Positions 1 through 64,000 of a stretch of DNA of 64,000 bases are shown in pieces. Made by a program: the position numbers and the translations under genes. The DNA comes from Lachnospiraceae bacterium (GTDB taxonomy: Bacteria > Bacillota > Clostridia > Lachnospirales > Lachnospiraceae), in NCBI GenBank assembly GCA_024698705.1, contig JAILQX010000046.1, forward strand, positions 1 through 64,000, read 5' to 3'. The notes below the pieces were generated by a model, which saw nothing but the letters and a program-made list of their open reading frames with translations, was not told where the DNA came from and made no database searches. Position 1 is the first letter of the stretch, and every line of letters begins with the position of its first letter.

Positions 1-1625
1 GCAATGAACTGTTCCATATTCATGATCTGGCGCTTCTTAGCCATCTCATCGCTTTCGAGGTATTCGTCGTATGTGCACTGCTTGTCGATGAGACCGCCTG
101 CGGTTATCTCCATGATGCGGTTGGCAGTGGTCTGGACGAACTGGTGGTCCTGACAGGTGAAGAGGACTACGCCCGGGAACTTCATGAGACCGTTGTTGAG
201 AGCCGTGATCGCTTCCATGTCAAGGTGGTTGGTCGGCTCGTCGAGGATCATGGTGTTGGCGCCGCTCATCATCATCTTGGAGAGCATGCATCTGACGCGC
301 TCGCCTCCGGAGAGGACTTTCAGCTTCTTAAGGGCGTCGTCACCCGAGAAGAGCATGCGGCCGAGCCAGCCTCGCACGTATGTAACATCTTTTTCCTGCG
401 AATATCCCATGAGCCAGTCGACGATGGACTGGTCGCCCTTGAACTCTTCGGAGCTGTCCTTAGGGAAATAGGCCTGGGAGGTCGTGATGCCCCATTTGTA
501 GAAGCCTTCATCCGGCTCTTCCTCGCCCGCAAGGATCTGGAAGAGGGCCGTGGTAGCCATGGTATTAGGTCCGACAAAGGCAACTTTGTCGCCCTTGTTG
601 AGCGTAAATGAAATGTTATCCAGCACTTTTACGCCGTCAACGGTCTTGGAAAGGCCTTCGACCGTAAGGACTTCGTTGCCGATATCGCGGTTCGGCTTAA
701 AGTCGATGTAAGGGTACTTTCTCGAAGACGGCTTCATCTCATCGAGCTGGATCTTCTCAAGCGCACGCTTACGCGAAGTAGCCTGCTTGGACTTGGAAGC
801 ATTAGCCGAGAAACGCTGGATGAACTCTTTAAGTTCTTTGATCTTTTCTTCTTTCTTCTTGTTGGCTTCCTTCATCTGCCGGATCATCAGCTGGCTGGAC
901 TCATACCAGAAATCATAGTTGCCGGCATAAAGCTGGATCTTGCCGTAATCGATATCCGCGGTATGTGTACAAACCTTATTGAGAAAGTATCTGTCATGGG
1001 AAACAACGATGACGGTATTCTCAAAGTTTATAAGGAATTCCTCGAGCCATGCGATCGCATCGAGATCCAAGTGGTTCGTGGGCTCGTCGAGAAGAAGTAT
1101 ATCCGGATTACCGAACAGAGCTTTTGCGAGCAGTACCTTGACCTTCTGATTACCGTCAAGCTCCGACATCATGCTGTAATGGAGCTCAGTATCGATACCC
1201 AGTCCGTTCAAGAGCATTGCGGCATTGGATTCGGCCTCCCAGCCGTCCAACTCGGCGAATTCAGCTTCCAGTTCGCTTGCGCGTATACCGTCCTCATCGG
1301 AGAAATTCTCTTTGGCATAAATGGCATCCTTTTCCTTCATTATGTCATAAAGCCTTTTATTGCCTAAGATGACCGTATCGAGAACATTGTATGTATCATA
1401 TTTGAAATGATCCTGCTCCAATACGCTCATACGCTGGCCGGGTGTCATTGCGACCTCACCGCTCGTGGTTTCGAGTTCTCCCGACAGTATTTTTAAAAAA
1501 GTGGATTTTCCTGCACCGTTGGCACCGATGAGACCATAGCAGTTTCCTTCCGTAAATTTGATATTGACATCTTCGAAAAGGGCTTTTTTGCCAAATCGGA
1601 GAGTAACATTATTTGCACTGATCAT
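1..1625 (-). CDS. ABC-F family ATP-binding protein (YkpA/YbiT-like), C-terminus cut by window edge
   Basis: Reverse-strand translation from ATG at 1625: MISANNVTLRFGKKALFEDVNIKF..., Walker A GANGAGKST, LDEPTNHLD twice, SHDRYFLN in NBD1, LSGGERVRCMLSKMMM and DHQFVQTTANRIMEI in NBD2. Not in ORF track because it runs off the edge. Confidence 0.93.
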   Translation of the reverse strand, partial: MISANNVTLRFGKKALFEDVNIKFTEGNCYGLIGANGAGKSTFLKILSGELETTSGEVAMTPGQRMSVLEQDHFKYDTYNVLDTVILGNKRLYDIMKEKDAIYAKENFSDEDGIRASELEAEFAELDGWEAESNAAMLLNGLGIDTELHYSMMSELDGNQKVKVLLAKALFGNPDILLLDEPTNHLDLDAIAWLEEFLINFENTVIVVSHDRYFLNKVCTHTADIDYGKIQLYAGNYDFWYESSQLMIRQMKEANKKKEEKIKELKEFIQRFSANASKSKQATSRKRALEKIQLDEMKPSSRKYPYIDFKPNRDIGNEVLTVEGLSKTVDGVKVLDNISFTLNKGDKVAFVGPNTMATTALFQILAGEEEPDEGFYKWGITTSQAYFPKDSSEEFKGDQSIVDWLMGYSQEKDVTYVRGWLGRMLFSGDDALKKLKVLSGGERVRCMLSKMMMSGANTMILDEPTNHLDMEAITALNNGLMKFPGVVLFTCQDHQFVQTTANRIMEITAGGLIDKQCTYDEYLESDEMAKKRQIMNMEQFI

Positions 1626-1749
1626 TTATTGACCTCTTTCTTTATTTATATTAACTATACACAACAGTCAATATTCTATAATAAAAGTGCCTTAAAAAGC
1701 AAGTTTCACGTTTAAAAATAAAAAAAGAATAAAATAACCTCGGTTTTGG

Positions 1750-1776
1750 TTGAAAAAATCTGATTTGAAGTTAAAA
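1750..1776 (+). promoter_or_regulatory. candidate sigma-A promoter for groESL
   Basis: TTGAAA - 16 nt - TAAAAT upstream of groES; AT-rich context makes it tentative. Confidence 0.35.
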
Positions 1777-1810
1777 TGTATTTTTAGAGAATAAAAGGAG
1801 GCGAAATCTC

Positions 1811-2095
1811 ATGAAATTAGTTCCATTAGGCGACAGAGTCGTATTAAAACAGTTGGTTGCTGAAGAGACCACAAAATCCGGTATCGTATTACCCGGACAG
1901 AATAAGGAGAAGCCACAGCAGGCTGAAGTTGTTGCTGTAGGTCCCGGCGGTGTTATTGACGGAAAAGAAGTCAAGATGGAAGTTAAAGTCGGTGACAATG
2001 TTATCTATTCGAAGTATGCCGGAACAGATGTTAAACTTGATGAAGAAGAGTTCATAGTGGTTAAACAGGCAGACATTCTTGCGATCATTCAGTGA
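1811..2095 (+). CDS. groES: co-chaperonin GroES
   Basis: 94 aa, MKLVPLGDRVVLKQL...GIVLPGQNKEKPQQAEVVAVGPG; RBS aaaaggagg; followed by groL. Confidence 0.98.
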   Translation: MKLVPLGDRVVLKQLVAEETTKSGIVLPGQNKEKPQQAEVVAVGPGGVIDGKEVKMEVKVGDNVIYSKYAGTDVKLDEEEFIVVKQADILAIIQ

Positions 2096-2117
2096 TCTGA
2101 CTAAATTTATTTCGTGA

Positions 2118-3773
<1,656 letters not shown>

Positions 3774-3787
3774 ATATCGTTTTCAAG

Positions 3788-3820
3788 GGTCTGTCTGCTT
3801 TATGCAGGCAGACCTTTTTT
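3788..3820 (+). terminator. rho-independent terminator after groL
   Basis: GGTCTGTCTGC-ttta-t-GCAGGCAGACC followed by TTTTTT. Confidence 0.9.
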
Positions 3821-3863
3821 AATGCTGTTTTATATAAGCAGAGTATATTGTGGAGCGTTTTCG

Positions 3864-3872
3864 TGATATAAT
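3864..3872 (+). promoter_or_regulatory. candidate extended -10 promoter for ABC exporter operon
   Basis: TGATATAAT ~35 nt upstream of the ATG at 3908. Confidence 0.45.
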
Positions 3873-3907
3873 AAGCCGCAAGAATCTATTACGGGAAAGA
3901 AAATTTT

Positions 3908-5650
3908 ATGAAGAGATTACTGGTTTATCTTAAAGGATATAAAAAAGAGTGTATACTGGCACCGCTTTTCAAGATGCTGGAAGCATCATTTGAACTGTTT
4001 GTTCCTCTTGTTGTTGCGGACCTTATTGATAATGGAATAGCGCGAATGGACAAGGGGATCATAGTAAGATCATTTGTATTGCTTGTCATTCTTGGCTTTA
4101 TCGGTCTGGTGGCATCTCTTACTGCGCAGTTTTTTGCGGCAAAGGCGGCAGTGAATTTTGCAACAGACTTGAGACACTCTTTGTTTTCACATCTGATGAA
4201 ACTTGGTTTCCCGGAGATAGACAGGCTGGGCACATCCACGATGATCACACGCATGACAAGTGATGTCAATCAGCTCCAGAACGGCGTAAACATGGTCTTA
4301 AGGCTTTTTTTAAGGAGCCCGTTCGTAGTGTTCGGTGCTATGATCATGGCATTTACGATAGATGTTAAGAGTGCCCTTATTTTTCTTGCAGTGATAGTAA
4401 CGTTAAGTTTTGTCGTATTCGGTCTTATGATAGTTGATATAAGACTGGCCTCTAAGGTACAGCAGGATCTGGAGAGAGTTCTTTCGGCTACGAGGGAGAA
4501 CTTAAACGGAGTCCGTGTCATCAGGGCATTCTGCAAGGAAAAAGAAGAATATAACAGGTTCAGCGAAGATAACGGGATCCTTACCGCGGCGCTCAATCAT
4601 GCGTCAAATATGACGGCCATGCTGAATCCGCTTACATATGTTATGATCAACGGAGCTATAATCGCGCTTATCTATACCGGTGCGCTTCATGTATCAAAAG
4701 GGATCATCTCACAGGGACAGGTTGTGGCACTGTATAATTACATGTCCCAGATACTTGTTGAACTTATAAAGCTTGCCAATCTGATAGTTCTCATAATCAA
4801 ATCCGTTGCGAGCGGCAACAGGGTATCGGCTGTGTTTGATATCAATCCATCCATGAAGGACGCTCAGATCGATATCGCCGATAAAGAAACGCAGGGAGAA
4901 AGTGAGAACGGTAAATACAGTGTCGAATACAGAAATGTTTCGCTTACTTATCCCACAGCGGGAGATGCGAGCCTGGAAAATATAAGCTTTAAGGTCGAAA
5001 AAGGCCGCACGGTGGGTATCATCGGAGGTACCGGCTGCGGAAAGACGAGTCTTGTTCATCTGCTGTGCAGATTCTACGAGGTAAGTAACGGTGAAGTGCT
5101 GATCAACGGAACCGATGTAAGAGAGTATACGACAGACAGTCTGCGCAAAAAGGTCGGGATCGTAATGCAGAAGGCCGTACTCTTTAAAGGTACGCTCAGG
5201 GACAATTTAAGATGGGCCGACAAAAATGCAACGGACGAAGAGATGAACGAGGCGCTCATGAATGCTCAGGCCTATGATATGATGCAGGAAAAGGGCGGAC
5301 TTGATGCCGTGATAGAGCAGGGCGGACGTAATTTTTCGGGCGGACAGAAGCAGCGTTTGTCCATAGCAAGAACATTGATCGGAAAGCCTGAGATACTCAT
5401 ACTTGATGACAGTTCTTCGGCACTTGATTACCTGACAGACCTTAACCTTAGGAAAGCTATAAGCAGGCTTGAATACGATCCTACGGTATTTATAGTTTCG
5501 GGCAGATGCGCTTCCATAATGAGTGCGGACATGATAATAGTCCTTGATGACGGTAAAGTTGCAGGTATAGGTAGACATGACGAACTTCTTGAAACGTGTG
5601 ACGTATACAAGGAAATATATGCTTCGCAATACAAGGGGGTAAGTGTATGA
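3908..5650 (+). CDS. ABC exporter subunit A (TMD-NBD), heterodimeric type
   Basis: 580 aa; N-terminal TM domain; GGTGCGKTSL, NFSGGQKQRLSIART, ILILDDSSSALD. Confidence 0.94.
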   Translation: MKRLLVYLKGYKKECILAPLFKMLEASFELFVPLVVADLIDNGIARMDKGIIVRSFVLLVILGFIGLVASLTAQFFAAKAAVNFATDLRHSLFSHLMKLGFPEIDRLGTSTMITRMTSDVNQLQNGVNMVLRLFLRSPFVVFGAMIMAFTIDVKSALIFLAVIVTLSFVVFGLMIVDIRLASKVQQDLERVLSATRENLNGVRVIRAFCKEKEEYNRFSEDNGILTAALNHASNMTAMLNPLTYVMINGAIIALIYTGALHVSKGIISQGQVVALYNYMSQILVELIKLANLIVLIIKSVASGNRVSAVFDINPSMKDAQIDIADKETQGESENGKYSVEYRNVSLTYPTAGDASLENISFKVEKGRTVGIIGGTGCGKTSLVHLLCRFYEVSNGEVLINGTDVREYTTDSLRKKVGIVMQKAVLFKGTLRDNLRWADKNATDEEMNEALMNAQAYDMMQEKGGLDAVIEQGGRNFSGGQKQRLSIARTLIGKPEILILDDSSSALDYLTDLNLRKAISRLEYDPTVFIVSGRCASIMSADMIIVLDDGKVAGIGRHDELLETCDVYKEIYASQYKGVSV

Positions 5651-7416
5651 AAACAATAAAAAGGATAATGCGTTACCTCAAAAACAATATATGGCTTGCT
5701 TTTCTGTCAATGCTCTTAGCACTTGTATCGGCTGTATCCGCATTGTTCATCCCCGTGATCATAGGTAATGCGATAGACACCATAGGCCTTTTGGACGATC
5801 CGGACTTCATTGTGACAGGTTCCGTGTTTCCCATACAGAGTATAATCATTTCTCTTGGGTTCGCGGCTGCATTGGTTTTCACTTCGGCACTTTGTCAGCA
5901 GATGATGAGCATAATCAATAATAAAGTGACTTATCGTGTCGTGGGCAATATCAGGGAGGAAATGTTTGCAAAGCTTCAGAAAATGCCTCTTTCCTATCTG
6001 GATACACATCCAACAGGTGAGATAGTGAGCAAGATGATCAATGATGCGGAACAGCTTGCGGACGGTCTTTTGCTTGGATTTTCTAATTTCTTCACAGGAG
6101 TTGTGACTATCCTTGGAACGATAGTACTGATGCTGCTCCTTAACTGGAAGGTGGCTTTACTCGTAATATGTCTGACGCCGCTTTCATTTCTTGTGGCTAA
6201 ATTCATATCTAAGCATACCTATGACATGTTTAAGATACAAAATGAGACCAAAGCGGAACAGACAGGCTACATAGACGAGATGATAGGTAATGAAAAGGTC
6301 GTAAAAAGCTTCGGCCGTGAAGAGGAAGCCATAAAAGAATTTGATGAAATAAACAAAAGGTTGCGTGAATGCTCTTTAAAGGCTGTATTCTATTCGTCAC
6401 TTACCAATCCGAGTACCAGATTTGTCAACGCCTGCGTGTATGCGGCGGTAGCATTGAGCGGAGGGTTACTTGCAATAAACGGAGCTCTGAGTGTCGGAAT
6501 GCTGACCACGATGTTATGCTACGCAAATCAATATACAAAGCCTTTCAATGAGATAACAGGTGTCATAACCGAACTGCAGAATGCTTTAAGCTGCGGCGCG
6601 AGGATATTTGAATTTCTTGATGAAAAGACGGAAACGGATTCGAAGGTTTTGGACAATTCCGTTGAAAATACTGAAAGGGATATGGAAGAACATGTTGTCA
6701 TCAGTAATGTTTCATTTTCATATACTCCGGAAAAGCCTTTGATCGAGAATTTCGATCTTGACGTAAAACCCGGACAGAGCGTTGCAATAGTAGGTCCTAC
6801 AGGCTGTGGAAAAACAACATTTATCAATCTGCTCATGAGATTTTATGAAATAAATGAGGGAAAGATAGAGATAGGCGGAGAGGATATAAGGGATATGAAA
6901 AGGCATGATCTCAGGCGGCGATTCGGTATGGTCTTGCAGGATACGTGGATCAAAAACGGAACGGTCCTTGAAAATATCCTTATCGGAAAAGCGGATGCGA
7001 CCAGGGAAGAGGCCGTAAATGCCGCAAAAGCGGTTCATGCTCACGGCTTTATAAAAAGGCTTTCAAACGGTTATGATACAGTGCTGTCCGATAACGGAGG
7101 CGATCTTTCGGCAGGACAGAAGCAGCTCATATGTATTGCAAGAGTAATGCTCATGCAGCCGGATATGCTGATACTGGATGAAGCGACAAGCAATATAGAT
7201 ACAAGAACCGAGATCCTCATAAGCAGAGCGTTTGACGAGCTTATGAAGGACAGGACAAGCTTCGTGGTAGCACACAGGCTGTCAACGATAGTAAATGCAG
7301 ATGTGATACTCGTTATGAAGGACGGACATATAATAGAGAAGGGTAAGCACGAAGAACTCCTTAAAAAGGGCGGCTTTTACAGAGATCTGTATATGAGCCA
7401 GTACAGTGCCGTTTAA
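5647..7416 (+). CDS. ABC exporter subunit B (TMD-NBD), heterodimeric type
   Basis: 589 aa; GPTGCGKTTF, LSAGQKQLICIAR, LILDEATSNIDTRTE, VVAHRLSTI; overlaps upstream gene by 4 bp. Confidence 0.95.
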   Translation: MKTIKRIMRYLKNNIWLAFLSMLLALVSAVSALFIPVIIGNAIDTIGLLDDPDFIVTGSVFPIQSIIISLGFAAALVFTSALCQQMMSIINNKVTYRVVGNIREEMFAKLQKMPLSYLDTHPTGEIVSKMINDAEQLADGLLLGFSNFFTGVVTILGTIVLMLLLNWKVALLVICLTPLSFLVAKFISKHTYDMFKIQNETKAEQTGYIDEMIGNEKVVKSFGREEEAIKEFDEINKRLRECSLKAVFYSSLTNPSTRFVNACVYAAVALSGGLLAINGALSVGMLTTMLCYANQYTKPFNEITGVITELQNALSCGARIFEFLDEKTETDSKVLDNSVENTERDMEEHVVISNVSFSYTPEKPLIENFDLDVKPGQSVAIVGPTGCGKTTFINLLMRFYEINEGKIEIGGEDIRDMKRHDLRRRFGMVLQDTWIKNGTVLENILIGKADATREEAVNAAKAVHAHGFIKRLSNGYDTVLSDNGGDLSAGQKQLICIARVMLMQPDMLILDEATSNIDTRTEILISRAFDELMKDRTSFVVAHRLSTIVNADVILVMKDGHIIEKGKHEELLKKGGFYRDLYMSQYSAV

Positions 7417-7426
7417 TGTATTTTTC

Positions 7427-7455
7427 TTGAAGTGGTATTTTTATTAGAGTATAAT
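7427..7455 (+). promoter_or_regulatory. sigma-A type promoter for apt
   Basis: TTGAAG - 17 nt - TATAAT, 42 nt upstream of the apt ATG. Confidence 0.75.
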
Positions 7456-7496
7456 GTTATAATGGTTTTTAAAAACAAGAAACGGGGTACAATGCC

Positions 7497-8021
7497 ATGA
7501 AAAAACTAGAAGATTATGTAAGAAGTATTCCTGATTTTCCCGAGGAAGGTATAATTTTCAGGGATGTGACCAGTGTATGTCAGGATCCTGACGGCTTTAA
7601 GCTTGCGATAGACAGCATGATCGGGCTTGTTGAAGACCTTGACTACGATGTTGTTGTCGGAGCGGAATCAAGAGGATTCATATTCGGTGCTCCCATAGCG
7701 TACAGCAAGGGAAAAGCACTCGTTCTTGTAAGAAAGAAAGGAAAACTTCCCTGTGAGACCATAGAGGAAAGCTATGATCTCGAATACGGCAAGGCCACGA
7801 TTGAGATACACAAGGATGCCATAAAGCCAGGTCAAAAGGTACTTTTGGTCGATGATCTGATGGCGACAGGTGGCACGATCGGTGCCATGATAAAGCTTGT
7901 TGAAAAGCTCGGAGGAGAGGTTGTAGGCATACTCTGTCTCATGGAACTCGCCGGACTCAAGGGCCGTGAAAAGCTCAAAGGTTATCGTGTCGATTCGGCA
8001 CTCATATACGAAGGCAAATGA
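7497..8021 (+). CDS. apt: adenine phosphoribosyltransferase
   Basis: 174 aa, IPDFPEEGIIFRDVT, AESRGFIFGAPIAY, VLLVDDLMATGGT. Confidence 0.97.
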   Translation: MKKLEDYVRSIPDFPEEGIIFRDVTSVCQDPDGFKLAIDSMIGLVEDLDYDVVVGAESRGFIFGAPIAYSKGKALVLVRKKGKLPCETIEESYDLEYGKATIEIHKDAIKPGQKVLLVDDLMATGGTIGAMIKLVEKLGGEVVGILCLMELAGLKGREKLKGYRVDSALIYEGK

Positions 8022-8038
8022 TTTAGAACGGTGGATGT

Positions 8039-10354
8039 ATGGAAAATTTGGAATACGGCTCCAAATTGAATAACGAACTTGTCATCGATGACGGCAGGAT
8101 CGAGTCATTGCAGGAATTCCTCGCTCCGGAGGAGTTGTACAATGACCTTATCACCCGTGTGCGCAAATATCACCCTTCCGATGATATCTCCATGATCGAG
8201 AAGGCTTATAACAGTGCAAATGATGCTCATAAGGGACAGCTGAGAAAATCAGGGGAACCATATATCATACATCCTCTTTATGTTGCAATAATCCTTGCCG
8301 ATCTTGAGATGGATAAGGAGACCATAGTTGCGGGACTGCTTCATGACGTTGTAGAAGATACCGTTATGACCATTGATGAGATCAAAGAGAACTTCGGTGA
8401 TGATGTTGCGCTTCTCGTTGACGGTGTTACAAAACTGCAATTGCAGATGGACGATGCCAATCTGGATTATTCGGCCATCAAGCTTGAGATGCAGGCGGAA
8501 AACTTAAGAAAAATGTTCCTTGCAATGGCAAAGGATATAAGGGTCATCCTTATAAAGCTGGCTGACAGGCTTCACAATATGCGTACCCTCAAGCATATGC
8601 CGCCGGAGAAACAGCAGAGGATAGCGCGTGAAACGCTTGATATCTACAGCCCGATCGCAATGAGACTCGGTATCTCCAAGATCAAGGTAGAGCTTGACGA
8701 TCTTTCTTTAAAATATCTCGAACCCGATGTGTATTATGATCTTGCCGAGAAGATCGCCGAGAAAAAATCCGAAAGGGAAGCATATATACAGCGTATAGTT
8801 GATGAGGTAAGGGAGCATATCGAAGCTGCAGGGATCAAGGCGACCATCGACGGAAGAGTAAAGCATTTCTTCTCGATATACAAGAAGATGAAGAACCAGA
8901 ACAAATCTCTGGATCAGATATATGACCTGTTTGCCGTAAGGATCATAGTTGACAGTGTTAAAGATTGTTATGCGGCTCTGGGTGTCATACATGAGATATA
9001 CAAGCCTATACCCGGAAGGTTCAAGGATTATATCGCAATGCCAAAGGAGAATATGTACCAGTCTCTGCATACGACATTGATAGGCAACAAGGGACAGCCG
9101 TTTGAGATACAGATACGAACCTATGAAATGCATAAGGCTGCCGAATACGGTATCGCAGCCCATTGGAAATATAAGGAAGCTTCTGACGGAAAGAAGTCAA
9201 CTCAGGGCGAGGAAGAGAAGCTCGACTGGCTGAGAAGGATCCTTGAATGGCAGAGAGACATGTCGGATAATAAGGAATTCATGAGCCTTTTAAAATCCGA
9301 TCTGGACCTGTTCTCGGATAATGTATACTGCTTCACTCCCACGGGCGAGGTAAAGAACCTTCCGGCAGGAAGCACACCGATAGATTTTGCTTATAGCATA
9401 CATTCGGCCGTAGGAAACCGTATGGTCGGAGCAAGAGTCAACGGCCGTCTTGTTACGATCGATTATGAGATAAAGAACGGTGACAGGATAGAGGTCATCA
9501 CTTCACAGAACTCCAAAGGCCCCAGCATGGACTGGCTCAAAGTCGCAAAGTCCACACAGGCCAAGAACAAGATCAATCAATGGTTCAAACAGGAACTTAA
9601 GGAAGACAATATAACAAGGGGCAGGGAATTACTCAATGCCTATTGTAAAGCAAAGAATATAGATACATCAAAGATCCTCACGCAGAGCTACATGAATTCC
9701 ATAATGCTCAAGTATAATTTCAAGGATTGGGAGGGGATACTTGCGGCCGTGGGACACGGAGCTCTCAAGGAAGGCCAGATCGTCAACAAGATGCTTGAAT
9801 TCTACGAGAGAGATCATTACAAGCCTTTAAGTGATGAAGAGATACTTGCCCAGGTTGAGGAGCATGCCGCAAAGCATCCGCAGAACATAAGGAGCAAGAG
9901 CGGTATCGTCGTTAAGGGTGTTGAGGATGTAGCCGTAAGATTTTCAAAATGCTGTTCACCCGTACCGGGCGATGAGATAGTCGGGTTTGTTACAAGAGGA
10001 AGAGGAATATCGATACACAGAAATGACTGTATCAATATGTTAAATCTTTCCGAGGAGGACAGAGCAAGACTGATCGATGCCGAATGGCAGGTGGATGAAA
10101 AGGACGAAAATGAACGTTATCTTGCCGAGATAAGAGCCTTTGCAAATAACAGGCCGGGAATCCTGGGAGATATTTCCAAGGTGTTTACAGAGAAAAACAT
10201 CAGCATCATCACACTTAATTCCCATATGAGTAAGAACAAAGTCGTGACGATGTCGATGAGCTTTGAGATATCAGGCAGGGAAGAACTGCGTAACATCATA
10301 GAACGTTTAAGAAGCATCGAAGGTATCATAGATATTGAAAGAACAACAGGCTGA
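8039..10354 (+). CDS. RelA/SpoT homolog, bifunctional (p)ppGpp synthetase/hydrolase
   Basis: 771 aa; HD motif HDVVEDT, synthetase domain, TGS (VYCFTPTGEVKNLPAGSTPIDFAYSIHS), C-terminal ACT. Confidence 0.97.
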   Translation: MENLEYGSKLNNELVIDDGRIESLQEFLAPEELYNDLITRVRKYHPSDDISMIEKAYNSANDAHKGQLRKSGEPYIIHPLYVAIILADLEMDKETIVAGLLHDVVEDTVMTIDEIKENFGDDVALLVDGVTKLQLQMDDANLDYSAIKLEMQAENLRKMFLAMAKDIRVILIKLADRLHNMRTLKHMPPEKQQRIARETLDIYSPIAMRLGISKIKVELDDLSLKYLEPDVYYDLAEKIAEKKSEREAYIQRIVDEVREHIEAAGIKATIDGRVKHFFSIYKKMKNQNKSLDQIYDLFAVRIIVDSVKDCYAALGVIHEIYKPIPGRFKDYIAMPKENMYQSLHTTLIGNKGQPFEIQIRTYEMHKAAEYGIAAHWKYKEASDGKKSTQGEEEKLDWLRRILEWQRDMSDNKEFMSLLKSDLDLFSDNVYCFTPTGEVKNLPAGSTPIDFAYSIHSAVGNRMVGARVNGRLVTIDYEIKNGDRIEVITSQNSKGPSMDWLKVAKSTQAKNKINQWFKQELKEDNITRGRELLNAYCKAKNIDTSKILTQSYMNSIMLKYNFKDWEGILAAVGHGALKEGQIVNKMLEFYERDHYKPLSDEEILAQVEEHAAKHPQNIRSKSGIVVKGVEDVAVRFSKCCSPVPGDEIVGFVTRGRGISIHRNDCINMLNLSEEDRARLIDAEWQVDEKDENERYLAEIRAFANNRPGILGDISKVFTEKNISIITLNSHMSKNKVVTMSMSFEISGREELRNIIERLRSIEGIIDIERTTG

Positions 10355-10370
10355 CAGACCTGTTGTTCTT
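10339..10370 (+). other. perfect 12-bp inverted repeat spanning the RSH stop codon
   Basis: AAGAACAACAGG-ctgacaga-CCTGTTGTTCTT; TGA at 10352-10354 lies in the loop; no T-run follows. Confidence 0.8.
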
Positions 10371-10399
10371 GTATTGGAGCAAATGAAAGGAAGAAAAAC

Positions 10400-11032
10400 A
10401 TGTCAGATCTGAAGATCGGGAAAATGGTACTTAGCGTATGTGCCACCAATTGTTATTTTGTATATCATGAGGGACAGAACAAGGTGATACTTTTTGACCC
10501 TGCCGATAGGGGAGACCGTATATACAGCAAACTAAAAGAAAACGGTTTTGAAGTTGATACCATACTTCTCACACATGCACATTTTGATCATATCTGGGGC
10601 TGCTCTGAATTAAGGGGGCTTTCCGGAGCAAAGGTCTATGCACTCGATAAGGAGGAGGAACTCCTTTTAAGCAGTGAACTGAATGCCTCTGCAATGGCCG
10701 GAAGACCGTGCACCGTCAAGGCGAACGGCTTTTTCAAAGACGGGGATGAACTGGATATCCTGGGCTTTAAGATAAAAGTACTGGCAACGCCGGGACATAC
10801 AAAGGGAAGCTGCTGTTTTTATTTTGAAGAGGACAGCACACTCATAAGCGGTGATACTCTTTTTGAGGAATCGGTGGGAAGAACGGATCTTCCCACAGGA
10901 AATATGGGAGACCTCACAAGATCGATCCATGATAAGCTTGCACCGTTACCGGATGAAACAAAAGTATATCCGGGACACGGAGGAAGTACGACGATAGGTC
11001 ATGAAAGAGAATATAATCCTTTTTGGAACTAG
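10400..11032 (+). CDS. MBL-fold metallohydrolase (glyoxalase II-like)
   Basis: 210 aa; THAHFDHIWG, ATPGHTKGS, SGDTLF, VYPGHGG. Confidence 0.93.
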   Translation: MSDLKIGKMVLSVCATNCYFVYHEGQNKVILFDPADRGDRIYSKLKENGFEVDTILLTHAHFDHIWGCSELRGLSGAKVYALDKEEELLLSSELNASAMAGRPCTVKANGFFKDGDELDILGFKIKVLATPGHTKGSCCFYFEEDSTLISGDTLFEESVGRTDLPTGNMGDLTRSIHDKLAPLPDETKVYPGHGGSTTIGHEREYNPFWN

Positions 11033-11040
11033 GAACGGCT

Positions 11041-12480
11041 ATGCTTATAAGATGCAGCGAAGATAATTTCATATATGACGTGCATTCACTTTTTAAGGCA
11101 TTTTATCCCGCAGAGGATGTCAGAGTGATCCCGACTTCGGAAGATAATGATGAGGCTGCTTTTGCATTCATAGAATACAAAAAGGACAGATCCGTAATCA
11201 CATTATACAGCGACGGAAAAGAAGAAGTGACCGAATCGGAGATAGCGGAAAATGACAGAGTCGATTACAAGAATAAATTAAAAAGGGCAATATACAGGGC
11301 ATTGTCGAAAAAGAACGGGACCAAACTGCCATGGGGAACATTAACGGGTATAAGACCCACAAAGATAGCTTTGACCATGCTGGAAGCGGGAAACCCGGAT
11401 GAAGAGATACTTGAGTATTATGACAGCGTTTACCTGACGGGCAAAAGAAAAGCCACACTTGCGGTTGATATTGCGCACAGGGAATTGCAGATACTCTCAG
11501 ACATCCATTACGATGAAGGCTATAGTATTTACATAGGCATACCATTCTGCCCCAGTACATGCCTGTATTGTTCTTTCACATCATTTCCGAGGATGATTTA
11601 TGAGAAGCAGATAGGAGAATATATAGCCTGCCTGAAAAAAGAGATAGATTATGTGGCCGAAAGTTTTAAGAAAAGAATAGCCGACAGCGTATACATCGGG
11701 GGAGGTACTCCTACAACGCTCACGCCCGCGGAACTTGCGGATCTGATAGGATATCTTAAGAGTAAGATAAACTTTGATTCTGTAAAAGAATTCACGGTGG
11801 AAGCGGGAAGAGCCGACAGTATCACGCGAGAAAAGCTTGAGGTACTAAAACGGATGGGAGTCACAAGGATCTCCGTAAATCCGCAGACCTTCAAACAGGA
11901 AACTCTCGATATTATCGGCAGGAGACATACGGTCGAGCAGGTGATCGAAGCATATAAAACAGCAAGGGAACTGGGCTTTGACAATATCAATATGGATATG
12001 ATAGTAGGTCTGCCTGGCGAGAACAAAGCTGATGTAGCCAATACACTTGAAACGATAGCAAAACTCTCACCGGACAGTGTAACGGTTCATTCGCTGGCCG
12101 TTAAGAGGGCTTCAAGACTCAATGAGTGGATATCCGAACATGGAAGGGATTTTATCAATTCAGAAGAGATAATGGATATGACCGAAAAAATGCTGCGAGA
12201 TATCGGACTTGAACCTTATTATCTGTACAGACAGAAGAATATGAGCGGCAATATGGAAAATGTCGGATACGCAAAGAAGGGTAAGGAAGGCATATACAAT
12301 ATCCTCATCATGGAGGAAAAACAGTCGATCGTGGCACTTGGAGCGGGAACCGTCACAAAACGCGTATTTCATGAAGGCGACAATTACCGCATGGAACGAT
12401 GCGACAATGTAAAGGATGTCAGACTCTATATTGAGAAGATCGATGAGATGATAGACAGAAAACGCAAACTGTTTCTGTGA
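11041..12480 (+). CDS. hemZ: radical SAM coproporphyrinogen dehydrogenase HemZ-like
   Basis: IGIPFCPSTCLYCSFTSFP (Cx3Cx2C), YIGGGTPTTLT; ORF track starts at TTG 11023, ATG 11041 preferred. Confidence 0.85.
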   Translation: MLIRCSEDNFIYDVHSLFKAFYPAEDVRVIPTSEDNDEAAFAFIEYKKDRSVITLYSDGKEEVTESEIAENDRVDYKNKLKRAIYRALSKKNGTKLPWGTLTGIRPTKIALTMLEAGNPDEEILEYYDSVYLTGKRKATLAVDIAHRELQILSDIHYDEGYSIYIGIPFCPSTCLYCSFTSFPRMIYEKQIGEYIACLKKEIDYVAESFKKRIADSVYIGGGTPTTLTPAELADLIGYLKSKINFDSVKEFTVEAGRADSITREKLEVLKRMGVTRISVNPQTFKQETLDIIGRRHTVEQVIEAYKTARELGFDNINMDMIVGLPGENKADVANTLETIAKLSPDSVTVHSLAVKRASRLNEWISEHGRDFINSEEIMDMTEKMLRDIGLEPYYLYRQKNMSGNMENVGYAKKGKEGIYNILIMEEKQSIVALGAGTVTKRVFHEGDNYRMERCDNVKDVRLYIEKIDEMIDRKRKLFL

Positions 12481-12501
12481 TCGAACGAGGAAAGGAAAAA
12501 G

Positions 12502-13680
12502 ATGGATAATTTTATCTATGAAACTCCCACAAAAGTATATTTCGGTAAAGGTGAAGAGGAAAGAACGGGAAAACTCATAAAGGAGGCGGGGGCCACAAAG
12601 GTGCTGCTCCATTATGGCGGACAGTCTGCAAAAAAGAGCGGACTTTTGGACAGGATAAAAGGATATCTTGAGGCAGAAAATATCGATTATATCGAACTCG
12701 GAGGAGTTGTTGCCAATCCGGAGCTAAAGCTTGTAAGAGAAGGCATAGCCCTCGGAATTAAAGAAGGCGTAGACTTTGTACTGGCGGTCGGAGGAGGATC
12801 GGTACTTGATTCGGCAAAGGATATAGCAAACGGTATAGCCAATCCCGATATCGATGTCTGGGATTTTTCTCTCGGAAAAGCAGTACCTGCCAAAACACTC
12901 AAAAAAGGAGCCGTACTCACGATATCGGCAGCCGGATCCGAAATGTCGAATTCATGTGTCATAACAAACCCCGATACGAAGGTTAAAAAGGGATATTCAT
13001 GTACCTGCAACAGGATGGATTTTGCGATCGAAAATCCCGAACTGACATATTCGGTTTCAGCATATCAGACGGCATGCGGAGCTGTGGATATAGCAATGCA
13101 TACGATAGAACGTTATTTCTGTAAGGGAGAAGATACTTATCTGACGGATTCCATCGCCGAGGCGATCATCAGATCCGCGATCAAATCGGGAAAAGATGCG
13201 GTGGAGCATCCGGATGATTACGTGGCAAGAGCCAATATGATGTGGGCTTCGTCGCTTGCACATAACGGACTTACACAATGCGGAAGAAGCTTTCTGATGG
13301 CGGTACACCAGCTTGAGCATGTTATTTCGGCGCATTTTCCCGAAGTGGCCCACGGAGCGGGACTTGCGGCTTTGTGGTGCAGCTGGGCAAGATATGTTTA
13401 CGATGCAAATATCCCGAGATTCCTTCAATATGCACACAATGTGTGGAATGTTGATATTGATTTTGAACATCCCGAAATTACCATCAATAAAGCGATAGAT
13501 ATCCAGGAGGAATATTACAGATCGATCGGTATGCCTGTAAGCCTTACCGAACTGGGCATCAAAGAAGCGGATCTCGAAAAACTGGCTAACGGATGCAGCC
13601 AGAATAAGACCAGAGTTTTGGACGGTTATAAAAAACTGGGTTTCGAGGATATGTTAAATATATACAAAATGGCATTGTAA
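12502..13680 (+). CDS. iron-containing alcohol dehydrogenase (butanol dehydrogenase-like)
   Basis: 392 aa; PTKVYFGKGEEE, AVGGGSVLDSAKDIA, MAVHQLEHVISAHFPEVAHGAGLA. Confidence 0.95.
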   Translation: MDNFIYETPTKVYFGKGEEERTGKLIKEAGATKVLLHYGGQSAKKSGLLDRIKGYLEAENIDYIELGGVVANPELKLVREGIALGIKEGVDFVLAVGGGSVLDSAKDIANGIANPDIDVWDFSLGKAVPAKTLKKGAVLTISAAGSEMSNSCVITNPDTKVKKGYSCTCNRMDFAIENPELTYSVSAYQTACGAVDIAMHTIERYFCKGEDTYLTDSIAEAIIRSAIKSGKDAVEHPDDYVARANMMWASSLAHNGLTQCGRSFLMAVHQLEHVISAHFPEVAHGAGLAALWCSWARYVYDANIPRFLQYAHNVWNVDIDFEHPEITINKAIDIQEEYYRSIGMPVSLTELGIKEADLEKLANGCSQNKTRVLDGYKKLGFEDMLNIYKMAL

Positions 13681-13690
13681 GCCGATCCCG

Positions 13691-14524
13691 TTAATCCTTG
13701 AAACACATTTTGGGGACGATACCGATGTTATAGCCCTGTAATGATGCATCGGGGAGAAAAACGACATAATCCTCGGAAGAATTGTTCTTCATAACGATAT
13801 TAAGATCATAAGCGGTTCCTGCGTTTTCGCTGGAGCCGTTTTTCACAAGATCGTTCAATTGGGGATATATATCTGTCACGGAATAAGACAGATCTATACC
13901 CCTTATGGAACTTGATCTTATATCCTTATTGCACAGCAATTCTGTGGAAAGGTTGGCAATTTCTCTGGCGCTTGTACATGTGAAATCGGTAATCTCATTA
14001 CAGCCGGCGAAAAGTATGACACCGTCCTCGGTCATGAGAACAATGTGTTTTTCGCTTCTGTCGGATCTGGTAAATGTGAGCTTCCAGAGATAGCATGTAT
14101 AGGTATTGGTACCGATATCCGTGTATTCATAAAGTTCGCCGTCCCAGGCATACCAGTTGTTAACTGCAGACTTAAAAGATCTCGGATACAACCCGAAGTT
14201 ATACATTGCATCGATCTTTGAGATAGCTAAGCTTACAGCATCAGCCTCAGTCATATTTCCTTTGGAATCATCGGTCAATCTGCAGCTGTTTTCCCATAAA
14301 CCTGTGATTATCTTTATGCGCTGCAGGGATGTGAGGAGCGATGAAGAGTATTTGGACATCGCAGACTCCGAGTTTATGTATGTCTCAGCCGGCGCTTCAC
14401 AGACAATATCGGTCTGAGCACTGTAGCGTTTATTGATGAGCTGTCTGGGAATGAACAGAGCACAGTAAACACATATGACGGCTATACAAAAATATATGAT
14501 AGGAGATAATAACTTATTTTTCAT
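13691..14524 (-). CDS. membrane-anchored hypothetical protein coupled to the sensor kinase
   Basis: ~277 aa, one N-terminal TM segment then extracytoplasmic domain; start overlaps the kinase 3' end. Confidence 0.75.
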   Translation of the reverse strand: MKNKLLSPIIYFCIAVICVYCALFIPRQLINKRYSAQTDIVCEAPAETYINSESAMSKYSSSLLTSLQRIKIITGLWENSCRLTDDSKGNMTEADAVSLAISKIDAMYNFGLYPRSFKSAVNNWYAWDGELYEYTDIGTNTYTCYLWKLTFTRSDRSEKHIVLMTEDGVILFAGCNEITDFTCTSAREIANLSTELLCNKDIRSSSIRGIDLSYSVTDIYPQLNDLVKNGSSENAGTAYDLNIVMKNNSSEDYVVFLPDASLQGYNIGIVPKMCFKD

Positions 14525-15950
14525 CATTTACCTCCTCCTGTGTCTCCAAAGGGAAGACAACCGTTATATTTGTACCCTGTCCCGGTGTGCTTTCTATGAG
14601 CATGACGGCATCATGCCTGGTAAATATGATATTTGCCAGGGAGAGCCCAAGGCCGGCACCGCCTTCTTTTCTGGATCTTGATTTATCTACCATGTAAAAA
14701 GCATCTCTTATATGCTCGAGATGTTCCGGAGGTATACCCATTCCGGAATCTTTTACGGTGATGAGATATTTGGCATTCTGCATTTTGCCGTTAAACTCGA
14801 TGGTGCTGCCTGCATCGGAGGCTTTCCTTGCATTGTCTATAAGATTTATGAAGGCCGATGTGAGAAGATCGATATCCCCCAGAAGGGTAATTTTTTCAAA
14901 ATCGGTCTTAAGCGTGATATTTTTTGCTTCCAGGGCCGGAGATATACCGTATTCAACCTGTTCTGCGAGGCCTGAGACAGGAAATCTGTTAAACTTAAGA
15001 TCGCGTTCCTTTAAGTAGATCAGATCAAAAAGCTTTGAAGACATCTTTTCAAGGCGCCTGCCTTCGCTGAAGATGTATGAAGCGGAGGATATCTGTTTTT
15101 CTCTCGGAAGTTCTATGCTCCTTATGGTATCCGCATAGCCTATTATCGAAGTCATCGGAGTCTTGATCTCATGGGTAAAATCACCTATGAACTGATTCTG
15201 ACGTTCTATCATGTCATTAAGCTCGTCAACATGGCCTGACACGGAATCGGCCATCTGGTTGTAACTGAGCGCAAGATCACCGACCTCATCATTGGTCTTT
15301 ATATCGGCTCTTGCACTGAAATCACCTTTGCCGAAATCCTTTGCGACCTGATTGAGGCGTTCAAGAGGATTGGTCAGAAGCATACCGAAGAGGTATATGA
15401 GCACAGATCCGACGATTATGGTGAGCAGCAGAATAACGGAATAAAAATTCATTTGCTGACCCAGCATTCTGTAGGTATCGGAGATATTGCTCTTGCTGAT
15501 GATATTGAGAGTTGCCGATGCGATCAGACTGCATGAAGAAACATAGATATAATACTCATTGTCCTCATGGGTTATGATATAGTTTTTTTTCCCCGGACTT
15601 GTACGTGCGGCCAGCTCGAAAGGCTCATCATATGCAGAATCCGAGTTGGTATAGACCATGGCATTGTCGTAGATTATGAATACGTCCGAACGATTTGCGA
15701 ACATGGATAAAGTTATCATATCGGAATTGTTTTTTAAAGCTGCCGAATAACTGCTCTTTTTGTTGTCATTGACATCAAGAAGGTTAAATTCAACAGCAGA
15801 CTGAAGGACATTATTTTCCTCGATTGCATTGTTTATCCTGTTTTCAAGCGCCTGATCCATGTTTTGACGGATCATGAAATAAAGCGCGCTTGCCAGACCT
15901 ACCGAAAGGATTATGATATTGATCAGCAGTACCTTATATCTGAATTTCAT
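14514..15950 (-). CDS. sensor histidine kinase
   Basis: 478 aa; two TM segments, HAMP region, FTHEIKTPMTSIIGYADTI H-box, NLIDNARKASD, GMGIPPEHL, GAGLGLSLA. Confidence 0.96.
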   Translation of the reverse strand: MKFRYKVLLINIIILSVGLASALYFMIRQNMDQALENRINNAIEENNVLQSAVEFNLLDVNDNKKSSYSAALKNNSDMITLSMFANRSDVFIIYDNAMVYTNSDSAYDEPFELAARTSPGKKNYIITHEDNEYYIYVSSCSLIASATLNIISKSNISDTYRMLGQQMNFYSVILLLTIIVGSVLIYLFGMLLTNPLERLNQVAKDFGKGDFSARADIKTNDEVGDLALSYNQMADSVSGHVDELNDMIERQNQFIGDFTHEIKTPMTSIIGYADTIRSIELPREKQISSASYIFSEGRRLEKMSSKLFDLIYLKERDLKFNRFPVSGLAEQVEYGISPALEAKNITLKTDFEKITLLGDIDLLTSAFINLIDNARKASDAGSTIEFNGKMQNAKYLITVKDSGMGIPPEHLEHIRDAFYMVDKSRSRKEGGAGLGLSLANIIFTRHDAVMLIESTPGQGTNITVVFPLETQEEVNDEK

Positions 15951-15951
15951 A

Positions 15952-16611
15952 TCATTCTTCCTTTTCCAGACGGAAACCGACCTTATATACGGTCTTGAGA
16001 CAGTTTTCCAGCCCTGTCTTTTTTCTCAAACGCTGGATGTGCAGATTAAGGGTCCTTGAATCCTCTTCAAAATCCATACCCCAGATAAGTTCATATATCC
16101 TTTCTTTGAAGAGAGTGATGTTGACATTCCTGAGGAAAAGCACAAGAAGTTTATATTCCTTGGGAGTGAGATCTATGACCGTATCATTTTTCCGTACGAT
16201 GTGATTGTCGCAGTCAACAGTAAGATCTCCGAAAGAAAGAGAGGAACTGCTCTTGTTGTATCTGCGCATCACTACGTCTATGCGGGCTAAGAGCTCGACT
16301 ATCTCAAATGGTTTTACTATATAATCCTCTGCACCAAGATTGAGCCCCTTAACACGTTCCTCCAGAGAACCTTTGGCAGTCAGGAATATAACGGGTGTAT
16401 TAAACTGCCTGATATATTCAAAAAGCTCGTAGCCGTCAACCTTAGGAAGCATTATATCGAGCAGGATCAGGTCAAAATGCATCTCAAGAAGCAGGTCTGA
16501 TGCGATCATGCCGTCTGCGGCACATACACATTCGTAACCTGCATTTTCAAGGTTCATCTGTATAAGATTGCGTATCGGTTCTTCATCTTCGACCGTAAGT
16601 ATCCTAAGCAT
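15952..16611 (-). CDS. OmpR-family response regulator
   Basis: 219 aa; LLDIMLPKVDGYELFEYIR, LTAKG, winged-helix LTPKEYKLLVLFLRN. Confidence 0.97.
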   Translation of the reverse strand: MLRILTVEDEEPIRNLIQMNLENAGYECVCAADGMIASDLLLEMHFDLILLDIMLPKVDGYELFEYIRQFNTPVIFLTAKGSLEERVKGLNLGAEDYIVKPFEIVELLARIDVVMRRYNKSSSSLSFGDLTVDCDNHIVRKNDTVIDLTPKEYKLLVLFLRNVNITLFKERIYELIWGMDFEEDSRTLNLHIQRLRKKTGLENCLKTVYKVGFRLEKEE

Positions 16612-16661
16612 ATATGTCTGCTCCCATGTGCTTATCCATTATATTATATTATAAAATCACA

Positions 16662-16704
16662 TTTGCATCAAAATTGCATAAACATGATGCATTTTTGATG
16701 CAAA
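16662..16704. promoter_or_regulatory. 43-bp near-perfect palindrome, candidate response-regulator operator
   Basis: TTTGCATCAAAATTGCAT-aaacatg-ATGCATTTTTGATGCAAA; 17/18 arm match; GCAT boxes spaced 11 bp in each arm; sits between divergent operons. Confidence 0.8.
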
Positions 16705-16770
16705 CGGGGGATAAGATATGATCGTAAAGGTAAACCATGAATCAGGCGTTCAATGAACGGAGGAGAAAAT

Positions 16771-18156
16771 ATGTATAGAAAAAGAACGTATATCTTACTT
16801 GCCTGCATGATGGCATTGCTGTGTGCCTGCGGCAGATCTAATGTGAGCGATGATATTGCAAGTGAATATACTTCAAATGAAACGGAAAACGAGGAAGCTC
16901 AGACAGATGAAGAGATCGCCATGGCAACAGAGATCGAAAAGAGCGACATACCCGAGCATTTCGAATATACGATCGTTGACGATTCAAACAACAAGTTCAT
17001 CATAGATGCGGACGTATCGGCGGACGGATACGACAGGATGCAGGTCATAAACGTAAAAGAGCAGGAGATAAATGAAGATTTTCTGATCGGACTTGCGGGA
17101 AATATATTTGACGAAGGAAAATACGATATATTGCAGCCTTATTTCGTGATGGAAAAGAGCGACATAGAATGTGATGATTTCTATGAAGACCCCACCATGA
17201 TCGAAAATATCAAAATGACGGCAAAGAAGTATGCCACTGAAGAAACGGTCAGGAATTATGTTGAGAACAAGGTGTTTTACGATTACACTGCAGACGATCA
17301 GCTTGTAAGGGCCGATTTTTCCGGCATATATTACAGGGGTAGCATAACCGATGACCAAAGACAGATAGCCAGGATAGCCGGCAAGATAGGCGGAAAGGAT
17401 TTTGAATTAATGTGTGTCCTGTCATCGATCGAAAAAACTCCCAGGATCATAATATATCAGGTAAACCCAAAGACAGTGACACACGGAATGAACGATCAGG
17501 AAACCGTTACATTACCGGACAGCTTTAACGATAATGATGTTGATGAAGCAAAGGCTGCAAAGACAGCCGATGATTTTATAAAAAAGATGGGATTCGACGG
17601 ATATGAACTTAAAAAAAGCTATCCGAGAGTCATAGGTGATATCAGAAAGAGCAATGAAAAATATCTTGACGGATATGTATTCTACTATGTTCCGACATTT
17701 GACGGATTGAATTCCTATTATTCGATGACAAATACGGTTTATCTGTATTCAAATAATACGGAAACAGATACACCGCAGTCGGCCGTAAGGATAGAGGTTG
17801 CCGAAGAAGGACTTTATGAGATACGTATGATCAACTGCTATCAGAAGGACGGAGAACCGCAGAAAGTGGAAAAATTACTGGAATTCGACCAGGCTGTTGA
17901 TTCTCTTGAAACTTACCTTCATAATGAAGTGGGTTCATTTGGAGGAAATGTACCGTATGATATCAGCAAGATCAAGCTTGAATATGTACTTGTAAGTGAT
18001 GAAAACGGTACCGCATATGTGCCGGAATGGGTATTCTATACACATATGCAGAGTGCGGTAACACCGAATGCTTATATAGCGGTAGGTGCGATCAATGCAA
18101 TAGACGGTTCGATTAGTCTTATGGATGCCGCGACAAATATGTATTTCATGTATTAA
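16771..18156 (+). CDS. lipoprotein, unknown function
   Basis: Signal peptide with lipobox MALLCACG; RBS ggaggag before ATG 16771 (ORF track starts at 16753). Confidence 0.85.
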   Translation: MYRKRTYILLACMMALLCACGRSNVSDDIASEYTSNETENEEAQTDEEIAMATEIEKSDIPEHFEYTIVDDSNNKFIIDADVSADGYDRMQVINVKEQEINEDFLIGLAGNIFDEGKYDILQPYFVMEKSDIECDDFYEDPTMIENIKMTAKKYATEETVRNYVENKVFYDYTADDQLVRADFSGIYYRGSITDDQRQIARIAGKIGGKDFELMCVLSSIEKTPRIIIYQVNPKTVTHGMNDQETVTLPDSFNDNDVDEAKAAKTADDFIKKMGFDGYELKKSYPRVIGDIRKSNEKYLDGYVFYYVPTFDGLNSYYSMTNTVYLYSNNTETDTPQSAVRIEVAEEGLYEIRMINCYQKDGEPQKVEKLLEFDQAVDSLETYLHNEVGSFGGNVPYDISKIKLEYVLVSDENGTAYVPEWVFYTHMQSAVTPNAYIAVGAINAIDGSISLMDAATNMYFMY

Positions 18157-18174
18157 AAAATTTTGGAGGCTGTT

Positions 18175-19185
18175 ATGCATATGAAAAAAGTACTGCCGCT
18201 TATCATGGCGGCAGTCTTATGCCTGACCGGGTGTGCAGATGATAAAGCGCTCATGGAAACGAAGGTATCGATACCCGAATATGAGCGAAGGCAATACGAA
18301 ACGGTCGGTGTAACAAAAGGAACGCTTGTTTCCGAGATAAACCTCATGCTCAAGGCTTATAACTACAGAAGAGTAAGTTATAAGCCCGTTTATGATGAGA
18401 TGAAGGTCGATAAGATATACGTCGAGATCGGAGATCATGTAAAGAAGGGACAGACGATGATCACCTTCGAATCCGAGGATCTTGAGAAAAGGATAAAATC
18501 CTATAAGGACAGCCTCGCGGAGCATGAGCTGATGCTCGAGCATTATACGAATTTGGCAGCACTTAACCATGACAAGGAAAAAAAGGAGAACTTTGACCTT
18601 GATATTCGTCAGATAAATGAAAGCATAGAGGTTGACAGGCTATATATAGAAGAGCTGGAGGCAAGACTGAACTCATACAGCATTACAGCCGAAGATGACG
18701 GTATAGTATTTGACATGGCGGACGGAATGGATATCACAACGGTCGGGACAGACAATGTACTGATCAGCATAGTATACGGCAATGATAAGTTTACGGCGGA
18801 AACGGAAGAAGATTTCGGATTCATTGCAGGTGAGCATTATACAGCCGAATACAATGCTTCAAATTATGAACTCATACTTGAAGAAAAGGAAGACAAGTCG
18901 GAAGAAAACGGCGGACAGCCGAAGTGGAAGCTTACATTTTCGGCGGCTCCCGGAACTGATTTCGGATACATAGAGGATATGGTCATCACCATCACCAAGG
19001 AGCCCATAAAGGATGCGTATTACATTCCGAAGGACTGCATAAGGGAACTGGATGACAGAAAGTACGTGTACATAATGGAAAACGGATTTAAAACCGTAAG
19101 ATTTGTGACCACAGGAGATACGGTCGGAGGCAATACGATCATACTTGAAGGTCTGACAGAGGAAGACAGGGTGGTAGTGCAATGA
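18175..19185 (+). CDS. HlyD/RND-type efflux adaptor lipoprotein
   Basis: Lipobox VLCLTGCADD; KIYVEIGDHVKKGQTMITFESEDLEKRI biotinyl-lipoyl-like, coiled coil, C-terminal barrel. ATG 18175 or 18181, RBS ttggagg. Confidence 0.85.
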   Translation: MHMKKVLPLIMAAVLCLTGCADDKALMETKVSIPEYERRQYETVGVTKGTLVSEINLMLKAYNYRRVSYKPVYDEMKVDKIYVEIGDHVKKGQTMITFESEDLEKRIKSYKDSLAEHELMLEHYTNLAALNHDKEKKENFDLDIRQINESIEVDRLYIEELEARLNSYSITAEDDGIVFDMADGMDITTVGTDNVLISIVYGNDKFTAETEEDFGFIAGEHYTAEYNASNYELILEEKEDKSEENGGQPKWKLTFSAAPGTDFGYIEDMVITITKEPIKDAYYIPKDCIRELDDRKYVYIMENGFKTVRFVTTGDTVGGNTIILEGLTEEDRVVVQ

Positions 19186-21446
19186 AAAGAAAGATAAATG
19201 GCATTACGGCACTCATATTGGCTTCATGCATTCTCATTTCCTGCGGAAAGAAGCCGCTTGAAGTTCCCGAACTCATCGAATCTGTTGCAGGCAATGAATC
19301 ATACAGGCCTGTGGAGTACATGGATATAGGAACGATCGATGCAATGTATGGTGAAAAGGCGAAGCCGGTATTATCCTGCGGTACGGTCGTACCCAAGGAG
19401 GATGCTTATTTTTTCACGTCAAGGGTCAAACTTAAGGAAATATGTGTACGCATAGGAGATGAAGTAAGTGAAGGACAGGTACTCGCGAGAGTCAATACCG
19501 AATCCGTCAATGACAATATTGTTGAACTCAGGGAAAAATATCAATATGAGATCGATTCCTTTGAACAGGAACAGAAGATATATGAGATAGAGCATGAGGC
19601 AAAACGTATCGACATGCTCAGCAAGAGAGAATTCAAAGAGGATGAGGATGCCGATAAGCTTGAAGACGAGCTGAAGGTAATGGAGGAGAATAACAGATTC
19701 GATGTAAGACTCCATGAACTCAAACTTTCACAGATAAATGATCAGATAGCCGAAGAACAAAAGCTTCTTGAGGGACACGATCTTGTCGCGCGTAAATCCG
19801 GAACTGTCACATTTGTCAAGGATCTGAAGTCCACAAATATCATCAATTCATGTGAGAACGTTGTTGTTCTGGCTGACAAGAACGAGACCTACATAGAACT
19901 GTCTTCATGCAACCTGACAGCGCAGAATAAAAAATATCTGAAGAATTACGACAGATTCTACACATATGTCAACGGAGTAAGGCACGAACTGAATGAGTAC
20001 AGTTATACGCCCGAAGAACTGGCGCTTGCCGACAATAAGAGGGTCTATCCCTGCGAGCGTTTTGTGCTTGACGATCCCGAAGTTACTCCCGCGATCGGAG
20101 AGAATCTGCTGATCTACATGACAAAGAACGTAAAAGAACATGTTCTCGCTGTTGGAAATGATTCATTGTTCAGTGATGAATCGGGAGACTTCGTGTATGT
20201 ACTTGAAGACGGCAAAAAGATCATAAAGCATGTCAAACTTGGCAATAAGAGCGATCATTACACGGAAGTCGTATCGGGACTTGAGGAGGGTGAGCTTGTA
20301 TTCTATACGACGAATACTTACATTCTCAAGGATTATGTAACGGAGACAGTTAAACTTACGGATTTTACGGTCAACAGGGAAATAGAAAAATACAAGGTAA
20401 TCGATTCCGAGGACAGGGTATTCTATTCGGAATATGAAGGCATTGTCGAATCGGTCCTTGTAAATGACAGCAAAACAGTCGAAAAGGGCGATCTTATCGC
20501 GACCATAAAACTCAATGAGGGCGGTGCTCAGTACGCGGCTCTTGCTTATGATGTCGAAAATGTTACCGCAAATTACGACAGACGTATAAGGGATCTGGAA
20601 AATGCAAGGAAAGAACTTGCCAAAACCTACAAGGAAATGGATGATGCTATGGACATGATGGGCTTTCCGGACAAGAGCGGCGACGATTTCACGGAACAGG
20701 ATCTGAGACTTGTTTATGCCGCGCTCCAGATCGGCGCCCAGATAGATACGATAGACGAGCAGATGAAGCTTGCCAAGATAGATCATGATTACCAGCTGGG
20801 GGTTGCCTCAAGAAGTATGGCAAAAACGGCCGAAAACAATGACGGACACGGTGTTATAAGCGTTTATGCAGCCTGTGACGGTGAGATAGGCAATATGAAA
20901 TTAAAGGAAAATGCCAATGTGGAGATAGGTGACAGGATGTTTGATATCGAAGAACCTTCCGAAATGGTACTCAGCGTCAATACCAATTCCATTTCCCATA
21001 TGGGACAGACGGTTAAGATGACAGGCAAGGACAGCGGAAAGACGTATAAGGGTACGATCATGGGCGGTCCCGGTCTGCAGCATAACGTATATCTGACCGA
21101 GCTGAAGGGCAGGATGTATGTCAGTGTAAATACACCCGATATGAACAAGATACAGTACTATGTCAGGTTTGAAGATGATGATTTCTATAAGACTTTGGAA
21201 TCATGCAGCGCAAGCTTTGATGATTATGTGTTCAGGGATATAGTTGTGATCCCCAGAAAAGCTCTTTACACCGAAACGGTGGTCAATAAGGAATCAAACT
21301 ACGTATGGCGTGTTATAGACGGCAGAGCGGTAAAACAGTATGTTTCGACGATAAAGGATGACAATGCGCTGAATACCGTTGTCTGTGTAACGGACGGACT
21401 TAAAGAAGGGGATGTTATCGCCATGGAAAACGGGGGTGTTAACTGA
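19182..21446 (+). CDS. large efflux adaptor lipoprotein with two HlyD-like modules
   Basis: 754 aa; lipobox ILISCGKK; KEICVRIGDEVSEGQVLARVNTESV and YSEYEGIVESVLVNDSKTVEKGDLIATIKL. Confidence 0.85.
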   Translation: MKRKINGITALILASCILISCGKKPLEVPELIESVAGNESYRPVEYMDIGTIDAMYGEKAKPVLSCGTVVPKEDAYFFTSRVKLKEICVRIGDEVSEGQVLARVNTESVNDNIVELREKYQYEIDSFEQEQKIYEIEHEAKRIDMLSKREFKEDEDADKLEDELKVMEENNRFDVRLHELKLSQINDQIAEEQKLLEGHDLVARKSGTVTFVKDLKSTNIINSCENVVVLADKNETYIELSSCNLTAQNKKYLKNYDRFYTYVNGVRHELNEYSYTPEELALADNKRVYPCERFVLDDPEVTPAIGENLLIYMTKNVKEHVLAVGNDSLFSDESGDFVYVLEDGKKIIKHVKLGNKSDHYTEVVSGLEEGELVFYTTNTYILKDYVTETVKLTDFTVNREIEKYKVIDSEDRVFYSEYEGIVESVLVNDSKTVEKGDLIATIKLNEGGAQYAALAYDVENVTANYDRRIRDLENARKELAKTYKEMDDAMDMMGFPDKSGDDFTEQDLRLVYAALQIGAQIDTIDEQMKLAKIDHDYQLGVASRSMAKTAENNDGHGVISVYAACDGEIGNMKLKENANVEIGDRMFDIEEPSEMVLSVNTNSISHMGQTVKMTGKDSGKTYKGTIMGGPGLQHNVYLTELKGRMYVSVNTPDMNKIQYYVRFEDDDFYKTLESCSASFDDYVFRDIVVIPRKALYTETVVNKESNYVWRVIDGRAVKQYVSTIKDDNALNTVVCVTDGLKEGDVIAMENGGVN

Positions 21447-21448
21447 TC

Positions 21449-24256
21449 ATGCTGACTATAAGTGTTCAAAAATTAAAAAAGCAGAAATGGCTCTCGTTTT
21501 GTCTGATCCTCGGTATGGCGTTGCTTGTGGCGGTATTTGTATGTCAGCCCATGTTCAGGTCGGGTTCCCTTGACAAGCTTCTGAAACTTACATTTGAAGA
21601 TCATATAAAAGATTACAATGAGTACCCTGTGGCGATGTTTCACAGCGGCGAATACAAGATGGGGGACGGCGTTACAACAGAAAATGTAAATGCCGGACTT
21701 TCGAAGAACAGAAGCATATGGGAAAAATACCTTACGGAGTTCGATAAGCTCGGTACATTTACTACCTTCAGGATAAAAGACATGTCGGGATTCGGAACAT
21801 ATCAGGATAAAAACATGTTCCTGGAAGCAGTCTACATGCCTGAGGTTGAGGATCATATCGAGATCATAACCGGCACTGACGGAAGCGAATATGACGGAAA
21901 GGTAATGCCATGTCTCATTTCAGAATATGTCATGGATACAAGGGGACTGATAGTCGGTGAAGAGATCGAGTTTGACAGATATTATACGGAAAGCAATGAA
22001 ACTTTAAAACTTGTCGTTGCGGGTGTGTTCAAAGTCAAAGATGCAGAGGATCCTTTCTGGTATTTCTCGCCTTATAAGGATGACAGGGCCATATATGTCA
22101 GCCGTGAATGTATGGATAAGATATGCACCGAATACGGCGGAAGACTGCTTGATGCAAGCACATATATGGTACTTGATGAGAATTCGATCAACAGCAGGAA
22201 CATTGATTATCTCATTGAATGCATTGATTCCTTTAAAGCGGGCGACAAATCATTCGGAATAACCTTTGATAACGTACTCAAAATGTATATAAGCAAAAGA
22301 CAGAGCATAAATGTCATGCTGTGGGTACTTGAGATACCGGTTCTTGTAATGCTCATAGTATTTATCTATATGGTTTCGGGTCAGATGGCGGATTCACTAG
22401 AGACTGAGATTGCCATGCAGCGAAGCAGAGGCTTCAGCAAGAGACAGGTTGTTCTCCTGTATACCATGATGGCATTGATAATAAGCGCATTCGGATTGCT
22501 TATCGGTATCCCGATGGGATATGTCCTGTGTAAGCTGTCGGCATCGACAACGGATTTTCTGAAGTTTTCCGCAGTTGATGTCAGCATGTACAAACCCGTG
22601 TCTTCAATGCTCCTCTACGGACTGGTCGCATCTCTCACGGGAATAATCATCATTGTCGTACCGATATTCGGAAGGCTCAGGCTGTCCATAGTCGAACAGA
22701 AGTCGGATTACAAATTCGCGAAAAGGATGCTGTGGGAAAAATATTTTGTTGACGTTATACTGCTCGCGGTATCGTTATATCTGCTCCGCAATTATTCCGG
22801 GTCTATCGAAAAGCTCAGGGAACAGGCGCTTGTCGGCGGAAAGATGGATCCGATGATATTTATCAACACCTGCGTTTTTATGGTTGCTGCAGGTCTTGTG
22901 GTCTTCAGGCTCATACATTATCTAGTACTGCTCATATACAGATTGGGGAGGAGTAAATGGAAGCCGGTTTCATATGTTTCATTTTTGCAGATAACCAGAA
23001 GTTTTAACAGGCAGTGCTTCATTTCGGTATTTATGATACTGACCGTATCAATGGGATTGTTCGATGCAAATGTCGCAAGGACGATCAACCGCAATAAAGA
23101 GGACAGGATCATATATTCCAACGGTGCCTACGTTATCATGAGCGAAAAATGGTCTTTCTACGAGTACAAGGATGCCAGAAGAGAAGGAGCAATAAACAGA
23201 AGATATTTCGAGCCTGATTTTATAAATTACCAGAAGCTTGTAAATGAAGGACTGTGCGATTCGGTGACCAGGGTTTACAAATATGATAAATCCATGATCT
23301 CAAAGGGCTCATCCAAGATGATCGACAATTGCATGGTACTCGGTATCAATACAAAGGAGTTCGGTGAGACCGCTTACCTTAAGGATGAACTGAATGGCGA
23401 AAAGCACTGGTTCAATTATCTGAACGATCTGAGCGAAAACGGTAACGGCGTTATAATCTCAAGAAACCTTGCGGACCTGCTCACACTTGAGGTCGGGGAT
23501 ACACTTACCGTTCACGGTCTGACACTCGGAAGACTGGATGATCTTAAAAGGATAAACTGCAAGATCGTAGACATAGTCGACGTATGGCCCGGTTATGACA
23601 GATATGAATATACGGACGGGGAAGTCAAAGAAAAATTTCTGGCAGTCATAAACTACGCGACGATGGTACAGAACTTCGAACTGGCTCCTTATGAAGTATG
23701 GGGCAGTGTAGCCGACGGTGTGGGCGATGAAGAGGTCTATACGCGTATAAGCGAACTTGTGCCGGAACTCAACAGATTCGATAGCGTTGACAGAGAGATC
23801 GTCGACATGAAGAATACTCCGGATATACAGATCATCAACGGTTTGTTTACATTGAGCTTTTTGATCTCACTCGTATTGTGCGGTGTCGGTTTCCTGATAT
23901 ACTGGATCGCATCCATACAGAAGAGAGAATTGCTCTTCGGTGTATATATGGCAATGGGTCTGTCGAGACGAAACATCAGCGGAATGCTCATACTGGAGCA
24001 TATATTCAGTACGCTTACTTCGGTCCTGGCCGGAGGCGGTGTCGGAATGGTCGCCACGATATTGTTCATTCAGCTGTTCTGCGTCGCATATCTGCCGGAG
24101 AAGTCAAATCTCGATATATATGTGTATTATGAGTCCGGGGATATGATAAAGCTCTTTACGGTCATCGCGCTGATGATCATCATATGTCTGATGGTACTGA
24201 GACGGATGATAGGCAATATAAGCATAACCGGAGCACTTAAGAAGGGAGAAGAGTAA
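21449..24256 (+). CDS. FtsX/MacB-like ABC transporter permease
   Basis: 935 aa; TM segments at N-terminus, centre and C-terminus, two large extracytoplasmic domains; followed by ABC ATPases. Confidence 0.9.
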   Translation: MLTISVQKLKKQKWLSFCLILGMALLVAVFVCQPMFRSGSLDKLLKLTFEDHIKDYNEYPVAMFHSGEYKMGDGVTTENVNAGLSKNRSIWEKYLTEFDKLGTFTTFRIKDMSGFGTYQDKNMFLEAVYMPEVEDHIEIITGTDGSEYDGKVMPCLISEYVMDTRGLIVGEEIEFDRYYTESNETLKLVVAGVFKVKDAEDPFWYFSPYKDDRAIYVSRECMDKICTEYGGRLLDASTYMVLDENSINSRNIDYLIECIDSFKAGDKSFGITFDNVLKMYISKRQSINVMLWVLEIPVLVMLIVFIYMVSGQMADSLETEIAMQRSRGFSKRQVVLLYTMMALIISAFGLLIGIPMGYVLCKLSASTTDFLKFSAVDVSMYKPVSSMLLYGLVASLTGIIIIVVPIFGRLRLSIVEQKSDYKFAKRMLWEKYFVDVILLAVSLYLLRNYSGSIEKLREQALVGGKMDPMIFINTCVFMVAAGLVVFRLIHYLVLLIYRLGRSKWKPVSYVSFLQITRSFNRQCFISVFMILTVSMGLFDANVARTINRNKEDRIIYSNGAYVIMSEKWSFYEYKDARREGAINRRYFEPDFINYQKLVNEGLCDSVTRVYKYDKSMISKGSSKMIDNCMVLGINTKEFGETAYLKDELNGEKHWFNYLNDLSENGNGVIISRNLADLLTLEVGDTLTVHGLTLGRLDDLKRINCKIVDIVDVWPGYDRYEYTDGEVKEKFLAVINYATMVQNFELAPYEVWGSVADGVGDEEVYTRISELVPELNRFDSVDREIVDMKNTPDIQIINGLFTLSFLISLVLCGVGFLIYWIASIQKRELLFGVYMAMGLSRRNISGMLILEHIFSTLTSVLAGGGVGMVATILFIQLFCVAYLPEKSNLDIYVYYESGDMIKLFTVIALMIIICLMVLRRMIGNISITGALKKGEE

Positions 24257-24257
24257 C

Positions 24258-24941
24258 ATGGATGCTATCATGACTGCGAAAGGCATAAAAAGAGATTTCC
24301 GTGTCGGCTCTGAGATCCTTCATGTGTTAAAGGGTGTGGATGTTGACATATTGAGAGGAAAACTGACGATACTTAAAGGAAGATCAGGCTCGGGCAAGAC
24401 GACATTGCTCAATATCCTGAGCACACTTGATACGCCGACCGAAGGAGATGTGGAATTCCTTGAAAAGAAGTATTCGGTAATGAACGATGCGCAAAAGGAA
24501 AAAATGAGAAGGGAAGAACTGGGATTTGTATTTCAGTCGATAGCCCTTATACCAATAATGAATGCTTACGAGAATGTGGACCTGTCACTGAGACTTGCGG
24601 GTATAGAGACCGATAAGGACGAAAGGATAAAAAGAGTGCTTTCGCTTGTGAACATGCAGGACAGGATGCTCCACATGCCGGGGCAGATGTCCGGTGGTGA
24701 ACAGCAGAGGATAGCCATAGCAAGGGCTGTGGCGCACTCTCCGAAGATATTGTTTGCCGATGAACCCACGGGAGCATTGGATACGGAGAATGGCATAAAG
24801 GTCATGAAGCTGTTCAGACACCTGATCGAAAAAGAAGGTGTAACTGTCGTAATGACAACACACGATCCGAACCTGATGGAACTCGGGGACGTGGTATTTG
24901 AGATGGAGGACGGTGAGTTATTTGAGCGAAGAGAGAATTGA
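24258..24941 (+). CDS. ABC transporter ATP-binding protein (LolD/MacB type)
   Basis: 227 aa; GRSGSGKTTLLNIL, MSGGEQQRIAIARA, ILFADEPTGALDT, TTHD. Confidence 0.96.
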   Translation: MDAIMTAKGIKRDFRVGSEILHVLKGVDVDILRGKLTILKGRSGSGKTTLLNILSTLDTPTEGDVEFLEKKYSVMNDAQKEKMRREELGFVFQSIALIPIMNAYENVDLSLRLAGIETDKDERIKRVLSLVNMQDRMLHMPGQMSGGEQQRIAIARAVAHSPKILFADEPTGALDTENGIKVMKLFRHLIEKEGVTVVMTTHDPNLMELGDVVFEMEDGELFERREN

Positions 24942-25851
24942 AGCCGAAAACGAAATAAAAAGTGAAGATAATGATGTCCTCATAGAATGTGACGGTCTGG
25001 TCAAGATATTCAAGACAACAGAGATTGAGGTCATGGCACTCCAGGGCCTGGATATGGTCATAAAAAAAGGAGAATTTCTGACTGTCATCGGAAAGAGCGG
25101 AAGCGGAAAGAGTACTCTGATGAACATCATCGGAGGGCTGGAAAAGCCTTCAGCCGGCAGGATAATCGTAGACGGCAGGAACCTGAGCGATTATACGGAA
25201 AAGGAAATGGTCGAATACAGGGGAAAGACCGTGGGCTTTGTATGGCAGAACAGCAACAGAAACCTTTATCCTTATCTGACCGCACTTGAAAATGTCGAAG
25301 CCGCCATGTGCTTCTCAGGCAGAAAAAAGAGTGAGAAGAAAGAACGTGCAATGGAACTGCTTTCGTTGACTGGCATAGACCATAAAAAGGATTCGATCCC
25401 AGCACAGATGTCCGGCGGTGAACAGCAGAGAGTTGCCATAGCTGTGGCACTGGCAAACGATCCGAAACTGCTTCTTGCAGATGAGCCGACCGGAGCCGTT
25501 GACTCAAAGACGAGTGATATGCTGCAGGATCTTTTCAGAAAACTGAACAGGATGCTCGGTATCACTATTATCATAGTAACGCATGACATGAAATTGGCAG
25601 ATAAAACCGACCGTGTTATAATGATATCGGACGGAAAGATAAGTACGGAGAAGATCATGAAGGAGAAATACAGGCAGGAATTTGACAAGCTGTCAGATGA
25701 TGATCTGAATTTCAACATACATGAGGAATATTCCGTAATGGACAAGGCTCACAGGGTACAGCTCAGTGAAGATATCCTCAAAGAAGCGGGGATCGACGGC
25801 AACAAAGTCCGCATCACCGTTGAGGACGGGAAGGTCGTTATCACACATTAA
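24913..25851 (+). CDS. ABC transporter ATP-binding protein (LolD/MacB type) with C-terminal extension
   Basis: GKSGSGKSTLMNIIGG, MSGGEQQRVAIAVA, LLADEPTGAVDSKT, VTHD; start uncertain (TTG 24898, GTG 24913, TTG 24922). Confidence 0.93.
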   Translation: MSYLSEERIEAENEIKSEDNDVLIECDGLVKIFKTTEIEVMALQGLDMVIKKGEFLTVIGKSGSGKSTLMNIIGGLEKPSAGRIIVDGRNLSDYTEKEMVEYRGKTVGFVWQNSNRNLYPYLTALENVEAAMCFSGRKKSEKKERAMELLSLTGIDHKKDSIPAQMSGGEQQRVAIAVALANDPKLLLADEPTGAVDSKTSDMLQDLFRKLNRMLGITIIIVTHDMKLADKTDRVIMISDGKISTEKIMKEKYRQEFDKLSDDDLNFNIHEEYSVMDKAHRVQLSEDILKEAGIDGNKVRITVEDGKVVITH

Positions 25852-25863
25852 CCGGAGCAGAGC

Positions 25864-26343
25864 ATGCAGATCAGGATAGTTGCAGTCGGCAAGATAAAGG
25901 AAAAGTTTTACAGGGATGCCATCGATGAGTACGCAAAGAGACTTTCGAAGTATTGCAAGCTCACAATTGTTGAGGTGGAGGACAAAAAGACTGCGGAGAA
26001 TTCAACTGACAGGGAGATTGAACGCATCTTAAGGAAAGAAGCGGACGGGATAGAACCTTATCTTGAAGATAATGCAGAGATCATAGTCTTGGCGCTTGAA
26101 GGCAGGAAATACGATTCTGTCGCATTTTCAAAAAAACTCCATGATATCGGATTAAAGGGAACGAGCCGTATCATATTCGTCATCGGAGGATCCCTCGGAC
26201 TTCACGATGATATCAAGAAAAGGGCTTCATTGCTCTTAAGCTTTTCGGATATGACATTTCCGCATCAGCTCATGCGTGTAATATTAACGGAGCAGATCTA
26301 CAGAGCCTACAGGATCATGAACAATGAACCTTATCACAAATGA
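25864..26343 (+). CDS. rlmH: 23S rRNA (pseudouridine1915-N3)-methyltransferase RlmH
   Basis: 159 aa; MQIRIVAVGKIKEKFYRDAIDEYAKRLSKY, FVIGGSLGLHDDI, RVILTEQIYRAYRI. Confidence 0.97.
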   Translation: MQIRIVAVGKIKEKFYRDAIDEYAKRLSKYCKLTIVEVEDKKTAENSTDREIERILRKEADGIEPYLEDNAEIIVLALEGRKYDSVAFSKKLHDIGLKGTSRIIFVIGGSLGLHDDIKKRASLLLSFSDMTFPHQLMRVILTEQIYRAYRIMNNEPYHK

Positions 26344-26355
26344 GGAGAACTTAAG

Positions 26356-26544
26356 ATGGTATATATCGGAATGATAATCGCATTGATCATAGCTTGTTTA
26401 TCCGTCTACTGGTATATTAAGCTTATGACAAAAGACAATAAGACAAAAAAACAGATATGGATCGCATTGCTCTGCTTATGGGGAGCGATACTTTCCATAG
26501 GATATCTCTATGTCACGCTGATCACGATGCTTAATGTACAATGA
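26356..26544 (+). CDS. small two-TM membrane protein
   Basis: 62 aa, two hydrophobic segments, good spacing from RBS aggagaac; function unknown. Confidence 0.6.
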   Translation: MVYIGMIIALIIACLSVYWYIKLMTKDNKTKKQIWIALLCLWGAILSIGYLYVTLITMLNVQ

Positions 26545-26572
26545 AAACACGGGGTTTAGGTTGGAGGTGCAT

Positions 26573-27478
26573 ATGGAAGAGAGAGTATTCAACAACGAAC
26601 ACATACTTGCATGGCTGCATTATTTTTCAGGACAGACGGATGTTGATCTTGAACATGTCAAGATCCTTGATATCACGAGAAAGAACAAGAATCTGATACC
26701 TGCATGCGAGGCACACAGATGTGTGCTTGTATTTACGGAAGCGGGACATCCGGATATATTTTACCGTATGTACAATGCGGGACTGGGAGAATGCACCGTT
26801 ATCTATAATGAGGGCAGTGAACCGTCCGGTCCGATAAAGCAGGATCTTGTCAGCAATATGATAGAGCGCGGCATCAATGCGGCAGCCGGAATGATCATAC
26901 TCAACCCGAAAGCCAGGTCAACCGTAAAATTCGGAATGGACAACAGTGCATTGGTAAAAGGCTCGGTAAAATATGTCGGTTCCGAGATAAGAGCGATCCT
27001 TTTATCGAAGATGCAGATCGAAGAAGGTAAGAATATCTGTGTTATAAGCGGAGAATCTATAGTGGTCGAGTCAGCTTTGATCGACGGAGAAGGTTCCGTT
27101 ATCGCAGTCGAGTATAACGGGAATGACAGAAGAGCCCTCGAGGAAAACGTTTCATTGTTCGGACTCAACAACGTATCGATCATAGATCATATGGACGAAG
27201 AATCCATGGCGGGACTTCCGGTACCTGATGTGACGATGCTTGTCGCATCCGCATCTATGGAACAGGAGATCGACTGTCTGCTCAAGATCAACCCGAAGAT
27301 GGAATTCGTTATATATACTCTGGATTTCGTTCTTGCGGCCTCTATGATAGAGTATTGTAAGAAGATATGCATTTCCGATCCTGAGATAATACAGGTATCC
27401 GTATCAAAGGTTACGAGCAGACATAATTACGATCAGCAGCCCGCGCCGTGGATAATTTCTTTCAAAGCGGGAGAGTAA
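26573..27478 (+). CDS. CbiE/CbiT-like (precorrin-6Y/7 methyltransferase-like) protein, probably divergent
   Basis: 302 aa from ATG 26573 (RBS ttggaggtg). VFTEAGHPDIFYRMYNAGLGECTVIYNEG resembles CbiE C-terminal half; SVIAVEYNGNDRRALEENVSLFGLNNVSIID resembles CbiT. Confidence 0.7.
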   Translation: MEERVFNNEHILAWLHYFSGQTDVDLEHVKILDITRKNKNLIPACEAHRCVLVFTEAGHPDIFYRMYNAGLGECTVIYNEGSEPSGPIKQDLVSNMIERGINAAAGMIILNPKARSTVKFGMDNSALVKGSVKYVGSEIRAILLSKMQIEEGKNICVISGESIVVESALIDGEGSVIAVEYNGNDRRALEENVSLFGLNNVSIIDHMDEESMAGLPVPDVTMLVASASMEQEIDCLLKINPKMEFVIYTLDFVLAASMIEYCKKICISDPEIIQVSVSKVTSRHNYDQQPAPWIISFKAGE

Positions 27479-27479
27479 A

Positions 27480-27607
27480 CAGGTAAAGAGTTATACTTGT
27501 GGACATTATAAAAGCAACGGCTGTTAGGTGATTCCACACGAATATTAAGATTATCCTCTTCATAAGGAAACAGGCCCGATCTATATCGGGCCTGATTTTG
27601 TTACCTG
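27480..27607 (+). ncRNA. candidate structured RNA / 3'UTR element
   Basis: CAGGTAA (27480-27486) pairs with TTACCTG (27601-27607), enclosing AGAG/CTCT, TGTGGA/TCCACA and a 10-bp GC-rich hairpin. No family recognised. Confidence 0.3.
27571..27600 (+). terminator. rho-independent terminator-like hairpin
   Basis: CAGGCCCGAT-ctat-ATCGGGCCTG followed by attttg. Confidence 0.7.
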
Positions 27608-27633
27608 CGCCTTTTATGAAGCTGTTGTTGTGC

Positions 27634-27662
27634 TTGAATAAAGACATAAATAATAGTAAAAT
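27634..27662 (+). promoter_or_regulatory. candidate hisS promoter
   Basis: TTGAAT - 17 nt - TAAAAT. Confidence 0.6.
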
Positions 27663-27705
27663 ATATAGGATTATGAAAAGAAAAATGAAAGGTATGGAAT
27701 AGAAT

Positions 27706-28968
27706 ATGGCATTATCTAAAAAGCCTGTTACGGGAATGAAAGATATCCTGCCCGAAGAAATGGAGATCAGGGACTATGTTATCCGTATTATTAAGGATAC
27801 ATACAGACAATTCGGGTTTACCGGGATCGAAACCCCATGCATGGAAAATCTTGAAAATCTCTCAAACAAACAGGGCGGAGAAAATGAAAAGCTTATCTTC
27901 AAGGTTATGAAGAGAGGAGACAAGCTTAATATCGATACGGCCCAAAGTGAAAATGATCTTGCCGACATGGCAATGAGATACGATCTTACGGTTCCTCTTG
28001 TGAGGTTTTATTCGAATAACAATACTGTTTTGCAAAGCCCGTTCAAAGCATTGCAGATCGGGCCGGTATGGAGAGCCGACAGACCGCAGAGAGGACGTTA
28101 CAGACAGTTTTATCAATGCGATATAGATATTCTCGGAGATGCCACCAATCTGGCTGAAACGGAGCTTATAACCGCCACAACGACTTGTCTCGGCAAGCTT
28201 GGTTTTAAGAAGTTTGAGATCAGGATCAATGACAGACGTATCTTAAAGACAATGGCGGATTATGCGGGCTTTGCTGCCGATAATTACGACGATATCTTTA
28301 TCATTCTCGATAAGATGGACAAGATAGGAATTGACGGTGTAGAAGAAGAACTCATAAAGTTCGGCCTCGATGAAGCCGGTGTTAAGAAATACCTTGATCT
28401 TTTCAAGGGCGTGGAAGTGCACAAGGACGACTGCCTTGATTATATAGCTTCGTCTCTGGGAGAATTTCTTGATACGAATGTAAAAGAATGGCTCGACGAG
28501 ATCATTTCCAATGTCAATGCCAATAAGGCGGCGGATTTTGAGATCGTATTTGATCCCACGCTGGTAAGGGGCATGAGTTATTATACAGGTACTATTTTTG
28601 AGATCGCAATGCCTGAACTTGGCATAGCCTGCGGCGGCGGCGGAAGATACGATAAGATGATCGGCAAATTCACAGGTCAGGACACACCTGCCTGCGGATT
28701 CTCGATAGGCTTTGAAAGAATAGTACTGCTATTGCTGGAAAACGGCTTTAAAATACCGGACAGCGGCAAAAAGATCGCATTTCTCATCGAAAAGAATATG
28801 CCGAAGGATCGCATGAACATGATAATGCGAGATGCGGCCGAATTGAGGCAAAGCGGCAATATTGTTCTTGTCAGTACGATGAACAAAAACAAGAAGTTCC
28901 AGAAGGAACAGCTTGAAAAAGCCGGTTATACCGAATATAAAGAGTACTACAGGGAGGCACTTAAATGA
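27706..28968 (+). CDS. hisS: histidyl-tRNA synthetase
   Basis: 420 aa; PVTGMKDILPEEM, RYDLTVPLVRF, FYQCDIDILG, GRYDKMIG. Confidence 0.98.
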   Translation: MALSKKPVTGMKDILPEEMEIRDYVIRIIKDTYRQFGFTGIETPCMENLENLSNKQGGENEKLIFKVMKRGDKLNIDTAQSENDLADMAMRYDLTVPLVRFYSNNNTVLQSPFKALQIGPVWRADRPQRGRYRQFYQCDIDILGDATNLAETELITATTTCLGKLGFKKFEIRINDRRILKTMADYAGFAADNYDDIFIILDKMDKIGIDGVEEELIKFGLDEAGVKKYLDLFKGVEVHKDDCLDYIASSLGEFLDTNVKEWLDEIISNVNANKAADFEIVFDPTLVRGMSYYTGTIFEIAMPELGIACGGGGRYDKMIGKFTGQDTPACGFSIGFERIVLLLLENGFKIPDSGKKIAFLIEKNMPKDRMNMIMRDAAELRQSGNIVLVSTMNKNKKFQKEQLEKAGYTEYKEYYREALK

Positions 28969-30743
28969 CACAGTCAAGAACACATACATGCGGTGAGCTC
29001 AGGAGCAGCGATGAAGGAAAAGAAGTAACACTTGCCGGATGGGTCGACACAAACCGTGAGGTCGGCGCAAATCTTTCATTTATCATCATAAGGGATTTCT
29101 ACGGCATAACACAGATCGTTGCCGAAACAGAGGAGATGGTAAAGGTCTTCAAGGGTATCATAAAGGAATCTACCGTACAGGTAACAGGAAAGGTACGTAT
29201 CAGAAGCAATAAAAACGATAAGATACCCACAGGTGATATTGAAGTCGTACCCACTGCAGTTACCGTCCTGGGCAAAAACAGAAATGCAGAGCTGCCTTTT
29301 GAGATAAACAGATCAAAAGAAGCGGATGAGACGACAAGACTCAAATACAGATATCTTGACCTCAGGAATCCTGAAGTAAAAAAGAATATCATCTTAAGAT
29401 GCAATGTGGTATCGGCACTCAGAAACGCAATGAACGAAGAGGGATTCATGGAGATCACGACTCCGATACTCACGGCTTCTTCACCCGAGGGTGCAAGAGA
29501 CTATCTTGTTCCCGCACGTAAGCATCCGGGCAAATTTTATGCACTTCCTCAGGCACCCCAGCAGTTCAAGCAGCTGCTCATGACGGCGGGCTTTGACAGA
29601 TATTTTCAGATAGCCCCCTGCTTCAGGGATGAGGATGCAAGAGGAGACAGAAGTCCGGGCGAGTTCTATCAGTTGGATATGGAAATGGCATTTGCGGGCA
29701 AAGAGGATGTATTTGCCGTTCTTGAAAGAGTACTGCCCCCCATATTTGCAAAATACGGAACATATAACAGGGCCAGCACAACTCCGTTTGTAAGGATTCC
29801 TTATCTTGAGGCTATGGAGAAATACGGAAGCGACAAGCCGGATCTTCGTATAGATCTGACCGTTACCGATATGACAGAAGAGTTTAAGGGATGCGGGTTC
29901 GGCCCCTTCGAAGGAAATGTTGTTAAGGCTGTTAAGGTTTCAGACTGCTCGGAAAGCAGAAAAGTGATCGAGAAGCTTCTTACCGATGCGGAAGTCATAT
30001 CCGGAGTAAAGGGCTATTGGTTCAAGGTAGGCGAAGACGGAGAGGCTGCAGGAGGCATAGCAAAGTTTGTAACACCCATAAAGGATAAGGTCTTCAGTCT
30101 TCTGGATCTTAAATCGGGAGACCTTGTCGTATTGTCTGCAGGAAACAGGTCTCAGGCAGTAAAGGGAGCCGGAACACTCGTCAAGACCTTCGGTACAGCG
30201 ATACCCGGTCATATGGATAAAGAGCAATACGCATTCTGTTGGATAATAGATTTTCCGATGTATGAGATAGGTGATGAATCAGGTGAGCTAGAGTTCTGCC
30301 ACAATCCATTCTCAATGCCTTCGGGCGGACTTGAGGTACTTCTTAAAGCAGAACGCGGAGAGTTGGATCCGCTTGAGATCATGGCTGACCAGTACGATCT
30401 GGTATGTAACGGCGTTGAACTTTCATCGGGAGCAGTCAGAAATCACGATCCCGAGATCATGATTAAGGCATTTGAAATGGTAAGACTGGGTGAGGAAGAC
30501 GTCAAGTCAAGATTCCCCGCAATGTACAATGCATTTACCTACGGAGCTCCGCCGCATGCGGGTATCGCTCCCGGCGTGGACAGAATGGTAATGCTGCTTT
30601 CGGGCGAAGAGTCCATACGTGAGGTCATTGCATTCCCCATGAACAAGAATGCACAGGATATCATGATGGGAGCACCGGGCACTGTATCCCAGACTCAGCT
30701 CGATGAGCTTAACATCTCTATCAACCAAACCGAAGAAGAATAA
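28965..30743 (+). CDS. aspS: aspartyl-tRNA synthetase
   Basis: 592 aa; GWVDTNREVG, FRDEDARGDRSPGEFYQLDMEM, GIAPGVDRMVMLL; ATGA overlap with hisS. Confidence 0.98.
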   Translation: MTQSRTHTCGELRSSDEGKEVTLAGWVDTNREVGANLSFIIIRDFYGITQIVAETEEMVKVFKGIIKESTVQVTGKVRIRSNKNDKIPTGDIEVVPTAVTVLGKNRNAELPFEINRSKEADETTRLKYRYLDLRNPEVKKNIILRCNVVSALRNAMNEEGFMEITTPILTASSPEGARDYLVPARKHPGKFYALPQAPQQFKQLLMTAGFDRYFQIAPCFRDEDARGDRSPGEFYQLDMEMAFAGKEDVFAVLERVLPPIFAKYGTYNRASTTPFVRIPYLEAMEKYGSDKPDLRIDLTVTDMTEEFKGCGFGPFEGNVVKAVKVSDCSESRKVIEKLLTDAEVISGVKGYWFKVGEDGEAAGGIAKFVTPIKDKVFSLLDLKSGDLVVLSAGNRSQAVKGAGTLVKTFGTAIPGHMDKEQYAFCWIIDFPMYEIGDESGELEFCHNPFSMPSGGLEVLLKAERGELDPLEIMADQYDLVCNGVELSSGAVRNHDPEIMIKAFEMVRLGEEDVKSRFPAMYNAFTYGAPPHAGIAPGVDRMVMLLSGEESIREVIAFPMNKNAQDIMMGAPGTVSQTQLDELNISINQTEEE

Positions 30744-30749
30744 TATTTT

Positions 30750-31076
30750 ATGAATTGCAGAGAATTTCAAAATACAATACCGGCATTTTTGGACAATAAG
30801 CTGACGACAAGACAGGCAAAACAGTTCTTTGAACATATGGATAGCTGTGCGGAATGCAATGAGGAACTGAAGATCCAATATCTTATAAGCGAAGGAACCG
30901 TCAGACTTGAGGAAGGTACGAGTTTTAACCTTAACGAGGAACTTTATAAGAAGATAAAGGACACACAGGAATACATTAAAAGGAAACGTATTTCCAATAT
31001 GATACTATACTGCCTCGAGGCACTTGCCCTCGTGGCGGTTGCTTTTATATTGTTTCTTGTATTCTGGCCCAAATGA
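30750..31076 (+). CDS. zf-HC2 (anti-sigma-like) single-TM protein
   Basis: 108 aa; FFEHMDSCAECNEELKI (HxxxCxxC) and C-terminal TM helix. Confidence 0.75.
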   Translation: MNCREFQNTIPAFLDNKLTTRQAKQFFEHMDSCAECNEELKIQYLISEGTVRLEEGTSFNLNEELYKKIKDTQEYIKRKRISNMILYCLEALALVAVAFILFLVFWPK

Positions 31077-31100
31077 TGTCGGACATGTAACGGAGGAAAT

Positions 31101-33722
31101 ATGAGCAAGCTTGTTCTTATTGACGGACACAGTGTTTTAAACAGGGCATTCTACGGAGTACCGATGCTTACAAATCCCAAAGGAATGCATATCAATGCCA
31201 TTTACGGCTTCTTAAACATCATGTTCAAGATACTGGATGAAGAACATCCGGATTATTTGTGTGTTGCATTTGACAGATCCGAAAAGACATTCAGACATGA
31301 GATATATGATGCCTATAAAGGGACCAGAAAACCTATGCCCGAGGAATTGCATGAACAGGTGCCGCTCATCAAGGAAGTACTTGCTTCCATGAAGATCACC
31401 ATGTGCGAAAAGCCGGGCCTTGAAGCTGATGACATACTCGGAACACTTGCGAAAAGAGCAGAAAAAGACGGCGTGGATGTAAGCCTTATATCGGGAGACA
31501 GGGATCTTTTGCAGATCGCGACTGATAAGATAAAAATACGTATCCCCAAGACAAAAGGCAATAAGACCGAGGTTGAGGATTATTATGCAAAAGACGTTAT
31601 CGAAAAATATAAGGTCGATCCGATCACATTTATTGATATGAAGGCTCTTATGGGCGATTCATCCGACAATATCCCGGGTGTACCGAAGATAGGAGAAAAG
31701 ACTGCCGGTGATCTTCTTGTCGCTTACGGATCTCTGGATGGCGTGTATGAGCATCTCGATGAAATAACACGCAAGTCGATCCATGATTCACTTGCCGAGA
31801 ATCGTGCATTGGCAGACCTGTCCAAGACACTTGCTACGATATGCATCGATGCCGAACTTCCGATCAGTTATCGCGATGCCGTGGTTGACAATATGTTCAA
31901 CAAGGATGCATATGATCTGTTCATAAATTACGGATTCAAGAAGTTCCTTGACAAATTCGATACGAGCACCATGGTGCAGAAGGCTGAAGAGATCGAAGTC
32001 GTTGCAGTAACGGACCTGAATGAATGTGAGAGCTTATTTGATAAGCTTTCCGTTGAAAAAGCGGTTGCCATTGATGTCGAAAAAGATGAAGAACTTATTG
32101 TCGGCATAGAAGCCGGATGCGGAGTATATGCAATATTTGAGCAGGGCTTTCTGACCGCGGGTTACATAGAAGAAAAACTCAGGGAACTTGTTAAAAAGAC
32201 AACAGTGATCTGCTTTGATGTAAAAAAACTTTATGCATATACAGGTGTCGATCTTAAGGAAGTATATGATGCAAAACTGGCAGCTTATCTTGTCAATCCT
32301 CTGAAAAGTGACTATGAGATAGGTGACATAGCAGAGGAATATCTTGAGATTCATATTCCGACATTCAAAGAAAAGTTTGGAAAGATATCCGTGGCAGAAG
32401 CTGCTTTTACAGATAATAAAGGCCTTGCGGGGCTTATCGGCGCAAGAAGTGACGTGTTATGGAGGGCTTACCGTAAGATATTTGACAGCCTTGAGAACAA
32501 AGGCATGAAAAAACTCTATGAGGATATAGAACTTCCGCTCACTAAGGTGCTGTTTGATATGGAACAGGCCGGTATCCTTGTTGATACTGACGCATTGGGA
32601 GAGTATGGAAGGTCTCTTGTCGGACGTATAGAAGAGCTCGAAGCTGCCATATATGAACAGGCCGGAGAAAAATTTAACATTAATTCTCCAAAACAGCTCG
32701 GAGAGATATTATTCGAGAAAATGGGTTTTGAAGGCGGTAAAAAGACCAAATCGGGTTACAGCACGGCCGCAGATGTGCTCGAAAAGCTTTCTGTCGATCA
32801 TCCGATCGTCAAAGATATACTTGAGTACAGAGGCCTGGTAAAGCTGAAAAGCACATACGCAGACGGTTTGGCCGGATGTATTGCGGAAGACGGAAGGATA
32901 CATACGACCTTTAATCAGACGATAACCGCGACGGGAAGGATAAGCTCCACGGAACCAAATCTGCAGAACATCCCAATGCGTATGGAACTGGGAAGAAAGA
33001 TCAGAAAATGCTTTATCCCCAAACCGGGATATGTATTTCTTGATGCGGATTATTCACAGATCGAGTTAAGACTGCTTGCCCACATGGCAGATGATAAAGA
33101 ACTCATAGAAGCATACAGAACAGATGCCGATATCCACAGGATCACGGCATCGAAGGTATTTCACATACCGTTTGATGAGGTTACGGATCTTCAGCGAAGA
33201 AATGCAAAAGCCGTCAACTTCGGTATCGTATACGGGATAAGTTCATTCGGACTGAGTCAGGACTTAAGTATTTCAAGAAAAGAAGCTTCCAAGTATATAG
33301 AGGATTATTTTGAGACATATAAAGGGGTTAAGGCATATCTGGATGATTGTGTCTCAAAAGCGAAGGAAAACGGGTATGTTGACACCTTATACGGCAGAAG
33401 AAGACCTATACCCGAACTTTCAAGTTCAAATTTCATGACCAGATCCTTCGGAGAACGTGTCGCGATGAACAGCCCCATACAGGGAACCGCTGCGGATATC
33501 ATGAAGATCGCCATGATAAATGTCTTTAACAGGCTTAAAGAAGAGAATCTTGATGCAAGGGTCCTAATTCAGGTCCATGACGAGCTTTTGCTCGAGGTAA
33601 ATGAAAAGGATCTAGAGAAGACCAGAGAGGTATTGTACGACACCATGAAAAATGCTGCGGATCTTTCGGTCAGACTCGAAGTTGACATACATGACGGTAA
33701 GGATTGGTATGAAGCCAAGTAA
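31101..33722 (+). CDS. polA: DNA polymerase I
   Basis: 873 aa; 5' nuclease N-terminus, DADYSQIELRLLAHMADD, RRNAKAVNFGIVYGIS, QVHDELLLEV. Confidence 0.98.
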   Translation: MSKLVLIDGHSVLNRAFYGVPMLTNPKGMHINAIYGFLNIMFKILDEEHPDYLCVAFDRSEKTFRHEIYDAYKGTRKPMPEELHEQVPLIKEVLASMKITMCEKPGLEADDILGTLAKRAEKDGVDVSLISGDRDLLQIATDKIKIRIPKTKGNKTEVEDYYAKDVIEKYKVDPITFIDMKALMGDSSDNIPGVPKIGEKTAGDLLVAYGSLDGVYEHLDEITRKSIHDSLAENRALADLSKTLATICIDAELPISYRDAVVDNMFNKDAYDLFINYGFKKFLDKFDTSTMVQKAEEIEVVAVTDLNECESLFDKLSVEKAVAIDVEKDEELIVGIEAGCGVYAIFEQGFLTAGYIEEKLRELVKKTTVICFDVKKLYAYTGVDLKEVYDAKLAAYLVNPLKSDYEIGDIAEEYLEIHIPTFKEKFGKISVAEAAFTDNKGLAGLIGARSDVLWRAYRKIFDSLENKGMKKLYEDIELPLTKVLFDMEQAGILVDTDALGEYGRSLVGRIEELEAAIYEQAGEKFNINSPKQLGEILFEKMGFEGGKKTKSGYSTAADVLEKLSVDHPIVKDILEYRGLVKLKSTYADGLAGCIAEDGRIHTTFNQTITATGRISSTEPNLQNIPMRMELGRKIRKCFIPKPGYVFLDADYSQIELRLLAHMADDKELIEAYRTDADIHRITASKVFHIPFDEVTDLQRRNAKAVNFGIVYGISSFGLSQDLSISRKEASKYIEDYFETYKGVKAYLDDCVSKAKENGYVDTLYGRRRPIPELSSSNFMTRSFGERVAMNSPIQGTAADIMKIAMINVFNRLKEENLDARVLIQVHDELLLEVNEKDLEKTREVLYDTMKNAADLSVRLEVDIHDGKDWYEAK

Positions 33723-33733
33723 AGAGGTGCATA

Positions 33734-34345
33734 TTGATAACTATCGGTATTACCGGCGGTGTCGGTTGCGGAAAATCCAGTGTTCTGGATTATATCGCCA
33801 AGAATTATAACTGCATCATAGTCATTGCGGATGATATAGGCAATAAAGTCAAGGAACCGGGACAGGCCTGCTTTGATAAGCTGGTGGATCTCATGGGTAA
33901 AGATGTGCTCGGGTATGACGGATATATCGACAAAAAGAAGATGGCGGAAAAGATATTTGCGGATCACGTTTTGCTTGAAAAGGTCAACGATATCATTCAT
34001 CCGGCAGTGACGGAATATATATTGAACTTAAAAGCCGAAGAGATGAAGAAAGGCGAAAAGGATTATTTCTTCATAGAGGCTGCCCTTTTGATCGAATGCG
34101 GATACAGGGCTTATACGGATGAAATGTGGTACATATATGCATCCGAAGATGTCAGAAGAAAAAGACTGCGTGACTCACGCGGATACAGCGATAAAAAGAT
34201 TGACAGTATCATCGGAACACAACTTAGTGAAGAGAACTTCAAAAAAGGATGTGACCGTATGATAGATAACAGCGGCAACTTAAAAGAAACATACAGACAG
34301 ATTGACAGATTAATGAAGAGTGCAGGTGAAAGCATTGGCAAATAA
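33734..34345 (+). CDS. coaE: dephospho-CoA kinase
   Basis: 203 aa; TIGITGGVGCGKSSVLDYI; probable TTG start, RBS agaggtg. Confidence 0.95.
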   Translation: MITIGITGGVGCGKSSVLDYIAKNYNCIIVIADDIGNKVKEPGQACFDKLVDLMGKDVLGYDGYIDKKKMAEKIFADHVLLEKVNDIIHPAVTEYILNLKAEEMKKGEKDYFFIEAALLIECGYRAYTDEMWYIYASEDVRRKRLRDSRGYSDKKIDSIIGTQLSEENFKKGCDRMIDNSGNLKETYRQIDRLMKSAGESIGK

Positions 34346-36440
34346 TAAAATACCGGCGGCATTGGTATACGGACTCGATATCGGAACACGAAGTGTTGTC
34401 GGAACGGTCGGATACCGTAAAGGCAAAAAATTCATAGTTGTTGCACTTGAAAGCATGGAACATGAAACCAGAGCCATGCTCGACGGTCAGATCCACGACA
34501 TAGCCGCGGTTGCCGAGACCATCAGACAGGTCACGGCCGGACTTGAAAAAAAGATCGGCGGCAAGCTTTCGCGTGTTTGTATTGCTGCTGCGGGGCGTGT
34601 GCTCAAGACTGTTCAGGTTCATACGGATCATGAACTGGATGAAGAGAGGACCGTAACACAGGAGGATATCTATACACTTAATTCCGTAGCAATAGAGGAT
34701 GCATATAAGAATTTCCTTTCGGAATCCGGAGATGATATCAAATTTTACTGTGTCGGAAGCAGTGTTGTCAGGTATTATCTGAACAATTCTCCGATGAACA
34801 GCATTATAGATCATAAGGCAAAGAGTATTTCCGTGGATCTGATAGGTACATTCCTACCGGATGACGTTGTTGACGGATTATACAAAGCGGTAGATATGGC
34901 GGGACTTGAAGTTGCATCTCTTACATTGGAGCCCATCGCGGCGATCGGTCTTGCAATACCCGAGAAATTCAGACTGTTAAACATCGCACTGATCGATGTC
35001 GGAGCGGGCACTTCGGATATTTCCATAACAAGGGCAGGCAGCATAATAGCATTCGGCATGATACCTACGGCGGGTGATATCCTTACTGAAAAAATAGCAA
35101 ACCACTGCATGGTTGATTTTAATACGGCAGAGAAGATCAAATGCGACTGCACACAAAAAAGCGAAGCCGTCTATGAAGATATCTTTGGACTTCCGCAGAA
35201 GGTATCGGCAAAGGAAATAGCCGATGTCATAGCGGAGGACATTGAAAAAATGGCCACTCTTGCAGCGGATAAGATCATAGAACTCAACGGCGGAAAGAGT
35301 GTCGGAGCGGTATTTGTCGTAGGCGGAGGCGGTTCCGTACCGGGATACACAGATATCCTTGCGGATAAGCTCGGACTTGTTAAAGAGAGGGTAGCTCTCA
35401 GAGGCAGGGAAGTGATGAATGATATCGTTTTCGAAGAAAAGAACATAGATGTAAGTTCGCTGCTCGTAACACCAATAGGCATAGCACTGAGCTTTTATGA
35501 GGAAAACAATAATTTCATATATGTTGATTTCAACGATAACAGGGTAAAGATATATAACAACAATTCACTTACAGTCATGGATGTGGCAATGCAGGCCGAT
35601 TTCCCTGCAGACGGCTTTTTCCCGAAGTCAGGTCCGTCGATCATATACACAATAAACGGCAGAGAACGTATGCTTCGCGGTTCGATCGGTGAACCGGCTG
35701 TTATCACAGTCAACGGGGACAGCGCAAATATGCATACACCCGTTAAGGAAAATGACATCATATCCGTAAAGGAATCGACTGCGGGAGAACCCGCAAAGAT
35801 AAAGATATCCGAGATTGACGGCATCGGTGAAAAGATCAATATCACCGTAAATGACAACAGGATCTCATTACCGAAACTTGCCAATGTCAACGGCAGACAG
35901 GAATCGGGGTTTTATGAGATTAAGAACAGAGACAAGATCAAGATACTTGATTTCTATACGGTCTCAAGACTCAGAGAATATATGGATATTGAGCCCGGGA
36001 TGCATTGTATCGTAAACGGCAGACCGGCGGGAAAATCGACGAAGATCTATGAAAACTTCATTGTAAGCTTCACGGACGATATAGAAGAATATGATAAGTC
36101 TTTATCAAAGGAAAACACGAAACAACAAAACGCTGATACAGGCGATAAAGCGCAGGAAGTGATCGAAACAAAAGCGGCAGTTAATGAAAATACAGACGAA
36201 AACGTACCATTAAAAATACGATCAAACGGGGTACCAAGGGCGATCACCGTAACCGTCAACGGTCAGAGTGTCACGCTCACGGGCAAATCCGATTATGTAT
36301 TTGTTGACATATTTGATTTTTATAAATTCGATCTGTCCAAGCCGAGGGGTAACATCGTTACAAAACTTAACGGTAAAAAAGCCCTGTATATGGAAGAATT
36401 GCATGCTTCCGATATCATAGAAGTATTTTGGGAGGAATAG
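34320..36440 (+). CDS. FtsA/PilM-like actin-fold ATPase with long C-terminal region
   Basis: 706 aa; VYGLDIGTRSVVGTVG, IALIDVGAGTSDISITRAGS, VFVVGGGGSVPG. Start uncertain (GTG 34320 or TTG 34335). Confidence 0.85.
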   Translation: MQVKALANNKIPAALVYGLDIGTRSVVGTVGYRKGKKFIVVALESMEHETRAMLDGQIHDIAAVAETIRQVTAGLEKKIGGKLSRVCIAAAGRVLKTVQVHTDHELDEERTVTQEDIYTLNSVAIEDAYKNFLSESGDDIKFYCVGSSVVRYYLNNSPMNSIIDHKAKSISVDLIGTFLPDDVVDGLYKAVDMAGLEVASLTLEPIAAIGLAIPEKFRLLNIALIDVGAGTSDISITRAGSIIAFGMIPTAGDILTEKIANHCMVDFNTAEKIKCDCTQKSEAVYEDIFGLPQKVSAKEIADVIAEDIEKMATLAADKIIELNGGKSVGAVFVVGGGGSVPGYTDILADKLGLVKERVALRGREVMNDIVFEEKNIDVSSLLVTPIGIALSFYEENNNFIYVDFNDNRVKIYNNNSLTVMDVAMQADFPADGFFPKSGPSIIYTINGRERMLRGSIGEPAVITVNGDSANMHTPVKENDIISVKESTAGEPAKIKISEIDGIGEKINITVNDNRISLPKLANVNGRQESGFYEIKNRDKIKILDFYTVSRLREYMDIEPGMHCIVNGRPAGKSTKIYENFIVSFTDDIEEYDKSLSKENTKQQNADTGDKAQEVIETKAAVNENTDENVPLKIRSNGVPRAITVTVNGQSVTLTGKSDYVFVDIFDFYKFDLSKPRGNIVTKLNGKKALYMEELHASDIIEVFWEE

Positions 36441-36443
36441 GAC

Positions 36444-37241
36444 ATGCGGTTTGTTCCGATAGCGAGCGGGAGCAGCGGTAATTGCGTATATGTCGGGTCA
36501 CAGAGGACACATCTTCTTGTAGATTCCGGTATCAGCTGCAAACGTATAGAGGAAGGCCTGAATGAACTGGATATTACGGGAAGCGATCTTGACGGCATTC
36601 TCATAACACATGAACATGTCGATCATATAGGCGGACTGGGAGTCATTTGCAGAAAACTCAGCATCCCGGTATACGCAACAAGCGCTACCATTGAAGCTAT
36701 AAAAGCGTATGACAGGCTTGGAAAGGTTGAGGAGGATGTATTTCATCCCATCGAGCCGGATGAGGATCTGTTCATAAAGGATATATGCGTGCATCCTTTT
36801 CGCATAAGTCATGATGCTGCCGATCCGGTCGGGTATACATTTTCGGAAGGTAACACAAAGGTTGCGGTTGCCACGGACATGGGGACCTACAATGATTACA
36901 CCGTTGAAAATCTGAAAAACTCAGATGCGCTTCTTGTGGAAGCAAATCATGACATTAGGATGCTTCAGGTGGGCCCGTATCCCTATGTACTCAAACAGAG
37001 GATACTTTCTGACAAAGGACATCTTTCGAATGAAGCATCGGGAAGACTTGTATCCGATATCCTGCATGACAACATGAAGCAGATAATGCTCGGACACCTC
37101 AGCAAGGAAAACAACATGCCGGAACTTGCATTTGAAACTGTCAGACTTGAGATCGAGATGGGTGAAAATGCGTATAAGGCATCGGATTTTGATATCTGTG
37201 TTGCAAACAGAGATACGCTTTCACGGATATTCGAGCTGTAA
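36444..37241 (+). CDS. MBL-fold metallohydrolase, YycJ/WalJ-like
   Basis: 265 aa; FVPIASGSSGNCVYV, LLVDSGISCKRIE, LITHEHVDHIGGL, EANHD, GHLSNE. Confidence 0.92.
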   Translation: MRFVPIASGSSGNCVYVGSQRTHLLVDSGISCKRIEEGLNELDITGSDLDGILITHEHVDHIGGLGVICRKLSIPVYATSATIEAIKAYDRLGKVEEDVFHPIEPDEDLFIKDICVHPFRISHDAADPVGYTFSEGNTKVAVATDMGTYNDYTVENLKNSDALLVEANHDIRMLQVGPYPYVLKQRILSDKGHLSNEASGRLVSDILHDNMKQIMLGHLSKENNMPELAFETVRLEIEMGENAYKASDFDICVANRDTLSRIFEL

Positions 37242-37267
37242 ATATTTTATCTAAGGAGACCATTAAA

Positions 37268-37540
37268 ATGAATAAGACCATTATCACGGTAGTAGGACAT
37301 GATACCGTAGGGATCATCGCAAAAGTATGTACATATCTTGCTGACAACAATATCAATATTCTGGATATTTCCCAGACCATTCTTCAGGGATTTTTCAATA
37401 TGATGATGATCACGGATATGACAGAGGCGAAAAAACCTTTTGGGGAAATATGTGACGAACTTGAGGCTCTCGGCAGTGAGATCGGAGTTATCATAAAATG
37501 TCAGAGGGAAGATATCTTCAAGGGCATGCACAGAATATAG
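37268..37540 (+). CDS. ACT domain protein (UPF0237)
   Basis: 90 aa; MNKTIITVVGHDTVGIIAKVCTYLADNNINILDISQTI. Confidence 0.95.
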   Translation: MNKTIITVVGHDTVGIIAKVCTYLADNNINILDISQTILQGFFNMMMITDMTEAKKPFGEICDELEALGSEIGVIIKCQREDIFKGMHRI

Positions 37541-37559
37541 ATTTAAGGCGGTATGAAAC

Positions 37560-38924
37560 ATGTTGAACATATTTGAAGTTGCCGAAACCAATGAGATGAT
37601 CGAGAAGGAAAACCTTGATGTCAGAACCATAACCCTGGGTATCAGTCTTCTTGACTGCATTGATGACGACATAAACAGACTGAACGAAAACATATACAAT
37701 AAGATCACCTATGTTGCGAGAGATCTGGTGAAGACCGGAGAGGATATTTCGAAGGAATTCGGCATACCGATCGTCAACAAAAGGATAAGCGTTACACCGA
37801 TAGGGCTGATAGGAGCGAGTGCATGCAAAACGACCGATGATTTTGTGAGCATAGCCAAGACACTGGATAAAGCGGCTAAAACAGTCGGAGTCAATTTTAT
37901 CGGCGGATATTCGGCGCTGGTCGCTAAGGGAATGACACCAAAAGAAGAGCTCCTGATAAGATCAATACCAAAGGCTCTGGCGTCAACCGAAAGGATCATG
38001 AGTTCTGTGGTACTCGGGTCCACAAGAACAGGCTTGAATATGGATGCCGTAAAGCTGATGGGCTCTGTAATTAAGAAAACGGCCGAAAATACAAAGGAAC
38101 TTGATTCCATAGGCTGTACAAAGCTTGTTGTATTATGTAACGCTCCGGACGACAATCCCTTTATGGCCGGTGCTTTTCACGGAGTAACGGAAGCCGACAA
38201 TATCATCAATGTAGGCGTTTCCGGACCGGGAGTCGTAAAATACGCCCTTGAAAAGGTCAGAGGCGAAAATTTTGAGGTGTTATGTGAGACGATAAAAAAG
38301 ACAGCGTTTAAGGTCACGAGGGTAGGACAGATAGTTGCAAAAGAGGCTTCAAAAAGGCTCGGCATACCTTTTGGCATAGTCGACCTGTCATTGGCACCGA
38401 CACCGGCCATTGGTGACAGCGTTGCAGATATCTTAAAAGAGATAGGACTTGAAGAAGTGGGAGCTCCGGGAACCACGGCGGCACTCGCATTGCTAAATGA
38501 TCAGGTCAAAAAAGGCGGTGTGATGGCATCAAGCTACGTAGGCGGATTGAGCGGTGCGTTTATACCCGTCAGCGAAGATCAGGGAATGATAGATGCAGTT
38601 AATGCTGGAGCACTGACGATAGAAAAACTCGAAGCCATGACATGTGTATGCTCGGTAGGACTTGATATGATCGCAATACCCGGCGATACGAGTGAGACGA
38701 CGATCTCGGGTATCATTGCCGATGAGCTTGCCATAGGAATGATAAATCAGAAGACTACGGCCGTACGTATAATCCCGGTCATAGGAAAAGGATTGGGTGA
38801 GAACGTGGAATTCGGCGGATTGCTGGGCCATGCGCCTATCATGCCGGTAAATACATTTGACTGTTCAGCATTTATCAACAGGGGCGGAAGGATACCCGCA
38901 CCGATACACAGCTTTAAAAACTAA
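37560..38924 (+). CDS. UPF0210 'PFL family' protein
   Basis: 454 aa; [53 protein letters not shown]-type motif; downstream of UPF0237. Confidence 0.93.
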
Positions 38925-38948
38925 CATACGAAAGACGAGGAATGATAC

Positions 38949-40508
38949 ATGGTGAAAGCCACAAACCCGATAATGCCGGGATTTTATCCCGACCCTTCAA
39001 TATGTGCTGTAGGAGAGGATTACTATCTGTGTAATTCGACATTTTCTTATTTTCCGGGGTTATCCCTGATGCACAGCAAAGATCTGGCTCACTGGGAGCA
39101 GATCGGAAATGTACTTAACAGACATTCGCAACTTCCGCTCACGGGAGCGGATCATTCACAGGGACTGTTCGCGCCTACGATCAGATACAATAACGGAGTG
39201 TTTTATGTTATATGTACGAATATCGTAAACGGCGGTAATTTTATTGTCACGGCCGACAATCCGGAAGGCCCGTGGTCAGAACCTCATTATCTTAAGGAAG
39301 CCGACGGTATCGATCCTTCGCTTTATTTTGAAGGTGATAAGTGCTATTACATCGGCACTCATGAGGCTGAAGGCGGTGCGAAATACAACGGTGACTGGTA
39401 TATCTATATAAGCGAAGTCGACCTTGTAAACTGGAAGCTTGTCGGAGAGAAAAAGAATGTATGGAACGGTGCACTGAAGAACTGTATCTGGCCCGAAGGA
39501 CCGCATATCTACCATGAGAACGGATATTATTACATTATGCATGCGGAAGGCGGAACAGGACCGGAGCATGCGGTCATGATAGCCAGAAGCGAAAATATAT
39601 GGGGCCCGTATGTGGGCAATCCCAAGAATCCGATACTTACGCACAGACATCTTGGTAATGATTTCCCGATCAAGTACGTAGGCCATGGTGATATCATCAA
39701 AACGCCAAATAATGAGTGGTACATGACAATGCTCGGTGTAAGGCCGATCAACAGATTTACGACAATGGGGCGTGAAACATTTCTTGCCAAAGTGATCTGG
39801 GAGGATGACTGGCCGGTCGTAAATCCGGGTGTGGGCATGCTCACGGATACGGTTGATATCGATCTGCCAGAGTGGGATCCGCTTAAGGATAAGGATTCAT
39901 ACACATGCAGGACGGGATGTAAGACAACGATACCGGGTACGGATAAATCATACGATCTTACAAAGATGAAGGAGCTGGGAGACGAATTCCTTTTCTTAAG
40001 GAATTATCCTGCAGATCTTTACAGGCTTGATGAGAACGGTTTGAATATAAAGGCGGTAAAAGAGCAGATATATGATGTCGCAAGTCCGGCATTTATTGCG
40101 ATCCGTCAGCAGCATCATCATTTTGAGAGCACGGTAAAATTTGATGCCGGAGTTCTTAAAGAAGGTGAATGCGCGGGTATCATACTTATGCAGAATAATC
40201 TGTATAACTTACAGGTTCTTGTTAAAGACGGTAAATACATGATGATATTATGCCAGGACGGCAAAGATGAGGTCATAGGCTCATTTGCTTATAATGGCGG
40301 TGAAGCAGATCTTAAGATCGTTGTTGATGGTCTTATTACAAAAGGATATGCAGAAGGGAAAGAACTCGGAGAAGTATCTGTTGAGAATCTGTCGACGGAA
40401 GTCGCCGGAGGATTTGTCGGCTGCTGTATAGGCATGTATGCATCCGCCTGCAATAAAGCAGGAGACACATACGTACCGTTTAAGCAATTTACATATAAGC
40501 AGTTGTGA
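38949..40508 (+). CDS. glycoside hydrolase family 43 (beta-xylosidase/arabinofuranosidase-like), cytoplasmic
   Basis: 519 aa; NPIMPGFYPDPSICAVGEDYYLCNSTFSYFPGL, DGIDPSLYFEG, WPEGPHIYHENGYYYIMHAEGG; no signal peptide. Confidence 0.94.
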   Translation: MVKATNPIMPGFYPDPSICAVGEDYYLCNSTFSYFPGLSLMHSKDLAHWEQIGNVLNRHSQLPLTGADHSQGLFAPTIRYNNGVFYVICTNIVNGGNFIVTADNPEGPWSEPHYLKEADGIDPSLYFEGDKCYYIGTHEAEGGAKYNGDWYIYISEVDLVNWKLVGEKKNVWNGALKNCIWPEGPHIYHENGYYYIMHAEGGTGPEHAVMIARSENIWGPYVGNPKNPILTHRHLGNDFPIKYVGHGDIIKTPNNEWYMTMLGVRPINRFTTMGRETFLAKVIWEDDWPVVNPGVGMLTDTVDIDLPEWDPLKDKDSYTCRTGCKTTIPGTDKSYDLTKMKELGDEFLFLRNYPADLYRLDENGLNIKAVKEQIYDVASPAFIAIRQQHHHFESTVKFDAGVLKEGECAGIILMQNNLYNLQVLVKDGKYMMILCQDGKDEVIGSFAYNGGEADLKIVVDGLITKGYAEGKELGEVSVENLSTEVAGGFVGCCIGMYASACNKAGDTYVPFKQFTYKQL

Positions 40509-41837
40509 TCAGACTATGATCATGGCCTGTGTGAATTCATTTTTAAGATCTTTCTGATATTTGCAGGCACTCACGAAGTCATACATGTGGGCTGCCTGTA
40601 TATCTTTGCCCAGCATTTTAAGATCCTTATCATCAAGCATTCTGGGAGCATCAGCAAGTTTTGATATAATCGGGATAGAAGAATGATCCTTGATTATCTT
40701 AAGCAGTTTTTCGCTGTCTTTTCTGAAGCCGAGGATCCTTGCGTAACCCGCACGTTTTCCTTCGGGGAAGGTATCCTTCTTTATATCAAGGAGTATATGC
40801 GTCATGCAGCGGCTTATGCGTGCATAAGTGATCTCTTTGGTCTTGAGCAGGTCACAGAATTGATCCACTGTTTTAAAATAAGATATATTCTTGCATATCT
40901 TGTCGGAGAGTTCTCTGGTGACATCCAGATAATCTTCAAATCCTTTTCCGACCTCCAGGATTAGCTTATAGCCGAGTTCACGTGAGAAATTGGAGTAAAC
41001 AAGAGGATATGACTTTCCGAGTGCATTGAGAAGTATCTCATATGTAGTCGCGGGAACATGATTTTTTATCGGAGAAAGTGGCTCACTCATGGCACTTCTT
41101 AACGTCTCACCCGTGATGGCCATATAGGTTGAAGCACCAACAAACATATCATCGTTGCGATAACCGTTATCATTTTTGATCATAAATTCATAGCCCGACA
41201 TAATGCTGTTACGTATGGCGGTCGCTGAACTGTATGAGACCATATTGAGTTCGCTGTCTGCGTATTCGCTGCCTTTTCTTAGTATTGCTTTGGGTACTAT
41301 ATTGCTTTTAAGCTTTCTGATCGCAAGATTGTATTCGAGTGCAAGTATATTGTTCGGTTTGCAAAGGCCCTGAACAATGTGTTTGTTAAAATGATTCGAA
41401 AGAGCGAGTTCCCTGGCCTTAGGATAGGAGTTGCCTTCACGCATGTATTCCGCAGTCTCTACAGCGAGCATCTCACCGAATTCATTCATAAAATCAACAA
41501 CCTTGTCAAATGAATCGTCTCTGGGACTCTCGGCGCCGAAGCACAGTTCATCCACACAGCCCAGTGAGTCGAGAAGAGATATTCCGCCAAATGCAAAGTC
41601 CGATGCGGAACCCGTTGCATAAGCAGTCGGCAGTTCTATGACAAGATCCACTCCGCCTTTTAAAGCCATCTTGGCTCTTTCGTATTTGTCAATGATGGCG
41701 GGGCCACCGCGCTGGATCCAGTCGCCGCTCATGACGGCAATGCAGAAATCGTCCTTATCATTCTTACATTGTCCGATCTGATACACATGTCCGTTATGAA
41801 AGGGGTTGTATTCGCAAATGATTCCGGTGATCTTCAT
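40509..41837 (-). CDS. tmcAL: tRNA(Met) cytidine acetate ligase / nucleotidyltransferase family (TmcAL)
   Basis: MKITGIICEYNPFHNGHVYQI, VMSGDWIQRGGPAIIDKYERAKMAL; ATG at 41837 preferred over ORF-track start 41897. Confidence 0.92.
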   Translation of the reverse strand: MKITGIICEYNPFHNGHVYQIGQCKNDKDDFCIAVMSGDWIQRGGPAIIDKYERAKMALKGGVDLVIELPTAYATGSASDFAFGGISLLDSLGCVDELCFGAESPRDDSFDKVVDFMNEFGEMLAVETAEYMREGNSYPKARELALSNHFNKHIVQGLCKPNNILALEYNLAIRKLKSNIVPKAILRKGSEYADSELNMVSYSSATAIRNSIMSGYEFMIKNDNGYRNDDMFVGASTYMAITGETLRSAMSEPLSPIKNHVPATTYEILLNALGKSYPLVYSNFSRELGYKLILEVGKGFEDYLDVTRELSDKICKNISYFKTVDQFCDLLKTKEITYARISRCMTHILLDIKKDTFPEGKRAGYARILGFRKDSEKLLKIIKDHSSIPIISKLADAPRMLDDKDLKMLGKDIQAAHMYDFVSACKYQKDLKNEFTQAMIIV

Positions 41838-41887
41838 GTATTTCCCTCTTTGTCTTAAAATATATACAATTTTACCACATTTTTTTC

Positions 41888-41916
41888 TTGTATACAAAAT
41901 TTTGAATAGTTATAAT
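41888..41916 (+). promoter_or_regulatory. sigma-A type promoter for pta
   Basis: TTGTAT - 17 nt - TATAAT. Confidence 0.7.
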
Positions 41917-41958
41917 TATAATACTATTAAACGAAACAAAAATGTTTGGAGGCAGGGT

Positions 41959-42963
41959 ATGGCAGCATATATTGAAAGGATCAAGGAAAGGGCAAGAGCG
42001 GATGTCAAAACCATCGTTATGCCCGAAACCAATGACAAACGTACATTGATCGCGGCATCACATGTCATCGAGGAAGGCATAGCCAACATCATACTTGTCG
42101 GAAATGCTGAAAAGATAATGGATGGCGCGGGCTGGCTCGAGGTCGATCTCAGCAAGGCAACGATAATCGATCCCCTTAAAACAGATAAACTTGACGGATA
42201 TGTTGAGTTATTGTACGAGACAAGAAAAAGCAAGGGAATGACCATGGAAAAGGCCAGAGAGATGCTTCTTGACGATCCGCTCGTATTCGGTGTAATGATG
42301 GTCAAGGCCAATGATGCGGACGGTATGGTAGCGGGTGCATGCCATGCAACCGCAGATGTGCTCCGTCCGTCGCTTCAGATACTTAAGACCGCACCGGGAG
42401 TAAAGCTTGTAAGCGGGTTTTTCATACTCGATATTCCGAATTGTGAATACGGTTACAACGGAACATTCCTTATGGCAGACTGCGGACTCAACCAGGATCC
42501 CACAAGCGAAGAACTTGCTCACATAGCATATTCTTCATCAAAGAGCTTCAAAAATCTTGTTGGCGGCAAGCCTATAATAGCAATGCTTAGTCATTCGACA
42601 ATGGGAAGCGCAAAGCACGCTCTTGTTGATAAGGTTAGAAATGCAGTCGAACTCGCACATGAATATTATCCAAACCTTGTTGTTGACGGCGAACTTCAGA
42701 CAGATGCGGCCATAGTTCCTACGGTAGCAAAGAACAAAGCTCCGGACAGCGATGTGGCGGGAAAAGCCAATGTTCTTATTTTCCCAAATCTTGATGCTGG
42801 CAATATCGGTTACAAGCTCGTAGAGAGGCTATGCAAGGCGGAAGCTTACGGACCGATGCTTCAGGGCATCGCAAAGCCGGTGAACGATCTTTCCAGAGGA
42901 TGCTCGTGGGAAGATATAGTCGGAGTAGTCGCATTGACGGCGGTTCAGGCACAGTTGGTCTAA
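41959..42963 (+). CDS. pta: phosphate acetyltransferase
   Basis: MAAYIERIKERARADVKTIVMPETNDKRTLIAA, GMVAGACHATADVLRPSLQI, MLSHSTMGSAKH; ATG 41959 after RBS ttggagg. Confidence 0.96.
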   Translation: MAAYIERIKERARADVKTIVMPETNDKRTLIAASHVIEEGIANIILVGNAEKIMDGAGWLEVDLSKATIIDPLKTDKLDGYVELLYETRKSKGMTMEKAREMLLDDPLVFGVMMVKANDADGMVAGACHATADVLRPSLQILKTAPGVKLVSGFFILDIPNCEYGYNGTFLMADCGLNQDPTSEELAHIAYSSSKSFKNLVGGKPIIAMLSHSTMGSAKHALVDKVRNAVELAHEYYPNLVVDGELQTDAAIVPTVAKNKAPDSDVAGKANVLIFPNLDAGNIGYKLVERLCKAEAYGPMLQGIAKPVNDLSRGCSWEDIVGVVALTAVQAQLV

Positions 42964-42990
42964 AATAAGACAAATATTTAAAAAATTATG

Positions 42991-43019
42991 TTGACAAAGC
43001 CGATCGTCATCTGTATAAT
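42991..43019 (+). promoter_or_regulatory. perfect-consensus sigma-A promoter for rpmF
   Basis: TTGACA - 17 nt - TATAAT, 12/12 consensus match. Confidence 0.93.
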
Positions 43020-43100
43020 TCTAAAAGTGCGATACATTTTATAAGAAATTTATCCGTTTATCGGATGACATAAATCACCGTGATAAGGAGGTGTTACGAC

Positions 43101-43280
43101 ATGTCAATCTGTCCTAAGAATAAATCTTCCAAGGGAAGAAGAGACAAAAGAAGAGCAAACTGGAAGATGAGCGCTCCTACACTTGTAAAGTGCAGCAAAT
43201 GCGGAGCTCTTATGATGCCTCACAGAGTATGCAAGGCTTGCGGTTCTTACAATAAGAAAGAGATCGTAGCTGTTGACTAA
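43101..43280 (+). CDS. rpmF: 50S ribosomal protein L32
   Basis: MSICPKNKSSKGRRDKRRANWKM...CSKCGALMMPHRVCKACGSYNKKEIV; RBS aaggaggtg; ATG at 43101. Confidence 0.97.
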   Translation: MSICPKNKSSKGRRDKRRANWKMSAPTLVKCSKCGALMMPHRVCKACGSYNKKEIVAVD

Positions 43281-43292
43281 AGAATAAAAATT

Positions 43293-43320
43293 AAGCCTTC
43301 CTTAAGGGAAGGCTTTTTTT
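43293..43320 (+). terminator. rho-independent terminator after rpmF
   Basis: AAGCCTTCC-ttaag-GGAAGGCTT followed by T-run. Confidence 0.92.
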
Positions 43321-43333
43321 GTGGTCCATATAC

Positions 43334-43362
43334 TTGATTTTTAATTTTGCCTTTAGTATAGT
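43334..43362 (+). promoter_or_regulatory. candidate plsX promoter
   Basis: TTGATT - 17 nt - TATAGT. Confidence 0.6.
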
Positions 43363-43391
43363 TAATTAAGACGAAAATGTGAGGGAGATAT

Positions 43392-44405
43392 ATGTCCGAA
43401 ACAGTTAAGGTTGCGCTTGATGCGATGGGCGGCGACAATGCACCGACCGAGATCGTAAAAGGCGCGATAATTGCCCTTGAGAAACAGAGCAATCTGCATG
43501 TTTATCTGGTGGGCAGGGAAGAAGAGATAAGCGAAGAATTAAAAAAGTATACATATGACAAAGACAGGCTTACACTTGTCAATGCAACGGAGGTCATAGA
43601 GACAGCGGAACCTCCGGTAATGGCGATCAGGAAGAAAAAAGATTCCTCCATTGTCAAATGCATGAATCTTGTAAAGGATAAGACCTGTGACGCGCTTGTG
43701 AGCGCAGGATCTTCGGGAGCCATACTTGTAGGAGGCCAGGTTATAGTCGGACGGATCAAGGGTGTGGAAAGACCACCGCTCGCACCGCTCATCCCGACAA
43801 GCAAAGGAGTCTCACTCCTCATAGACTGCGGAGCCAATGTTGATTCGAGAGCTTCATTTTTGGTACAGTTTGCCAAGATGGGTTCGGTGTATATGGAGAA
43901 TACCGTTGGCATCCCCAATCCGAAGGTGGCTATAGTCAATGTCGGGGCTGAAGAAGAAAAGGGCAATTCACTTGTAAAGGAAACATTTCCTCTGTTAAAG
44001 AACTGTCCGGACATTAATTTTATCGGAAGCATAGAGGCGAGGGACATCCCATACGGATATGCGGATGTTATCGTATGTGATGCATTTGTCGGCAATGCCA
44101 TCTTAAAGACCATCGAAGGAGTCGGAGGTCTGTTGATAGGCGAGATAAAGGGCGCACTTAAAAAGAATTTGAAGACCAAGATAGGAGCTCTTCTCATCAA
44201 GTCATCACTTAAGGATACGATGAAAAAATTTGATCTTTCTGAGTATGGCGGAGCACCTCTTCTCGGACTCAACGGTCTGGTGGTTAAGACACACGGATCC
44301 AGCACGGCAATTGAGATCAGTAATACATTATTGCAATGTGTTACTTTCAAGGAACAGGACATCAATGAAAAGATCAGAAAGATCATAAGTAATACAGATA
44401 ATTAG
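43392..44405 (+). CDS. plsX: phosphate acyltransferase PlsX
   Basis: 337 aa; VALDAMGGDNAPTEIVKGA, SAGSSGAILVGG, LLIDCGANVD, VCDAFVGNAILKT. Confidence 0.97.
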   Translation: MSETVKVALDAMGGDNAPTEIVKGAIIALEKQSNLHVYLVGREEEISEELKKYTYDKDRLTLVNATEVIETAEPPVMAIRKKKDSSIVKCMNLVKDKTCDALVSAGSSGAILVGGQVIVGRIKGVERPPLAPLIPTSKGVSLLIDCGANVDSRASFLVQFAKMGSVYMENTVGIPNPKVAIVNVGAEEEKGNSLVKETFPLLKNCPDINFIGSIEARDIPYGYADVIVCDAFVGNAILKTIEGVGGLLIGEIKGALKKNLKTKIGALLIKSSLKDTMKKFDLSEYGGAPLLGLNGLVVKTHGSSTAIEISNTLLQCVTFKEQDINEKIRKIISNTDN

Positions 44406-44421
44406 TTAAGGAGATTTTATT

Positions 44422-44652
44422 ATGGAATTTGAAAAACTCAAAAAAGTTATTGCGGAGGTTTTAAGCGTAGATCCCGACGAGATCACAATGGACACAACAT
44501 TTACGGATGATCTTGGGGCAGATTCGCTGGATCTTTTCCAGATCGTCATGGGTATCGAGGAAGAATTTGATATTGAGATCGCACCTGAAAAGGCTGAGAA
44601 TATAACAACGGTTGAAGAAGCTGTTGAGCTTATCAAGAATGAGATAAATTAG
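44422..44652 (+). CDS. acpP: acyl carrier protein
   Basis: 76 aa; FTDDLGADSLDLFQIVMGIEEEFDIEI. Confidence 0.97.
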   Translation: MEFEKLKKVIAEVLSVDPDEITMDTTFTDDLGADSLDLFQIVMGIEEEFDIEIAPEKAENITTVEEAVELIKNEIN

Positions 44653-44661
44653 TTATTATAT

Positions 44662-44700
44662 GTCGAAAAAGCCCATTTAAAGGGCTTTTTCGACGTTTTA
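44662..44700 (+). terminator. terminator after acpP
   Basis: GTCGAAAAAGCCC-atttaaa-GGGCTTTTTCGAC; T-run within the 3' arm. Confidence 0.85.
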
Positions 44701-44704
44701 TGAC

Positions 44705-44755
44705 GTATATTTGTTTAACCAATATATGCGATATGTATTTGTTAAACAAATATAC
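44705..44755. repeat. perfect 15-bp inverted repeat upstream of rnc
   Basis: GTATATTTGTTTAAC - 21 nt - GTTAAACAAATATAC; spacer can pair further (8 bp, two G.U) after one mismatch. Confidence 0.9.
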
Positions 44756-44778
44756 TGCTTTTTATAAAAGGAGTATTT

Positions 44779-45465
44779 ATGCAAGTCAAATCGATAGATG
44801 ATCTTGAGAAGGTGATCGGTTATTCCTTCAAGGATAAATCCTTGATCAAGCGCGCTCTTACGCACAGTTCCTATGCTAACGAACAGAAGATCAACAAGAA
44901 CGGAGATTACGAGAGGCTGGAATTTCTGGGAGATGCCGTTCTTGAACTGGTATCAAGTGATTTCTTTTATCACAGATATGCCAATCTTGATGAAGGAAGT
45001 CTTACAAAGATGAGATCGGCCCATGTATGCGAACCAGCGTTAGCTTATTGTGCCAGGGAATTCGGTCTTGAGGATTATATCCTGCTCGGAAAGGGAGAGG
45101 ACAGAACAGGCGGAAGAAACAGGGATTCCATAATCTCGGATGTGTGTGAAGCCATCATAGGAGCAATGTACCTCGATGGCGGCATGGAAATAGCACACGG
45201 TTTCATTCACCGTTTCATACTCAATGACAGCGACAACAAGCTTTTGTTTTATGACAGCAAGAGCATCTTACAGGAAATGGTACAGGCCGATAATCACGAT
45301 ACGCTTACTTACAAGCTTGTGGATGAATCAGGACCCGATCATGATAAGGAATTCACGGTTGAAGTATATATAAGTGACAAATGTGAAGGAAGAGGAAAAG
45401 GCAAGACGAAAAAGAGTGCCGAACAGATGGCTGCATATGAGGCCATAAAGAAGCTTAAGGGATGA
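44779..45465 (+). CDS. rnc: ribonuclease III
   Basis: 228 aa; ERLEFLGDAVLELVSSDFFY, AIIGAMYLDGG, C-terminal dsRBD. Confidence 0.98.
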   Translation: MQVKSIDDLEKVIGYSFKDKSLIKRALTHSSYANEQKINKNGDYERLEFLGDAVLELVSSDFFYHRYANLDEGSLTKMRSAHVCEPALAYCAREFGLEDYILLGKGEDRTGGRNRDSIISDVCEAIIGAMYLDGGMEIAHGFIHRFILNDSDNKLLFYDSKSILQEMVQADNHDTLTYKLVDESGPDHDKEFTVEVYISDKCEGRGKGKTKKSAEQMAAYEAIKKLKG

Positions 45466-45496
45466 ATACGGAAAACGACGAAAGAGAGTATATAAC

Positions 45497-48400
45497 ATGT
45501 ATTTAAAAAGTATAGAAGTACATGGTTTTAAATCATTTGCCAATAAAATACTGTTTGAATTTCATAATGGGATCACAGGTATAGTCGGCCCCAACGGATC
45601 CGGCAAAAGTAATGTTGCCGATGCCGTAAGATGGGTACTGGGTGAACAGCGTGTGAAGCAGCTTCGTGGAGGAAGCATGCAGGATGTCATATTTTCAGGG
45701 ACCGAGATGCGTAAGCCTCTGGGATATGCTTATGTTGCAATAACACTCGATAATTCCGACAGACAGCTTGCGATAGATTATGACGAGGTAACTGTAGCCA
45801 GAAGGCTTTACAGATCCGGTGAGAGCGAGTACCTGATCAACGGTTCGGCATGCAGATTAAAGGATGTCAACGAAATGTTCTATGATACCGGTATAGGTAA
45901 AGAGGGATACTCTATCATAGGACAGGGGCAGATCGATGCAATCTTAAGCGGAAAACCGGAAGAGAGACGTGAGCTTTTTGATGAGGCTGCGGGTATCGTA
46001 AAATTTAAAAGACGTAAGTCGGCCAGTGAGAAAAAACTTGAGGAGGAACGCAACAATCTCGTCAGGGTAAATGATATTCTCGCAGAACTCGAGAGACAGG
46101 TCGGCCCGCTTGAAAAACAGGCTGAGAAAGCAAAGACCTACTTAAAGAAAAAAGAAGAACTCAAGACCAATGATGTCAACCTTTTCCTGTTGGATAACAT
46201 GTCTGTAAGGGAACAGCTTGACACGGTTGAGGGGAAATATAAGATAGCCTATGATGATCTTACACAGTCGCAGGAAGAATTCAATAAGATAAAGGATGAA
46301 TACGAAAGAACCGCAGCGAAGATCGAACAGCTTGAAAGTATGATAGAGGAAAAAAAGAATAAGCTGAACGAGACCGAAAGTGTCAGAGGCAAGCTGGAGA
46401 ACCAGATAGAACTGTTAAAGGAACAGATCAATTCCGCGAAAGGCAATGAGGAACATCTGACAAACAGAAATGCAAGTGTTTCAAAACAGGTTTCCGAAAA
46501 GGATGAGGAAGCAAAGGCTTACATTGATAAAAAGGCCCTGATCGATGAAAGACTTAAGGAAGCCACTGCCAAAAAAGAGGAACTCAGGGGAAAACTTGAG
46601 AAGATACAGCAGGATATAGAAGATCATAACAATGATATAGAAAGTGCCAAGAATACGATAATCGACACTCTTAATGAACGTGCCACGATAAAGTCAAGAC
46701 TCGAAAGACTCGAGACGTTGAAGGAACAGATAGACATTAAGAAGAGCGAACTTACAAGCAAGCTTGTCAGCGCAAAGACCGATGAGGAAAAACAACAGGA
46801 TGTTATAGACAAACTGGAGAAGGATTTTGAGAGTATCAGTGCTGAGATAGAAAAACTCAATTCGGTTCAGAAGGAAAAAGAAAGCAGAGTTTCCGAGATG
46901 AAGACCGAACTTGAAAACATGGATAACGATCTGAGAGACAAGCAGGTAAAGTATCATCAGGATAAATCCACACTTGAAACGCTTACAAATCTTACGGAGC
47001 GATATGAAGGCTACGGCGGATCCGTCAAGCGTGTCATGGAGGAAAAGGAAAAAAACAAAGGCATCATCGGTGTGGTTGCCGATATAATCAAGACGGATAA
47101 GAAATACGAGATCGCAATAGAAACGGCCTTGGGCGGAAATATTCAGAATATCGTTACGGATGATGAAGAGACGGCTAAGAAGGTCATCGCGCTCTTAAAA
47201 CGTGAAAGGGCCGGCAGAGCAACGTTTCTACCGCTTACGAGCATAAAAAACACACAGGAGTTCAAGACGAGCGAAGTTCTTGAGGAAAAGGGAGTCATAG
47301 GTCTTGCGGATTCACTTGTCAAGACGAAAAAAGAGTATTCAAACGTTGCAAAGGCAATGCTCGGCAGGATAGTTGTCGTCGATAACGTTGACAATGCCGT
47401 TAAGATAGCCAGAAAGTTTGATTACGGTATCAGAATGGTGACTCTTGAAGGAGAATTGCTCGTACCCGGCGGAGCCATAAGCGGCGGTGCATTCAAGAAG
47501 GATTCGAACCTCCTCTCGAGAAGAAGAGAAATGGAAGAGCTCAAGGCCAATATTGAGAAAAATCTCAAGGCTATAGACAAGCTCCTTTCAGATATCGAAG
47601 AAACAAAGAAAAACAGAAACGAACTGAGAGTCGAGATCGAAAAGATCAAGATAGAACTCCAGGAAAAATTCATTAATCAGAATACGATACGTGTTTCGCT
47701 TACCGGAGCCAGAAACAGACAGGAAGAGAATAAGGCTGATACCGATTCGCTCAAAAACGAAGCGATAGATCTTGAGAAGCAGATCGGTGACAATGATCTT
47801 GAAAAAGAAGAGATCATCGCAAAGATGAAGGAAAGTGAAGAGATCGAGAAGAACTGTGAGAAAAAGATCGCTTCGTTAACAAATGAACTTGAGGATAAGA
47901 GAAAAGAAGAGAGTGAAGTATCGGATGAACTCTCAAGAGCGGATGTCGATGTCGAAAAGATCGCTCTGGAGGCTGATTTTGAACAGCAGAATATAGAACG
48001 TATAGCTGGTGAGAAAGAAAGATTCGAGGAAGAACTTCATGAAATCGTTGACAAACTCGGAAACTTTGCCGAGGAGATAGAAGCAAAGAACGAAGAGATC
48101 ACAAAGATCGAGAAGACCATAGCGGCTTCATTTGATGCACAGAACGATACAAAGGTAAAGCTCGACAGAGATATAGAAGAGAAGGAACTTTTGAGCGAAA
48201 GACAGAAGAATTTCTTCGGAAAACGTGAAGATCTCAATGACAGGATAACTGCACTGGACAAGGAAGTATACAGACTTGATGCCCAGAGAACGAAACTGTC
48301 GGATTCAATGCAGGCAAAGATCGATTATATGTGGAATGAGTACGAGATCACGCTTAGGGATGCCGAGGCTCTGAGAAATCCGGAATTGAACGATCTTGTT

Positions 48401-49057
48401 TTTCTTAAAAGAGAAGTGGCTTCACTTAAGGATCAGATCAAGAGACTCGGTGATGTCAACGTCAATGCAATAGAAGAATTTAAAGAGGTTTCCGAGAGAT
48501 ATACATTCTTAAAGACACAGCATGACGATCTTGTCGAGGCGGAGAAAACACTTGTGGGTATCATCGAAGAACTTGATAATGCGATGCGCAAGCAGTTTAA
48601 AGATAAATTCTCGAAGATCAACTCCGAATTCGATAAAGTTTTCAAGGAACTGTTCGGCGGAGGAACAGGTACACTCGAACTCATGGAGGATCAGGATATA
48701 CTTGATGCCGGAGTTCGTATCATTGCTCAGCCGCCGGGAAAGAAACTGCAGAATATGATGCAACTCTCCGGAGGCGAGAAATCACTCACGGCCATAGCAT
48801 TGTTATTTGCCATCCAGAATCTGAAGCCTTCACCGTTCTGTCTTCTGGATGAGATCGAGGCTGCATTGGATGAAAGCAATGTCGGACGTTTTGCAAAATA
48901 CCTGCGTAAGCTGACGAAACATACACAGTTCATAGTTATCACACACAGAAGAGGTACCATGGAAAGAGCTGACAGACTCTACGGTATCACCATGCAGGAA
49001 AAAGGTGTATCAACGCTTGTCAGCGTAAATCTTATAGACGATAAGGATCTTAATTGA
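45497..49057 (+). CDS. smc: chromosome segregation protein SMC
   Basis: 1186 aa; GFKSFANK, GPNGSGKSNV, coiled coils and hinge, LSGGEKSLTAIALLFA, LLDEIEAALDESNV. Confidence 0.98.
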   Translation: MYLKSIEVHGFKSFANKILFEFHNGITGIVGPNGSGKSNVADAVRWVLGEQRVKQLRGGSMQDVIFSGTEMRKPLGYAYVAITLDNSDRQLAIDYDEVTVARRLYRSGESEYLINGSACRLKDVNEMFYDTGIGKEGYSIIGQGQIDAILSGKPEERRELFDEAAGIVKFKRRKSASEKKLEEERNNLVRVNDILAELERQVGPLEKQAEKAKTYLKKKEELKTNDVNLFLLDNMSVREQLDTVEGKYKIAYDDLTQSQEEFNKIKDEYERTAAKIEQLESMIEEKKNKLNETESVRGKLENQIELLKEQINSAKGNEEHLTNRNASVSKQVSEKDEEAKAYIDKKALIDERLKEATAKKEELRGKLEKIQQDIEDHNNDIESAKNTIIDTLNERATIKSRLERLETLKEQIDIKKSELTSKLVSAKTDEEKQQDVIDKLEKDFESISAEIEKLNSVQKEKESRVSEMKTELENMDNDLRDKQVKYHQDKSTLETLTNLTERYEGYGGSVKRVMEEKEKNKGIIGVVADIIKTDKKYEIAIETALGGNIQNIVTDDEETAKKVIALLKRERAGRATFLPLTSIKNTQEFKTSEVLEEKGVIGLADSLVKTKKEYSNVAKAMLGRIVVVDNVDNAVKIARKFDYGIRMVTLEGELLVPGGAISGGAFKKDSNLLSRRREMEELKANIEKNLKAIDKLLSDIEETKKNRNELRVEIEKIKIELQEKFINQNTIRVSLTGARNRQEENKADTDSLKNEAIDLEKQIGDNDLEKEEIIAKMKESEEIEKNCEKKIASLTNELEDKRKEESEVSDELSRADVDVEKIALEADFEQQNIERIAGEKERFEEELHEIVDKLGNFAEEIEAKNEEITKIEKTIAASFDAQNDTKVKLDRDIEEKELLSERQKNFFGKREDLNDRITALDKEVYRLDAQRTKLSDSMQAKIDYMWNEYEITLRDAEALRNPELNDLVFLKREVASLKDQIKRLGDVNVNAIEEFKEVSERYTFLKTQHDDLVEAEKTLVGIIEELDNAMRKQFKDKFSKINSEFDKVFKELFGGGTGTLELMEDQDILDAGVRIIAQPPGKKLQNMMQLSGGEKSLTAIALLFAIQNLKPSPFCLLDEIEAALDESNVGRFAKYLRKLTKHTQFIVITHRRGTMERADRLYGITMQEKGVSTLVSVNLIDDKDLN

Positions 49058-49059
49058 CG

Positions 49060-50028
49060 ATGAATATATTTTCCAGACTGAAGGAAGGGCTTACAAAATC
49101 GAGGGAAAACTTCGTAAATAATGTTGTAAGTGTCTTTGATACGCACAAATACATAGATGACGATTTCTATGAGGAATTGGAAGAGCTCCTTGTCATGGGT
49201 GATGTCGGTGTGAATGCGACAAACAGTATCATAGAAAGCCTTAAACAAGATGTTAACAGGATGCATCTGAAAACTCCCATGCAATGCAAGGATTATCTGA
49301 TCAAGAATATAAAGGAGCAGATGAGAGTCGAAAAGGATGATTATGATTTCCTTAGAGAAAGAAGCGTTGTCATGGTCATCGGTGTTAACGGAGTCGGAAA
49401 GACAACCACCATCGGAAAACTCGCTGCCATATACAGGGAAAAGGGCAAAAAGGTGCTTATAGCCGCTGCGGATACATTTAGGGCAGCTGCAACGGAACAG
49501 CTTGAGGAATGGGCCAAAAGAGCCCGGGTTGATATCATAAAGGGAAAGGAAGGCCTCGATCCTTCAAGTGTCCTTTTTGATGCGGTCACGGCTGCCAATT
49601 CTAGAAATGTCGATGTTCTGCTTGTTGATACTGCGGGAAGACTGCATAACAAGAAGAACCTAATGGAAGAGTTGAAAAAGATGCATCGTATAGTTGAAAA
49701 GAATTTTGAGGGTGTCAAGCAAGAATACCTCATTGTCCTTGATGCTACAACGGGACAGAATGCACTTGTCCAGGCAAAGGAATTTGCTTCTGCTGCTCCG
49801 CTGTCGGGTATAGTTCTTACCAAAATGGACGGAACGGCAAAAGGAGGTATAGCGATAGCTATCCAGAGCGAGCTCGGTGTTCCGGTAAAATTCATCGGTG
49901 TGGGTGAGAAGATAGACGATCTGCAGGAGTTTGATCCGGATACATTTGTGGATGCATTATTTGATTTTAAGAAGGAAGGAGCCATGGAAGATCTGTCAAA
50001 GGTGGAAGCACTTCACTTTGACGATTGA
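49060..50028 (+). CDS. ftsY: signal recognition particle receptor FtsY
   Basis: [54 protein letters not shown] 49060. Confidence 0.97.
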   Translation: MNIFSRLKEGLTKSRENFVNNVVSVFDTHKYIDDDFYEELEELLVMGDVGVNATNSIIESLKQDVNRMHLKTPMQCKDYLIKNIKEQMRVEKDDYDFLRERSVVMVIGVNGVGKTTTIGKLAAIYREKGKKVLIAAADTFRAAATEQLEEWAKRARVDIIKGKEGLDPSSVLFDAVTAANSRNVDVLLVDTAGRLHNKKNLMEELKKMHRIVEKNFEGVKQEYLIVLDATTGQNALVQAKEFASAAPLSGIVLTKMDGTAKGGIAIAIQSELGVPVKFIGVGEKIDDLQEFDPDTFVDALFDFKKEGAMEDLSKVEALHFDD

Positions 50029-50029
50029 C

Positions 50030-51253
50030 ATGAACATGAACATGCTTGAATTAAAGAACTTTGAAGAAGCTAGTGAGGCGGTTTCAAAGGTAACACAGGA
50101 AACCAAACTGATATACAGTGATTTCTACAGCAATCTTACCGGAGCAAAGGTATATCTTAAGCCCGAAAACATGCAGTTTACAGGCGCATATAAGGTAAGA
50201 GGCGCTTATTACAAGATAAGTACGTTAAGCGAAGAAGAAAGAGCAAAGGGACTTATAACCGCAAGTGCGGGAAATCATGCACAGGGAGTTGCTTATGCGG
50301 CAAGATGCTTTGGCGCAAAGGCTACCATAGTTATGCCCACAACAACACCGCTCATCAAAGTCAACCGTACCAAGAGCTACGGAGCAGATGTGGTACTGTT
50401 CGGAGACGTATATGACGAAGCATGCGAGCATGCGTACAAACTTGCCGAAGAACACGGATATACGTTCATACATCCCTTTGATGACGAAGCTGTTGCAACA
50501 GGTCAGGGAACCATTGCAATGGAGATATTCAAGGAACTTCCGCTCGTGGACATCATACTTGTTCCGGTCGGAGGCGGAGGACTTGCAACGGGTGTGTCAA
50601 CGCTCGCTAAGTTGTTGAATCCCAAGATAAAGGTCATTGGCGTAGAGCCTGCAGGGGCAAATTGCCTTCAGGTTTCATTGAAGAACGGAAAGGTCACTAC
50701 CTTAGATCATGTAAACACGATCGCTGACGGTACAGCGGTAAAAACACCGGGAAGCAACATTTTTCCTTATCTTCAGAAGAATATCGATGATGTGATAACG
50801 GTTGAAGATGAGGATCTGGTCGTTGCATTTCTTGATATGGTCGAAAACCATAAGATGGTCGTTGAGAACAGCGGATTGCTGACGGTTGCGGCTCTTAAGC
50901 AGCTGGATATAAAGGATAAAAAGGTTGTAAGTATATTGTCGGGCGGTAACATGGATGTTATCACGATGTCCAGTGTTGTACAGCAGGGACTTATAATGCG
51001 TGACCGAATTTTTACGGTATCTGTACTCCTGCCCGATAAGCCGGGTATGCTCAGCAAGGTTTCAAGCATCATTGCGGAAGAGAACGGCAATGTCATAAAA
51101 CTTGAGCACAACCAGTTTGTTTCGATAAACAGAAATGCTGCCGTTGAGCTTCGCATAACACTTGAAGCATTCGGAACGGAGCATAAGGAAAAGATAATGA
51201 ACAGACTTGACGCGGAAGGCTACAAGCCCAAGGTGGTCAGGACAAATATGTAG
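50030..51253 (+). CDS. ilvA: threonine ammonia-lyase with C-terminal ACT domain
   Basis: Start at one of ATG 50030/50036/50042; MQFTGAYKVRGAYYKI, ASAGNHAQGVAYAA, VGGGGLATG; ACT tail. Biosynthetic vs catabolic type not resolved. Confidence 0.9.
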   Translation: MNMNMLELKNFEEASEAVSKVTQETKLIYSDFYSNLTGAKVYLKPENMQFTGAYKVRGAYYKISTLSEEERAKGLITASAGNHAQGVAYAARCFGAKATIVMPTTTPLIKVNRTKSYGADVVLFGDVYDEACEHAYKLAEEHGYTFIHPFDDEAVATGQGTIAMEIFKELPLVDIILVPVGGGGLATGVSTLAKLLNPKIKVIGVEPAGANCLQVSLKNGKVTTLDHVNTIADGTAVKTPGSNIFPYLQKNIDDVITVEDEDLVVAFLDMVENHKMVVENSGLLTVAALKQLDIKDKKVVSILSGGNMDVITMSSVVQQGLIMRDRIFTVSVLLPDKPGMLSKVSSIIAEENGNVIKLEHNQFVSINRNAAVELRITLEAFGTEHKEKIMNRLDAEGYKPKVVRTNM

Positions 51254-51256
51254 ATT

Positions 51257-52648
51257 ATGAGAAAATTAATAGCTGATAAAAAATTTTACAGGGGCGTAAT
51301 GGCGATAGCCCTGCCCATAATGATCCAGAACGGTATCAGCAATTTTGTAAATCTTTTGGATAATATAATGATCGGAAGGGTGGGCACTGAACAGATGAGC
51401 GGCGTATCAATCGTTAATCAGCTGTTCTTTGTTTATATACTGTGCATGTTCGGTATCGTATCAGGCGCGGGTATCCTCGGCGCACAGTTTTACGGTCAGA
51501 AGAATCATGCGGGTGTAAGAGATGTTACAAGGATAAAGCTTGTCATAGTATTATTTGTGACACTTATCGCACTGGGTATCTTTAGGATATTTGATGCCGA
51601 TCTGATATCCATTTACCTTCACGACGGAAGTGAAAGCGGCAATCTTGTCGATACATTGAACTTCGGTCGCGGTTATATGAAGGTCATGCTGTTCGGACTT
51701 ATACCGATGGCGATAGAGATGAGCTATTCATCGACGCTAAGGGAGTGCGGCGAGACAAAAGTACCTATGCGAGCATCGCTGATAGCCGTATTTGTTAATC
51801 TGATACTCAATTACATACTTATATACGGAAAGTTCGGAGCACCCAGACTCGGAGTGACGGGTGCTGCGATCGCGACGGATATCTCACGACTTTTACAGAT
51901 GATCTATGTGGTATCCTGGGCACATACGCATAAACAGGATTATCCTTATATGGAATCACTCTATAAGGGCTTTCATATCCGATTCGCACTTTTTTCAAAG
52001 GTGTTTCTGCTGTCATTGCCGCTGATGCTCAATGAGACACTGTGGGCTGCGGGAAGCGCTGCTTGCAATGCATGTTATTCATACAGGGGACTTTCGGTGG
52101 TCGCGGCTATCAATATCCAGTCCACGATATACAATATCTTTAACATAATGTATATAGCGATGGGCGACGCGATAGCGATAATAGTCGGACAGCAGCTCGG
52201 CGCGGGAGAGATAGAAAAAGCAAAAGACACTTCATTAAAGATCATCGCGATGAGCGTATTTTTTGCCGCAGCGTGTGCAGTGCTAATGTTCGGAGTGTCC
52301 GGAGTATTTCCGAAGGTCTACAATACAACCGATGAAGTAAGGAACATAGCGACGACACTTATCAGGATAGTATGCTTCTTCATGCCGATACATTCATTTT
52401 TGCATGCCGTATATTTTGCGATAAGAAGCGGAGGAAAGACATTTATCACGTTTTTGTTTGACAGTGTATATCTGTGGGTGATAGCGTTCCCGTTCGCATA
52501 TTATCTGTCTCATTACACAGGACTCGATATCAAGCATCTGTTCTTAAGCTGTCAGTTGATCGACCTTATAAAGGTTACCGTCGGTATGCTGATCTACAGA
52601 TCGGGGATCTGGGCAAGGAACATAACTGACGATATTAAGGTAAGCTAA
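51257..52648 (+). CDS. MATE family efflux transporter
   Basis: 463 aa, multi-TM; ALPIMIQNGISNFVNLLDNIMIGRVGTEQMSGVSI. Confidence 0.93.
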   Translation: MRKLIADKKFYRGVMAIALPIMIQNGISNFVNLLDNIMIGRVGTEQMSGVSIVNQLFFVYILCMFGIVSGAGILGAQFYGQKNHAGVRDVTRIKLVIVLFVTLIALGIFRIFDADLISIYLHDGSESGNLVDTLNFGRGYMKVMLFGLIPMAIEMSYSSTLRECGETKVPMRASLIAVFVNLILNYILIYGKFGAPRLGVTGAAIATDISRLLQMIYVVSWAHTHKQDYPYMESLYKGFHIRFALFSKVFLLSLPLMLNETLWAAGSAACNACYSYRGLSVVAAINIQSTIYNIFNIMYIAMGDAIAIIVGQQLGAGEIEKAKDTSLKIIAMSVFFAAACAVLMFGVSGVFPKVYNTTDEVRNIATTLIRIVCFFMPIHSFLHAVYFAIRSGGKTFITFLFDSVYLWVIAFPFAYYLSHYTGLDIKHLFLSCQLIDLIKVTVGMLIYRSGIWARNITDDIKVS

Positions 52649-52654
52649 ACTGCG

Positions 52655-53488
52655 ATGAGGCGGTCAAATATGAAGATAAAAATTTCGGACGATTTCGATC
52701 CAATTAAGATCATAAGATCCGGCCAGTGCTTCAGGCCGACAGTCATATCCGATGACACATACAGGTTCATATCGGGTGAAAAGATAGTGTATATCCGTTC
52801 GCTCGATGAAAATGTATACGATCTTTCATGCAATGAAAACGAACTCGGATACTGGAAAGATTATTTCGATCTGGATCTTGATTACAAGGCTCTCAGGGAA
52901 AAGGTGCCGAAGAATGATGCATTTTTGAGTAAATGCGCTGAACACGGAAAGGGACTGAGGATACTTAAGCAGGACAAATGGGAAATGCTGGTGTCGTTTA
53001 TAATTTCCCAGAGAAAATCGATCCCTGCCATAAGAACGAGCATTGAGAAACTGTGTTTTAATTTTGGTGAACGGATAAAAGATGATAAGTTCGGTGATCG
53101 GGCATTGTTTTCATTTCCGACATCTGAAGCGCTGGCAAAGGCTTCAAAAGAAGAACTCGATATGTGTTCGCTGGGTTACAGAAGCGAATACGTCATGGAT
53201 GCGGCAAGGCTTGTTGCGGGGGATATCATAAACCTAAATGAACTGGATGGGTATGATAACGAAAAACTTTTTGAGTCATTAAAAACAGTGAAGGGAGTCG
53301 GTGACAAAGTCGCCAATTGTGTTATGCTCTTTGCTTATCACAGGCTTTCAAGAGCTCCCGTGGATACCTGGATAGCCAAGATCATAGATAAGTTTTACGA
53401 CGGCATCGATCCGTTTCCCGCTTATGGCGAATATGCCGGGCTAATGCAGCAATACATGTTTTTTGAGGCCACGGATAACGGATTGTAA
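52655..53488 (+). CDS. 8-oxoguanine DNA glycosylase-like HhH-GPD protein
   Basis: 277 aa; LVSFIISQRKSIPAIRTSIEKLC, LKTVKGVGDKVANCVMLFAYHRLSRAPVDTWIAKI. Start may be ATG 52670. Confidence 0.88.
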   Translation: MRRSNMKIKISDDFDPIKIIRSGQCFRPTVISDDTYRFISGEKIVYIRSLDENVYDLSCNENELGYWKDYFDLDLDYKALREKVPKNDAFLSKCAEHGKGLRILKQDKWEMLVSFIISQRKSIPAIRTSIEKLCFNFGERIKDDKFGDRALFSFPTSEALAKASKEELDMCSLGYRSEYVMDAARLVAGDIINLNELDGYDNEKLFESLKTVKGVGDKVANCVMLFAYHRLSRAPVDTWIAKIIDKFYDGIDPFPAYGEYAGLMQQYMFFEATDNGL

Positions 53489-53539
53489 GGATCCGGGCAA
53501 AGACGGTCATAATATATTCATAATGTAAAGAAAAAATAC

Positions 53540-53568
53540 TTGACACGCATCCTGTTCTGCTATAGAAT
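53540..53568 (+). promoter_or_regulatory. candidate sigma-A promoter for ylxM-ffh
   Basis: TTGACA - 17 nt - TAGAAT, 40 nt upstream of ylxM ATG. Confidence 0.75.
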
Positions 53569-53607
53569 GGCATCTGTCAAGTGTTTTTGCTTGATAGAGG
53601 TCGTGTG

Positions 53608-53922
53608 ATGGAAAGAATCGTTGAACAGGGTTTATTGTATGATTTTTACGGTGCGTTGCTCAATGAGCATCAGAGAGACATATATGAAGCATATGTCTAT
53701 GAAAATCTGTCTTTGTCCGAGATAGCGGTTTCAAAAGGTATATCCAGACAGGGCGTTCACGATCTTATAAAACGCTGCGACAAAAGTCTTGAGGACTATG
53801 AGAACAGACTGCATCTTGTGGCAAAGTTCATGGTCATCAGAAAAGACATCGAGAAGATAGAAGAATTATCGAAGCAGGATGAAGTAAGAGATCTTGCCGA
53901 GAAGATATTGGAGAATTTATAG
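53608..53922 (+). CDS. ylxM: UPF0122 DNA-binding protein YlxM
   Basis: YDFYGALLNEHQRDIYEAYVYENLSLSEIAVSKGISRQGVHDLIKRC; ATG 53608; adjacent to ffh. Confidence 0.94.
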   Translation: MERIVEQGLLYDFYGALLNEHQRDIYEAYVYENLSLSEIAVSKGISRQGVHDLIKRCDKSLEDYENRLHLVAKFMVIRKDIEKIEELSKQDEVRDLAEKILENL

Positions 53923-53929
53923 ACAGCTT

Positions 53930-55297
53930 ATGGCTTTTGAAAGTCTGACCGATAAACTGCAGAACGTATTCAAAAACCTTCGTACCAAAGGAAGACTGAC
54001 TGAGGATGATGTACGTATTGCCTGCAAAGATGTCAAAATGGCATTGCTTGAAGCGGATGTAAACTTCCGTGTAGTCAAGAAGTTCATCAAAACTGTTGAA
54101 GACAGGGCAATAGGACAGGATGTCATGAACGGCCTCAATCCCGGACAGATGGTCATCAAGATAGTAAATGAAGAGATGACCGCGTTAATGGGAAGCGAGA
54201 CTACAGAGATAGAATTCCAACCCGGTAAGGCGATCACCGTTATAATGATGTGCGGTCTTCAGGGCGCAGGTAAAACCACGACCACGGCAAAACTGGCGGG
54301 TAAGTTCTTAAAGAAAGGCAAAAAACCTCTGCTGGTTGCCTGTGATATATACAGACCGGCTGCAATTAAGCAATTACAGGTCAACGGAGAAAAGGTGGGT
54401 GTTCCGGTATTTACGATGGGAGACAATCATTCTCCGGTAAACATCGCAAAAGCAGCATTGGAACATGCCGAAAAGAACGGCTTGAATGTCGTTATACTCG
54501 ATACAGCGGGCCGTCTGCATATTGATGAAGACATGATGCGTGAGCTTTCGGATATCAAGCGTAATGTAACGGTTCATCAGACGATACTTGTTGTTGATGC
54601 GATGACCGGTCAGGATGCGGTCAATGTAGCATCCGATTTCAAGGAAAAGGTCGGTATAGACGGTGTCATCCTAAGCAAGATGGACGGCGATACCAGAGGC
54701 GGTGCGGCACTTTCCGTAAAAGCGGTCACGGATCTTCCCATATTATATGTTGGTATGGGCGAAAAACTTGTCGATCTCGAGCAGTTCTATCCGGAAAGGA
54801 TGGCAGGCAGGATCCTAGGAATGGGAGATGTGCTCTCGCTTATCGAAAAAGCCGAGCAAAGTATCGACATAGATGAAGAGAAGTCGAAAGATATGGCTTC
54901 CCGAATGAAAAAGGGAAAGTTTGATTTCAACGATTATCTCGAAAGCATGAAGCAGATGCGTAACATGGGAGGTCTTTCCAGCATCCTCGGATTGATGCCG
55001 GGACTTGGCATAAATGCTGCCGAGCTGGAAGGTGCAGTCAATGAAAAGGAACTTGCCAGGACAGAAGCAATCATACACAGCATGACGCTTAAGGAAAGAG
55101 AGAATCCCAAATTGCTCAGTCCGTCAAGGAAGCACAGGATAGCAAAAGGAGCCGGTGTGGACATTGCTGTTGTCAACAGGTTCATAAAGCAGTTCGAACA
55201 GAGCCAGAAGGCCATGAAGCAGATGCAGGGCATGATGGGAAAAAAAGGACGCGGTTTCGGAGGCCTTGGCTTCGGAAAAAGAGGCTTTCCGTTTTGA
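53930..55297 (+). CDS. ffh: signal recognition particle protein Ffh
   Basis: [56 protein letters not shown], Met-rich C-terminus. Confidence 0.98.
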
Positions 55298-55365
55298 ATT
55301 GTCAGATAAACCTGATATGGTTTTTTGATAAATATCATTTCATTAAAAAGAAAGGAAATACGATC

Positions 55366-55608
55366 ATGGCAGTAAAGATGAGATTAACAAGAAAGGGCGA
55401 AAAGAAGAACGCTTTATACAGAATAGTTGTTTCTGATTCAAGAAGCCCGAGAGACGGAAAATTCATAGAGGAGATAGGTACTTACGATCCCAATACGGAT
55501 CCTTCAACCTTCAAGATCGATGAAGAGAAGGCTAAGAAGTGGATCGCCAACGGTGCCAAGCCTACAGAAGTTGTTGCAAAATTACTTAAGCTTGCAAATA
55601 TCGAGTAA
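55366..55608 (+). CDS. rpsP: 30S ribosomal protein S16
   Basis: [45 protein letters not shown] 55366. Confidence 0.98.
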
Positions 55609-55639
55609 GATGGTTTTATAACACTTTTGGAGGTGGGTT

Positions 55640-55867
55640 ATGAAAGAACTGGTTGAAGTTATTGCTAAAAATCTTGTTGATAACCCCGATGAAGTGGTTG
55701 TGACTGAGGAAGCTAATGGTAAAAATGTGACTATTCAGCTGCATGTTGCGCAATCTGATATGGGGAAGGTCATAGGTAAGCAGGGAAGGATCGCCAAAGC
55801 CATCAGAGCAGTGGTAAAGGCAGCCAGCTCCAATGACAACAAGAAAGTAGACGTAGAGATAGTCTGA
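55640..55867 (+). CDS. khpA: KH-domain RNA-binding protein KhpA
   Basis: 75 aa; GKVIGKQGRIAKAIRAVVKAA; between rpsP and rimM. Confidence 0.96.
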   Translation: MKELVEVIAKNLVDNPDEVVVTEEANGKNVTIQLHVAQSDMGKVIGKQGRIAKAIRAVVKAASSNDNKKVDVEIV

Positions 55868-55874
55868 TGATCAT

Positions 55875-55900
55875 AAGGCACAGTCTGATGGCTGTGCCTT
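55875..55900 (+). other. perfect 9-bp hairpin between khpA and rimM
   Basis: AAGGCACAG-tctgatgg-CTGTGCCTT, followed by gaattaaatt (no clear U-tract). Confidence 0.6.
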
Positions 55901-55922
55901 GAATTAAATTAACGGGGTATTT

Positions 55923-56426
55923 ATGGAAGATGTACTGCAGGTGGGGGCTGTCACCTCTACACACGGTGTGAGAGGCGAAGTAAAGGTATTTCCCACTACC
56001 GATGATGCTAGAAGATTCGGTAAACTGAAGGAAGTTATTATTGACAATGCAAACAATGATATTTTGCATGTTGAGCATGTGAAATATTTTAAAAATATGG
56101 TCATCCTGAAGTTTAAGGAATTCGACTCGTTAAACGATGTTGAAGCCTTAAAAGGCAAAAAACTTTTTGTAAAAAGAGCCGATGCCGTCAGATTGGAAAG
56201 TGATGAATATTTTGTGGCCGATCTTATCGATATGATTGTCTGCGACGAAGCAAAGGGGCTTAAGGGAAGGCTGGCTGATGTCATGAGTACCGGAGCCAAT
56301 GATGTATATGTCATAGAACTTGATGACGGCAGAGAACTGCTGCTTCCGGCGATAAAAGACTGCATTTTGGATGTGGATACGGAAGACAGACGTATGAGTA
56401 TCAATATCCTGGACGGACTGTTATAG
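55923..56426 (+). CDS. rimM: 16S rRNA processing protein RimM
   Basis: 167 aa; [22 protein letters not shown]. Confidence 0.97.
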
Positions 56427-56434
56427 GTGAAGAT

Positions 56435-57178
56435 GTGAATTTTTATGTAATGACATTATTTCCGGAGATGTTTGAACCTGTATTGTCTTCGAGCATAATC
56501 GGAAAAGCGATAGAAAACGGCATAATAAATGTAAAGCTCTTTAACATCAGGGACTATACAAATGATAAACATAAAAAGGTTGATGATTATACCTACGGCG
56601 GAGGAGCGGGCATGCTCATGCAGGCTCAGCCGATATATGATTGCCACAGAGCAATACTGGATGAGATCGGTGACACAAGCATAAGAACGGTTTATGTGAC
56701 ACCTCAGGGCAGTTTGTTTAAACAGAAAACCGCGGAAAGCCTCGCTCAGACCGGAAACATCATCCTGCTGTGCGGTCATTACGAGGGAATCGATGAAAGA
56801 GTGCTTGAAGAGATCGTTACGGATAATATTTCCATAGGCGATTATGTCCTGACCGGAGGAGAACTTCCTGCTATGGTCATGATGGACTGTATCTCGAGGC
56901 TTGTGCCGGGTGTACTCAGCAACGAAGAATCGGCTCAGACCGAAAGCTTTGACGACGGGTTGCTTGAATATCCGCAATATACACGTCCCGAAGTGTGGAA
57001 ATCCAAATCCGTACCAGAAGTGCTGCTGAGCGGGCATCATGCCAACATAGCAAAATGGAGAGAGGAAATGTCGCTTTTAAGAACGAAAGAGCGAAGACCG
57101 GATCTGTATGAGAACTATTGTGCGAAGAATGCACGTAATGAAGGGGAAAAAGCACAAAATATAGATAAAAACACTTGA
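56435..57178 (+). CDS. trmD: tRNA (guanine37-N1)-methyltransferase TrmD
   Basis: 247 aa; [51 protein letters not shown] 56435 or ATG 56447 start. Confidence 0.97.
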
Positions 57179-57203
57179 AATGTGATTTTTATTATGATAT
57201 TAT
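57175..57203 (+). promoter_or_regulatory. candidate rplS promoter
   Basis: TTGAAA - 17 nt - TATTAT; -35 overlaps the trmD stop codon. Confidence 0.65.
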
Positions 57204-57275
57204 ATCATGGTCGCGAAAATAGATGGTCCGCTGTTACCTAGGTATTATGAACATCCATATAATAAGGAGAATAAA

Positions 57276-57623
57276 ATGAACGAGATTATCAAAGCAATCG
57301 AAGAAGAGCAGTTAAAAGAGAACGCTCCTGAATTGAATGTCGGTGATACCGTAAGAGTACACGGCAAGATCAAGGAAGGAAACAGAGAACGTATCCAGAT
57401 ATTTGAAGGTACGGTCATAAAAGTACAGGGCGGCTCAAACAGAGCCACATTCACGGTTAGAAAAAACAGCAATGGTGTTGGTGTTGAGAAGACATGGCCC
57501 GTACACTCACCTAATGTTGAAAAGGTTGAGCTTGTAAGAAAGGGTAAAGTAAGACGTGCTAAACTGTTCTACTTAAGAGACAGAGTAGGTAAGTCAGCCA
57601 AGATTAAAGAAGTACTCAGATAA
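57276..57623 (+). CDS. rplS: 50S ribosomal protein L19
   Basis: [51 protein letters not shown] 57276. Confidence 0.98.
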
Positions 57624-57635
57624 TGTTTATGAGTT

Positions 57636-57664
57636 GAGGGTTGCACAGGCAACCCTCTTTTTTT
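57636..57664 (+). terminator. rho-independent terminator after rplS
   Basis: GAGGGTTGC-acag-GCAACCCTC followed by T-run. Confidence 0.93.
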
Positions 57665-57686
57665 ATTATACAATTTCCATGCTATT

Positions 57687-57695
57687 TGGTATAAT
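57687..57695 (+). promoter_or_regulatory. extended -10 promoter for lepB operon
   Basis: TGGTATAAT 25 nt upstream of the ATG at 57720. Confidence 0.6.
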
Positions 57696-57719
57696 TAACA
57701 ACGAAAGACAGAGGGGATC

Positions 57720-58304
57720 ATGGCACGCAGAAGCGGATTGAGTTTTGCAAAAAAAAGAAGAAAACTTTCGGGTGATACCGTAAGAGATGTGTTCAATTAT
57801 ATCTTAGGGATAATATTTGCCGCAGGTTTAGGCTTGTTTTTAGTATATAACTGGGGTATAAGAACATCCGTCATCGGTGTTTCGATGGAAAATACCCTAT
57901 ATAACGGACAGACCATATTTATAAGCAAGCTGTCTTATCTTGTTATGAAACCGAAAGTCGGTGATATAATCGTATTCAAGCCCAATGGCAATGAAAATAC
58001 GCATTATTACGTCAAAAGGGTGGTCGCACTCCCGGGAGATACGGTTGAATTCAGGGACGGACGGCTCTATGTAAACGGTATCATGGAGGATGAAAAACAC
58101 GACAAAACGGCTGATCCCGGTATAGCAGAGACACCGCTCGTACTTGGTGTTGACGAATACTTTGTGCTTGGAGACAACAGGAACAACGGTGAGGATTCCA
58201 GATCCGGCAACATAGGACCGGTAAAAAGGGAGATCATAGCAGGCAGAGCCTGGTTTAAGCTGAGCTGTAAGGACAGCTATTTTGGATTTATAGGTAGAGA
58301 CTGA
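57720..58304 (+). CDS. lepB: signal peptidase I (copy 1)
   Basis: 194 aa; GVSMENTLYNGQTIFISKL, YYVKRVVALPGDTVE, FVLGDNRNNGEDSR. Confidence 0.96.
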   Translation: MARRSGLSFAKKRRKLSGDTVRDVFNYILGIIFAAGLGLFLVYNWGIRTSVIGVSMENTLYNGQTIFISKLSYLVMKPKVGDIIVFKPNGNENTHYYVKRVVALPGDTVEFRDGRLYVNGIMEDEKHDKTADPGIAETPLVLGVDEYFVLGDNRNNGEDSRSGNIGPVKREIIAGRAWFKLSCKDSYFGFIGRD

Positions 58305-59173
58305 TGAATTATCAATGGTACCCGGGGCATATGACGAAAGCAAAGCGTCAGATGCAGGAAGATATCAAAATAATAGATCTTATCATAGAGATAGTTGATG
58401 CAAGGATACCCGTTGCGAGCAGAAATCCGGATATAGATGATCTGGGACGCGGAAAGGCACGCATGATCCTGCTCAATAAGAGCGATCTGTCGGATCCTTC
58501 AGCCAATAAGGCATGGAAGGAATACTTTGAAAGTAACGGGATAATCTGCGCTGAGATTGATTCAAAGAACAAGAACGGGTTGAAGGATATGCGCGGACTG
58601 ATCGAAAAGGCCTGCATTGCCAAACTTGAAAGGGATAAGAAGCGCGGCATAAAAAACAGCATTGTAAGAGCGATGATAGTGGGCATACCCAATGTCGGAA
58701 AATCGACCTTCATAAATGCGTTTGTCGGAAAAAATATGGCAAAAACAGGCAATAAACCGGGGGTCACAAAGGGCAGGCAATGGATAAAGGTCGGTAAGAA
58801 CATCGAACTGCTTGATACACCGGGGATCTTATGGCCGAAATTCGATGATAACATCACGGGCTTAAAGCTTGCAAGCGTCGGTTCTATCAATGATGAGATA
58901 ATCGTAGCAGAGGAACTGGCATTGGATATACTCGGACTTTCGGATGCAGTCAATGATCGCATAAGGACATATTACGGCCTTAAAGATAAGGACGGATATG
59001 AATTTTTACAAAGTCTGGCTATAAAAAGAGGCTGCGTGAAAAAGGCGGGTGAGCCCGATACCGAAAAAGCCGCAAAACTGTTTATCGATGATTTCAGAAG
59101 CGGAAAACTCGGCAGGATCAGTCTTGAGTTGCCCGGGGATAAGATCGCGGATCAGGAAAGATATCATGACTAA
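58304..59173 (+). CDS. ylqF: ribosome biogenesis GTPase YlqF/RbgA
   Basis: 289 aa; QWYPGHMTKAKRQM, LNKSDL, GIPNVGKSTFINAFVGKNMAKTGNKPGVTKG (circularly permuted GTPase). Confidence 0.97.
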   Translation: MNYQWYPGHMTKAKRQMQEDIKIIDLIIEIVDARIPVASRNPDIDDLGRGKARMILLNKSDLSDPSANKAWKEYFESNGIICAEIDSKNKNGLKDMRGLIEKACIAKLERDKKRGIKNSIVRAMIVGIPNVGKSTFINAFVGKNMAKTGNKPGVTKGRQWIKVGKNIELLDTPGILWPKFDDNITGLKLASVGSINDEIIVAEELALDILGLSDAVNDRIRTYYGLKDKDGYEFLQSLAIKRGCVKKAGEPDTEKAAKLFIDDFRSGKLGRISLELPGDKIADQERYHD

Positions 59174-59717
59174 AAAGGAAATTTTAAAGGAAATACTCGG
59201 TACCAGCATATATCTTCTTATAGTCCTCATAGTGACGATACTGATAGTAAAATATGTTGGGCAGATGACTGAGGTTATCGGAGATTCGATGGAGACCACG
59301 TTTCATGACGGGGATAAGCTCATTGTCGATAAGATAAAATACAGGGTCGATGATCCCGAAAGATTCGACATAATAGTATTTCCGTATAAGCCGGGATCGA
59401 GGACATGCTATATAAAACGTATAATAGGCCTGCCCGGTGAAACCGTTAGGATCGACGAGTACGGGATAATCTATATAGATGAGAAGGTACTTGTTGAAAA
59501 ATACGGAAAGGAAAAGATAAAGGATGCCGGACTTGCGGCGAACAGCATCACATTGGGAGAGGATGAATACTTTGTTCTCGGCGATAACAGAAACAACAGT
59601 CAGGACAGCAGGGATCCCGAGGTAGGAGTCGTAAACAGAAAAAACATACTCGGAAGGGCATGGTTAAAGTTACTGCCGATCAAGGAATTTCATCTGATAA
59701 GACATAAGGAATATTGA
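59166..59717 (+). CDS. lepB: signal peptidase I (copy 2)
   Basis: MTKKEILKEILGTSIYLLIVLIVTILIVKYVG, GDSMETTFHDGDKLIVDKI, YIKRIIGLPGETV, FVLGDNRNNSQDSRD; ATG 59166. Confidence 0.95.
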   Translation: MTKKEILKEILGTSIYLLIVLIVTILIVKYVGQMTEVIGDSMETTFHDGDKLIVDKIKYRVDDPERFDIIVFPYKPGSRTCYIKRIIGLPGETVRIDEYGIIYIDEKVLVEKYGKEKIKDAGLAANSITLGEDEYFVLGDNRNNSQDSRDPEVGVVNRKNILGRAWLKLLPIKEFHLIRHKEY

Positions 59718-59720
59718 GAA

Positions 59721-60377
59721 ATGACAAAGGCGGAAGAAAAAGAACTTAAAAAAGCACAAAAACTTGAAGTCGAAAAACAGAGGACAGAAGGGCTTAAAAA
59801 ATACGAAAAGGAATATGCAGCATTTGCCAATATATGCGGGATAGACGAAGTTGGGCGCGGACCTCTTGCGGGACCTGTGGTAGCCGGAGCCGTCATATTG
59901 CCGAAGGACTGCGATATCCTCTATATCAACGATTCTAAGAAGCTTTCCGAAAAAAAGAGGGAAGAACTGTATGATATCATCATGAAGGAAGCAGTCGCGG
60001 TTGGCATAGGGTATGCGGATCACAACAGGATAGATGAGATCAATATCTTACAGGCCACCTATGAGGCTATGAGGCAGGCAGTAAATAATCTGAGCGTAAA
60101 ACCCGATATATTATTAAATGATGCAGTCACTATCCCGGGAATAGACATCAAACAGGTTCCAATCATAAAGGGTGATGCAAAGTCAATAAGCATCGGTGCG
60201 GCAAGCATAATCGCAAAGGTCACAAGAGACAGGCTTATGGTCGAACTTGACAGCAAATATCCGGGATACGGCTTTGCAAGCAATAAGGGTTACGGAAGTG
60301 CCGCTCACATAGCGGCTCTTAAAGAGATAGGTCCATGTGAGATCCACAGAAGGACATTTATCAAAAACTTCGTATAA
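59721..60377 (+). CDS. rnhB: ribonuclease HII
   Basis: 218 aa; [34 protein letters not shown]. Confidence 0.97.
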
Positions 60378-60392
60378 TTCTGGGGTTAATTT

Positions 60393-61949
60393 ATGGCAAT
60401 CAATCTGCTGGGAAATAACAATCTCGGTACAAATCCCGATCAGTCGGTCATCAATTCGTCGCCTGCCACGTCGGTTCGCTCTGATGCGTCCACGGCGGCT
60501 CTTTTAATGCAACAGATCAGAAATCTTGTTCCGGGTCAGATCATCGAAGGCAAGCTGATGGAAAAGGACGGAGAAAACATCCGTCTTTTACTGGGCAACG
60601 ATCTGATGCTGAATACCACCGTTGAATCGGATTTAAATATAGAAATGGGGCAGAATCTCTCTTTTGAAGTTAAGAACAACAAAGAGGGACAACTTTTGCT
60701 GCGCCCGCTTCTTACCAATACCGGCAATGAGGCAACTGCCGTCAAGGCTCTGGATGCTGCTCAGATCAATGCCACAAAGGAGACTATCGATCTCGTGAAT
60801 GGTCTGATGAAGGAAGGCATGTCAATAAAAAAAGAGGATCTCCAGTTGTATAACAGGGAAATGAACGATTTTCCGAAGGCTGATGTAAATGACATCATAA
60901 GTCTTCATAAGCTCGGACTGCCGGTCAATGAGTCAAATCTCACGGGCATACATATGTACAATAACAACAATCGCTGGATGATAGACAATATCAACGATTT
61001 TGCGGAAAACTTCACAAAGGCAATCGCAGAGACTGCCAAAGAAGCAACTGAAGGCGATCCGTCAAATTTTACTAAACTCATAGACGGACTTAAGCAGATA
61101 TTAGGTGAGGAACCCGTAAAAGAGCAGGCGGTTTCTGAAAATATTACAGAGCAGGGAAAGATCGTGATATCGGAGGCTGAGACAGAAGAGACCGCGAAGG
61201 AAACGATCACACCTGAAAAAGCACAGGCAGCCGGTGAAAAATATGCCTCTGACAATGAAGCCGTAAGAGACGTTTTCGACAAACTTAAAGACATCGATCC
61301 GCGCAGAATGGGATCGGCAAGGATACTCGAGCATGTCAAAGAGGAGATAACCTCACTCTTAAAGGAAAAATTCCTTATGGATCCGCAGAAGTTAGAGGAT
61401 AAGGAATATATAAAAGATTATTATAACAGGATGTATGAGACCGGTGATAAGCTGGAGAAACTTTTTGAACAGATCGGCAAACCCGACAGTGCCGCTTCGA
61501 ACCAGGCATCATTGCTCAAGGATAACATGAGCTTCATAAATCAGGTGAACGATTTATACAATTACATACAGCTGCCGCTTAAAATGGCCGATTCGCAGGC
61601 TAACGGCGATCTTTATGTCTATGCAAAAAAACGTGGTAAGAATGAAGAAGATGAGCCTTTGACGGCTCTGCTGCATCTGTCTATGGAAACGCTTGGAAAT
61701 ATGGATATATTCCTCAAACTGGATACCGGAAAGTTATCCACTAAATTCTGTCTTGAAAAAGAAGAGATGATCGATTTTATCGAAGCTCATATAGACGAGC
61801 TCAATGCAAGACTTATAGAAAAAGGCTACATTATCGATACACAGGTCGGAAAGATGGATGAAGCAAACAGAAATGTCGTTGATGATATCAGAGGAGAGTC
61901 ATCACAGATAAGACTGCTCTCAACACAGACATTTGATGCAAGGGCATAG
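60393..61949 (+). CDS. FliK-like / hypothetical protein (YlqG position)
   Basis: 518 aa; VPGQIIEGKLMEKDGENIRLLLGNDLMLNTTVE N-terminus, LSMETLGNMDIFLKLDTGKLSTKFCLEKEEMIDFIEAHIDELNARLIEKGY FliK-C-like tail. Confidence 0.7.
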   Translation: MAINLLGNNNLGTNPDQSVINSSPATSVRSDASTAALLMQQIRNLVPGQIIEGKLMEKDGENIRLLLGNDLMLNTTVESDLNIEMGQNLSFEVKNNKEGQLLLRPLLTNTGNEATAVKALDAAQINATKETIDLVNGLMKEGMSIKKEDLQLYNREMNDFPKADVNDIISLHKLGLPVNESNLTGIHMYNNNNRWMIDNINDFAENFTKAIAETAKEATEGDPSNFTKLIDGLKQILGEEPVKEQAVSENITEQGKIVISEAETEETAKETITPEKAQAAGEKYASDNEAVRDVFDKLKDIDPRRMGSARILEHVKEEITSLLKEKFLMDPQKLEDKEYIKDYYNRMYETGDKLEKLFEQIGKPDSAASNQASLLKDNMSFINQVNDLYNYIQLPLKMADSQANGDLYVYAKKRGKNEEDEPLTALLHLSMETLGNMDIFLKLDTGKLSTKFCLEKEEMIDFIEAHIDELNARLIEKGYIIDTQVGKMDEANRNVVDDIRGESSQIRLLSTQTFDARA

Positions 61950-61957
61950 AGGCGCCT

Positions 61958-62242
61958 ATGAATAAAAAGGATAATAAACCCAAGACAGCCATAGCGCTCG
62001 AATATAATCCCAACGAAGAGGCACCCAAGATCGTGGCAAGCGGTAAGGGATTACTTGCCGAAAAGATCATTGAAAAGGCTAAAGAAGCGGATGTGCCCAT
62101 ACATGAGGACGGCAAACTTGCGGCCACCCTGTCCAAACTCGAGATCGGCGATATGATACCGCCGGAGCTGTACAGTGCAGTCGCCGAGATACTTGTATTT
62201 GTGGATGCGATGGAAAAGATAAGAAAAAAGGGATTAAAATAG
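61958..62242 (+). CDS. stand-alone FlhB C-terminal domain homolog (YlqH-like)
   Basis: 94 aa; TAIALEYNPNEEAPKIVASGKGLLAEKIIEKAKEADVPIHEDGKLAATLSKLEIGDMIPPELYSAVAEILVFV. Confidence 0.9.
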   Translation: MNKKDNKPKTAIALEYNPNEEAPKIVASGKGLLAEKIIEKAKEADVPIHEDGKLAATLSKLEIGDMIPPELYSAVAEILVFVDAMEKIRKKGLK

Positions 62243-62246
62243 CCTG

Positions 62247-62591
62247 ATGAACAAAAGAAACACTGGAAATTACTATGAGGATGCCGCTGCGGAATATCTC
62301 AAAGACAAGGGTATAGAGATCGTATGCAGAAATTTTGCATGTAGGATCGGAGAGATCGATATCATAGGCAGGGATAAGGATACACTTGTATTTTTTGAGG
62401 TCAAATACCGGAAAAACGATTCTTACGGTGATGCTCTTCAAGCGGTCGATCTTAAGAAACAAAAGAAGATAATCCGCGTTGCGGATTATTTTATTATGAC
62501 CCATGATACGGGGCTGTATTACAGATTTGATGTGATAGGGATAACGGGAGACCGAATCGATTGGATAAAAAACGCATTCGGTGCGGGTTGA
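62247..62591 (+). CDS. yraN: YraN family (UPF0102) endonuclease-like protein
   Basis: 114 aa; NTGNYYEDAAAEYLKDKGIEIVCRNFACRIGEIDIIGRDKDTLVFFEVKYRKN. Confidence 0.94.
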   Translation: MNKRNTGNYYEDAAAEYLKDKGIEIVCRNFACRIGEIDIIGRDKDTLVFFEVKYRKNDSYGDALQAVDLKKQKKIIRVADYFIMTHDTGLYYRFDVIGITGDRIDWIKNAFGAG

Positions 62592-62695
62592 CCGTATAAT
62601 TTAAGAAATACTTAATAATTAAACATACATTTTCTTCAAAATACTATTGTTAAATAATAAATGTATTTGGAGGAGAAGCACATAAGGGGACTCTG

Positions 62696-63394
62696 ATGAA
62701 GAACAATATACTGGTTGTTGATGATGACAGGGAAATAGTTGAAGCTATAGAGATATATCTTTTGCAGGAAGATTTCAATGTATACAAGGCCTATGACGGC
62801 GAAGAAGCCATAAGGATGCTCAAGGCCAATGACATACATCTCATACTTCTTGATATCATGATGCCTATCATGGACGGCATACATGTTGCCCTTAAGGTAA
62901 GGGAATACAGCAGTGTGCCGATCATATTTCTTTCGGCTAAATCCGAAGATGCGGATAAGATACTGGGACTTAACATAGGGGCGGACGATTATATAACGAA
63001 GCCGTTTAATCCGCTTGAACTCATCGCGAGGATCAAGTCAAATATCAGAAGATATACGAGTCTCGGAAGCATAAGTGTTTCGGAAGACAACAAGTTTTAC
63101 GCCGGCGGACTCGTCATAGATGACGACACCAAGGAAGTGACCGTCGAAGGCAATCCCGTAAAACTCACACCGATCGAATATAACATTCTGCTGTTACTTG
63201 TAAAGAACCAGGGAAGAGTATTTTCGATAGACCAGATATATGAAAATATCTGGGAAGAGGAGGCTATAGGAGTTGATAATACCGTAGCCGTCCATATAAG
63301 ACACATCAGGGAAAAGATCGAGATCAATCCCAAAGAGCCGAGATATCTCAAGGTTGTATGGGGAGTAGGATATAAGATAGAAAAACAAAACTGA
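62696..63394 (+). CDS. OmpR-family response regulator
   Basis: 232 aa; LLDIMMPIMDGIHVALKVR, LSAKSEDADKILGLNIGADDYITKPF, C-terminal winged helix. Confidence 0.97.
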   Translation: MKNNILVVDDDREIVEAIEIYLLQEDFNVYKAYDGEEAIRMLKANDIHLILLDIMMPIMDGIHVALKVREYSSVPIIFLSAKSEDADKILGLNIGADDYITKPFNPLELIARIKSNIRRYTSLGSISVSEDNKFYAGGLVIDDDTKEVTVEGNPVKLTPIEYNILLLLVKNQGRVFSIDQIYENIWEEEAIGVDNTVAVHIRHIREKIEINPKEPRYLKVVWGVGYKIEKQN

Positions 63395-63407
63395 GCAAAG
63401 AGGGACA

Positions 63408-64000
63408 TATGAAAAAGGGAATTAGCGGTTTTAACAGGACAATGCTGATATTACTCAGTACGATACTCATTTCGATATCCGTATTGCTTGTGGTATTATT
63501 TGTGGAAGATTCTACGATGATAGTGGAATACGGCGGTATAAACAAAACGTATTTTATACCTTTTTATGAACGTGACAATACCGAATACGAAGATTCTGAG
63601 ATATTTGATTACATATACAGGAGCAGTGTGGAAGATATCATCAGAATGTGCGTTATCAAAAATCAGATGGAGACAGACGGTTCCTATGACCCTAAGAAGG
63701 AGATCGATATATCCGCTTTCGCCAACAGGAATTCGGTGGTATACGATAAGGAACTCACGGCGACCTATTACCTCGACGATCTTATCAACTGGGGCAACAA
63801 GAGCTTTGACATGCAGGAAGTTAATTCGGAGACCATGCCATTCGATGTCGACACGGATACGGTTTCTATACTTGTATCAAGATACAAATCCGTTGAAGGT
63901 AAGGATCTTATTTCCTACGCCGAAAATATGGATGAATACAACATACTTGTCGGCAATCTCAAAGCCACAGCAGAGTCACTTTTCAACAATTATGTCGAGT
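63408..64000 (+). CDS. sensor histidine kinase N-terminal part, cut by window edge
   Basis: ATG 63408, MKKGISGFNRTMLILLSTILISISVLLVVLFVEDST..., TM then extracytoplasmic region; adjacent to response regulator. Kinase domain lies outside the window. Confidence 0.75.

Follow-up and report, generated by a model that had tools for sequence, protein, structure and literature searches.

A conserved leader hairpin upstream of rnc in a clade of Lachnospiraceae and its possible role in RNase III autoregulation

The acpP-rnc intergenic region

The window, i.e. the whole 64-kb stretch of Lachnospiraceae DNA analyzed here, carries the gene order plsX-acpP-terminator-hairpin-rnc-smc. The features of the acpP-rnc region are as follows.

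44422-44652, + strand: acpP (acyl carrier protein), upstream neighbour of rnc; ORF with a DSLD phosphopantetheine site
44662-44694, + strand: intrinsic terminator of acpP, GTCGAAAAAGCCC..GGGCTTTTTCGAC; 13-bp perfect inverted repeat
44705-44755, + strand: leader hairpin P1, 23 bp; from the fold, the repeat scan and homologues in four more species
44705-44719 and 44741-44755, + strand: arms of P1, with inner helix at 44721-44728 and 44732-44739 and loop at 44729-44731; from the fold
44752-44776, + strand: P2, predicted alternative stem over the ribosome-binding site; from folds, with an equivalent in all five carriers
44752-44756 with 44772-44776 and 44758-44762 with 44766-44770, + strand: pairings of P2; from predicted folds
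44766-44773, + strand: Shine-Dalgarno region of rnc, AAAAGGAG, sealed in P2; from sequence and folds
44779-45465, + strand: rnc (RNase III, ORF of 228 aa), presumed regulator and target

The arm GTATATTTGTTTAAC (44705-44719) is the exact reverse complement of GTTAAACAAATATAC (44741-44755), and the repeat stops 23 nt short of the rnc start codon (ATG at 44779). The RNA is predicted to form a stem of 15 pairs that is interrupted at pair 16 by a C-U mismatch and continues with 8 further pairs (two of them G-U) up to a CGA triloop, 23 pairs in total. This bears out the position and complementarity of the repeat reported in a first-pass annotation of this DNA, and the hairpin of about 23 bp folds just as it was drawn there, with its mismatch, G-U pairs and triloop. 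The predicted energy of the RNA from 44695 to 44785 is -26 kcal/mol (z = -5.0), with none of 200 shuffles equally stable. When the 64-kb window was scanned for perfect inverted repeats (arms of at least 13, spacer of at most 40), the 15-bp repeat was the longest, and the only other one to pass was at 44662-44694, in agreement with the annotation in assigning acpP a terminator of its own; ten Markov-shuffled windows contained no inverted repeat satisfying the same criteria. No Rfam family reached its gathering score anywhere in the 64-kb window.

A scan found no promoter-like site between the acpP terminator and rnc, consistent with the earlier impression that no strong promoter lies between terminator and repeat. 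The absence of a U-tract, also claimed at that stage, holds in part: a short run of five U (44759-44763) does begin 3 nt past the P1 stem in the genome of the window, but the terminator scan makes no call there and the run is missing in relatives.

Occurrence of leader hairpins before rnc

The pattern TTTGTTTARCYAAN{5,30}TAAACAAAT was searched in 20 genomes of the genus and in 395 others. It matched at one locus each in five of the 20 (G001, G012, G015, G019 and G000, the genome of the window), 19-26 nt before rnc in all five, and was absent from the 395 further genomes of Lachnospiraceae (other genera and species, sampled at one or two per genus). A covariance model recovered these five loci without any further convincing match, and over 51 rnc loci it detected no homologue outside the clade. 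In every carrier acpP precedes rnc, and comparable stems follow acpP in relatives. The RNase III tree places the five carriers together with G007, G009 and G014 in one supported clade of eight species, the three non-carriers being nested inside it, so that one gain and one loss, i.e. a single acquisition followed by loss in the three sisters, would suffice to explain the pattern. In these sisters the acpP-rnc gap is only 52 nt and holds the terminator alone.

Two other identities for the element were considered and rejected. A dispersed palindromic repeat (MITE) or mobile element is at odds with the single locus per carrier, and the eight exact pattern matches in IMG/VR that might suggest a phage origin were taken as chance, none of them having matching extended arms. 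Different structures occur at two other loci of the family. A genome of the same genus outside the carrier clade (G010, locus L015) has the hairpin AGCAATAGGAAGTC..ACTTACCTATTGCT between the acpP terminator and rnc, and a genome of another genus (G034, locus L024, ~1200-1410) has a very long imperfect inverted repeat ~90-100 nt before rnc, with a predicted -170 kcal/mol across ~310 nt, possibly representing a foldback element or an RNase III target of an extreme kind.

The Clostridia were sampled independently through 140 rnc neighbourhoods that exclude the carrier clade, and one hairpin finder was applied to the 108 rnc and 1216 other upstream regions on these stretches; rnc homologues were present in 108 of 108 Clostridia genomes searched. 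Stems of 16 bp or more that lie no further than 60 nt from the start and lack a terminator signature were found before 9/108 rnc genes vs. 14/1216 other genes (odds ratio 7.8, p = 4e-5), in counts that treat acpP terminators with a T-run inside the stem as terminators. The direction was the same at every threshold tried, and under stricter symmetric scoring the enrichment was weaker (17/108 vs. 76/1216, p = 0.001). When pairing was scored as on the opposite strand, 0/108 rnc and 8/1216 other regions qualified. The ratio of G-T to A-C oppositions was 31:9 in the rnc stems (lowest threshold), 232:47 in terminators of other genes and 100:64 in their non-terminator stems. Long sense-strand hairpins without a U-tract are thus about seven times commoner before rnc than before other genes, to which the acpP neighbour may contribute: among genes located after acpP, those other than rnc likewise show a raised hairpin rate (2/20 vs. 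8/68), and acpP may therefore account for part of the enrichment seen across the class. For rnc genes following another co-directional gene the figures were 3/34 vs. 15/812 (p = 0.03).

Hairpins of other kinds were noted at individual loci. Four class-level relatives (L189, L196, L206 and L214) have unrelated, G-U-rich hairpins of 20-25 bp ending 14-26 nt before rnc, the upstream gene being other than acpP in at least three. Three related Clostridia of Christensenella-like type (L082, L087 and L088) share a GC-rich hairpin of 16-18 bp, GCGTACGCACCG..CGGTGCGTAGGC, between acpP and rnc and 61-72 nt before the latter; it is conserved, lacks a U-tract and overlaps an alternative inverted repeat. 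At L174 a mismatch-free 29-bp hairpin (TGGAACGGGGGACGGTGG...) lies 198 nt upstream of where rnc is predicted to start; it looks like a dispersed palindromic repeat. Long non-terminator hairpins also precede 3/23 genes for beta-ketoacyl-ACP synthase (L109-L248), which often follow acpP, so the region following acpP may itself be prone to hairpins.

Conservation of P1 and a second stem over the ribosome-binding site

Between carrier lineages the 4-fold degenerate sites of rnc are ~0.3 identical, i.e. saturated, and the conservation of P1 in spite of this is taken to reflect selection. Invariant pairs make up 15 of 21 in the five carriers; 97% of cells are paired in P1, compared with 35-45% when it is slid. 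The helix measures 20-23 bp throughout (23 bp in G000, 20-21 bp in the four relatives), and the total length is 46, 46, 47, 48 or 51, the spacing of the arms varying by 5 bp. Most changes at the variable pairs preserve pairing, through G-U or two-sided substitutions: A-U/G-U at pair 3, U-A/U-G at pair 4, A-U/G-C at pair 14 (an A-C mismatch in two carriers), C-G/U-G at pair 16 (C-U in G000), U-G/C-G/U-A at pair 19 and A-U/U-G at pair 21. The sense strand outfolds the antisense strand in all five species and scores 71-80 bits under the covariance model, compared with 44-60 bits for the antisense. On the strength of its single copy per genome, its place beside rnc, the 20-23 bp helix, the sense bias and the variable spacer, an RNA-level leader hairpin dedicated to rnc is well supported.

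The first-pass annotation looked to relatives for covariation and named the keeping of primary sequence without compensatory change as evidence against its reading. Both are found, in different parts of the hairpin: two-sided changes are restricted to the inner helix, and the outer 13 pairs retain their primary sequence with just two G-U variants and no compensatory change. The covariation of P1 among the five sequences is no more than suggestive: 39-61 of 500 shuffles equal it, which falls short of significance. One base past the palindrome, the T after ATATAC, is invariant as well. To our knowledge no sequence requirement this strict exists for RNase III, which leaves the invariant core TTTGTTTA/TAAACAAA without an explanation from that enzyme; either the sequence itself is also recognised by something, or three strands impose constraints on one another.

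A third strand is suggested by the region that follows. In all five carriers the 3' foot of P1, AUAUACU, is complementary to the ribosome-binding site of rnc: in four it pairs with AGUAUAU of the ribosome-binding and start region, and in G000 AUACU pairs with AGUAU. The linker extends this stem (P2) to the Shine-Dalgarno sequence as CUUUU/AAAAG in G000, CCUU/AAGG in G012 and G015 and UCU/AGG in G001. P2, which is an addition to the earlier annotation, and the base of P1 exclude one another. In silico deletion of the 5' arm makes P2 the lowest-energy fold in five of five carriers, and the predicted mean opening of the ribosome-binding site drops from 0.42-0.66 to 0.25-0.37. With 40 nt of coding sequence included, all five carriers favour P1 over P2 by 3.5-4.6 kcal/mol, and uncut RNA is therefore expected to keep P1; for the leader alone the two states lie at most 4 kcal/mol apart and are near balance in two species. 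In G000 the Shine-Dalgarno sequence is predicted to be largely paired even with P1 intact.

The stability of P2, a stem spotted post hoc after viewing the folds and overlapping in its inner part a Shine-Dalgarno sequence that is constrained in any case, falls in the top 0.4-4% of 891 Clostridia ribosome-binding regions; the counts against GC-matched regions are 0/105, 0/374, 0/374, 3/489 and 0/192. The motif AGTAT occurs near the start in 3% of the 891 genes, in 5/5 carriers and in 0/3 sisters. The latter read GGAGC(T/A)TA(T/A)ATG, and both P1 and P2 are thus lost in them. As a general rule for Clostridia, pairing of the P2 type was rejected, since foot-to-site pairing in 12 other Clostridia rnc hairpins gave just two fairly stable stems.

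Regulatory interpretation and comparison with known RNase III systems

We give about an even chance to the reading that the element acts in cis, as a leader through which RNase III restrains its own synthesis from rnc mRNA, and is similar in kind to enterobacterial rncO but unrelated to it. Its occurrence beside rnc only points to autogenous control by the product of the locus, and such control is the simplest account because the gene always adjoining the element encodes an enzyme that cuts helices of this type. From the sequence features described above, the following order of events can be proposed. Transcripts reaching rnc would probably be supplied by read-through of the acpP terminator, and the uncut transcript would fold into a two-turn P1 of the size of an RNase III substrate, leaving the ribosome-binding site comparatively open. 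RNase III would then cut P1, giving a 3' product with a freed foot AUAUACU followed by CUUUU, CCUU or UCU, and this foot would pair with the Shine-Dalgarno and start region as P2, so that translation is blocked and RNase III synthesis falls. The cut rnc mRNA may also decay faster. Evidence against autoregulation comes from the three sister species, which manage without the element. Of the RNase III autoregulatory site originally proposed, the leader hairpin dedicated to rnc stands; cleavage and feedback we infer, and covariation of the outer arms is absent.

It is also conceivable, although unlikely, that P1 serves RNase III as a processing or insulator site and involves no feedback, the cut keeping highly expressed acpP apart from read-through RNA of rnc-smc or the hairpin stabilising the new 5' end of rnc mRNA. 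Its position between terminator and rnc in the plsX-acpP-rnc-smc run would suit such a role, as would the hairpins raised before other post-acpP genes (2/20). Nevertheless, P1 lies close to the rnc start and not to the acpP stop, its foot can pair with the ribosome-binding site of rnc in every carrier, and long hairpins persist 14-26 nt upstream of rnc in three Clostridia in which this gene does not follow acpP.

Control of rnc translation by a sequence-specific RNA-binding protein other than RNase III, shifting the balance between the mutually exclusive P1 and P2, seems to us quite unlikely. It would account for outer pairs that are near-invariant at saturating divergence, beyond the need of a nuclease reading shape, but no second target is present in the same genomes and the neighbouring genes plsX, acpP, smc and ftsY include no regulator.

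Only the two remaining alternatives are clearly disfavoured. The dimeric repressor that the first-pass annotation had offered as an alternative, binding the inverted arms as a DNA operator controlling rnc, is improbable: the arms are perfectly palindromic in G000 and the primary sequence is strongly conserved, but the 5-bp variation in spacing (total 46-51) amounts to about half a helical turn, no other site with at most one mismatch occurs above chance level, the interval between terminator and rnc has no promoter-like site, and departures from pairing on the sense strand tend to G-U rather than A-C, the antisense folding worse in all five species. A weak second terminator or attenuator governing read-through into rnc is highly improbable, since the five-U run 3 nt after the stem of G000 is missing in the four relatives, the scan makes no call and P1 has an A-U rich stem, in contrast to the acpP terminators in these genomes, which are GC-rich.

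The enterobacterial rncO element (rnc-era-recO) has an Rfam family, and the E. coli rnc leader, folded here, forms a long, branched stem that stops some tens of nt short of the ATG. In E. coli, RNase III cleaves a stem in its own 5' UTR (PMC3386247, PMC8708148) and this cleavage destabilises the mRNA (PMC8708148), whereas in S. aureus and Streptomyces the enzyme cuts its own mRNA within the coding region (PMC3386247, PMC8708148). In all three, feedback by RNase III on the mRNA that encodes it is established (PMC3386247, PMC8708148). In the S. aureus cspA 5' UTR, processing by RNase III raises translation (PMC3386247). Searches of the open-access literature brought up no description of an rnc leader in Clostridia.

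If the proposed reading is correct, the Lachnospiraceae leader would be an independent case of RNase III feedback with an outcome readable from sequence. More tentatively, and with some doubt on our part, it may represent an RNA switch thrown by a nuclease, with cleavage as the signal that turns translation off, and one of the unrelated rnc leader hairpins for RNase III that evolved many times over in Clostridia; recurrence of this kind would make convergent evolution of the loop directly testable. The element resembles E. coli rncO in having a long leader stem a few tens of nt before the ATG and in the negative feedback proposed for it. As the first-pass annotation had supposed, it would be an analogue and not a member of that family, having neither sequence relation nor Rfam match; P1 is simple and unbranched, lies downstream of acpP and is accompanied by a conserved second stem over the ribosome-binding site. 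With the rnc genes of S. aureus and Streptomyces it would share the cutting of its own mRNA, at a site in the leader instead of the coding region. With S. aureus cspA it would share an effect of leader cleavage on translation, but of opposite sign: there cleavage raises translation, whereas the strand freed here would, on the prediction, shut off the ribosome-binding site.
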